Of a stretch of DNA of 32,769 bases, positions 1 through 32,769 are shown in pieces. Source of the stretch: a virus; the IMG/VR virus record IMGVR_UViG_3300044645_002121, positions 1-32,769 of that record; one strand, written 5' to 3'. Made by a program: the position numbers and the translations under genes. How positions within the stretch are numbered: the stretch's first letter is position 1; each line of letters begins with the position of its first letter. The notes under the pieces are model-generated. The model searched no databases, was not told where the DNA came from, and worked only from the letters and a program-made list of their open reading frames with translations.

Positions 1-306
1 CCTGGGCTAGCGTAGAGTTCGTCCCGTCAGACCTGAGCACCCGGTTGGCCGTCTGCGCTCCCACCAAAGCATTGATCGCCGCCTGCTGGGTCGTTTGACC
101 AGTACCGCCGTTGGCAATTGCCAGCGTGCCAGACACATCGGTGGCCAGAGCTACTTGGGCCAGCGTAGAGTTCGTCCCGTCAGACCTGAGCACCCGGTTG
201 GCCGTCTGAGTGCCCACCAAAGCATTGATCGCCGCCTGCTGGGTCGTCTGACCGGTGCCGCCGTTGGCGATGGCCACGGTCCCCGTCACGTTGCCGGCTT
301 TCACGC
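1..306 (-). repeat. Two tandem 153-bp repeats inside the fibre-like gene
   Basis: Bases 1-153 and 154-306 align with a 153-bp (51-codon) offset and are nearly identical over their first 110 bases, for example from GCGTAGAGTTCGTCCCGTCAG at 10 and at 163. They diverge towards the end of the unit. Further copies may lie beyond the left edge. Confidence 0.85.
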
Positions 307-739
307 TGTAGAAGCTCGTGCCGTCCGTGAAAATCATCACCCGATCGCCAGGGGCAATGGTGACGGATTGCGCGCCAGGCGGCGTGGTGATTGGAGGGCC
401 AAGTGACAGCCAGTTGAAAACCGTTGCCGTGTATGCAGTGTCGTTCCAGATGATGTACTGCTTGGAGACCGGCGGCGCGTACACGGTGAATGCCGTGGTG
501 ACTGTGGTTGTCGTAAACCGCAGGATGGCGTACACCGCCTGGTTGGCGGACCCCGTTGCCGTAGGCCCGTTAAACGTGGTCAGTGCCTGGCCGGCAGAGG
601 TGACCGACACCGTCTCATAGCCGGCAATCGCCCGATCGAAGACGTACGCGAAGTTGTTGTTGGTGATGGTGCCCCATGTATTGGCCTCTGTACCGGGGGT
701 GATCAGCTCTACACGAAGGCTCTGAGAATACGTGGGCAT
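1..739 (-). CDS. Tail-fibre-like virion protein, C-terminal part cut off
   Basis: The frame is open from an ATG at 739 to the window edge, giving 246 visible residues beginning MPTYSQSLRVELITPG. AGGAAC six bases or so upstream supports this start. The visible end contains two tandem copies of a 51-residue unit with the core GGTGQTTQQAAINAL. Such GGTG repeats are common in phage tail fibres and other receptor-facing virion proteins, and the neighbouring protein at 3970-5478 has related YGGTG and GGTGL motifs. It is the last visible gene of the minus-strand virion operon. The fibre role is inferred from repeats and position; no receptor-binding domain can be seen because the C-terminus is missing. 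Confidence 0.75.
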   Translation of the reverse strand, partial: MPTYSQSLRVELITPGTEANTWGTITNNNFAYVFDRAIAGYETVSVTSAGQALTTFNGPTATGSANQAVYAILRFTTTTVTTAFTVYAPPVSKQYIIWNDTAYTATVFNWLSLGPPITTPPGAQSVTIAPGDRVMIFTDGTSFYSVKAGNVTGTVAIANGGTGQTTQQAAINALVGTQTANRVLRSDGTNSTLAQVALATDVSGTLAIANGGTGQTTQQAAINALVGAQTANRVLRSDGTNSTLAQ

Positions 740-778
740 GGTTGTTCCTTACGAGTTGCTGATATTTTGCCATCCGGA

Positions 779-1648
779 TCACTGGTTGTCATCTATGACT
801 GACCACCCTGGGGCCTGGGGCGTGGCCACGTTTTGCCAATTGGCAGTCTGGTCATCAATAATTTTGATCCAACCGGCAACCCCAAAAGCGTCATTAAGCG
901 TGGCGTTCTCTGTCATCGCTACTTGGAACGCTGCCAGCACTGTGTTGGCATCAGCACTGTTGAGGTTTTCTGTGATTGAAAGAACAAAACCCCGTATGGC
1001 TGTGTTGGCATCGGCGCTGTTCAGGTTTTCTGTGACAGACTCAACAAACGCCTGAATAATTTCGTTCAGGTCTGCTACTGTGGTGCCTTCGGTGACTGCC
1101 TGAACAAACTGCGCCGCGATTGTGGGCACATCCTCTATGGTGATGCCCTCTGATATGGATTGGGCAAACTGGGACGCAACACTATTGGCGTCCGCCAGAT
1201 CGACGTTTTCTTCTATGGTTTGCAAAAACGCAGATTGCTGCGTGCTGAAGTCGTCCAGCGTAAAGCCTTCTGTGCGGGCTTGCAAGAACTCAAAATACGT
1301 CTGTGCGGTGTCATCCACTAAAACGGTGTCTTCTGTTTTGGCGACAGCAAACTGCGCCGCAATTGTTTGGGCGTCTTGAATGCTTGAGTTTTCGGTGGCA
1401 GAAGCCAAAAAGCCAGCAAATGCCGCGCTGACATCAGCAGAGTTTAAATTCTCAATGACGCCGTCGTAGAAATCACCGGCTGTTGCATCCGTCTCATCTA
1501 CCGTGATTGGTTCTGCTTGGCTTACAAGGTACGCTGATAGCTGTGTGCTGGCATCTTCAAGCTGAATACTTTCCACAATGGACAACACACTTACCACCCC
1601 AGCAAGGGAGGCAAATGGTGTTTGGGAAAAGCTTGAGATGCCAAACAT
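779..1648 (-). CDS. Acidic 20-residue-repeat virion-associated protein
   Basis: The 289-residue protein is almost entirely made of about eleven degenerate 20-residue repeats with the pattern S-x-T-E-x-x-x-x-x-D-A-x-x-x-x-x-x-F-x. The two most similar units both contain SITENLNSADANT or SVTENLNSADANT. It is acidic, lacks Cys, and has no signal peptide. It starts at ATG 1648, six bases after the stop of the 711-residue protein, with no clear Shine-Dalgarno, so translation is probably coupled to that gene. A regular 20-residue period suggests a solenoid or a fibrous coil-like rod. I do not recognise a named family; its place between fibre-like genes suggests a virion appendage component, which is inference. 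Confidence 0.75.
   Translation of the reverse strand: MFGISSFSQTPFASLAGVVSVLSIVESIQLEDASTQLSAYLVSQAEPITVDETDATAGDFYDGVIENLNSADVSAAFAGFLASATENSSIQDAQTIAAQFAVAKTEDTVLVDDTAQTYFEFLQARTEGFTLDDFSTQQSAFLQTIEENVDLADANSVASQFAQSISEGITIEDVPTIAAQFVQAVTEGTTVADLNEIIQAFVESVTENLNSADANTAIRGFVLSITENLNSADANTVLAAFQVAMTENATLNDAFGVAGWIKIIDDQTANWQNVATPQAPGWSVIDDNQ
940..1060 (-). repeat. 60-bp near-identical tandem repeats
   Basis: The stretch GTGTTGGCATC...GTTTTCTGTGA recurs with a 60-bp period (about 942-975 and 1002-1035). It encodes the two ENLNSADANT repeats of the 289-residue protein and suggests recent duplication of one repeat unit. Confidence 0.7.
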
Positions 1649-1653
1649 GGTGG

Positions 1654-3789
1654 TTAATTAAACAGCATAAACATATTGCCACTGGCCAGTGAAAACCGCC
1701 ATCCGGTGTTGTTGCCGTTATTCACATTTCCGCTTGTGAACAAAGAGTTCCATGTGGCCCCACCTGTGGCGTTGCTGTCTTGGATCGCTAAATACTGCGC
1801 GTTGACCGTGCCGGAAGCCTTTGACAAAGTGAACTGCGACCCCGGAGTGGCGCTGTTGATTGTTATTAAGTTGCCTGCGGTGCCAGCCAGACTAAAGTTG
1901 GACACGGTTTGTGTCGTACCGGCAGTGAAGGTCACCGTAGATGGCTGCACGGTGTCGGTGATGTCGTTGAACGTGTTAGACCCGGTGATGGTCAACGCGC
2001 CTGCACCGCCTTGGTTGAGGTTGTAGTAGGTCAAGCCGCCACCAGCAAAAGTCTTTGCTGAGGCAGAGGTCATGGTTATGGTAGATGTGCTTGGTGCAAC
2101 AGTAAGCCCAGTGGTGGTAGCTGTATTCCATGCGGTTGCGCCAGAACCAGAAATTGTCCAAGTACCACTGCCCATGTTCAAGGTACGAGTGTTGCTGTTG
2201 CTTGAAGAAAAAGAACCTGCCGTTACATTGAAGTTTGCAGCGGTAAAAGTGCCCTCAGTGAGAGTGAGTGTGTTGGCAGACCCTAATGTCATCGCATCAG
2301 CAAGCGTTACGGTAATGCCCGAACCATTGACCGTTGTATTGTTAAGCGTCTTACCGTTGCTTGTAACTGTTGCTGACGCACGGAATGTTGGGCCAACGGA
2401 TGTATATGTTCCACCAGAGGCCAGCGTCAAATTACCCGCCATGTTTAAGTTGCTTGCCGTTATAAAACTTGTGCTGCCGGTAAAATTTAAATTTTTAAAC
2501 CAGCTTCCGGAATCAATAATAAAACCCCGTGACCCGGCATTTACTGTCAAGTCTGGTGCGTTTGAAGTTGTGCCGCCCGTGGTTCCAAAAGCTACGCGGG
2601 CACCATCGTTTATAAAATTACCGCGCGTAAAGCCGCCAGTGCCCGTCCAAGAAAAGTTAGTGGCGTTAGCCATCACCAGAACGGAGGTAGATGCTAAAGT
2701 GGCAGTCAACGCAATATTGCCAGTGCCAAAATAGATTGAGCGAGTGTTTGAGTTGTTGGAACTAAAACCGCCAGCGCTTAAAGTAAAGTCAGAAAGATCA
2801 AGAGTGCCCGACGTGAGTGTGAAATAGTAAGTTGCATCCTGTGTCAATGCGCCATTAAGTGTGACGGTGCTGCCTGCGGCATCAATGCCTGCGGATTGAA
2901 TTGTTTTACCTACGCTGGTAATTGTTGCGGGTGCACGAAAGGTTACGTTAAAGCTTGTATATGTGCCGCCTGAAGCAAGCGTCAGGTCGCCTGCCATGTT
3001 TAATGCAGCCGCAGTTACCGTTGATCCGTTGCCAGTAAAAATCACATTTTTGAAATAGCTGCCAGAAGTAATAGTCAGAGAAGATGATCCTGCGTTGACT
3101 GTTAAGTTTGGTGCGTTGGTAGTTGATCCCCCGGCAGTTGAGCCAAATTGCATTGTTGTTGAGTTTGTATTGCTTCGAGTAAACCCACCTGTGCCAGTAA
3201 ATGTAAAGCCTGTGGCAGTTGCCATGGACAACACCGTAGCTCCGGCGGTCGAACTGGTCAACGCAATGTTGCCAGCGCCAAATGAAATTGCTCGGGTGTT
3301 TGAATTGCTAGAACTAAAGATGCCAGTGCTTAAAGTAAAGTCAGCAAGAGCAAGAGTGCCTCGAGTTAGCGTGGTGGTATTTGTAATACCTGTTGTCATT
3401 GCATCAGCAAGCGTAACAGTAATTCCAGTACCGTTAATTGTGATGGAGCCAAGCGTTTTACTAGCACTTGTTACCGTGGCAGTAGCGGTAATTGTGATCG
3501 TGCCCGTGTACGAAAAAGTCATACCCGCTACAAGCGTAATAGAGCCAGCCACGCTGATTGCCGCAGTACCCGCCAAAGTTCCAGTAAACCCAGTGCAAGT
3601 AATTGATTTGGCCCCCGTATTGCCAGTGCTTATGGTACAAGTTACAGCGCCAGAGGTGGCATCGAAAAACACATCGTCAGCCGATGTGGGCACACTTGCG
3701 CCACCGGCACCGCCTACCGTTGCGGCCCATTTAGTGCCAGCAGTGCCGTCCCAAGCCGCCGTGCCACCCCGCCAAAATCTGTCGGCCAT
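1654..3789 (-). CDS. Large Gly/Thr/Ser-rich beta-repeat virion protein
   Basis: The 711-residue protein begins MADRFWRGGTAAWDG, an opening I associate with phage structural proteins of the (Y/F)W-x-GGTG-x-WD type. It is rich in Thr, Ser, Gly and Asn and almost without charged residues. A long repeat with a period of about 184 residues is marked by FTLSTGIFSSSNSNTR (from residue 151), FTLSAGGFSSNNSNTR (335) and FNVTAGSFSSSNSNTR (520), and by MAGDLTLASGGTYTS and MAGNLTLASGGTYTS. This composition fits a beta-helix or beta-solenoid exposed on the virion. The start is supported by GGAGTAACGC before ATG. Role as a tail or fibre component is inferred from composition and neighbours. Confidence 0.75.
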   Translation of the reverse strand: MADRFWRGGTAAWDGTAGTKWAATVGGAGGASVPTSADDVFFDATSGAVTCTISTGNTGAKSITCTGFTGTLAGTAAISVAGSITLVAGMTFSYTGTITITATATVTSASKTLGSITINGTGITVTLADAMTTGITNTTTLTRGTLALADFTLSTGIFSSSNSNTRAISFGAGNIALTSSTAGATVLSMATATGFTFTGTGGFTRSNTNSTTMQFGSTAGGSTTNAPNLTVNAGSSSLTITSGSYFKNVIFTGNGSTVTAAALNMAGDLTLASGGTYTSFNVTFRAPATITSVGKTIQSAGIDAAGSTVTLNGALTQDATYYFTLTSGTLDLSDFTLSAGGFSSNNSNTRSIYFGTGNIALTATLASTSVLVMANATNFSWTGTGGFTRGNFINDGARVAFGTTGGTTSNAPDLTVNAGSRGFIIDSGSWFKNLNFTGSTSFITASNLNMAGNLTLASGGTYTSVGPTFRASATVTSNGKTLNNTTVNGSGITVTLADAMTLGSANTLTLTEGTFTAANFNVTAGSFSSSNSNTRTLNMGSGTWTISGSGATAWNTATTTGLTVAPSTSTITMTSASAKTFAGGGLTYYNLNQGGAGALTITGSNTFNDITDTVQPSTVTFTAGTTQTVSNFSLAGTAGNLITINSATPGSQFTLSKASGTVNAQYLAIQDSNATGGATWNSLFTSGNVNNGNNTGWRFSLASGNMFMLFN

Positions 3790-3792
3790 GCG

Positions 3793-3960
3793 TTACTCCT
3801 GTGGAGTTTCGACAACGGGATTGACCATTGCAAGCCAATTGGTCAGGCGCTCTTGCTTCATGGCCTCCAACTGCTCATCAGTCAAACCGTGGTCATCAGG
3901 CAGGTTCAAGGCATCGCAGAAAGAGCCAAACGGGGTGTCGAATTTGAAAATGATCTGCAT
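3793..3960 (-). CDS. Small 55-residue protein between two fibre-like genes
   Basis: A complete 55-codon frame runs from ATG 3960 to TAA 3795-3793. It begins MQIIFKFDTPFG and ends NPVVETPQE. A strong site, AAGGAGCAATC, precedes the ATG, the same site as that used by the gene starting at 6095. Its stop codon lies inside the Shine-Dalgarno region of the 711-residue gene, so the two are probably co-translated. The middle, LTDEQLEAMKQERLTNWLAM, looks helical and amphipathic. Small proteins of this sort next to fibre genes can be assembly helpers, but there is no specific evidence here. I do not recognise the family. Confidence 0.75.
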   Translation of the reverse strand: MQIIFKFDTPFGSFCDALNLPDDHGLTDEQLEAMKQERLTNWLAMVNPVVETPQE

Positions 3961-3969
3961 GATTGCTCC

Positions 3970-5478
3970 TTATGCTTGAGTGGTTACAGCGACCACATCC
4001 CAGCGGGTGTTTGTCGAGTTGTAGATGCAGCCGACATAGAGCATCTTGTTGATGGTTGTGGTAGTCGGCAAAGTGGTGCCAATCACGGTGTAAGTGGCAT
4101 TCCAAGTGATAGCTTGGGCAGTACCGTCGTCCAAAATTCTCAGGATCAGCTTGTTGCCGTCCACTGGGGTTCCAGTTGGTGCCGCTACCGTTAGAGCTTG
4201 ATCTTGCGCGGTCAGATTGTATTGATCGAACGCGGAGATGTCAGGAGTCAGCGTAGCCGTTGCCGCAGAAGTTGAGGTGCGAGGATCAATGCGCTTGTTG
4301 GTCAGCGTGGCAGTGCCATTGATGGTCGTGAAGCCACCCGTTGCGTTGGCGTTGTTGCCAAGAGCAGTGACAACACCCGTGCCGGTGGTGGTCGTAGAAG
4401 GAGCAACGCCCGCCCCTCCACCAATGACCAAAGCGTTTGCAGACAGAAGGCCAGAGCTTGCCAGAGTTCCAGTGGCCGAGTAGTACAGAACGCCGCCAGA
4501 GGTTCCAGATGTCAGCCCCGTGCCGCCCGCTGCAACAGGCAGGGTGCCAGCTACAAGCGCAGATGCGCTCGTGGAGTACAGAGCGTTGTTTGCGCCAGCA
4601 AATGTGGTCAGGCCGGTGCCGCCGTAAGCAGGCTGAATCGTGCCACCTTGCCATGTGCCGTTTGAAATAACGGTTGTGCCCAAATCAAGAGCATTGGTGC
4701 CCCATGTAACACCTTCAGGCAGGTAGCCGTGGATTTCCCATGTGCCACCAACAGTGGCATTTGATATGAGAACTGCATTAGCCGCCCCGCCCGTCGTAAC
4801 CGTGCCAACAGTTGTGCCCGCATTGTTCTGGATGGTCAGCGTTCCGGTAGCGGCATTGTTGAACTGAAACGCAGTGGTGTCGGTCAGTGTGGTTGCATCA
4901 GGCAACCTGAATGTGTGATTTCCAGTGCCCGTCAACAACTGATTAAAGTCTGAGGCCGCCGTCAACGTGGTCACGCCGCCAGAAGCGGTAATGTTTTGCA
5001 ACCCTTGGCTCAGGCGGTTTATCGTGATGTTTTCATTGGCATCGCGCAGCACAACCGAGTTGGCCCCGGAAGACGCGGTTACACCCGTGCCACCATAAGC
5101 TACACCAACAGTAGACCCCTGCCATGTGCCAGAGGATACTGTGCCCAGCGCAGAGACATCGCCGGTTTCATTTAAATTAACTGACCGGCCAGACGGGTAC
5201 GTCACAAAGACGTTCACAGCGCCCGAGAAGGTCACCGCGCTGCCGGAGTTGCTTGATGCATAAACAGTGGTTCGGGTTAGCGTCGGCCCCGTGGTTGAAT
5301 ACGTGCCAAGCCCCACCTCCCAGTTGCCCGCGCCGTCAATGGCCGAGTAGTAGGTTGTGTTTGTATTGCCGATAACGGCAAACGATTGGAACCCCGGCAC
5401 CGCACCCGTAAGAGTGAAGCTTACGGTAGTATTCGCCGTGGCCGTCTCTTGGACACGGTTTGCAAGGACCAGAGCCAT
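3970..5478 (-). CDS. Tail-fibre-like structural protein with GGTG repeats
   Basis: The 502-residue protein starts MALVLANRVQETATANTTVSFTLTG. This N-terminal pattern, with YYSAIDG and GNWEVGLGTYSTTGPTLTR following, is one I recognise from phage structural proteins that attach fibres. The middle has repeated YGGTG, AGGTGLTSGTSGG and SGTWQG motifs like those of tail fibres. The C-terminal 90 residues (TNKRIDPR, YNLTAQDQALTV, DGNKLILRILDDGTAQAITW, RWDVVAV) form a separate beta-rich module also seen at the ends of phage fibre or baseplate proteins. AAAGGAGTCTTAA precedes the ATG at 5478. Annotation as a fibre is family-level inference. Confidence 0.8.
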   Translation of the reverse strand: MALVLANRVQETATANTTVSFTLTGAVPGFQSFAVIGNTNTTYYSAIDGAGNWEVGLGTYSTTGPTLTRTTVYASSNSGSAVTFSGAVNVFVTYPSGRSVNLNETGDVSALGTVSSGTWQGSTVGVAYGGTGVTASSGANSVVLRDANENITINRLSQGLQNITASGGVTTLTAASDFNQLLTGTGNHTFRLPDATTLTDTTAFQFNNAATGTLTIQNNAGTTVGTVTTGGAANAVLISNATVGGTWEIHGYLPEGVTWGTNALDLGTTVISNGTWQGGTIQPAYGGTGLTTFAGANNALYSTSASALVAGTLPVAAGGTGLTSGTSGGVLYYSATGTLASSGLLSANALVIGGGAGVAPSTTTTGTGVVTALGNNANATGGFTTINGTATLTNKRIDPRTSTSAATATLTPDISAFDQYNLTAQDQALTVAAPTGTPVDGNKLILRILDDGTAQAITWNATYTVIGTTLPTTTTINKMLYVGCIYNSTNTRWDVVAVTTQA

Positions 5479-5489
5479 TTAAGACTCCT

Positions 5490-6095
5490 TTAAGAAGTTG
5501 CGGTGGTCGAGTAGGTAACGCTTACGGTGTCGCCTGCGGTGGTGACTTTGGCAGTGGCAAATGCGCCTGCGCTGTACAGAGTACCTGCCGGGCTGCTTTG
5601 AGTACTGACCGCGCCCGATCCGGTTACCAAGAAGCAGCCACCAACCGTGCCGCCCGCACCAGTGATGGTGTAGGTAATAGCCGCAGCAGCGCAAGTCGTC
5701 ACATTCGACGGCGTGGTTCCAGTCGATGTAGAAGCAGTAAATACAGCCGTGCCGCGAACAGCAGAACCACCAACGGTATAGTTGGTGAACTCAGTCCATG
5801 TCTTTGAGCTTAACGTGTCCGCAGCAGCAAACGTCAATCCAGTACCAGAGATCAGGCCCAAGAACGGGCCAACAGTCGTATAGGTGCCAGAAGTGCGAAG
5901 CAACGTATCAAGCATCAATTGCTTGCCGCCTGCGTTGACCAGATTGGGAAACTCGTCTTCCCATTTGATGTTGCCGTCAGCATCTCGGCAGACCACATGG
6001 TAGTGGCCTTCAATGCCAACGGATTCGTTGCCAGTGACGTTGGATTGCATGGTGACCTCCGCGTGATCGCCAAAGTTTGAAAGTTCGTTTGACAT
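5490..6095 (-). CDS. Virion structural protein, tail or fibre-attachment type
   Basis: The 201-residue protein has two parts. Residues about 28-65 (IEGHYHVVCRDADGNIKWEDEFPNLV followed by NAGGKQLMLDTLL) resemble the start of a family of phage tail-region proteins. The rest is Thr/Ser/Ala/Gly-rich beta sequence (TNYTVGGSAVRGTAVFTAS) typical of surface virion proteins. AAGGAGCAATC precedes ATG at 6095. It lies 11 bases before the 502-residue fibre-like gene in transcription order and is probably in the same mRNA. No exact function can be assigned. Confidence 0.7.
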   Translation of the reverse strand: MSNELSNFGDHAEVTMQSNVTGNESVGIEGHYHVVCRDADGNIKWEDEFPNLVNAGGKQLMLDTLLRTSGTYTTVGPFLGLISGTGLTFAAADTLSSKTWTEFTNYTVGGSAVRGTAVFTASTSTGTTPSNVTTCAAAAITYTITGAGGTVGGCFLVTGSGAVSTQSSPAGTLYSAGAFATAKVTTAGDTVSVTYSTTATS

Positions 6096-6104
6096 GATTG
6101 CTCC

Positions 6105-6542
6105 TTAAACAAGTCGGATGAGAGCATTGGTTTGATCATCCGGGGGAAAAACAATGGTGAAAGTGCCATTGGTCGAAGCTTTCGCGCCACCAAAATCTAG
6201 AATGCACACCGCGGGGTTTCCAAGCGCGGAATCATTGTAGATCATGGCCCCGTACGCAGTAATGGTTGCACTGGTAAAGGACAGGTCAACGAAATCGGTG
6301 ATTGCAGTCGTCCCCGCCCCAAAAGGCGTGACATTGGTGAGGGTGCCGCCGCCCGCCGCATAGGTGCCTGAGTTGGGCACTTCCCCAACGCTCGTGTACG
6401 CGGTTGTCGATGCATTGAACGACGGGGTGTTGTCGTACAGAGCCAGCTTAAACGTGCTGCCGGTGCCTGTGGTGAAGTTGTGCACGGCCCTCATGAGCTC
6501 CACTTTGAAGCTTGTGCACATGAAATTTCCATTGAAGGCCAT
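6105..6542 (-). CDS. Small phage structural protein, tail region
   Basis: The 145-residue protein starts MAFNGNFMCTSFKVELMRAVHNF and contains FKLALYDNTPSFNASTTAYTSVGEVP, a pattern I recognise from conserved small proteins of tailed phages found between connector and fibre genes. The middle and C-terminal parts are beta-rich with a hydrophobic end (TFTIVFPPDDQTNALIRLV). GAGGGACTGACG precedes ATG 6542, only two bases after the previous stop, indicating one operon. The biochemical role is unknown. Confidence 0.7.
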   Translation of the reverse strand: MAFNGNFMCTSFKVELMRAVHNFTTGTGSTFKLALYDNTPSFNASTTAYTSVGEVPNSGTYAAGGGTLTNVTPFGAGTTAITDFVDLSFTSATITAYGAMIYNDSALGNPAVCILDFGGAKASTNGTFTIVFPPDDQTNALIRLV

Positions 6543-6544
6543 CG

Positions 6545-6832
6545 TCAGTCCCTCACCAAGTGGGCCAGGTCCAGGTGGCCGGCTTGTCGCAGACGGCCCT
6601 GGATCGTCAACCGGTCCTGCTCAATGGCCTCGTGCATGTAGAACTCCACAACGGCCTTGATTCGCTCTTTGAACGCCCTGGCTTGCTCTCGAACAGCCGG
6701 ATGTGACTGATCACCCACAAAGATGATCTTGTCCGCAGCGCGTTGAGAAAGCTCCTCCACCGACCACCCACGGTTATGGGTGGTCTCCACTTGGACCGGG
6801 CTGACAAGGACCGTTGGTTGAACTGAGATCAT
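6545..6832 (-). CDS. Small helical protein following the adaptor gene
   Basis: The 95-residue protein overlaps the preceding adaptor-like gene by ATGA, the usual sign of translational coupling. It reads MISVQPTVLVSPVQVETTHNRGWSVEE and then a long amphipathic helix-rich region (AVREQARAFKERIKAVVEFYMHEAIEQDRL). Small proteins of this pattern occur next to connector genes in several short-tailed phages. I do not recognise a defined domain. A role in head-tail completion is suggested only by location. Confidence 0.65.
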   Translation of the reverse strand: MISVQPTVLVSPVQVETTHNRGWSVEELSQRAADKIIFVGDQSHPAVREQARAFKERIKAVVEFYMHEAIEQDRLTIQGRLRQAGHLDLAHLVRD

Positions 6833-7485
6833 GGGCCAGGTGAATCAGATTTGAGAGGAATACGGATCATGCCATCACGGTACTCATCGCGGCGGCGGCG
6901 GCCTTGCTGCTCAACGCCCAGACCCTGCACAGCCTCTTTGTAGGACTGGCGGAAATACTGCATCATCTCCACCGGTCCCTTGGTGTAACTGTACGCCTGA
7001 ATCAGGCACGCGTACAGTAGCGCCTCCGGGGCGTTCGTGCTGATCCACGTAGTGGGGTTGCCCGACGACAACTGCGCCGGGCGATAGATGTAGCCCAACT
7101 CGACGTCGTAGCTTTGGGCAGGGGTGGGAGACACGTAGAAGGTGTTCTGATCCCAGACGGAGTAATATTTCGGCACCCCTGTCTCGGTACCGTCAGGCCA
7201 GTACTCCTTCATGAACGAGGTGTCCCTGAAGTCCAAGAAAATCTGGTTGTCATTGACTTTGACCATCAGGTAGCGATGAGTCAGGATGTCCGATGGTGCG
7301 GTCAGAAACTTGTTTCCGGAAGTCAGGTTTCCAGCGGCTTCAAGCTTAAAAACGTCCAGGTCAATCTCGCGGAGAATCTGATTCTCCGCCATCGTGATAA
7401 ACGTGTTGATGACGGCGCTCGAAAAGACGTTCGCCCCTACGTCGGTGTAGTTGCGGATGTTGGTGACAAGTTCGTCGTAGGTCAT
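6829..7485 (-). CDS. Head-tail adaptor-like connector protein
   Basis: The 218-residue protein begins MTYDELVTNIRNYTD and continues with VINTFITMAENQILREIDLDVFK, then a beta-rich middle (YLMVKVNDNQIFLDFRD, YYSVWDQNTFYVSPTP, VELGYIYRPAQLS) and a helical tail ending in a basic stretch (QQGRRRRDEYRDG). The N-terminal helices followed by Y-S-V-W and P-x-P-A motifs resemble adaptor proteins of short-tailed phages such as the SU10 type, which join portal to tail. It overlaps both neighbours by ATGA. It is one of two adaptor-like proteins here (see 7834-8499). Assignment is by pattern, not by alignment. Confidence 0.65.
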   Translation of the reverse strand: MTYDELVTNIRNYTDVGANVFSSAVINTFITMAENQILREIDLDVFKLEAAGNLTSGNKFLTAPSDILTHRYLMVKVNDNQIFLDFRDTSFMKEYWPDGTETGVPKYYSVWDQNTFYVSPTPAQSYDVELGYIYRPAQLSSGNPTTWISTNAPEALLYACLIQAYSYTKGPVEMMQYFRQSYKEAVQGLGVEQQGRRRRDEYRDGMIRIPLKSDSPGP

Positions 7486-7832
7486 GACACGCTCACTGTA
7501 ACAGAGCCCACCACCGCTTGGGCTATCACAGGCTGGCCCTCAAGGTACGGGCGCATATCGTTGGTGCCACGGGCACTGCCAAAGCTCTGGAAAGCGGTAA
7601 AGCCTGGTGCGCCCACGAACACGGACACCGGCTCAATGCGATCGGGCCGCGGATCGCGCAGGGCTATCGCGTCGCCTCGGTACCGCAGAGGCTCAAGCTG
7701 CGGCTCCTTGGGCTCGTAATCATCCGGGCAGACCATGAACCCGCGCCAGTTCTTGCGCAGGGTGTTGTACGCGTACCGCTGGCCGCAGTAGTCGCACAAG
7801 CCATACGAGAACTTGCCGGATGCAAATGCCAT
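7482..7832 (-). CDS. Zinc-ribbon-like small phage protein
   Basis: I chose ATG 7832 (MAFASGKFSYGLCDYCGQRY), giving 116 residues; a longer TTG-start version would overlap the previous gene. GGGGGT lies upstream, and the start is one base after the stop of the 221-residue protein. Cys13, Cys16 and Cys35 (CDYC...VCPDDYEPKEPQ) form a zinc-ribbon-like pattern with only three cysteines, so the fourth ligand is uncertain. This pattern recurs in small proteins located in phage connector regions. The rest (YLEGQPVIAQAVVGSVTVSVS) is beta-rich. Function unknown; the ATGA overlap with the adaptor-like gene suggests a shared assembly role. Confidence 0.65.
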   Translation of the reverse strand: MAFASGKFSYGLCDYCGQRYAYNTLRKNWRGFMVCPDDYEPKEPQLEPLRYRGDAIALRDPRPDRIEPVSVFVGAPGFTAFQSFGSARGTNDMRPYLEGQPVIAQAVVGSVTVSVS

Positions 7833-7833
7833 G

Positions 7834-8499
7834 TCATACCCCCATGTCCGGCACAAACTGGACGCTGGCGGTGTCGCGATCTTCCAAGGCAGCGCGCTGG
7901 AAGTCCTCTTCGTAGATCGCCTTCAACGCGGCACCACGGTCAGGGGCGAACTTCAGGGACAGGTAGTAGGACAAGCCAGACGCCAGGCAAGGCAGGAACC
8001 GGAAGTTGACGTCTGCGGTGTTGGTGTACGTCCCCGCATCCTGGATGCGCCGAATGCGGTAGTACACGAAGGTGTAGTTCTGGTCCGCCGCGGGGTAGAA
8101 AAACACTTTGGGCACGTTCGCACGCTGCACGTAGAACTGCGCAGGACGCGCCTGCGTGGTCTTGTCAGGCACATTGAGCCAGTCCTCTCGACTGATGCGC
8201 TCAATGTAGACGTCGGTGTTGATGCCTTGGTTGTTCTGCCGAATGATGGCTTCGAGCACGTTGACCGTGTCGGTCGGCAGGTTAATCTCGTTGACCCCCT
8301 GGGTCAACGCGTAGGTCGCCTGCTCAATCGTCCACAGGTTCAACCCGCGATTGGCCCAGTCGAGGAATAGCAGGTTGAGCGAACGGCGAGCCGAGTTGAG
8401 CTGATAGCCGCTCGTTGTTCGAATGCCGCAGCGTTCAAACGCTTCCTCGACCAGGTCATCGATCGCTAGGTCGAAGGTGGTGGTGCCCGATGTGGCCAT
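7834..8499 (-). CDS. Second connector/tail-tube-like protein
   Basis: The 221-residue protein has an N-terminal helical domain (FDLAIDDLVEEAFERCGIR, LNSARRSLNLLFLDWANRGLNLW) and then a beta domain (INLPTDTVNVLEAIIRQ, PAQFYVQRANVPKVFFYPAADQNYTFVYYRIRR). The order of helices, LPxDxxxVLEA and FYPAAD matches phage adaptor or tail-tubular-A-like proteins. It starts at ATG 8499 directly after the TAA of the preceding gene with only a weak ribosome site, so coupling is likely. Having two adaptor-like proteins separated by a zinc-ribbon protein is consistent with a portal-to-tail connector. Family assignment is moderate. Confidence 0.65.
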   Translation of the reverse strand: MATSGTTTFDLAIDDLVEEAFERCGIRTTSGYQLNSARRSLNLLFLDWANRGLNLWTIEQATYALTQGVNEINLPTDTVNVLEAIIRQNNQGINTDVYIERISREDWLNVPDKTTQARPAQFYVQRANVPKVFFYPAADQNYTFVYYRIRRIQDAGTYTNTADVNFRFLPCLASGLSYYLSLKFAPDRGAALKAIYEEDFQRAALEDRDTASVQFVPDMGV

Positions 8500-8724
8500 T
8501 TAGCAGACCGCCCCGCCCTTTTTGTAGCCCTTGGTCATCATGCCGCCACCCATCTTGCCAACGGGCTTGCCCATGGCCATGCGCTTGTGCTGGTTCACAG
8601 CCCCGCCCTTTTTCATCATGACCGGGCCCGACTTTTTACTGGGCTCAGACGTCACGTGATTCTTCGCGCCGCTCATCACGGCCCCGCCGCCACGAGTGGC
8701 GCAACCCATACCTTTTCCAGCCAT
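8500..8724 (-). CDS. Gly/Lys/Met-rich small basic protein with KKGGAV motifs
   Basis: The 74-residue protein is very basic and low in complexity. It contains MKKGGAV (37-43) and YKKGGAV (67-73), plus a related RGGGAV near the N-terminus, and ends GAVC. AAAGGAGCCTGATC precedes ATG 8724. Similar Lys/Gly/Met-rich small proteins are common beside capsid genes of aquatic tailed phages. They have no known function. It is the clearest carrier of a short motif also present in three other proteins of this module. A role inside the virion or in DNA binding is possible but unproven. Confidence 0.7.
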   Translation of the reverse strand: MAGKGMGCATRGGGAVMSGAKNHVTSEPSKKSGPVMMKKGGAVNQHKRMAMGKPVGKMGGGMMTKGYKKGGAVC

Positions 8725-8726
8725 GA

Positions 8727-8924
8727 TCAGGCTCCTTTCTTCATTGCACGGCCTTTGACGTCGGCCGTTTTACGTTTCACGGCACGGCCCATCTTGTCGG
8801 CCATGTCGGAATTCTTCATCATCGAGCCGTCAGGCATCTTGTGCATGCCTGCCATGCCGCCCTTGGCCATCTTGTTCTTGGCGGCGCGCATTCCGCGCAC
8901 CGGTAGAGCTTTTTTGGTTGCCAT
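8727..8924 (-). CDS. Small basic Met/Lys/Gly-rich protein
   Basis: I place the start at ATG 8924 (MATKKALPVRGMRAAKNKMA), giving 65 residues; longer versions run into the previous gene and lack a ribosome site. AGGCAGGATGAA lies upstream. The protein carries MAKGGMA (19-25), then MPDGSMMKNSDMADKMGRAVKRK and ends MKKGA. It is similar in composition to the adjacent 74-residue protein and probably related in role. No domain is recognisable. Confidence 0.65.
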   Translation of the reverse strand: MATKKALPVRGMRAAKNKMAKGGMAGMHKMPDGSMMKNSDMADKMGRAVKRKTADVKGRAMKKGA

Positions 8925-8925
8925 T

Positions 8926-9171
8926 TCATCCTGCCTTTCGGATTTCATCCAACTTTGCCTCAATCCTGTTGAACCGCTGGTCCACATGACTGAGGAACTT
9001 ATCGAACCGGTCGTCGACTTCCTTGCGCGTGACATGGTCCCGAGCGACCTCTTCGCGGGTCTTGTTCAAGAGAATGCCCAGCCGGCCGATCTCATCGAAC
9101 TTCGCCTTCAACAAAAAGCCCATGATCCCGACAATCGCCGTCAAGACGACATTCCAAATCATCATCTCCAC
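8926..9171 (-). CDS. Small membrane-anchored coiled-coil protein
   Basis: The 81-residue protein starts at GTG 9171, with GGAGG nine bases upstream; an ATG two codons later is too close to that site. Residues about 5-21 (IWNVVLTAIVGIMGFLL) form one membrane segment. The rest is charged and helical with heptad-like spacing (EEVARDHVTRKEVDDRFDKFLSHVDQRFNRIEAKLDEIRK). One N-terminal membrane segment plus a coiled coil could fit a membrane-docking virion or DNA-entry protein. A holin or spanin is an alternative, but no lysis genes adjoin it. It lies between small head-region genes. Confidence 0.65.
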   Translation of the reverse strand: MEMMIWNVVLTAIVGIMGFLLKAKFDEIGRLGILLNKTREEVARDHVTRKEVDDRFDKFLSHVDQRFNRIEAKLDEIRKAG

Positions 9172-9174
9172 GGC

Positions 9175-9462
9175 TCAGCACCTCCACCGCTTCCGCGCCT
9201 GGCGCAAGCGGCTGTTGGGGTCCTTTGCTGCGTCAGGGAACTGCTTCATCTGCCCCTCCGAACGCGCGCAGTACGACGCGCGCCGCTTTGCATCCGCTGG
9301 CGACGGCTTCTTTTCTGTCACCGCTGTCTGCAGCTTGCTACCAGGGTTGGCCTTGCGATACGCAGCCACACCCTTTTTGGTCATGCCAGCACCTTGCTTG
9401 GTGGGTCGGAAGTTCCCCGACTTCACCGAAGTCTTGATGCCCATGCCCTTCTTGGTAGCCAT
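9175..9462 (-). CDS. Basic head-region protein, DUF6321-like
   Basis: The 95-residue protein reads MATKKGMGIKTSVKSGNFRP, MTKKGVAAYRKANPGSKLQTAV, RRASYCARSEGQMKQF and ends DPNSRLRQARKRWRC. I recall the pattern GxTKKGVxAYRxxNPGSKLxTAVT...SFCARxxGM...DPNSRxxxxLRxWxC as the DUF6321 family of small phage proteins, found near capsid genes in marine and freshwater phages. Lys/Arg content suggests nucleic-acid contact. The ATG overlaps the previous stop as TAATG, with GGTGGAG upstream. Function unknown. Confidence 0.7.
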   Translation of the reverse strand: MATKKGMGIKTSVKSGNFRPTKQGAGMTKKGVAAYRKANPGSKLQTAVTEKKPSPADAKRRASYCARSEGQMKQFPDAAKDPNSRLRQARKRWRC

Positions 9463-9764
9463 TACGCAGGTGCTCCACCTTCGAAGAGCAGCGTGACACT
9501 CGTGATCTCAGCCGAGCTGAGGTCGATGTAGATGCCGCTCTCGAACAGAATCCCCATGTCGGGGATGATGAGGTCCTGCGAGCCAATGGCTGCGGGCGAC
9601 GACAACGTCAACTTGGCCGTGCCACCACTGGTGCTCCCATCCTTGAGAGTGATCGTGGCAGAGGTGGCCGTGTGCGTGAAGTACACCCCCAGCAAACGAG
9701 TGCGGCCAGAGACCGCTGCCGCAGCGGCGGTCTTCCGTACCGACTGAATGTTGCTGAAGCTCAT
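9462..9764 (-). CDS. Small beta-rich virion protein
   Basis: The 100-residue protein begins MSFSNIQSVRKTAAAAAVSGRTRLLGVYFTHTATSATITLKDG and continues with beta-strand-rich hydrophobic sequence (LIIPDMGILFESGIYIDL, ITSVTLLFEGGAPA). It resembles small phage proteins that form a single beta-sandwich and are found close to capsid genes. GGAGGCCGCC precedes ATG 9764. It sits 12 bases after the probable decoration protein. Minor head protein is a reasonable guess; no domain is certain. Confidence 0.65.
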   Translation of the reverse strand: MSFSNIQSVRKTAAAAAVSGRTRLLGVYFTHTATSATITLKDGSTSGGTAKLTLSSPAAIGSQDLIIPDMGILFESGIYIDLSSAEITSVTLLFEGGAPA

Positions 9765-9776
9765 GGCGGCCTCCGA

Positions 9777-10235
9777 TTAAACGAGGTCGCGGGCTTGCAG
9801 GTACATCACCGTGACAGTGGCTGCGCCGGCTGCGCCGTTACCGTTCTGAGCAGTGAAGTCGGCCAACACCTGAATGTCGGACGTGCCCACATCGGTGGCC
9901 ACACTGTTGGTCAGCGTGCCGCGCGTGGTGCCAGCGGTCTTGACCGAGGTGGAAGGCACAAAGGCGGTAGCGGCAGACGAAGTGCCGACAGAGACCGTGG
10001 CCGTACCGGTGTCATCGTTGGCCGTGGTGACGTTCAGGATGACGTCAACAATCTGCGAGCCAGCGGGAATGGTGGCGACCACTTGATCAGCAGACGTTGC
10101 ACCGATGATGTCAATGACCGCCGATTGGGCCATCAGCACAAAGCCGACGTTGGCGACGTTGGTACCGACAGTGGTGCCGGTGGTTTGGGAGATAGGGCCG
10201 GCCTTGAGCGGGCCCGAAAAGGTAGAAGCACCCAT
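9777..10235 (-). CDS. Probable capsid decoration or minor head protein
   Basis: ATG 10235 is chosen (MGASTFSGPLKAGPISQTTGTT; 152 residues) because GAGGATCAAA is well spaced before it; a GTG four codons earlier overlaps that site. The protein is Thr/Val/Ala-rich and beta-dominated, with VATIPAGSQIVDVILNVTTAND and a C-terminal VTVMYLQARDLV. It is the first gene after the terminator that follows the major capsid gene and has a structured leader of its own. Proteins of this size and composition beside phage capsid genes often decorate the shell. The assignment rests on position and composition only. Confidence 0.6.
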   Translation of the reverse strand: MGASTFSGPLKAGPISQTTGTTVGTNVANVGFVLMAQSAVIDIIGATSADQVVATIPAGSQIVDVILNVTTANDDTGTATVSVGTSSAATAFVPSTSVKTAGTTRGTLTNSVATDVGTSDIQVLADFTAQNGNGAAGAATVTVMYLQARDLV

Positions 10236-10263
10236 TTTGATCCTCACATGCGAGTGTGTTGGA

Positions 10264-10306
10264 GCGCATCTGTCTGCATGTCGTCAGCCGGGACTGTCAG
10301 ATGCGC
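10264..10306 (-). promoter_or_regulatory. Inverted repeat in the leader of the decoration-like gene
   Basis: GCGCATCTG at 10264-10272 and its exact complement CAGATGCGC at 10298-10306 form a 9-bp stem around a 25-base loop. It lies between the upstream terminator and the ATG at 10235, so it would be in the 5' leader or in read-through mRNA. No convincing sigma-70 promoter was found beside it. Confidence 0.5.
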
Positions 10307-10352
10307 CGGTAACCCCGGAACTTGACCTGAATATAACCCAAGTCCGCAAAAA

Positions 10353-10378
10353 GAAAAAGGGGCCGAAGCCCCTTTTTC
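10353..10378 (-). terminator. Strong intrinsic terminator after the major capsid gene
   Basis: On the minus strand GAAAAAGGGGC and GCCCCTTTTTC pair perfectly (11 bp) around a TTCG loop, followed by CTTTTT. The C(UUCG)G tetraloop is exceptionally stable. The hairpin begins 25 bases beyond the capsid stop codon and separates a high-expression head segment from the downstream tail segment. The A/T tracts on both sides allow some activity in the other direction. Confidence 0.9.
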
Positions 10379-10403
10379 TCGGCCGGGAACCCCCAACCCT
10401 TCT

Positions 10404-11309
10404 TCAGCCGCCAGGCGAGCCGAAGATGCCCCGCGGATCGCTGAAGCCGAAGCTGTAGCGTTCGCGAGCCTTGTAGCGAACGTTGCCGGTGTCGAAGTCG
10501 CCTTCAAAGCCGGTTTTGATCGCGACACGGGTAAAGCCCTTCATGCCGTTAGGCGCGTCGGTCTTGATGAAGAACGCGTCGGGATCGGTCAGGAAGTGGT
10601 TCACGGTGTAGCCCTGCGGCACCATGCCCATGTTCCGGATGGCGTTGATGTCGTTGTCGGCCGTACCAACGCGAAGCGTGGACTTCAGGATACGGTCGGC
10701 AGTGAACATCAGCTCCTTCGGAATGATGAGCTTGAGGCCTTGGACAGCGATCTTCAGGCCACGTTCGTCGGTGAACGCTGCGATGTCGATCAGGGCCTGT
10801 TCCAGAGAGGTCTCGGACAGGTCAGCAGGGGTGGACAGCTCGTTGCGCAGGTCCGGACCGCCCAGGGTGGGGTGGTCAGTTGCACACAGAGGCTTGCCGT
10901 CGCCACCGATGGAGGTGGTGAAAGCGCCGTTCAGGACGGCGGCCGCCTTGATCTGCTTGGTCTGGGCCATCGAGCGAGCCAGGGCCTTGGTGTAGCGGGC
11001 CGACAGGCGGTCGTAGAGGTTGTCCTCCACGGCTTCCTCGGTCAGCGAGAACGCCAGGGCGATGGTCTCGTGGGTGTAACGAGCCGTGTAGACCTCTTGC
11101 GCCTGGTCGTAAGCGACGCCAGCGCCCTCAGTCTTCACAGGAGCCTCGCCGAAGCCGGATTCCATCACTTCTTCCTCGAACGCACGGTCCGAAGTTTCCA
11201 TGGTGTAAATCTGCTCGTGCTCGTTTTCGTAGTTCTTGTACTCCAGGCCGAACAAAGCGTTCAGGCCAGGCTCAAGTTCCTTTACCAGTTGTGCGCGGGA
11301 AATTGCCAT
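10404..11309 (-). CDS. Major capsid protein
   Basis: The 301-residue protein begins MAISRAQLVKELEPGLNALFGLEYKNYENEHEQIY and contains SDRAFEEEVMESGFGEAPVKTEG, YTHETIALAFSLTEEAVEDNLYD, RYTKALARSMAQTKQIKAAAVLN, KLIIPKELMFTADRIL and a C-terminal YGFSDPRGIFG-like end. This string of motifs is characteristic of HK97-fold major capsid proteins of the Mu gpT-like type widespread in tailed phages. AAGGAGCTTAATC precedes ATG 11309. Scaffold, co-chaperonin and portal genes lie just upstream in transcription, and a strong terminator follows, as expected for the most highly expressed virion gene. Exact fold assignment is by motif recognition. Confidence 0.88.
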   Translation of the reverse strand: MAISRAQLVKELEPGLNALFGLEYKNYENEHEQIYTMETSDRAFEEEVMESGFGEAPVKTEGAGVAYDQAQEVYTARYTHETIALAFSLTEEAVEDNLYDRLSARYTKALARSMAQTKQIKAAAVLNGAFTTSIGGDGKPLCATDHPTLGGPDLRNELSTPADLSETSLEQALIDIAAFTDERGLKIAVQGLKLIIPKELMFTADRILKSTLRVGTADNDINAIRNMGMVPQGYTVNHFLTDPDAFFIKTDAPNGMKGFTRVAIKTGFEGDFDTGNVRYKARERYSFGFSDPRGIFGSPGG

Positions 11310-11311
11310 GA

Positions 11312-11893
11312 TTAAGCTCCTTGGCCTGCAACACCGGCACTACCGTACAGGTGCTCGTTGATCTTCACTACCACCACGGCGTTGGTACCGAACTCGTTGC
11401 CAGGGACGTCCCACAGGCCAACGATTTTCAGGTTCAAAGCTGCAGCTTTTGCGATAGTGGACGAGTCGAGTTCCATGGAAGAAACACCAGTGGTGGTGCT
11501 GCCGCCAGTACCGACAACATCGGCGTTCATGCCGACCTGAGTCTGCGCAACAGACTCATCGACCTGGATGATGAACAACTGGCTGGGATCGTCAATCACG
11601 TCGGCAATGATCTTGCCAGCGGTGATGTTGACCGAGCCCGGATAGTAGTTCTTCCAGGTGGGTTTGCCCGAAGTCGGGTCAATGTAGTTGCAGCCGTTGA
11701 ACACACCGATAGCGGCGGTGTGGGTCGCAGGTGCGAACTTGACCAGGTAACCGTCATAGACGGTGACTAGGTCGCCTTGGTAAATGGCCCCGGACTGGTT
11801 ATCAGCAATTTCGTAGCCGTACTGTTTTTGAGAGCCAGTAGCGGACAGATTGCCGAGAGGACGCAGACCAAAGGGCTTATCGACGTTTGCCAT
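11312..11893 (-). CDS. Head protein upstream of the capsid gene
   Basis: The 193-residue protein begins MANVDKPFGLRPLGNLSATGSQKQYGYEIAD and contains IYQGDLVTVYDGYLVKFAP, AAIGVFNGCNYIDPTSGKPTWKNYYPG and a C-terminal NAVVVVKINEHLYG. This opening and the IYxGDxV and IGVFxGxxY motifs recur in a family placed next to major capsid genes in phages of this layout, probably a shell-associated or decoration protein. AAGGAACCATCAA precedes ATG 11893; only two bases separate its stop from the capsid start. Function is inferred from position. Confidence 0.7.
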   Translation of the reverse strand: MANVDKPFGLRPLGNLSATGSQKQYGYEIADNQSGAIYQGDLVTVYDGYLVKFAPATHTAAIGVFNGCNYIDPTSGKPTWKNYYPGSVNITAGKIIADVIDDPSQLFIIQVDESVAQTQVGMNADVVGTGGSTTTGVSSMELDSSTIAKAAALNLKIVGLWDVPGNEFGTNAVVVVKINEHLYGSAGVAGQGA

Positions 11894-11921
11894 TTGATGG
11901 TTCCTTCACAAAAAGTTTTGG

Positions 11922-12404
11922 TTAGCTGTCTCGTGAACCGCTGCCGAAGGACACCCGCGATTTGCGTGTGGGCCTCGTAATGACCATGCTCGAATGAGCG
12001 TTGGCCTTCATCAGTTCATTGTCAGCAGCCTGCAATTGGTCGTTCGCACGATCTCGGTAATGCGCGTTACGCTCTGCAACAGTCTCCTCAGGGATGCGTG
12101 CAAGCAAGAGACCTCCCACGCTGATCACGCCAGCATGTCGGCCGTCTTCAATCGTTGGCACATGGTATTCAGGGTACTCGTCGCCCCGGACCAGCTCGTA
12201 ACCCTCACGGATTTTGCCGGCCACATTGGTACGATCTTCTACCCCACCTGCCTCTGCCCGAATCCAACGATGCTTGTACCCAGGGGGAGCTGGCGGTGCG
12301 TCAAGTCGAGACGGGGGAGCCCAGGGCTTACGTCGCGCACTCTTTGCGCGAGATTCGGCCTCGCGGGGGGTGCGGTTGAGGATAGGGATTTTGACGTCGC
12401 TCAT
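11922..12404 (-). CDS. Basic head-module protein of unknown role
   Basis: The 160-residue protein reads MSDVKIPILNRTPREAESRAKSARRKPWAPPSRLDAPPAPPGYKHRWIR, then a conserved-looking core (REGYELVRGDEYPEY, HAGVISVGGLLLARIPEETVAERNAHYRDRANDQLQAADNEL). The basic, Pro-rich N-terminus is followed by a small beta segment and a coiled helix. The PPGYKHRWIR and GGLLLARIPEE motifs recur in proteins between scaffold and capsid genes of phages with this gene order. GAAGGAGTGAGATC precedes ATG 12404. Function unknown; assembly or capsid association is likely from its place. Confidence 0.7.
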   Translation of the reverse strand: MSDVKIPILNRTPREAESRAKSARRKPWAPPSRLDAPPAPPGYKHRWIRAEAGGVEDRTNVAGKIREGYELVRGDEYPEYHVPTIEDGRHAGVISVGGLLLARIPEETVAERNAHYRDRANDQLQAADNELMKANAHSSMVITRPTRKSRVSFGSGSRDS

Positions 12405-12408
12405 GATC

Positions 12409-13326
12409 TCACTCCTTCACGTACTTGGCGTATTCCTCAAGTGGAACACCCAGCTTTTTGGCAATTGCAACTTGACTTGGCGTCAATTTGACAGTGCGGC
12501 GTGCATTTGATACCCCGGATGACCGGGAAGCAGGCGCCACAGCCTGCACGTTTCGCTGTGGCCTGTTTTGGTTGGGCGCAGCACTCTGTTGAAACTTCTG
12601 TGGAAAGGTTTCACGAATCCTGCGATCAAGCTCATGATAATACTCATCCGAGCTGGCGTCAAACCCCTCGACGGAAATCAGTTGCTTGTGGATGCCCCAC
12701 GCAGCGTGGGTCATAGCCGTATCTCGGCCATACCAGGGGTTGCGCTCCGCCCAATCCTCCACCCTGGGGTCGACCTGGCGGGGGGCCTGCGCAGCCGGCT
12801 GCGCTGCCGCCGCCTGCTGCTGGGCCAAGAGCTGCTGCTGATAGGCCTCCCGCTGCGCGGACTGGGCTTGGATGGTGCTTTGCTCATTGGTCAACTGGGC
12901 CAGGCGCTGCATGGCCTCAGTCTCGGTGTCCACGTCTCCCTCTTCACGGGCTTTGCGGATGATTTGCTTGAGCGCCACGTTCTGCGTGTCAATGCGGCTT
13001 TGCGCCTCGGCGACGCGCTGGCCGTCCGTGTTCAGATACTGGTGCTCCAGTTGCTGGGCCCGGGCCTGCACGTTGCGCGCATAGTCCAAGGCCGCCTGCT
13101 CGCGCCGCTGCGTCTCGCGCAGGCGCGCGGTGAGCTTGTCGATGCGCTTTTTGACGTTCTCGCTGTAGTCGTCAACCTCGCTGCGATGTTCCGCGCCGCC
13201 AGAGGTGTCTACCGCTGGGTCCTGCGGCTGATCCAGCAGCTCCGCCTTCCCCTCTTCGTTAATCTCGACGGCAGCAGGCTGCTCGTCCTCTCCAATCTTA
13301 AATTGCAAGTCCATTTGATCCGCCAT
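12409..13326 (-). CDS. Capsid scaffolding protein
   Basis: The 305-residue protein is acidic at its N-terminus and dominated by a long coiled coil (about residues 50-170: ENVKKRIDKLTARLRETQRREQAALDYARNVQ, then Gln-rich runs). A Gln/Ala-rich linker precedes a conserved segment (VEDWAERNPWYGRD, AWGIHKQLISVEGFDASSDEYYHELDRRI) and a short C-terminal helix ending LGVPLEEYAKYVKE, which could be the capsid-binding tip. Size, order of domains and position before the capsid gene are typical of tailed-phage scaffolds. AAAGGAGAGCAAT precedes ATG 13326. No fused protease domain is visible. Confidence 0.82.
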   Translation of the reverse strand: MADQMDLQFKIGEDEQPAAVEINEEGKAELLDQPQDPAVDTSGGAEHRSEVDDYSENVKKRIDKLTARLRETQRREQAALDYARNVQARAQQLEHQYLNTDGQRVAEAQSRIDTQNVALKQIIRKAREEGDVDTETEAMQRLAQLTNEQSTIQAQSAQREAYQQQLLAQQQAAAAQPAAQAPRQVDPRVEDWAERNPWYGRDTAMTHAAWGIHKQLISVEGFDASSDEYYHELDRRIRETFPQKFQQSAAPNQNRPQRNVQAVAPASRSSGVSNARRTVKLTPSQVAIAKKLGVPLEEYAKYVKE

Positions 13327-13337
13327 ATTGCTCTCCT

Positions 13338-13808
13338 TTACATGTGCAGAATGTCTTCAGGGTCGTTGATCACTCCAAGCACCTCATCGTCGTTGATGAG
13401 GCGAATTTCCCCGCCGTCGATCGGGATGCGTGCCCCCGAGTAACGTCCGAAGATGATCCAGTCACCCTGCTTGCACCAAGGTCCCGTGGGGAACTTGGAC
13501 TCGTCAGAGTAGGCAAGATCGCCCATCTTCAAGACGTAGCCGCAGACAGTGGCGAGTTGCGTCTTCTTCTGGGTCTCGTCGGGCAAGACGATGCCGCTCT
13601 TGGTCTTCTCCGCGCCACGGTAAGGCAAGATGGCAATACGCCATCCAGTGGGCTTGGGGATGGTGTCAATGACGGCTTCGCTGAGCTTCTCAGGGTCAAA
13701 CCCCAGCTCCGTGTAGGCATCGTCCAAGGCGGGTGCCTTGGTTGCGGCCTGTTCGGCCCATTTGCGCTCAAGTGCGGTCATTTCGACCGGTGCAGTTTCG
13801 ACTTCCAT
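13338..13808 (-). CDS. GroES-like co-chaperonin
   Basis: Residues about 50-150 match the 10-kDa co-chaperonin fold: PKPTGWRIAILPYRGAEKTK, the mobile loop SGIVLPDETQKK with the GroEL-binding hydrophobic IVL, then GYVLKMGD, WCKQGDWIIFGRYSGAR and NDDEVLGVINDPEDIL. GroES partners GroEL in folding; phage versions such as T4 gp31 substitute for host GroES to fold the capsid protein. At 156 residues it is longer than host GroES (about 97) because of a 48-residue N-terminal helical extension. It lies between the portal and scaffold genes, with AAAGGAGAGCC before ATG 13808. Use of host GroEL in capsid folding is inference. Confidence 0.85.
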   Translation of the reverse strand: MEVETAPVEMTALERKWAEQAATKAPALDDAYTELGFDPEKLSEAVIDTIPKPTGWRIAILPYRGAEKTKSGIVLPDETQKKTQLATVCGYVLKMGDLAYSDESKFPTGPWCKQGDWIIFGRYSGARIPIDGGEIRLINDDEVLGVINDPEDILHM

Positions 13809-13823
13809 GGCTCTCCTTTCGGG

Positions 13824-14036
13824 TTAAAAATCCTCGTCTTGGTCCCCATTGACCTTTTTCAAAAGGCCTCTCACGGATTCTTCGACCAGGTTCAAACCTT
13901 CAAGGCGGCCCATCATGAAGCGATAACGCTCCATGTCGGAAATACCTCCACTGAGCACAATTTCGTGTGCCTGCTGACGGTGCTTTCTGATTTCTTTCAA
14001 GACTGCTTCTGCAAATTCAAGCATGGTCGTTTCCAT
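13824..14036 (-). CDS. Small helical phage protein
   Basis: The 70-residue protein METTMLEFAEAVLKEIRKHRQQAHEIVLSGGISDMERYRFMMGRLEGLNLVEESVRGLLKK is two helices joined by SGGISDMERY. This LxxGGIxDxExYxxxMGxLxGL pattern recurs in small proteins next to capsid and portal genes of many tailed phages. There is no clear Shine-Dalgarno before ATG 14036; an internal ATG at 14024 has only GGAAACG before it. Function unknown, probably virion assembly. Confidence 0.65.
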   Translation of the reverse strand: METTMLEFAEAVLKEIRKHRQQAHEIVLSGGISDMERYRFMMGRLEGLNLVEESVRGLLKKVNGDQDEDF

Positions 14037-14081
14037 GAAAAGCAGTCGGTTTTGCGCCCCGACTGAAGGCGTTGGTGAGGA

Positions 14082-14354
14082 TCAGTATATCTTCACCGGA
14101 CGGTTGCCGTCCTTTTTCTTCACAATCATCGACGGGCCTTGCACACCCTTGGCCTTCTTGATGACATCGCCGCCCTTGGCCATTTTGCGCGACTTGCCTG
14201 CTTTGTCGTAGGCAATTGCCGCGGCCTGTTTGACAGCGGCAGCCCTGCTCTTGGGCTTGCTGGTGCCGATCATCCCGTCTTTCTTGTAGTCGCGCACGAT
14301 CTCGCCAATGTTGGAGCTGATCGTCTTCTGACTTGAACCCTTTTTAAGCGGCAT
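14082..14354 (-). CDS. Small basic protein, DUF6496-like
   Basis: ATG 14354 is chosen (MPLKKGSSQKTISSNIGEIV; 90 residues) because CAAGGAGTACGAA lies before it; longer frames run within the portal gene and are not credible. The region SRAAAVKQAAAIAYDKAGKSRK resembles the R-x-Q-A-x-AIA-x-x-x-A-G-x-S-K pattern of DUF6496-type small phage proteins. It carries MAKGGDV (58-64), the motif found in three other proteins here. It overlaps the portal 3' end by 11 bases. Basic composition suggests DNA or virion-interior contact. Function unknown. Confidence 0.7.
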   Translation of the reverse strand: MPLKKGSSQKTISSNIGEIVRDYKKDGMIGTSKPKSRAAAVKQAAAIAYDKAGKSRKMAKGGDVIKKAKGVQGPSMIVKKKDGNRPVKIY

Positions 14355-16677
14355 TTCGTACTCCTTGAGGTGCCTGCTGAGCCTTGCCCATCTGCAACGC
14401 CAGCCGCTGCTGGTCCAGAGCGGTCTTCTGCTGCAGTCGTTGCTGATCCAGCGCCAGCCGCTGCTGGTCGATCTGGTTGTCTGCCTGGTCGTTCTGCGCA
14501 CGCTGCTGCAATTCCTGCTGCTTGAGCGCGATCAGCGGGTCTTCGCCGCCACCGCCAGCAAGCTCGTCCTGCATCTCGCGAACTTCTTTCATGTACTGCG
14601 CAATCTTGAGCGCAACCATGCCTTCCTTCTGGATGACAGAGATCATGCGGTCTGGGTCGACGCCGTAGAGTTTGAAAAGCTCGGCCTCCACGTCCTCTTC
14701 GGCCTTCAGGCGCACGTGGTCAAGGATGTGGCGCTGCAGCATCATGGCTGACATCGGATTGGACTGCAGGATAGGCGACAGGCCCATCATCAGATGCGCT
14801 GCGATGTGCGCGTCGTGCTGCTGGCCGGCAAACGCCTTGAGCTGCATGCCGTTGAGCACGTCGCCGTTCTCTGAGGCCGGGTCGTTGGGCTTTTGCGTGT
14901 TCTGCGGCAGCAAAATGCCGTCGATGTCGCGTACGTTGAGCGCCGCGTAGACGCGATAGTAGGCCTCGTACATGTTGTGCATGTTCGGGGCGCTCTGTGC
15001 GAGCTGCAACTGCATCTGAGCAAGCTGAATGCGCTGCGCAGTGCTGAAGATGTTGGGGTCGGCCACCGGTAGCACCGACACCATGTCGTTGAAGTCGCTG
15101 CGCTTGACCTTGCGGCTCGCGCCAGGGACTTCGTAGGGGTACTCGTCGGGCAAGAAGGTGCCAAAGCCCTCAAACAGCAGCCTGAACTCCAACGTCTGCG
15201 CGTAATGCATGCGCTTGTGGATGCTGGACATGACCATGGAGCCGCGCTCCAGCAGCGCCAGGGTCGTTCCGACCTGTGCGTACTGGTTGCCGTCGCCAAC
15301 TTGCATGTCCGCGGTGCTGGAGAGCCGTTTTCCGGCGTCCACGAGGAAGCCAAGCAGGCCAAAGAGCACCTGGCTGGGCTCCTTGTACGGCAGCGGCATG
15401 AGCGAGGCCGAAAGTTCCGCGCCGCCAGCGTCAATGTCGCGCCATTCGCCCGGCTGGATGGGCGTGGAGTCGTCCGCGATCCGCGCGCCCTTGGCTTTGA
15501 AGCCCGCCGGCAGGTTCGCGAGCGTGCCAGCGTCGATCAACTGGCGCAAGGCGCTCGTTGCGCCCTTAGAAAGGCCACCAACGAGATGCACAAAGCCCAA
15601 TCCGTACGCGCCCGGGCCCTCCACGAGCACGTAGTGGACAAAATAGTTCTTGCGCTGCTTGTTTTTCGACTCTTCGCGCCAGTTTCGGCGCACTCCGACA
15701 ACCCGCAACGTGTCTTCGGCCAGCGTGACAACGTACGGGAGCTTGATTCCGGTGGGCTCCCCGTTCTCGTCCTTGTCTTCAAAGCCTGGAATGTCCAAAT
15801 CGACCATCATTTCCAGCAAAAAGACCTCGCCGATGTCATCCGTGGGCTGCACTCCGATCGCTTTGTCGACCGCTTCCTTGATTTGGCTGGGATCAGCGGG
15901 CGACGCAGCGGTGTCAACCCTGACATCGAGGTATTCGCCGGCCACAACCCGCTTGCGAAAGTCGTTGGAGTCCATCGCAATGCGGTGCGTGATCCGCGCG
16001 CACTGGCTCATGACGCTCGAACCGCTGTACGGGATGTACACGTCGTCAGCCAGGCACAGTTTTGACACCATCCGGCCCAGTTGGTAGTCGTAGTAGACCT
16101 TCTTGAAGGTCGATCCACCGTAGCCGGTGTAGAAAAGTAGCTGATCAAACTCCGGTGTGTACTCCTCCATCACCGTTGTGATCTGGTAATTCATGAAGTC
16201 CTGCACGCGGGTGGACTGCTGGTACTTCTCCACCGTCTCTTTGCCCACGATTTGGCTGCGAACAGGGCCGCCGGCGGGCAAAAGCTCCTTGAATGCCTGC
16301 GCCTGGAACTGCACGATGGCCTCGGTGAGCATCGGATGGGCCACGCCAGAGGCCCCGCGGAAGGGTTTTGTACGCTCTTCCATGCGCAAGCCCAGCAGAT
16401 CAAGGCCCTTGGCGTACATCTGCTCCCAATCGGAGCGTGAGCCCTTGTCAGCCTCGAACAAAGCGCTCACGTCAAGGGCGATTCTGCCCAGGTCGTCGGG
16501 GTCAATGACCTCTGCCAGGTTGGCATAGAAGTCAACCTCGTCGTCTTCTTGCTCGCCAATCTCAACCGTGGCGCCTCCGTCCTCGTCGATGACCACCTCG
16601 ATGTCCATCCCAGGCTCTGGCAGGCCTATTACGACGTCCAGAACAGGCGCCCGGTTAAGTGCTTTGTCGATTGGCAT
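14344..16677 (-). CDS. Portal protein
   Basis: The 777-residue protein has the length and motif set of portals of short-tailed phages: an acidic N-terminus, RSDWEQMYAKGLDLLGL, TKPFRGASGVAHPMLTEAIVQFQAQAFKELLPAGGPV, FYTGYGGSTFKKVYYD, the central PLPYKEPSQVLFGLLGFLVDAGKRLSS and the long C-terminal helix. The portal forms the dodecameric ring through which DNA enters and leaves the head. The C-terminal 50 residues are Gln-rich with repeated LDQQRLALQ-like units and probably form a coiled barrel. ATAAGGAAAACAC precedes ATG 16677. It is one gene away from the terminase large subunit. Confidence 0.9.
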   Translation of the reverse strand: MPIDKALNRAPVLDVVIGLPEPGMDIEVVIDEDGGATVEIGEQEDDEVDFYANLAEVIDPDDLGRIALDVSALFEADKGSRSDWEQMYAKGLDLLGLRMEERTKPFRGASGVAHPMLTEAIVQFQAQAFKELLPAGGPVRSQIVGKETVEKYQQSTRVQDFMNYQITTVMEEYTPEFDQLLFYTGYGGSTFKKVYYDYQLGRMVSKLCLADDVYIPYSGSSVMSQCARITHRIAMDSNDFRKRVVAGEYLDVRVDTAASPADPSQIKEAVDKAIGVQPTDDIGEVFLLEMMVDLDIPGFEDKDENGEPTGIKLPYVVTLAEDTLRVVGVRRNWREESKNKQRKNYFVHYVLVEGPGAYGLGFVHLVGGLSKGATSALRQLIDAGTLANLPAGFKAKGARIADDSTPIQPGEWRDIDAGGAELSASLMPLPYKEPSQVLFGLLGFLVDAGKRLSSTADMQVGDGNQYAQVGTTLALLERGSMVMSSIHKRMHYAQTLEFRLLFEGFGTFLPDEYPYEVPGASRKVKRSDFNDMVSVLPVADPNIFSTAQRIQLAQMQLQLAQSAPNMHNMYEAYYRVYAALNVRDIDGILLPQNTQKPNDPASENGDVLNGMQLKAFAGQQHDAHIAAHLMMGLSPILQSNPMSAMMLQRHILDHVRLKAEEDVEAELFKLYGVDPDRMISVIQKEGMVALKIAQYMKEVREMQDELAGGGGEDPLIALKQQELQQRAQNDQADNQIDQQRLALDQQRLQQKTALDQQRLALQMGKAQQAPQGVRNAA

Positions 16678-16686
16678 GTGTTTTCC

Positions 16687-19600
16687 TTATGGCCGAGCGG
16701 CGTCGAGCTGGTCACGGTAGGACTGTAGCAGCGGGGTGAGGTACGTGTCCGACTCCGCAATGCTGACAGGCTTGAGGTAGTTCTGCAAAAAGCTCAGCAC
16801 TCCTTGGTCGTATTTCTCCGGGGCCGTGTTGCCTGTGGCCCGGCCGTTGCCCTTGATTTGCGTGACCACCGGACCCGTATTTTCCATGCGCACTTCAATT
16901 GTGTTGACGGGCCTATTCCTGTTGTCACGTAGAGTATATATTTGCCACTTGCCAGTGTTGAAACCGTTGCGCTTGTCGGATGTGTACCCCACGCCGCCCA
17001 GCTCATATCCTGCAACAGAGTGACCTACGTACGCCCCCTCAGGCACGGTGGCTTCGCGCTTTTCGATGCGCTTCCAAGCAAATCCATCAAGGCCTGAGCC
17101 CTCGCCAAACTGCAGTAAAGGAGCGCTCACACCGTTTGAGTACACCGTGTCGGCTACAGGCTTGTTCGCCCTAATGCGTTCGTGTATTTTTTCAAATTCT
17201 GAGGCCCGGTCCGCAAACTTGAGGCCCCCTCGCACCGCGTCTTCAAAACGAATATTGGCAAGTTCCCTGGGGGACAGGCCTGCCAAGAAAGTGTTGATGT
17301 TCTCGGCGTTAAACAGCGGCTTGAGCTCTCGGCTCATGTAACCGACGTCGTAAATTGGCTCGCCCTTTTCGATCGCTGCCCGCACGTTTTCACCCATGAA
17401 GTTCTTGCCAATATCTGACTCGGCCATGTTGTGTAGCTTGCGGCCTTTGCCAAACTCGTCGTTGGCCCACGTTGCTTTCTGCTCAGGCGTCATCTTCTCG
17501 TAAGCCAACAAATCCTCATAGGCCCTGTACAGGTCTTTGGTTGAATTAGGGCCGTCTCCAATAATGCGGGTGGGGTCTTTCACGGAGCGCGTGACTGCAC
17601 CCACCCTTGCGTTAATCAGCTCAGGCCTCAGGCCCTGCATCAACATCCTGTCCGCCTCTGACTCCTCCGCGGCACTGGCTATGGCCCGCCCTTCGCGACT
17701 GAGTGAGGTGTAGTCTTTCTCAGAGGCAGCAGGATTGCGGGTAATCAGGCCTCCTTGAATTCCCGTTGCCATGTCGTAACGATCCGTAAAGTCTTCCACG
17801 GCCTGCGGGTACTTGGGGAAAAAGCGTTCTTGTCCTTGGTCGTTTACGCGCGTCTTACCTACTGAAAGCTGGTCAATCATGTACCCAGGGAAAAGCTTGT
17901 CCAAAGCCGATCCTTTGATCTGCTTCTTGGAAATAGCCGCGGCAATAGGATCATTTGGCGTTCCAAATTGACGCGTAAAAAAGTTGCGAGCTTTTACGTC
18001 CCAGAAGTTTTTAATCAGCTCTTCCTGTTCAACGTTTTGTCCCGCCACGCTACGCGCATTGTCTCTCCCCCGCCGCAGAATCTGATCTATCTCGCTGACG
18101 TCGGTATCGTGGCCCACAGGTCCCGTGAGCATGGTGCTGCCAATAGGCCGCACGGCGTACGACGCGCCAGGCACTGCAAGCTGGCGGTTGTACTGTTGGA
18201 AGTCCTGGGCCGCGCTTTGCGCTGCTTGGCCAACCCTTTGCGCACCACGGACCCCGCTGCGCACTGCCGCCGCTGGGTTGACCACGTTGGCCATGAGCTC
18301 GCCGGCCGTGTAAAAGCCCTTGGCCGTCGGGTCCTCAGGAGGCGCCTGCCGCACGCCCGCGCGCGTCATCTGCTGCTTGATCCAGTCGCTGCCCATGACG
18401 GGCTTGTCGACGTTGTAGCCAAAGGGGCGCAGCGCCATCGTGGCAATGTCCACCGGCGCGCCAGCGATGTCGTACGGCAGCTCCGACGCTCCCTTGGCCG
18501 CGGCCACGTACGCCGAGCCGGTGTTGAGCGCATCGCTGATGGGCCCGCGCTTGCGGCCCTTGCCCGACTTGGGCGTGACAAAGGCCGGGCGGCTGGCCGC
18601 CTCCAGCTCCGCGTCACTGACCTCGCCTTCCTTGGGGCTGCCCTCGGCGCGCTTGACAGCGCCCTTTGAGTTGCGCCGGGCAAGGTCCAAAAGAATCTGG
18701 AACTCGGTGGCCGCTGTCGCGTCCACATGCAGCGGGCCCTTGCTGGCAGTGGTGGGCCCTGCGTAGTTTCCTACGCCATGCGCCGCGATCTCATACGGCG
18801 CAGCCCGATAGTCCTTGTTCTTCTCGACCCACTTCGAATGATACTTACGGGCCAGCTCAGTGCGCTTGTCGCCCTCACGCATGCCGCCAGGGCCCACTAG
18901 CCTCTCGTAAGCGTCGGTAAACTGATTGCCTTTGCTGAAGAGCCCCGTCTGCTCACCAGCTTGCTGCTGCATCTGCCGGTCCGCTGCATGCGCCATCTCA
19001 TGCGCCAGCGTTGACGGCCCAATCGTCGCCCCGCGATTCGAGCCAACGAGGTCCTTGTTGATCTTGATAACGCCTCTACCGATGGGCAATTTGATCGTGC
19101 TGAACATCGCGTCAGCGCCCAGCAACTGCTGCGCCCTTATGTCAGGGACCGCGCCCCGCGACTGCAAGTACTCCAGCATGGCGCGGTAGTCTGCGCCCTC
19201 CTCGGCCCGACTCCTGATGTCCTTCAAGAAGTCCTCATCAGACTTTTTTGCCTCACCGCCCTTTTCAAACCGGCGCACGCCCAGCGTCTCCGAGGTCAAG
19301 GTGGGCTGCTCCAATGTGGGCGCGCCCAGCGTCGAGCGCATCAGCCCACGCGACTCGTTCTCCGTCGCCCGCAGCTTGAGCTTGTACTGCTTGGCCAAGG
19401 CCTGCAACTGCTCCTTGGCAGACTTGCCGCCCTTGCCCTTGCTTTTCGCCTTGGGCTCCTTGATCGCAAAGTCCTGGCCCGTGGCCAGCGGCCCGGCAGC
19501 CAACTCCATCTCCTTGGGAGCCGCCGCGCCACCGCCAGAAGGCGCCAGCACCCGGCGCATGCCGGTAGCCTGGCGGGGACTGGTCCGCGGACCGAGGTCC

Positions 19601-20253
19601 TCCAGCATCCTCTGCGACTGCGTCATGTAGTCGTACGTGGCCTCGTCCTCAGTCTGCGGCTCGCTCGCGTCAATGAGCGCGCTCATCGCATCAAGGCTCA
19701 CGGAGCCGCCAGCCGCAAAGGACTGGACGGTCGGGCCGTAGTCGGGCCAATATGCAAAGCCCGGGGGCAACGGCACAGGGGCCAACGGCTTCTTTTTTTG
19801 CTCGGCTTCGCGCTTAAGCCTGGCAAAGAACGCCCCTCTCTTGGTAGACGACTCAGGCTCTGCCGGAGGAGGCGTTAAGGGTGCCCCAAACGCTGCCTGG
19901 CGCTGGCCGCTAAAAGTAGACAGGTCCGGGGCCCGAGACACTGGGGCCGGCTCTACGGGCTGCTCCAACATCGGACCAAACCTACTGCGAAACGCCTCGC
20001 GAACGGATGTCGGAGCGGCCGGCTGCACAGGGCCCCCGTCGGAAAAACCCTGCACCGGTGTCTGTTGCGGCGCGCCGTAGCCGGCGTACTGGGCCAGCAG
20101 TTGCTGGTAGTAGCCCTCGGAGTCCGGCTCCTCGGGCTCTTGCATGACTTCCCCGCCCTCAGCAAACTGCGGCAGCGGCTGCTCCGCGTTCAAGTCAATA
20201 GGCTCCGACATAGGGTCGGTGTTGAGCTGATAGGGCGAGAGTTCGTCTTGCAT
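16687..20253 (-). CDS. Giant virion-module protein with zincin-like and PcfJ-like domains
   Basis: The 1188-residue protein lies between terminase and portal genes. Residues 1-340 are Pro/Gln/Glu-rich, probably disordered, and carry four motifs FAEGGEV, FSDGGPV, FAAGGSV and FEKGGEA. At 416-424 is LAHEMAHAA: an HExxH zinc-protease site (His418, Glu419, His422), with Glu488 in PYEIAAHG a candidate third ligand. Residues 592-636 (DIAGAPVDIATMALRPFGY, PVMGSDWIK) resemble a segment of large phage internal proteins. The C-terminus has GHSVAGY (1077-1083), IYTLRD (1105-1110) and QIKG (1132-1135), similar to PcfJ-like domains where Cys is usual at Ser1079. Start ATG 20253 has only GGGGA upstream. An ejected or head-maturation protein is inference. 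Confidence 0.7.
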   Translation of the reverse strand: MQDELSPYQLNTDPMSEPIDLNAEQPLPQFAEGGEVMQEPEEPDSEGYYQQLLAQYAGYGAPQQTPVQGFSDGGPVQPAAPTSVREAFRSRFGPMLEQPVEPAPVSRAPDLSTFSGQRQAAFGAPLTPPPAEPESSTKRGAFFARLKREAEQKKKPLAPVPLPPGFAYWPDYGPTVQSFAAGGSVSLDAMSALIDASEPQTEDEATYDYMTQSQRMLEDLGPRTSPRQATGMRRVLAPSGGGAAAPKEMELAAGPLATGQDFAIKEPKAKSKGKGGKSAKEQLQALAKQYKLKLRATENESRGLMRSTLGAPTLEQPTLTSETLGVRRFEKGGEAKKSDEDFLKDIRSRAEEGADYRAMLEYLQSRGAVPDIRAQQLLGADAMFSTIKLPIGRGVIKINKDLVGSNRGATIGPSTLAHEMAHAADRQMQQQAGEQTGLFSKGNQFTDAYERLVGPGGMREGDKRTELARKYHSKWVEKNKDYRAAPYEIAAHGVGNYAGPTTASKGPLHVDATAATEFQILLDLARRNSKGAVKRAEGSPKEGEVSDAELEAASRPAFVTPKSGKGRKRGPISDALNTGSAYVAAAKGASELPYDIAGAPVDIATMALRPFGYNVDKPVMGSDWIKQQMTRAGVRQAPPEDPTAKGFYTAGELMANVVNPAAAVRSGVRGAQRVGQAAQSAAQDFQQYNRQLAVPGASYAVRPIGSTMLTGPVGHDTDVSEIDQILRRGRDNARSVAGQNVEQEELIKNFWDVKARNFFTRQFGTPNDPIAAAISKKQIKGSALDKLFPGYMIDQLSVGKTRVNDQGQERFFPKYPQAVEDFTDRYDMATGIQGGLITRNPAASEKDYTSLSREGRAIASAAEESEADRMLMQGLRPELINARVGAVTRSVKDPTRIIGDGPNSTKDLYRAYEDLLAYEKMTPEQKATWANDEFGKGRKLHNMAESDIGKNFMGENVRAAIEKGEPIYDVGYMSRELKPLFNAENINTFLAGLSPRELANIRFEDAVRGGLKFADRASEFEKIHERIRANKPVADTVYSNGVSAPLLQFGEGSGLDGFAWKRIEKREATVPEGAYVGHSVAGYELGGVGYTSDKRNGFNTGKWQIYTLRDNRNRPVNTIEVRMENTGPVVTQIKGNGRATGNTAPEKYDQGVLSFLQNYLKPVSIAESDTYLTPLLQSYRDQLDAARP

Positions 20254-20294
20254 ATTTCCCCGGCTGGGTCAAGAGTGTCGCCCCATTTTATGCC

Positions 20295-21755
20295 TCAGTA
20301 GTACTCCGGGACAAGCCCTTCTTGACTGGACTCCTCGTCCGGCGCGTCAGTGGCCAAGGTCACGAAGTTGCCCTGGCGAAAGCGCATCAGCGCCATGGTC
20401 GTCACGTCCACCATGTCGTCGTTGTCGCCGTGCGGAAACGACGCGCACTCCTCCACCAACTCCTCGGCCCAGTCCGTGTCCGGCGCCCAGACAATCCCCG
20501 ACTCCAACACCGGTGCCACCGCGTTGACCCGGGCAATCTTGTCCGTCCCCGTCTTGCGCCCACCAGGTGAGTACATCGTCACCGGGATGTCCATCCGGCG
20601 CAGCTCCTGCTGCAGCGGCGTTCCCGTCGCCTTGGCCTCAATCAGCAGGTTGTCAGGCTGCCAGTGGTCGTACTGCTCCTTGGCCACTTTCTTGAGCTCC
20701 GGGAAATCCCACCTGCCCCGCTTGACGTCAAGCAAGATGATGTTGGCCCCCGAGTCCTCGTTCAGGTAAAACACGCCCCAGGTCGCGATGACAGAGAAGT
20801 CAGCCGTCTCCTTCTTCGAGTACGCCGTGTCCATCGTCTGGATGATGTAGTTCACCACCGGCGGCTCATCATGCTGCCAGACCTTCCACCACTCCCTCTT
20901 CAAGATCGCGCCCTCGTCGTTCGTGGGCTGCTGCTGGTACATCGCGTTCCACTTCTGCACCGACAGCGACGCCTTCACCGCCAACAACTCGTCGAGCTTC
21001 CAGAACTCCGGCCACAAAGGCTTACCACTAGGCAAGATGGCCGGGAACTCAATCACCTCCCACTTGTCAGCGTTGTGGCTCGACTGCGCCTTGATCAGCC
21101 GGGCCGTCATGTCCTTCGTGCCCCAGCGCGTCATCACAATCACAATCGCGCCGCCAGGCTGCAAACGAGTACGAGGACCACCCTGGTACCACTCCCAGGC
21201 ATTGTCCAAAGCCAAGTCCGACAAGGCATCCTGCTCCGAATGCGGATCGTCAATCACGAGCACGTCCGCACCCCGCCCGGTCATCGCACCACCAACACCG
21301 ACCGCAAAGTACTCGCCACCCTTGTTCGTGTCCCACCGGCCAGCAGCCTTTGAATCCTGCTTCAAGCTCACCTCAGGAAAAAGCTCCTTGTACGCAGGCT
21401 GATCCATCAGGTCCCTGACCTTTCGGCCAAAGCGCACAGCAAGCTCGCCATTGTGGGTCGCCTCAATGGCCTTGGTCCGCGGAGCGCGGCCCATGAGAAA
21501 CGCCGGCAGCAGGTAGGACGCAAACTCAGACTTCGTGTGCCGGGGAGGCATGTTGATGATCAGGCGCTTGAGCGTGCCGTTGGCAATCCGATCAAAGGCC
21601 GCGGCCATCTTCTCATGGTGCGCGCCAAGGATCGCCTCGGGCCAGACGTACCGAACAAAGTCGATGAAGTGAGTCCTCGCCCTGTCTTGAGCTTCAAGTT
21701 GCGAGAGCCGCAGCTCAAGGCGTAGTCGTTCCGCGTCGACGTCGTCAGGGATCAT
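20295..21755 (-). CDS. terL: Terminase large subunit
   Basis: The 486-residue protein is the packaging ATPase-nuclease. The ATPase half shows the Walker A-like MPPRHTKSE (69-77), Walker B VLVIDDPH (165-172) and VMTRWG (207-212). The nuclease half shows MDTAYS with Asp309, IEAKATG with Glu373, and the acidic cluster DNDDMVD (445-451). It cuts concatemeric DNA and drives it through the portal. ATG 21755 overlaps the HNH-like gene stop by ATGA and has a poor ribosome site, so coupling is likely. The small subunit is not adjacent but about 7 kb away (28297-28977). Confidence 0.95.
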   Translation of the reverse strand: MIPDDVDAERLRLELRLSQLEAQDRARTHFIDFVRYVWPEAILGAHHEKMAAAFDRIANGTLKRLIINMPPRHTKSEFASYLLPAFLMGRAPRTKAIEATHNGELAVRFGRKVRDLMDQPAYKELFPEVSLKQDSKAAGRWDTNKGGEYFAVGVGGAMTGRGADVLVIDDPHSEQDALSDLALDNAWEWYQGGPRTRLQPGGAIVIVMTRWGTKDMTARLIKAQSSHNADKWEVIEFPAILPSGKPLWPEFWKLDELLAVKASLSVQKWNAMYQQQPTNDEGAILKREWWKVWQHDEPPVVNYIIQTMDTAYSKKETADFSVIATWGVFYLNEDSGANIILLDVKRGRWDFPELKKVAKEQYDHWQPDNLLIEAKATGTPLQQELRRMDIPVTMYSPGGRKTGTDKIARVNAVAPVLESGIVWAPDTDWAEELVEECASFPHGDNDDMVDVTTMALMRFRQGNFVTLATDAPDEESSQEGLVPEYY

Positions 21756-22084
21756 GATTGTTTCACGTGAAGAAGTTTGTCATCCGAATGCCGCTTCTGG
21801 TGACATTTGCGGCAGAGCCAGGTGATTTGCAGGGGCCTACTGTAGTCCTCATGATGCTTCTGGGCAACCGGGTCACGGCAGACGGAGCACGGCTCGGGGG
21901 TGATCTTGCCACGGCGCTGGTACACGTTGGCGTACGAGCGGGCGATCGATCGCTGCTTTTGACCCGGTTCAAGGTCCGCGTGCCGCGGACGACGGGCCCT
22001 GGCGTACGCAGCATGGCACGCGCGGCAATACCGCTGGGGCAGGCGGTCATTGGGCAAGCCACACTTTGAGCAGGTTGTTTTCAT
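21752..22084 (-). CDS. HNH-type zinc endonuclease-like protein next to terminase
   Basis: The 110-residue protein has two zinc-binding parts. An N-terminal ribbon is made by Cys5, Cys8, Cys20 and Cys23. The C-terminal half, CSVCRDPVAQKHHEDYSRPLQ then WLCRKCHQKRH, has Cys66/Cys69, His77-His78-x-Asp80-Tyr81 and Cys91/Cys94/His95/His99, the layout of small phage HNH proteins. HNH proteins beside terminase genes can act in DNA cutting for packaging; that role is known for some cos phages and is inference here. It is first in the large minus-strand operon, its stop overlapping the terminase start. No good ribosome site is seen before ATG 22084. Confidence 0.8.
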   Translation of the reverse strand: MKTTCSKCGLPNDRLPQRYCRACHAAYARARRPRHADLEPGQKQRSIARSYANVYQRRGKITPEPCSVCRDPVAQKHHEDYSRPLQITWLCRKCHQKRHSDDKLLHVKQS

Positions 22085-22698
22085 GGAACTGATTGTATTT
22101 CAACTGCGAAAAATTTTTGGGCCAAATCGAAGTTTTTTGGAAGGGGGTAGTTTTCATGGAACAAGAAAACTGTTTCGCGGCTCACTAACCGCGCAAAACC
22201 GGGCCAAGGCCGGCGCAGCCTGGGCAGCCGGCCCGTTTTTTGGACCCGGGGTCCGGGTGGGGGGTCCGGGCGCCGCGGTCCGCGGACCTGGCGCCGGGCG
22301 CCGCGGCCACCTGGTCGGCGGCCTGGTCGCCTGGTCGCCTGGCACCAGGTCGGCGGCCTGGTCGACCAGGTGTTTGCATGCACATGCAAACACGGCCACC
22401 AGGTCGACACAAACACAAACACGGCCACGGCCACCAGCTGCAGCACCAGCTGCAGCACCAGGTGCAAAACCGCGCGCCACCAGCTGCAGCACCAGGTCGA
22501 CCAGGCGCGCGATACCTGGCGCGCGGACCACGGGCCAGCTGGCCGAGGCGCGCGGGGCCTGGCACGGCCGGCGGCCGTGCCGGTGGGTTAATGGGGCTCG
22601 ACCAGGTGGGCCGGCTGCAGCTCGGCCAGGGCCTGGCCTGATACCCGAAACAAAAAACCCGGCGCGCGGCCGGGCTCGGGGCTCGGGAAACCGGCGGG
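22085..22698. other. Gene-poor, palindrome-rich GC island
   Basis: No credible gene is seen; open frames on both strands are low-complexity Ala/Pro/Arg/Gly translations. The region holds many perfect palindromes: GGTCCGCGGACC (about 22277), CCTGGTCGACCAGG (22357-22370), GTGTTTGCATG/CATGCAAACAC with a CA centre (22370-22393), GGCCAGCTGGCC (about 22534) and a 9-bp hairpin GGCACGGCC/GGCCGTGCC (22561-22581). CACCAGCTGCAG occurs three times (about 22432-22490). Six CCWGG sites lie in 22322-22370. It separates the terminase operon from the accessory operons and could hold a packaging site, an origin or an operator; none is proven. Confidence 0.75.
22652..22674 (-). terminator. Intrinsic terminator 1 of a repeated family
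   Basis: On the minus strand CCCGGC-CGCGC-GCCGGG is followed by TTTTTT. It lies 25 bases past the stop of the 73-residue gene at 22699. The hairpin is nearly identical to those at 23567 and 26061. Confidence 0.9.
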
Positions 22699-22920
22699 CT
22701 AAGCCGGCATGCCGGCTAGGGCGGCCAGCTCGGTGGCCATCAGGTCGGCGGTGGCCAGGGCGTCGCCCTTGTCATCGGTGAAATACTCGGCCACCACGCG
22801 GCCGGCCGGGCCGGTGGCGCGCACCTGATACTCGGACCAGGTGGCCGACCAGGCCACGCGGACCATGCCCACGTCGGCCAGGTGCACCAGCTGCACCAGG
22901 CGCAGGCGGGCGGCGCTCAT
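22699..22920 (-). CDS. Small unknown protein, accessory operon
   Basis: The 73-residue protein starts at ATG 22920, overlapping the upstream gene by ATGA, and reads MSAARLRLVQLVHLADVGMVRVAWSATWSEYQVRATGPAGRVVAEYFTDD. It may fold as a short beta hairpin (YQVRATGPAGRVVAEYFT) and a C-terminal helix. The ATWSEY string also occurs in its upstream partner. A 16-bp perfect palindrome, AGCCGGCATGCCGGCT (22702-22717), spans its last codons. Composition is extremely GC-rich like the rest of this block. No known family is recognised. Confidence 0.65.
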   Translation of the reverse strand: MSAARLRLVQLVHLADVGMVRVAWSATWSEYQVRATGPAGRVVAEYFTDDKGDALATADLMATELAALAGMPA

Positions 22921-23468
22921 GCTGCGCCCCTGGCGGCGGCCAGGTCGGCCAGGGTGACGGTGGCAAGCCAGGTGGGGCCGTAGGTGTTACGTACCTGGCG
23001 CAACAGGTGGCCGTCGGGCTCGGCGGTATCGCGGCCAGTCAGCCAGGCGGTGGCCAGGGCGGCGCGCCAGGCGCGGCCGTGCCGGGCGGCATAGGCGGCC
23101 ACGGCGGACAGCTGGTCGGGGCTCGGCCCGGCGGGCTCGTCCAGCTCGTCCAGCTCGTCCAGCTCGGCGACCGTCACCGCACGGGCGGCCAGCTGGTCGG
23201 CGGGCAGGGCGGCCAGCTCCAGGCCAGCGGCCAGGCGCGCAGCCTTATCGGCGGACAGCTCGGCCAGATACTCGGACCAGGTGGCCCCGTCGGCCAGGCG
23301 GTGGAACACGTCGGAGCGGCCGGACACCATGACGGGCCAGGCACGATCTAGGACGGCCACGCCATCGGACACCAACAGAACGTCACCATGGTGAACCGGG
23401 CCGTACTGGGTGAAGTCATAAGCCTGGCCCATGGCCAGGGACCGCATATCGACTACTTGAGGTTGCAT
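22917..23468 (-). CDS. Unknown Ala-rich protein, first gene of a two-gene operon
   Basis: ATG 23468 (MQPQVVDMRSLAMGQAYDFTQYGPVHHGDVLLV; 183 residues) is chosen because the AGAAAGCGAGAA leader lies five bases upstream. The first 60 residues look like a small beta fold (DVLLVSDGVAVLDRAWPVMVSG); the rest is Ala-rich helix with an ELDELDELDE run encoded by three perfect 9-bp repeats. It shares ATWSEY with the next gene. A promoter, leader hairpin and leader motif precede it, and terminator 1 follows the pair. No family is recognised. Confidence 0.7.
   Translation of the reverse strand: MQPQVVDMRSLAMGQAYDFTQYGPVHHGDVLLVSDGVAVLDRAWPVMVSGRSDVFHRLADGATWSEYLAELSADKAARLAAGLELAALPADQLAARAVTVAELDELDELDEPAGPSPDQLSAVAAYAARHGRAWRAALATAWLTGRDTAEPDGHLLRQVRNTYGPTWLATVTLADLAAARGAA
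23136..23162 (-). repeat. Three tandem 9-bp repeats
   Basis: CTCGTCCAG occurs three times in a row on the plus strand and encodes the ELDELDELDE run. It is in frame, so slippage would change length by three residues without a frameshift. Confidence 0.9.
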
Positions 23469-23473
23469 CGCTT

Positions 23474-23548
23474 TTCTCGCTTTCTGAAGGGTTTCCCCGG
23501 CCCCATGCCGGGGACTAAATTTTAGGGCAAAAACCCCGGGGCACGCAA
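23474..23548 (-). promoter_or_regulatory. Promoter-hairpin-leader cassette for the gene at 23468
   Basis: On the minus strand: TTGCGT (23548-23543), 18-base spacer, TAAAAT (23524-23519), then a 7-bp hairpin CCCCGGC/GCCGGGG (23513-23495), then AGAAAGCGAGAA (23485-23474) five bases before ATG. The same order recurs at five other operons. Confidence 0.75.
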
Positions 23549-23566
23549 GCTGCCGGCGGCCAGGCG

Positions 23567-23592
23567 AAAAAAAGCCCGGCGCGCGGCCGGGC
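23567..23592 (-). terminator. Intrinsic terminator 2 of a repeated family
   Basis: On the minus strand GCCCGGC-CGCGC-GCCGGGC is followed by seven T. It lies 21 bases past the stop of the 180-residue gene (23614) and just upstream of the promoter for the gene at 23468. Confidence 0.92.
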
Positions 23593-23613
23593 TTGGGCAC
23601 TAAGTGCAAGGGC

Positions 23614-24156
23614 TCAGGCAGCCATGGCCTGGCGGGCGGCGCTGGGGTTCTCGCAAGGCGTGGCCTGGGCAAGCTGCCGGGCCCGCATGCGATAGGCGTG
23701 GCCCATCTCATTGACTACACGCCACCCCAAGCGCGGGCCAGCGGGCTCGACTAAAAGGTATGCGTGGCCCCCATACTGAACCCAGGCGCCAGGGGCCGGA
23801 GCGGGCCGGGCCTGGCGGCCGGCATGATAGGCCCGGACCCGCTCGCGCCACTGCGCAGCGTGGCCGTCACGCTCGGCATGCGGGGCGGCCAGGTAGGACA
23901 GGGGACAGTCAGTGGCGGTCGGCCCGGCCGACTCGTCCAAGTCCTTGTAACCCCAACCATCGGCCCGGCCGGACTGCATCATGTCCAGGCCGATCCAGTG
24001 TAAGCCGGTGGCCCGCTCGCGCACCAGATACCAGTGATGGTTACCGACGGTGCAAGCGCGCACCAGCTCTAGGTTATCGCCAAAACGTGCCGGCCGGCGC
24101 AGATGGCGCACCAGATCAGCACGGGTGGCCCAGCTCGGAGAAAAAAGCCACCCCAT
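23614..24156 (-). CDS. Phage protein of the MGWLF type, possibly DUF6927-like
   Basis: The 180-residue protein begins MGWLFSPSWATRADLVRHLRRP and contains NHHWYLVRERATGLHWIGLDMMQ, GWGYKDLDESAGP and CPLSYLAAPHAERDGHAAQWRERVRAYH. The MGWLF start and WGYKDxDExxGP motif match a phage and plasmid family I recall as DUF6927. Its function is unknown. GGGAGCCTGATC precedes ATG 24156, two bases after the DUF932 stop, and the terminator at 23592-23567 follows, so the two genes form an operon. DUF932 and this protein are often neighbours in phages and plasmids as far as I recall. Confidence 0.7.
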   Translation of the reverse strand: MGWLFSPSWATRADLVRHLRRPARFGDNLELVRACTVGNHHWYLVRERATGLHWIGLDMMQSGRADGWGYKDLDESAGPTATDCPLSYLAAPHAERDGHAAQWRERVRAYHAGRQARPAPAPGAWVQYGGHAYLLVEPAGPRLGWRVVNEMGHAYRMRARQLAQATPCENPSAARQAMAA

Positions 24157-24158
24157 GA

Positions 24159-25181
24159 TCAGGCTCCCACCAGATCAGCGGACAGCAGCTCGACGGCCCG
24201 GGCTTTTAGCGCGGCGCCGGCGCCGAACCACGCGCTCTCGACGCGCGTATTATTCGAGCGGCCGCGCGCGTGATCAACCAGCTCGGTGACTGCATTGAGC
24301 ATTGCCCACCGCGTACCGGCCACGCCCGGTAAGTCGGACCCGATGGCCTGGCCATTGAACAAGGCCAAAACCTGGCGGTAGGCTTTGCTTTCCTGCAAGG
24401 GCTTGGCGCTGGTGTGATACGGGGCCAGCAGCTCGGCCAGGAATTCATCAGCATCGGCCTGACCCATGGGCTGGCCGGCCAGCTGCCGGGATTGCACCAA
24501 AAACGATTCGAAGGCGCCGGCCACAATGCCCAATTGCAAGCGCACGGCGTCGGCGTCAAAGCGCTCAGAGTGCAGCACCCGGACGGCGCTTTTCAAATAG
24601 CCGGTGTCGGTTTCCGCCTCGCCCTTGATCACGCGGCCGGCGGAATACCCGCCCACGGCGGCCGTGATGGTGTTGTTGCATACCACGCGTATGGCGGTAA
24701 ATTTGGCCACGGTGGCCATGGTCCCATCATAGGACGTGCCCAGCAGCAGATAGGGTTTGACCATGTCCCGGGAAACCACGGGGGCGGCGTCGCCGACGCT
24801 GGCCAGGGCCCAAACCCGGCGGCCGTCGGACAGGGCGCCGGCGGTTTCGAGCTGGAACCCTCCCAGGTCAACCAGCTGGTTGAAAAAATCCATCACCTGG
24901 CCAGGTTGAACCACGTTATAGCTATCGGACACCACGGCCAGGGGCGCGCCAGTATCCGACCTATGCAGCACCTTTCGGGCCGGCCAGGTTTGCGGGCCGG
25001 TGGCGGCCGGCGTGGCATACATCACGGGGCTTTCGAGCACGTCATAAGCCAGGCCCGCCTCTCGGGTCCAGGTGTCAACCGATGCGCCAGGGGTCAGGGC
25101 CTGGCCCAGGCCGTGCCAAGGGGTTTGTCCGGTGTAGGCCATGGCGGCGCGGCCGGTGGTGGTGTCAAGCATATGGGGCAT
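24159..25181 (-). CDS. DUF932 phage/plasmid-like protein
   Basis: ATG 25181 (MPHMLDTTTGRAAMAYTGQTPWHGLGQAL; 340 residues) is chosen from the leader AGAAAGTGAGAATTTAAAA. The H-M-x-x-x-G-x-x-x-x-x-x-G-x-x-PWHGLG opening, LLGTSYDGTMATVAKFTAIRVVCNNT and the C-terminal NT(R)xESAWFG segment identify the DUF932 family (TIGR03299), common in phages, plasmids and mobile islands. Its biochemical role is unknown. It is the first gene of an operon with the 180-residue gene. A sigma-70 promoter and leader hairpin lie upstream. Length agrees with the family. Confidence 0.88.
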   Translation of the reverse strand: MPHMLDTTTGRAAMAYTGQTPWHGLGQALTPGASVDTWTREAGLAYDVLESPVMYATPAATGPQTWPARKVLHRSDTGAPLAVVSDSYNVVQPGQVMDFFNQLVDLGGFQLETAGALSDGRRVWALASVGDAAPVVSRDMVKPYLLLGTSYDGTMATVAKFTAIRVVCNNTITAAVGGYSAGRVIKGEAETDTGYLKSAVRVLHSERFDADAVRLQLGIVAGAFESFLVQSRQLAGQPMGQADADEFLAELLAPYHTSAKPLQESKAYRQVLALFNGQAIGSDLPGVAGTRWAMLNAVTELVDHARGRSNNTRVESAWFGAGAALKARAVELLSADLVGA

Positions 25182-25188
25182 TTTTAAA

Positions 25189-25263
25189 TTCTCACTTTCT
25201 AGGGTTAATGCCGGCAAGGCGCCGGCGGGGATAATTTTAGTCTGAAATTTTCGGGGCCGTCAA
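25189..25263 (-). promoter_or_regulatory. Promoter-hairpin-leader cassette for the DUF932 operon
   Basis: On the minus strand: TTGACG (25263-25258), 18-base spacer, TAAAAT (25239-25234), 6-bp hairpin GCCGGC/GCCGGC with a 5-base loop (25226-25210), then AGAAAGTGAGAA (25200-25189) seven bases before ATG 25181. Confidence 0.82.
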
Positions 25264-25279
25264 TGATCCCATGGTTTTG

Positions 25280-25966
25280 TCAGGCTTTGCCCAGGTCGCC
25301 GACAACGTGATGGCGCAATAGGCTACCTGGGGGCAAGGACCGAGCGAAACCTACCACCGCGGCCGCGTCATTAGGCGCGCCGGTCTCACGGGTTTTATTC
25401 CAGGCCAGGCGGACGGGGCCGGACGTGCCATAGCATCCGCCGGCCTGATCGGTCCCGACTAAGGCGGCGCCGGACCCATGCGCGACAAAAACAATCACAT
25501 AGTCCCGGTCCCCCCTGGCACACAATGGCCGGCCATTGCCACACTGGGCGCAGCTGAAGTTATCCGCCAGCTCGGCCGGGCACTGGACAAAGCGCACGCC
25601 CTCACGGGTGCAAGGCCATACCGTGCCGGCCGGCGCGGCCACCGTGGCCGGGCGGCCGATGGCCACCGCGGCCAGGGCATCGGCCATGGTGTCGCAGCTG
25701 GCGTTTATCACGGTTTCGCCAGCGGCCGGCACGGGCAGTAAGGCGGCCGGGAAGTGGCTGTAAGTCCAGGCCTGGCCACCGCGCGGCACGGCCTGGCGCA
25801 GGGCGGCCAAATAATCGGCGTCGATCAGGTCGGCCGCGTGGCCCCCCTGGGGGTTTAGGGCGCAGGTTTTCGGGCAGGTTCCGAAAACGTGATGCGCGCC
25901 GGCGCGATAGGTCACGGCTATGGGGCCGGTCTTTTTGTTAGCCGATGTCTTGACGGTCTTGAGCAT
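25280..25966 (-). CDS. Cys-rich phage protein with TCP-x-x-C motif
   Basis: The 228-residue protein reads MLKTVKTSANKKTGPIAVTYRAG, then TCPKTCALNP, DADYLAALRQAVPRGGQAWTYSHFP, INASCDT, FVQCPAELADNFSCAQCGNGRPLCARGD and YVIVFVAHG. The Cys clusters (TCPKTC and C-x-x-C-G-x-x-x-x-x-C) suggest metal binding, either zinc or an iron-sulfur cluster. It resembles a phage family I recall only loosely (DUF7227-like) with the same N-terminal pattern. Function unknown. It has its own promoter cassette, with AGAAAGCGAGAACCC before ATG 25966, and no obvious terminator after it, so read-through into the DUF932 operon is possible. Confidence 0.72.
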   Translation of the reverse strand: MLKTVKTSANKKTGPIAVTYRAGAHHVFGTCPKTCALNPQGGHAADLIDADYLAALRQAVPRGGQAWTYSHFPAALLPVPAAGETVINASCDTMADALAAVAIGRPATVAAPAGTVWPCTREGVRFVQCPAELADNFSCAQCGNGRPLCARGDRDYVIVFVAHGSGAALVGTDQAGGCYGTSGPVRLAWNKTRETGAPNDAAAVVGFARSLPPGSLLRHHVVGDLGKA

Positions 25967-25969
25967 GGG

Positions 25970-26050
25970 TTCTCGCTTTCTGGCTTTCTAGCGGCGCCGC
26001 ACCATGCGGCGCCTGGCGAGATTTTATTCCATTAAAAAATCAGGTGTCAA
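25970..26050 (-). promoter_or_regulatory. Promoter-hairpin-leader cassette for the Cys-rich gene
   Basis: On the minus strand: consensus TTGACA (26050-26045), 18-base spacer, TAAAAT (26026-26021), 9-bp hairpin GGCGCCGCA/TGCGGCGCC with a 3-base loop (26013-25993), then AGAAAGCGAGAA (25981-25970) three bases before ATG. This is the best-matching promoter of the set. Confidence 0.87.
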
Positions 26051-26060
26051 TGGCCTGGGC

Positions 26061-26087
26061 AAAAAAAACCCGGCGCGTGGCCGGGTT
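26061..26087 (-). terminator. Intrinsic terminator 3 of a repeated family
   Basis: On the minus strand AACCCGGC-CACGC-GCCGGGTT is followed by a run of T. It lies 22 bases past the stop of the gene at 26109. The stem is the same as in terminators 1 and 2 and only the loop differs by one base. Confidence 0.92.
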
Positions 26088-26108
26088 GAATTTATCGGAC
26101 TGATCAGG

Positions 26109-26363
26109 TCAGTCCCCGGCCGCGTGCGCGGCGCCAATTGCATCGGTCTCCATGTTATCGAGCGCCTCGAGAATGCCTTCAGCGCAGGTGTAGACCGCGA
26201 CCGGGTTTATCCAGGCGCGCGAGTCCTCGCTCGGCCGGCCGGCCGCGACAATGTCGCTGCAATATTGGCGCACCGCCTCAAGCACCAAGGCTTGGGTCAG
26301 TGGGCCGCCCGGGTCCATGACCATCAGGTGGGTGATTTTTTGGACATTATCTCTGCGCCGCAT
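26109..26363 (-). CDS. Small unknown protein
   Basis: ATG 26363 (MRRRDNVQKITHLMVMDPGGPLTQALVLEAVRQYCSDIVAAG; 84 residues) is chosen because GGAGGCCTGAC lies before it. PGGPLTQALVLEAVRQYCSDIV is a conserved-looking helical segment, and the C-terminus is helical and acidic. Similar short proteins with a PxGxLxxxFVxxAI-type helix occur in phage and plasmid accessory operons. It follows the 121-residue gene by one base and ends at terminator 3. Function unknown. Confidence 0.68.
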   Translation of the reverse strand: MRRRDNVQKITHLMVMDPGGPLTQALVLEAVRQYCSDIVAAGRPSEDSRAWINPVAVYTCAEGILEALDNMETDAIGAAHAAGD

Positions 26364-26364
26364 G

Positions 26365-26730
26365 TCAGGCCTCCGGGAAACGAAACGTGTTGTCCTCGAA
26401 GTAATCGCGGACACTGCCGCTGATGTCGATGTGTTCGGCGGCGCGCTCGGCTACTTCCTCAAGCTGACTATGGTCCAGCTTATCGGCTAGATCGGACAGG
26501 TTCAGCTCGGCAGCCAAGGCGGGCAGGTCGATCTGTCCTGCCAAAAGCTCAAGGCTCACGTAATGGGCAATGGTCTCTAACTGCCCCAGTTCCAGCTGGC
26601 CGACGGCCGGACGCGCCTCGAGCGCGGCGAGCCTGGCCGACAATGGCGCCAAGCGCCGCTCGACCGCGGCCTCGACCGCGGACTCAAAAGCCACCTGCAA
26701 GGCGGCCACGATAGGGTTCGTTTCGGACAT
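26365..26730 (-). CDS. Helical acidic protein of unknown function
   Basis: The 121-residue protein MSETNPIVAALQVAFESAVEAAVERRLAPLSARLAALEARP continues into Leu-rich helices (LGQLETIAHYVSLELLAG, LAAELNLSDLADKLDHSQLEEVAERAAEHI) and ends VRDYFEDNTFRFPEA. The N-terminal part is likely a coiled coil and the protein may oligomerise. The promoter cassette upstream and AGAAAGTGAGAAAGAC before ATG 26730 support the start. It forms an operon with the 84-residue gene. No family is recognised. Confidence 0.7.
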   Translation of the reverse strand: MSETNPIVAALQVAFESAVEAAVERRLAPLSARLAALEARPAVGQLELGQLETIAHYVSLELLAGQIDLPALAAELNLSDLADKLDHSQLEEVAERAAEHIDISGSVRDYFEDNTFRFPEA

Positions 26731-26734
26731 GTCT

Positions 26735-26814
26735 TTCTCACTTTCTAGGTTGTAGGCCCCGCGGGATGCTCGGCCTGGTTAGGATTCTACATCACAACTA
26801 TCAACCCGTGTCAA
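26735..26814 (-). promoter_or_regulatory. Promoter-leader cassette for the gene at 26730
   Basis: On the minus strand: TTGACA (26814-26809), 19-base spacer, TAGAAT (26789-26784), a weaker GGCC/GGCC pairing, then AGAAAGTGAGAA (26746-26735) before ATG 26730. The TTGACA contains the stop codon of the preceding small gene. Confidence 0.72.
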
Positions 26815-26963
26815 CTATCCCCGCCAATAATCCTGTGGCATAGCCAGAGCCAGAACAGGCGCAGGGCAAGCCCCCGCTGCGTGTCCGTGACTACTTCGGG
26901 GTCCTTGGGCTGACTGTTTGCGAGCATCTGTTTCCTGACCTGTTTACGGGTGGTCCGGTTCAC
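26811..26963 (-). CDS. Possible small basic protein, start uncertain
   Basis: A 50-residue frame from GTG 26963 overlaps the preceding stop as GTGA. It reads VNRTTRKQVRKQMLANSQPKDPEVV and ends LALRLFWLWLCHRIIGGDS. An in-frame ATG at 26927 has the better site, AGGAAACAG, and would give 38 residues. The basic N-terminus and the hydrophobic aromatic C-terminus could form a short membrane-active or DNA-binding peptide. Position in a tight operon is the main support. No homologue is recognised. Confidence 0.42.
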   Translation of the reverse strand: MNRTTRKQVRKQMLANSQPKDPEVVTDTQRGLALRLFWLWLCHRIIGGDS

Positions 26964-27334
26964 TCTGCTGGCACGTAAAGGGACCGCCTGGTGGTCAGGA
27001 CCAGGTCTCGCATAGACACCCAATCCTCATCCGTCATCGTGCCCAAGGCCATCAGGACCAGGTGCATCTTGTGCGCCATCTCGGCTCGATAGCCAGGGCC
27101 ATCTCTGGGGTCTTCCAGGTCTCGCAGATTTTCCATCAGTTCAGGGTTCATCCACTTTCGCTCGGCGTCCTGGTAGATTTGCAGGGACACCGAGGTGATG
27201 ATGTCTTCCAGCCGATAGCCGGTCTGGCGGCCCAGCCGGTTTCGGATTGGCGCCGGCCAGGACTCGACCACCAGGCGGACGCCGTTGGCGGTCTTGTGCA
27301 CGCGGGACACGGTCGGGTACTCTACGTGTTTCAT
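26960..27334 (-). CDS. Unknown accessory protein
   Basis: The 124-residue protein MKHVEYPTVSRVHKTANGVRLVVESWPAPIRNRLGRQTGYRLEDIITSVSLQIYQDAERKW continues into a helical half (LMENLRDLEDPRDGPGYRAEMAHKMHLVLMALGTM, DEDWVSMRDLVLTTRRSLYV). It overlaps the preceding gene by ATGA, with GGGGGG upstream. The N-terminal half may be a small alpha/beta unit. It belongs to the NinX operon starting at 27881. No family is recognised. Confidence 0.68.
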   Translation of the reverse strand: MKHVEYPTVSRVHKTANGVRLVVESWPAPIRNRLGRQTGYRLEDIITSVSLQIYQDAERKWMNPELMENLRDLEDPRDGPGYRAEMAHKMHLVLMALGTMTDEDWVSMRDLVLTTRRSLYVPAE

Positions 27335-27549
27335 TTTGCGCCCCCCTGCAGTTCGACCGGGACTTCGTCTTCCTCGTAGGTGTCATGCGGCAGCCCCACT
27401 GCCTCCACCAGTTCGTTGTTGTCAACCAGGTCGGCAATGCGTTTGAGTATTGCAAAAACGAGCTGCTCCTGTGTGAGGTCTTCGCCCGCTGGGTGGGCAC
27501 TACCTGACACGCTGAACGCTATCGCATATGCGTGGTTGTATCTCTTCAT
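27331..27549 (-). CDS. Small conserved phage protein (KRYNHAYAIAFSV type)
   Basis: ATG 27549 is chosen because GGAGGAACTGAC precedes it and it overlaps the NinX stop by ATGA. The 72-residue protein reads MKRYNHAYAIAFSVSGSAHPAGEDLTQEQLVFAILKRIADLVDNNELVEAVGLPHDTYEE. The KRYNHAxxIxFSV start and L-x-x-x-L-x-x-RI-x-x-L pattern are those of small phage proteins found in accessory operons. Its C-terminal tail is acidic. Function unknown. Confidence 0.72.
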   Translation of the reverse strand: MKRYNHAYAIAFSVSGSAHPAGEDLTQEQLVFAILKRIADLVDNNELVEAVGLPHDTYEEDEVPVELQGGAK

Positions 27550-27881
27550 GTCAGTTCCTCCGGTACGTTTACGGTTTCGCCCAGCTTGGAAGCGACATAG
27601 CATCTCATTGCCGCCACCAAGGGTGTCAAACCATAGGTCGCCGCGCGGATGCTGTCATCCGCTGCCCATTGATCGCCGCCATCATCGCGCAGGTTGATGC
27701 GCTCCCTATCAAGGATCGGACCCCCTTGCGCCCAATCTGAGGAGGGTTGATACAAAACAAACGGTGAGGATTTGCCCCTGACCCAAACCAGCCCTCTTTC
27801 GATGGACGGTTTCTTGCCTTCTGCCTTCGCTACCGCCCAATCGAGGGCCGCACCTGTCAATTCCCTTGTCTTGATTTGCAT
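27546..27881 (-). CDS. ninX: NinX-like protein (DUF2591)
   Basis: The 111-residue protein has MQIKTRELTGAALDWAVAKAEG, YQPSSDWAQGGPILDRERINL and GLTPLVAAMRCYVASKLGETVNVPEEL. These are the hallmark strings of DUF2591, the NinX family of lambdoid and other phages: ALDWAVAKxEG, PSxDWxQGGPI and AAMRCYVxSKLGxxVxVP. The biochemical role of NinX is not established. It is the first gene of a four-gene operon behind a promoter with an extended -10. The leader variant AGAAAGGTAGAAAG precedes ATG 27881. Length matches the family. Confidence 0.9.
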   Translation of the reverse strand: MQIKTRELTGAALDWAVAKAEGKKPSIERGLVWVRGKSSPFVLYQPSSDWAQGGPILDRERINLRDDGGDQWAADDSIRAATYGLTPLVAAMRCYVASKLGETVNVPEELT

Positions 27882-27884
27882 GCT

Positions 27885-27960
27885 CTTTCTACCTTTCTAT
27901 GGTTGGTTACCTGGTCATCCAGGCAGGGGCACTATAGCATAGTGTTTTTACGGTTGTCAA
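27885..27960 (-). promoter_or_regulatory. Promoter-hairpin-leader cassette for the NinX operon
   Basis: On the minus strand: TTGACA (27960-27955), 18-base spacer, extended -10 TGCTATAGT (TATAGT 27936-27931), hairpin CCTGG/CCAGG with a 4-base loop (27923-27910), then AGAAAGGTAGAAAG (27898-27885). The 15-base inverted repeat CACTATAGCATAGTG (27930-27944) overlaps the -10 and may be an operator. TTGACA contains the stop codon of the nuclease gene. Confidence 0.83.
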
Positions 27961-28373
27961 TCGACCATCGCGGCGCGCAGCTCGGCCCAGGAAATTCCTG
28001 TCCAAGGCCAGCGCGCCATAGGCGGCGTGTCGATTCCCATGCGCACCAGGTCTAAGGCCTGCTCTCCCGCGAACAGCAGCAGCTCCGACTTGTGGGCATG
28101 GGCCGTGCCTGGCGGGAAGTACTGGACCAGGATGTAGGTCGGGCAGCGCAGGTCCGCATGCTTGACGTGGAAGGCCACCTGGTGCGGCGACAGGGCAATC
28201 TTGCGCCCACGCTTAACCACCTTAAGCTCGACCATCACGAACTCCCCGTGCGGGAAGGCGACCAGGCAGTCCGGGATGCCCAAGTTGACCCGGGATTCAA
28301 TCCGGGTGAAATGGCAATTTGGGACGTTGTCTTTCAGGCGCTTGTACAGGTTCGCTTCGGGCTTCGTTGCCAT
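27957..28373 (-). CDS. PD-(D/E)XK-type nuclease (VRR-NUC-like)
   Basis: ATG 28373 (MATKPEANLYKRLKDNVPNCHFTRIESRVNLGIPDCLVAF; 138 residues) is chosen because GGGGAAGAGAACG lies before it; a TTG start further up is less likely. Glu26, Asp35 in GIPD, and Glu49-x-Lys51 in MVELKVV with Gln65 in SPHQVAFH give the E...PD...ExK...Q layout of VRR-NUC or Holliday-junction-resolvase-like nucleases. Such phage enzymes can resolve branched DNA before packaging. It overlaps the terminase small subunit gene by 77 bases in another frame. Branched-DNA cleavage is family-level inference. Confidence 0.78.
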   Translation of the reverse strand: MATKPEANLYKRLKDNVPNCHFTRIESRVNLGIPDCLVAFPHGEFVMVELKVVKRGRKIALSPHQVAFHVKHADLRCPTYILVQYFPPGTAHAHKSELLLFAGEQALDLVRMGIDTPPMARWPWTGISWAELRAAMVD

Positions 28374-28977
28374 CGTTCTCTTCCCCTTCGGGTTCCTCTT
28401 CAATCTGCCTGGGCGTCACGTCCACGATGGGCCCGGCCTGGCCACCGTACAGGCGCTTGATCTCCTCAAGCTTTCGCATGACCTCTTCCTTGGACATGCT
28501 GTCGATCGTGCCGTGCCTAATCTCCTTGCGGTCGATGTAGATTGTGCCCAAAGCCTGACCCCGTCGATACTCCGCCTGGACAGCCGCCCCATACGCGCCA
28601 GCGGCCAGTGCCTGGTCGCGAATGACCTGCAAGTCGCGCATGTGCCGCTCAAAGGTGGTGGCGTACTTCTCGCCCAGCTCCCGGCGCCGCTCTTGAATGG
28701 CGGCCACGATGTGGGGGCTCTTGTCAGGGTCGGTCAGCTCCCGAGCCCGGTTCTTTGCCCAGACCTCGCTGTACCCGGCGCGGATGGCAGCCTCCTTGAG
28801 GGTCACATGGCCATCGCCAGCCACGAACTCCTCAACGAATTGCCACTCCTGCGGGGTCAGCACCCTGGGCTTGTGGGGCTTGACCGGCGCGGTGATCCGG
28901 GCCTCGACAACGGCCGGCCGGCCGCCCAGAGCCTTGCCCTCCAAAAACTTCGCGTCCTTGCCCTTGAGCTGGCCCAT
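28297..28977 (-). CDS. terS: Terminase small subunit
   Basis: ATG 28977 (MGQLKGKDAKFLEGKALGGR; 226 residues) has GGAGGG seven bases upstream and overlaps the previous stop as TGATG. Residues 41-95 read TPQEWQFVEEFVAGDGHVTLKEAAIRAGYSEVWAKNRARELT, the helix-turn-helix of small terminases, followed by ITAAI-like VAAIQERRRELGEKYATT and a coiled region (MSKEEVMRKLEEIKRLYGG). The C-terminus is charged and disordered. The small subunit binds DNA and recruits the large subunit. Here about 6.5 kb of accessory genes separates the two. Confidence 0.85.
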   Translation of the reverse strand: MGQLKGKDAKFLEGKALGGRPAVVEARITAPVKPHKPRVLTPQEWQFVEEFVAGDGHVTLKEAAIRAGYSEVWAKNRARELTDPDKSPHIVAAIQERRRELGEKYATTFERHMRDLQVIRDQALAAGAYGAAVQAEYRRGQALGTIYIDRKEIRHGTIDSMSKEEVMRKLEEIKRLYGGQAGPIVDVTPRQIEEEPEGEENDGNEARSEPVQAPERQRPKLPFHPD

Positions 28978-29192
28978 CAGGCGACCCTCCACAGCCGCCA
29001 GCCCTCGCCATACTTGCGGATGGTGAACCGCACCCCAGGATGCCGCTTGGCGTACATGTAGGCCGCGCTGCGCAAGTTTTTGATCCAGTCCGCGTCCAGC
29101 ACCAGGAAGCTGTCGCCCACCGCCATGTCAGGGAAGGGGTAGACCTGCCGTTGGCGGTCGTCAGGCAGGGGGACGTGTCTCTCGATTCTCAT
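28977..29192 (-). CDS. Small phage protein, possibly DUF7303-like
   Basis: From ATG 29192 the 71-residue protein reads MRIERHVPLPDDRQRQVYPFPDMAVGDSFLVLDADWIKNLRSAAYMYAKRHPGVRFTIRKYGEGWRLWRVA. The string PLP...YPFxxMxVGDSF...A...R.G.xFT.R...xG.R.WR matches a widespread small phage family that I recall as DUF7303, function unknown. An in-frame ATG at 29210 (MLHNRP) is an alternative start; neither has a clear ribosome site. Its stop overlaps the terminase small subunit start. It is the first gene of this minus-strand operon, next to the control region. Confidence 0.72.
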   Translation of the reverse strand: MRIERHVPLPDDRQRQVYPFPDMAVGDSFLVLDADWIKNLRSAAYMYAKRHPGVRFTIRKYGEGWRLWRVA

Positions 29193-29265
29193 AGGCCGAT
29201 TGTGCAACATTTCCACAGGGTAACGCAACAGCCCGGCCAGGGCTCCTCACGTTTTCGTGACTTTA

Positions 29266-29467
29266 GATATCTTTTTCTCAACATTGGTTTCATTTATAAG
29301 CAGCAAAAAAAGTCGCGCGCGCATTTTATGTGAATTACACCATTACACTTGTAGAACACACTGTAATCATCTCTAACCTATTGATTCTATTCATCTATTA
29401 CATCATTACATCACTTCTTCATTTTTATACTGCTTATGAACGAAACCAATGTTGAAAAAAAGGTATC
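29266..29467. repeat. 38-bp imperfect inverted repeat around an AT-rich core
   Basis: The left arm is 29266-29303 and the right arm 29430-29467. They are complementary at 34 of 38 positions, with the shared block CAACATTGGTTTC and the ends ATAAGCAG. The 126-bp core is AT-rich. It holds two tandem pairs of ATTACAY with an 8-bp period (29334 and 29342; 29397 and 29405) and an inverted TGTAAT at 29362 between them. No target-site duplication is obvious, so a transposon remnant is not favoured. A replication origin or operator complex is possible. Confidence 0.85.
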
Positions 29468-29492
29468 CTGGCGCTCAAAAAGCGTAAGCCCC

Positions 29493-29554
29493 TTGCCCCG
29501 CCCCTTTTCCCCCCGTAGAATGCGCAAAGCCCAGGTGCTGCAAACACCTGGGCT
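29493..29554 (+). promoter_or_regulatory. Promoter and leader hairpin for the HNH-like gene
   Basis: TTGCCC (29493-29498), 17-base spacer and TAGAAT (29516-29521) form a sigma-70-like promoter. A perfect 10-bp hairpin AGCCCAGGTG/CACCTGGGCT with a 7-base loop (29528-29554) follows within the leader. The ribosome site is GGAGGAGAACG, not the AGAAAG type. Confidence 0.68.
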
Positions 29555-29590
29555 CCACTTCCCACTGCATCGTTGGAGGAGAACGACACC

Positions 29591-29902
29591 ATGAGCAAGC
29601 CTGATCCTAACACGCTCGCCTACATGCGCGAGATGCTTGAGTACCATGACGTTGGCAATGGCGCCTTGATTTGGCGCCATGGGCGACTGCGCGGTGAGGT
29701 CGCGGGCACTGAGACCAAGAAGGACAAGCCTGAATTGCGCATTCGCTTTGACGGTGCTTCGTACCTGGCGGCCAAGGTCGCGTGGTTCTTGTGCATGGGT
29801 TATTGGACCGAGAACCGCCTGAAGTTCCTCAACGGCGACCGCACTGACATCCGGATGGAGAATCTGGAGGAGACGGACCGCAAGGACGGCCCGGGCCGCT
29901 GA
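29591..29902 (+). CDS. Degenerate HNH-like protein
   Basis: ATG 29591 follows GGAGGAGAACGACACC and gives 103 residues (MSKPDPNTLAYMREMLEYHDVGNGALIWRHGRL). The C-terminal half, YLAAKVAWFLCMGYWTENRLKFLNGDRTDIRMENLEE, follows the layout of phage HNH homing-type endonucleases, usually YxxHRLAWxxxxGxxP...DHxNGDxxDNRxxNL. Here the usual catalytic His in DHxNGD is replaced by Phe (KFLNGD) and the HRLAW His is also missing (AKVAW). It has probably lost nuclease activity and may act as a DNA-binding protein. It is one of only two plus-strand genes. Confidence 0.78.
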   Translation: MSKPDPNTLAYMREMLEYHDVGNGALIWRHGRLRGEVAGTETKKDKPELRIRFDGASYLAAKVAWFLCMGYWTENRLKFLNGDRTDIRMENLEETDRKDGPGR

Positions 29903-29993
29903 TCTCGACTGCAGCCCCGGTCCGTGGTCCGTGATCCTGTATAAATCCGCAGTTCACCTAGGGTAAACCCCTATAAAAATAACACTTGACAAG
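29903..29993. other. Short spacer upstream of the 30078 promoter
   Basis: No gene is seen. It holds the tandem heptamer TCCGTGGTCCGTG at 29921-29933, one of several related copies to the right, and AT-rich sequence leading into the promoter. No clear terminator follows the HNH-like gene, so its transcript may run into the 30078 gene. Confidence 0.55.
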
Positions 29994-30074
29994 TTGATAA
30001 GTCACATGTTATGTGCTATAATGAGTTGTCAGCTAGAAAAGTTGACGTCCGTTCTTTAACATAGAAAGTGAGAA
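29994..30074 (+). promoter_or_regulatory. Promoter-hairpin-leader cassette for the gene at 30078
   Basis: TTGATA (29994-29999), 17-base spacer and extended -10 TGCTATAAT (TATAAT 30017-30022) are near consensus; an overlapping TTGACA is at 29986. A 7-bp hairpin GTCAGCT/AGTTGAC with loop AGAAA follows (30028-30046), then AGAAAGTGAGAA (30063-30074) three bases before ATG. Inverted repeats ACTTG-A-CAAGT (29984-29994) and CACAT-GTT-ATGTG (30003-30015) overlap the promoter and could bind a repressor. Confidence 0.88.
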
Positions 30075-30077
30075 AGT

Positions 30078-30326
30078 ATGAACACGAACAATCGCGTGTG
30101 GATTGAGCTCGAACTCCCGCCGGCTGGTGCCCCTCAAACGGGCCATGACCGGGCTGCAGCAGCCTCGAAGATGCTGACCAAGCTTGGGGTCGACATGGGG
30201 GGTTACGATCCGGTCTGGTTTGATGAGAAAAAGTGGCGGTACGCCTTCACTGAATCCTCGGCGGGCTGTTTCACCTGGGCCACGGACCATGGACACTGGT
30301 TCAATCTAGACTACCTGGCCGAATAA
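30078..30326 (+). CDS. Small unknown protein under a strong promoter
   Basis: The 82-residue protein MNTNNRVWIELELPPAGAPQTGHDRAAAASKMLTKLGVDMGGYDPVWFDEKKWRYAFTESS ends ATDHGHWFNLDYLAE. It may fold as a small alpha/beta unit with many aromatic residues in its second half. It is acidic and soluble. The strongest-looking promoter in the window, the shared leader AGAAAGTGAGAA and a strong terminator after it make it a one-gene transcription unit expressed early or constantly. It is a candidate small host-takeover or regulatory protein, but no family is recognised. Confidence 0.75.
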   Translation: MNTNNRVWIELELPPAGAPQTGHDRAAAASKMLTKLGVDMGGYDPVWFDEKKWRYAFTESSAGCFTWATDHGHWFNLDYLAE

Positions 30327-30335
30327 GGCCCTGAA

Positions 30336-30364
30336 CCCCGCCAGCTCCCCTGGCGGGGTTTTTT
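30336..30364 (+). terminator. Convergent intrinsic terminator
   Basis: CCCCGCCAG/CTGGCGGGG (9 bp, 5-base loop) followed by TTTTTT ends the plus-strand gene at 30326. The same hairpin follows the TAA of the minus-strand gene at 30363 with A-rich sequence before it, so it may also stop the right-hand minus operon. Confidence 0.92.
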
Positions 30365-30596
30365 ATTGCAGCTCCCCCGGCTCGCACCAGTCCCCTGTCA
30401 TCAGGCGAGCGGCCACTGACATAGGGAGGGTGTCTGCCACTTCGATGGAGGTGATGGCTTTGTCGCCGATGTCGGGCCCGATGAAGGCGTACTTGGTGTC
30501 GCCGGCGGTGATGATGAGCACTTGGACCGTGGGCCGTGGCACGAGGCCCTCGATGAGCCCTTCGAACGCCGGGGTCACTTGGGTACCTCTTGCCAT
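30363..30596 (-). CDS. Small unknown protein, end of right-hand operon
   Basis: The 77-residue protein MARGTQVTPAFEGLIEGLVPRPTVQVLIITAGDTKYAFIGPDIGDKAITSIEVADTLPMSVAARLM starts at ATG 30596 and overlaps the preceding gene by 22 bases. Its first 50 residues look like two beta strands (VQVLIITAG, KYAFIGP) with flanking helices. The site AGGACAGGG lies upstream. It is last in the operon, directly before the convergent terminator. No family is recognised. Confidence 0.65.
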   Translation of the reverse strand: MARGTQVTPAFEGLIEGLVPRPTVQVLIITAGDTKYAFIGPDIGDKAITSIEVADTLPMSVAARLMTGDWCEPGELQ

Positions 30597-30823
30597 CCTG
30601 GCCCTGTCCTGCCTTCTTTGATGCCCAGGTCCAGGGCGAGGCGCTCGACCTCATCTTCGAGCTGCCTTCTCTGGACCCTGAGGTGGTGCACTTGGTTGGC
30701 CAGGTACTCCATGGAGTCCGTCTGCACTTCGATGCGCCGGCGCAGGGCGGCGATGTACTCCCGGGTCTCCAGGCAGTCGATGGGGCGTGGGGGTTCTTCG
30801 GTGGAAAATTCAGCGGGTCTCAT
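30575..30823 (-). CDS. Coiled-coil small protein
   Basis: The 82-residue protein MRPAEFSTEEPPRPIDCLETREYIAALRRRIEVQTDSMEYLANQVHHLRVQRRQLEDEVERLALDLGI has a clear coiled coil at about residues 25-68 with leucines at heptad-like spacing. GGAGAAGCCACA precedes ATG 30823, which overlaps the stop of the 59-residue gene by ATGA. It may dimerise with itself or with that neighbouring helical protein. Function unknown. Confidence 0.68.
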   Translation of the reverse strand: MRPAEFSTEEPPRPIDCLETREYIAALRRRIEVQTDSMEYLANQVHHLRVQRRQLEDEVERLALDLGIKEGRTGPGWQEVPK

Positions 30824-30999
30824 TGTGGCTTCTCCAGTAGTTGGCAGGCTTGCAGGGCCTGGCGGTTCAGGTGGTTCATGTACTCCATGGCTTCAACGAT
30901 TCGCTTAAGCTCTTCAAGGGTGTAGACGCCCTTATCGAGGTGGGCTCGGGCCGTGGGCCATGTCTCGATGTGTGCGAGGGGTGGTTCGTCTTTGTCCAT
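30820..30999 (-). CDS. Small 59-residue helical protein
   Basis: A complete frame runs from ATG 30999 to TGA 30822-30820. It reads MDKDEPPLAHIETWPTARAH, then GVYTLEELKRIVEAMEYMN and ends QACQLLEKPQ. Its stop overlaps the next gene start as ATGA, and its start is three bases after the stop of the LuxR-type gene, which argues strongly that it is real in spite of a weak ribosome site (AAGGCCTGATC). The segment TLEELKRIVEAMEYMNHLNR is an amphipathic helix. No family is recognised. Confidence 0.78.
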   Translation of the reverse strand: MDKDEPPLAHIETWPTARAHLDKGVYTLEELKRIVEAMEYMNHLNRQALQACQLLEKPQ

Positions 31000-31001
31000 G
31001 A

Positions 31002-31214
31002 TCAGGCCTTTGCCTTTCTCAGCTCTCTGTCCCTGGCCAGGGCCAGCATGAGGCGGTTGGGATATCCATTGGCGGCCATGGCGCGGCTGATGTAAATCTC
31101 CACGGTCCGTTTGGAGATGCCCAGTTTACGGGCCACGAGGTCGGTCTGCCCAAGCTCGCAGATGGCGTCCAGGACGGCTTGCTCACGTGGGGTCAGTTTC
31201 AGTGGTTTGGGCAC
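31002..31214 (-). CDS. Stand-alone LuxR-type helix-turn-helix protein
   Basis: From GTG 31214 the 70-residue protein reads MPKPLKLTPREQAVLDAICELGQTDLVARKLGISKRTVEIYISRAMAANGYPNRLMLALA. LTPREQAVL, then VARKLGISKRTVEIYISRAM, is the GerE/LuxR DNA-binding helix-turn-helix (residues about 7-60) without any sensor or receiver domain. It probably binds DNA as a dimer and regulates phage or host genes. The ribosome site before the GTG is weak (GAAAG). It sits in the middle of a tightly coupled operon, so it may be autoregulated. Target sites are not known. Confidence 0.85.
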   Translation of the reverse strand: MPKPLKLTPREQAVLDAICELGQTDLVARKLGISKRTVEIYISRAMAANGYPNRLMLALARDRELRKAKA

Positions 31215-31230
31215 GGGGGTCTTTCATTTT

Positions 31231-31419
31231 TCAGAGTTTGATGCCGCGCAGTTGGCGGCAGCGCTCGCGTTCGGCTTGGGTGATGTCGGGGCTGATCTCG
31301 GCGACGGGGCACAGGTGGTCTCTGGGCGGCCGTGGTCCGTGGCCCGCGAGCCAGACAATGCTGGCCAGGATGCCGAGCATGGTAGCTGCTGCCGCTGCTA
31401 CCAGCAAGATGGCTTTCAT
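31231..31419 (-). CDS. Small single-span membrane protein
   Basis: The 62-residue protein MKAILLVAAAAATMLGILASIVWLAGHGPRPPRDHLCPVAEISPDITQAERERCRQLRGIKL has one membrane segment (about residues 4-26) and a short polar C-terminal part with two cysteines that could form a disulfide outside the membrane. GGGGACAAGC precedes ATG 31419, which overlaps the preceding stop by ATGA. It is too unlike known holins or Rz1 lipoproteins to be called one (no lipobox). Function unknown; a superinfection or membrane-stress role is speculative. Confidence 0.68.
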   Translation of the reverse strand: MKAILLVAAAAATMLGILASIVWLAGHGPRPPRDHLCPVAEISPDITQAERERCRQLRGIKL

Positions 31420-31661
31420 GCTTGTCCCCTTGCTCGGAGGGCAGCGGCTATGTAGGTCGCGGTCCCGTTGGTGTCGTCTATCTCACGGGCCACAAGGTTT
31501 GCCACCTTTGCACAAGCCTCGCGCTCATCAGCACGAACAAGTTCGGCAAAGCGTTTGTCTCTTAGCGCAGACCACTCATTATCGTTTGGCTCCACATCTT
31601 CTGTGTGAGTGTCGGCGTATTCCGCTGCCTGACGCAGCATCTTTGCTATGTCTTCTTTCAT
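31416..31661 (-). CDS. Small conserved phage protein (ADEREACAKV type)
   Basis: The 81-residue protein MKEDIAKMLRQAAEYADTHTEDVEPNDNEWSALRDKRFAELVRADEREACAKVANLVAREIDD ends YIAAALRARGQA. RxxEREACAxVA...AIRARG is a pattern of many small phage-encoded proteins of unknown function. It is wholly helical. GGGGGCAGTC precedes ATG 31661, which overlaps the upstream stop by ATGA, so it belongs to the coupled right-hand operon. Confidence 0.72.
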   Translation of the reverse strand: MKEDIAKMLRQAAEYADTHTEDVEPNDNEWSALRDKRFAELVRADEREACAKVANLVAREIDDTNGTATYIAAALRARGQA

Positions 31662-31873
31662 GACTGCCCCCTTGCATTCAGCATAGAGTCAGCCATCTCG
31701 TAGGCGCACACGCTGATACTCCTACCAATCATGTCCTCGGGCCATTTGTTTGGCGGGGTTTGAATCAACGCCTGCATCGCCTTGCCCGCAAAGTAATCGC
31801 GCAAGGTCGCACCGTCATTTCGCAAATTGTGCGCTGGCGTTGGAAACGCTGGCCCACCTGTGTCCTTAGACAT
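31658..31873 (-). CDS. Small conserved phage protein (GGPAFP...RDYFAGKAM type)
   Basis: The 71-residue protein MSKDTGGPAFPTPAHNLRNDGATLRDYFAGKAMQALIQTPPNKW ends with an AYEMADSMLNARG helix. GGxAFP, GxTLRDYFAxxAMQ and AYxxADxML-x-AR are hallmarks of a small protein family common in phages and prophages, whose function is unknown. AAGGAGAAGAATC precedes ATG 31873. It overlaps both neighbours by a few bases. Confidence 0.82.
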   Translation of the reverse strand: MSKDTGGPAFPTPAHNLRNDGATLRDYFAGKAMQALIQTPPNKWPEDMIGRSISVCAYEMADSMLNARGQS

Positions 31874-32066
31874 GATTCTTCTCCTTGAGTTTGGTTTCTA
31901 TGGCAGCAATCAACTCATCGGCCAAACCTCGTTGGGCAGTTGCCTGAATGCACTGGGCTTTGTCCTCATCCGTCAGCCCAATCCACTCCCGCTTGGTTGG
32001 CAGGTCATACTCGCGGGGGGCATAGACCAACTTGTCAGGGTCTGTGGGGTGTTGTTTAAGCGGCAT
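31866..32066 (-). CDS. Small protein with a WIGLTDE motif
   Basis: ATG 32066 (MPLKQHPTDPDKLVYAPREYDLPTKREWIGLTDEDKAQC; 66 residues) is chosen because GGGAGAACAACA precedes it. The motif KREWIGLTDEDKAQ recurs as RPWVGLTDEQINQ in the next gene upstream, suggesting a shared small helical module. The C-terminal half is a helix (LADELIAAIETKLKEKN). It overlaps both neighbours. Function unknown. Confidence 0.7.
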   Translation of the reverse strand: MPLKQHPTDPDKLVYAPREYDLPTKREWIGLTDEDKAQCIQATAQRGLADELIAAIETKLKEKNHV

Positions 32067-32436
32067 TGTTGTTCTCCCTGAGCATCTTCTCGGCGTCATA
32101 GAGCAGATCGCGGTACTGGTAGTCGTACTGGTTGATCTGCTCGTCTGTGAGCCCGACCCAAGGGCGCCGCGGTGGGGCGGTGTAAAGCGCGATGTCCGTG
32201 GTCCGTGTTCCCAGCTTACCCTTGTGCTTTGCAGGAATCACTTCCGTGTCGCTGTCGAACTCAAGGTCCGTGGTCCATGCAGCGGGCTGCAGCGTCCACA
32301 CTGCGGTCAGCAGGTCGGCGGCGCAGTTGAGGCGGTAGATCAGGGCCGGGTGCAGGTGCTCGTCGAGTCCTGAAGCGTATCCTTTGAGCCACTCGGCGGT
32401 GGTCAGATAGAGCAGGTGGTTGTCGTCGTCGTTCAT
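32056..32436 (-). CDS. Unknown protein with a WVGLTDE motif
   Basis: ATG 32436 (MNDDDNHLLYLTTAEWLKGYASGLDEHLHPALIYRLNCAADLLTAVW; 126 residues) is chosen because AAGGACAC precedes it and the start overlaps the upstream stop by ATGA. The N-terminal half is helical; the C-terminal region carries PRRPWVGLTDEQINQYDYQYRDLLYDAEKMLRENN. Proteins ending in a WxGLTxEE-type segment are frequent in phage accessory operons. No enzymatic motif is visible. Confidence 0.7.
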   Translation of the reverse strand: MNDDDNHLLYLTTAEWLKGYASGLDEHLHPALIYRLNCAADLLTAVWTLQPAAWTTDLEFDSDTEVIPAKHKGKLGTRTTDIALYTAPPRRPWVGLTDEQINQYDYQYRDLLYDAEKMLRENNNAA

Positions 32437-32769
32437 GTGTCCTTCTCCATTGCCTTCTTCAGGGCGGCTTCCTCTGCTTTGCGCCTTGCCAGCCACTTCG
32501 CATGAGAGACTTTCAGGTAGCGGCGCCTGCTTGTGTCGAACCTGCTGCTTTTGGGCTCGATGTCGGGGGGCGGCTCCAGCAGGGCGGTGCGAATTTGCTC
32601 TGCGTCCGCGCCGATCAGTCGGGCGTAGTCCTCAAACGCAGAGGTCTTGCTGAACAGCCAGTCAATGGCGGCGAAGTTCTCGGCGCCGGTTGCCTGCCTG
32701 CTGGAGGCGTCCTCAATGGCCTGGGCAATGACCGCGGCCAACAGGCGCGCGCAGGCCACTGTCTGCGGG
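32433..32769 (-). CDS. Unknown helical protein, 5' end possibly outside window
   Basis: The frame is open to the right edge. A GTG at 32759 would give 108 residues (MACARLLAAVIAQAIEDASSRQATGAENFAAIDWLFSKTSAFEDYARLIGADAEQIRTALL), but it lacks a visible ribosome site and the gene may begin further right. The C-terminus is basic (RRRYLKVSHAKWLARRKAEEAALKKAMEK). FxxIDWLF...FxDYCxLxGxDxxxxRxxLL-like spacing suggests a small helical phage protein. No family is certain. Its stop overlaps the next gene by ATGA. Confidence 0.62.
   Translation of the reverse strand, partial: PQTVACARLLAAVIAQAIEDASSRQATGAENFAAIDWLFSKTSAFEDYARLIGADAEQIRTALLEPPPDIEPKSSRFDTSRRRYLKVSHAKWLARRKAEEAALKKAMEKDT

Follow-up and report, generated by a model that had tools for sequence, protein, structure and literature searches.

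Which function is served by a long inverted repeat that encloses short direct repeats and lies, in the genome of a lake phage, next to the gene for the small terminase subunit (terS)? The element is found in the IMG/VR record IMGVR_UViG_3300044645_002121, and the 32,769 nt of this record are referred to here as the window. The initial annotation offered a replication origin, a multi-site operator or a small mobile element as possible functions.

Anatomy of the element

An inverted-repeat search delimits two arms of 46 nt each that are complementary at 40 of 46 positions (87%) and separated by a spacer of 110 nt. The arm match of 34 of 38 positions and the 126-nt core (29304-29429) reported initially were reproduced, and the full arms extend beyond them. 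Among inverted repeats with arms less than 400 nt apart, this is the top-scoring one of the whole 32.8-kb record (62 vs 30 for the runner-up). Folding of the element as single-stranded DNA gives a z-score of -4.0, and none of 200 dinucleotide shuffles is as stable. The element and its surroundings comprise the following features.

28297-28992, minus strand: terS, small terminase subunit (phrog_51, 2e-8), in 137 of 141 loci
28977-29228, minus strand: ORF of 83 aa between the element and terS, a conserved neighbour
29266-29311, unstranded: left arm of the inverted repeat, pairing kept in relatives despite altered sequence
29314-29323, unstranded: GC-rich motif CGCGCGCGCA, adjoining the terS-proximal arm
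29334-29340, plus strand: iteron ATTACAC, copy 1, in the cluster between the GC-rich motif and the IHF-type site
29342-29348, plus strand: iteron ATTACAC, copy 2, with an 8-bp period
29362-29367, minus strand: inverted iteron (TGTAAT on the plus strand); 64 of 72 distinct cores carry GTAA on this flank of the IHF-type site
29374-29386, minus strand: IHF-type site AATCAATAGGTTA (WATCAANNNNTTR), a perfect consensus match
29397-29403, plus strand: iteron ATTACAT, copy 1, in the cluster beyond the IHF-type site, which has three copies in most relatives
29405-29411, plus strand: iteron ATTACAT, copy 2, in the cluster beyond the IHF-type site
29422-29467, unstranded: right arm of the inverted repeat, pairing kept in relatives despite altered sequence
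29591-29902, plus strand: HNH_3-like gene on the opposite side, optional and outside the element (47 of 141 loci)

The two ATTACAY pairs and the inverted TGTAAT that had been described in an AT-rich core are thus present at 29334-29348, 29397-29411 and 29362-29367. Across the record, ATTACAYCATTACAY is matched exactly at just two places, ATTACACCATTACAC (29334-29348) and ATTACATCATTACAT (29397-29411), and with up to three mismatches there are 3 matches vs 0.77 expected. The exact IHF consensus occurs at 2 sites in the record (0.42 expected). The CGCGCGCGCA motif, the IHF-type site, the link to terS and the parallel elements with other iterons had all been overlooked in the initial annotation.

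The element is located between the replication module and the module that runs from terS to the structural genes. Of 141 loci, 137 encode TerS downstream of it, with little variation in the distance between the two, and the right-hand neighbour, on the non-terS side, varies among relatives. The earlier description of the site as the point where transcription diverges holds locally but not genome-wide: in the relative DSL-LC04 almost every gene has the same orientation, and the rightward genes adjoining its element are a short interruption of this layout.

Core and arms are conserved in different ways

A near search of a phage collection with the window DNA returned no matches, so relatives were gathered by protein and pattern searches. 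A protein search with the small terminase together with a DNA pattern search yielded ~150 related loci, and a BLAST-anchored set of elements, used for the arms, contains 72 distinct full versions. In this freshwater family, which is common in IMG/VR, the element is present as a single copy per ~62-kb genome, at one locus and in one orientation. The comparison with relatives that had been suggested as a check did not refute the initial proposal: relatives retain the sequence of the core and, for the arms, their ability to pair.

The conserved core reads cgCGCGCA-TTTTATGTG-AATTACA ... GTAA ... TAACCYATTGATTTCATT ... TATTACACCATTACRTCTATTACGTC. Its TAA-N4-TTGAT stretch is an exact IHF consensus in 64 of the 72 distinct cores and deviates at a single position in the remaining 8, and the N4 spacer takes 12 different forms; since the rows are related, these numbers describe a pattern and should not be read as a tally of independent changes. 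One flank of the IHF-type site typically carries one forward TTAC and one inverted GTAA. The other flank has three forward TTAC in 57 of 72 cores and an inverted copy in none of the 72.

The arms change fast in sequence and retain their complementarity. Left and right arms of the same element score 43.9 on average vs 27.3 for arms paired across different loci. Pairing lies above the 99th percentile of dinucleotide shuffles in 48 of 72 distinct elements; in the remaining third or so it does not, which counts against the origin reading. Within the subgroup of the window itself, 23 of 38 arm pairs have changed on both sides, and the covariation score is 0.340 compared with 0.157 +/- 0.019 in shuffles (0 of 500 as high); sliding the partner lowers it to 0.084 or less.

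Marine phages share the layout and differ in the iterons

DSL-LC04 (OR003939), for which the family 'Dishuiviridae' has been proposed (PMC10611076), carries the element at 20554-20773. Its arms of 44-45 nt are quite different in sequence from those of the window, and no inverted repeat in the stretch searched is stronger. Searches with TerL and TerS further identified HTVC023P, HTVC027P and 023Pt_psg01. The HTVC023P-type phages are described as widespread phages of SAR11 (PMC9599517), and three groups of them have the same element plan with unrelated iterons.

HTVC023P-type elements have the arms TTTCCTAATACACTTTCTTACAAACA / TGTTTGTAAGGAAGTGTATTAGGAAA around CTAGGAAA iterons and lie ~140 nt upstream of terS. 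In 023Pt, arms of 47-49 nt surround TGGCACA iterons, accompanied by CGCGCGCG, a GC-rich motif that is found beside one arm in several lineages; CGCGCG-type motifs occur in the elements of DSL-LC04, 023Pt and HTVC027P-type phages. HTVC027P itself has GTTACAATG-type iterons, and its relatives have TGTAACA, TGTAGCA, TGTCTCA, TGTGACT or TGAAGCA iterons in the same layout. The central site is TATCAACASTTTA-like in the HTVC027P group and is degenerate relative to the IHF consensus in the TGTCTCA-type phages, HTVC023P and 023Pt. In many marine groups, the arms are weaker than those of the window family. In 023Pt and HTVC027P, terS is inverted relative to the element, which lies on the 3' side of terS and not in its leader.

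The blueprint, located near terS, is an arm, an iteron cluster, a central IHF-type site, a second iteron cluster and the other arm. HTVC023P-type, 023Pt and HTVC027P-type phages keep this layout with different iterons, so the blueprint is common to the groups and the iteron word is not. Freshwater and marine phages have this control element in common, in single copy and under strict conservation.

Two marine loci deviate. In L398, where the element lies ~365 nt past the end of terS, TGAAGCA iterons occupy one side of the central site and TTGTCACATTGTAACA the other, and this mixed element is possibly a half-completed iteron switch. L063 contains, ~2.2 kb from terS, an inverted repeat of 104 nt with 99% identity that is perhaps an assembly artefact.

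Iteron type, TerS and the replication module

An AEP (TOTE-type) primase domain is encoded in DSL-LC04, HTVC023P, 023Pt and HTVC027P, in proteins of 509-542 aa. Homologues of the DSL-LC04 primase with 76-80% identity are present in seven of nine window-family records. Neither an SF3 helicase domain nor a PDB relative was found for the primase.

The switches of the iteron word between close relatives allow candidate binding proteins to be compared with iteron type. In the HTVC027P group, phages with TGTAGCA and TGTCTCA iterons share a near-identical TerS helix-turn-helix (HTH; SARQYASKLQ), and only one TerS column separates the TGTARCA from the TGTCTCA types. The TerS tree requires 10 changes for five iteron types, and a joint change of the TerS HTH and iteron specificity was not seen in the comparison of HTVC027P-type sequences. 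Across 15 early regions of HTVC027P-type phages, residues 1-150 of TerS are 0.96 identical within and 0.90 between iteron types, and columns 300-430 of the primase are 0.98 identical within and 0.50 between them. L419, which has TGTAGCA iterons, encodes a TerS that is equally near both types (0.87 and 0.87) together with replication proteins of the TGTAGCA type (primase 0.94 vs 0.66).

Judged by raw identity, iteron type agrees better with the replication module than with TerS. Because it tracks the replication proteins, L419 included, we favour the replication module over TerS as the reader of the iterons and regard TerS as an unlikely binder. The correlation extends to several early genes. 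After correction for PolA, the genes 463_1023 and 3493_4200 correlate with iteron type more strongly than the primase does, and TerS retains a weak correlation of its own, all of which counts against an origin read by the primase in particular. As the early genes are linked, these correlations do not single out the primase. The AA and AA2 lineages both have TGTAACA iterons, and their primases are only 47% identical, which likewise counts against this reading.

A candidate replication origin

We lean, with modest confidence, towards reading the element as a replication origin that is recognised by the phage's own replication proteins, most likely the AEP primase. Among the three functions proposed at the outset it is the best supported, by a single-copy syntenic iteron site in AT-rich DNA, covarying arms, the IHF-type site and the tracking of replication genes by iteron type. 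It is favoured because an AEP primase is present, the stem-loop of pRN1 sets a precedent and IHF is known at iteron origins. The replication proteins, most likely the AEP-type primase, would bind the short iterons in the two clusters flanking the IHF site, and IHF would bend the DNA and bring the clusters together. The AT-rich core could then open, the long arms, once single-stranded, would fold back into a stem that carries the core as its loop, and the primase may start on this structure. We infer iteron binding by the primase, bending by IHF, stem-loop formation by the arms and the initiation itself from sequence.

The AEP replicase of pRN1 (ORF904) needs a 100-nt stem-loop whose structure is conserved and whose sequence is not, and a similar stem-loop is reported next to the AEP replicase gene of phage BIP-1 (PMC4234260). 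Likewise, the phages described here combine an AEP-domain replication protein with a large stem-loop of conserved pairing and variable sequence, as in a pRN1-type origin. Their loop, however, measures ~110-130 nt and contains iterons and an IHF-type site, the arms reach up to ~60 nt, and a search of the primase for an SF3 helicase domain gave none. The pRN1 origin directly follows the replicase gene, whereas the phage element adjoins terS and is ~10-13 kb from the primase gene in near-complete window-family records, which counts against an origin.

IHF acts at the iteron origins of the plasmids pSC101 and R6K (PMC4980987), which resemble the phage element in that iterons, an IHF site and AT-rich DNA lie close together. 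The phage iterons differ in being short (7-8-bp words) and split into clusters that flank the IHF-type site; inspection by eye showed no conserved DnaA box, and the annotation of DSL-LC04 contains no Rep protein. At the origins of SaPI and SCCmec, short repeats close to inverted repeats are bound by a replication protein, as would be the case for the phage element, but this protein is a helicase encoded next to the origin, and no IHF-type site was noted in the account of these origins (PMC7581432).

GC skew, which had been suggested as a check, does not change sign at the element in DSL-LC04, HTVC023P or HTVC027P and lends the origin reading no support. The skew follows gene strand in these phages; a sign change is expected for a bidirectional mode, and unidirectional or rolling-circle replication is still compatible with the data.

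Packaging, regulation, RNA structure and mobility

The same parts could serve the initiation of packaging at a pac or cos site, where TerS or another packaging protein would bind the repeats around an IHF bend and the large subunit would cut nearby. The cosB site of lambda has the layout R3-I1-R2-R1 (PMC4669245) and the 161-bp pac site of P1 the layout HEX4-IHF-HEX3 (PMC10028697). The phage element resembles both in having repeats that flank an IHF site or occur in either orientation, in its extent of 120-200 bp and in its place near terS, which is constant in several lineages for this single-copy element. Ends of contigs carrying terS are also enriched within and close to the element, with few such cases among HTVC023P-type contigs, although this enrichment may be an assembly effect of the low-complexity arms. 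In the window family, the contig ends are spread over ~60 nt and not fixed at one base, and near-complete contigs run through the element and end at unrelated places, so that no fixed cut is seen. Also against packaging, the iterons of HTVC027P-type phages change from TGTAGCA to TGTCTCA without a change in the TerS HTH, terS is inverted relative to the element in 023Pt and HTVC027P, and cosB and P1 pac lack long covarying arms. Given the TerS result, the missing fixed end and the arms, we keep packaging at low weight and consider it unlikely, although it is the main rival of the origin. A regulatory site at the early/late boundary, at which a phage regulator and IHF would control the late operon that begins with terS as well as the opposite neighbour, appears quite unlikely. 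The element does lie between the two modules, its iterons of 6-8 bp with inverted copies resemble regulator sites, and IHF is common at regulated promoters. But no sigma-70-like promoter was found inside the element, the iteron pair does not recur elsewhere in the window and the core motif occurs once per genome, covarying arms of 40-60 nt would be superfluous for a regulator, and in 023Pt and HTVC027P the site is on the 3' side of terS. The multi-site operator proposed initially is a less likely candidate than the origin.

Pairing of the arms in a transcript read in the terS direction is very improbable as the function. The arms do co-vary, and their mismatches lean to G-U when read on the terS-sense strand, by 59 to 31 for the window family and by 59 to 34 for HTVC023P-type phages. 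This lean is weak and permits no conclusion about RNA or DNA, because transversions are frequent (145 of 235 arm mismatches in the window family), the elements compared are related, and C-to-T mutation bias of the coding strand would produce a lean of the same sign. Furthermore, the element is outside the terS leader in 023Pt and HTVC027P, no Rfam family matches over it, and its loop contains an IHF site, which is of DNA type. A MITE-like mobile element, living or a remnant, would explain the terminal inverted repeats and the size of ~200 bp, but the core is conserved by sequence, and we regard this origin of the element as extremely improbable. Mobility was rejected on the basis of the single copy, the constant locus beside terS, the one orientation and the lack of any match in 257 Gb of GTDB genomes. 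No copies were seen at unrelated loci, which the initial annotation had named as a refuting condition, and its observation that the flanks contain no obvious target duplication stands.

Novelty and meaning

We found no published description of the element in a literature coverage that is incomplete, which leaves its novelty unproven. Word searches in papers that name these phages yielded nothing on intergenic elements, inverted repeats or termini, and no published origin or packaging site was found for HTVC023P-type phages or the freshwater family. The element could tentatively represent an undescribed class of phage origin in abundant freshwater and SAR11 phages, in which iterons flank an IHF bend within a covarying stem-loop, an AEP primase takes part and the iteron word has been switched repeatedly between close relatives. 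If the element is an origin, it provides a concrete site and makes the AEP primase a candidate initiator, and the iteron switches form a natural series that could reveal how protein and DNA recognise each other. If it is a packaging site, these phages would have a cosB-like site that owes its specificity to something other than the TerS HTH, which would be equally unexpected.

Other features near the element

The HNH_3-like gene (29591-29902) is kept at up to 99% identity in relatives, even though the usual HNH histidines are apparently replaced (AAKVAWF and KFLNGD, in a translation read by eye). A strong terminator-like hairpin, AGCCCAGGTG...CACCTGGGCT, is located outside the element at 29518-29597 on the minus strand and gave the only Rfam match, to FinP, below the cut-off (29.4 vs 45 bits). 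Repeats of the GGTCCGTGGTCC type occur at 29912-29937, 32186-32204, 32258-32276 and other places in the window (11 matches with up to three mismatches vs 1.8 expected), and similar runs come after the element in many relatives. Three HTVC023P-type contigs (L229, L243 and L263, among L217-L296), a number too small to define a terminus, have nearly coincident starts, a few bases apart, at CAGAG/GGCC next to the element and ~60-95 nt upstream of terS. The window also contains, at 22100-22600 and just upstream of the TerL side, a GC-rich stretch of low complexity with overlapping imperfect inverted repeats.
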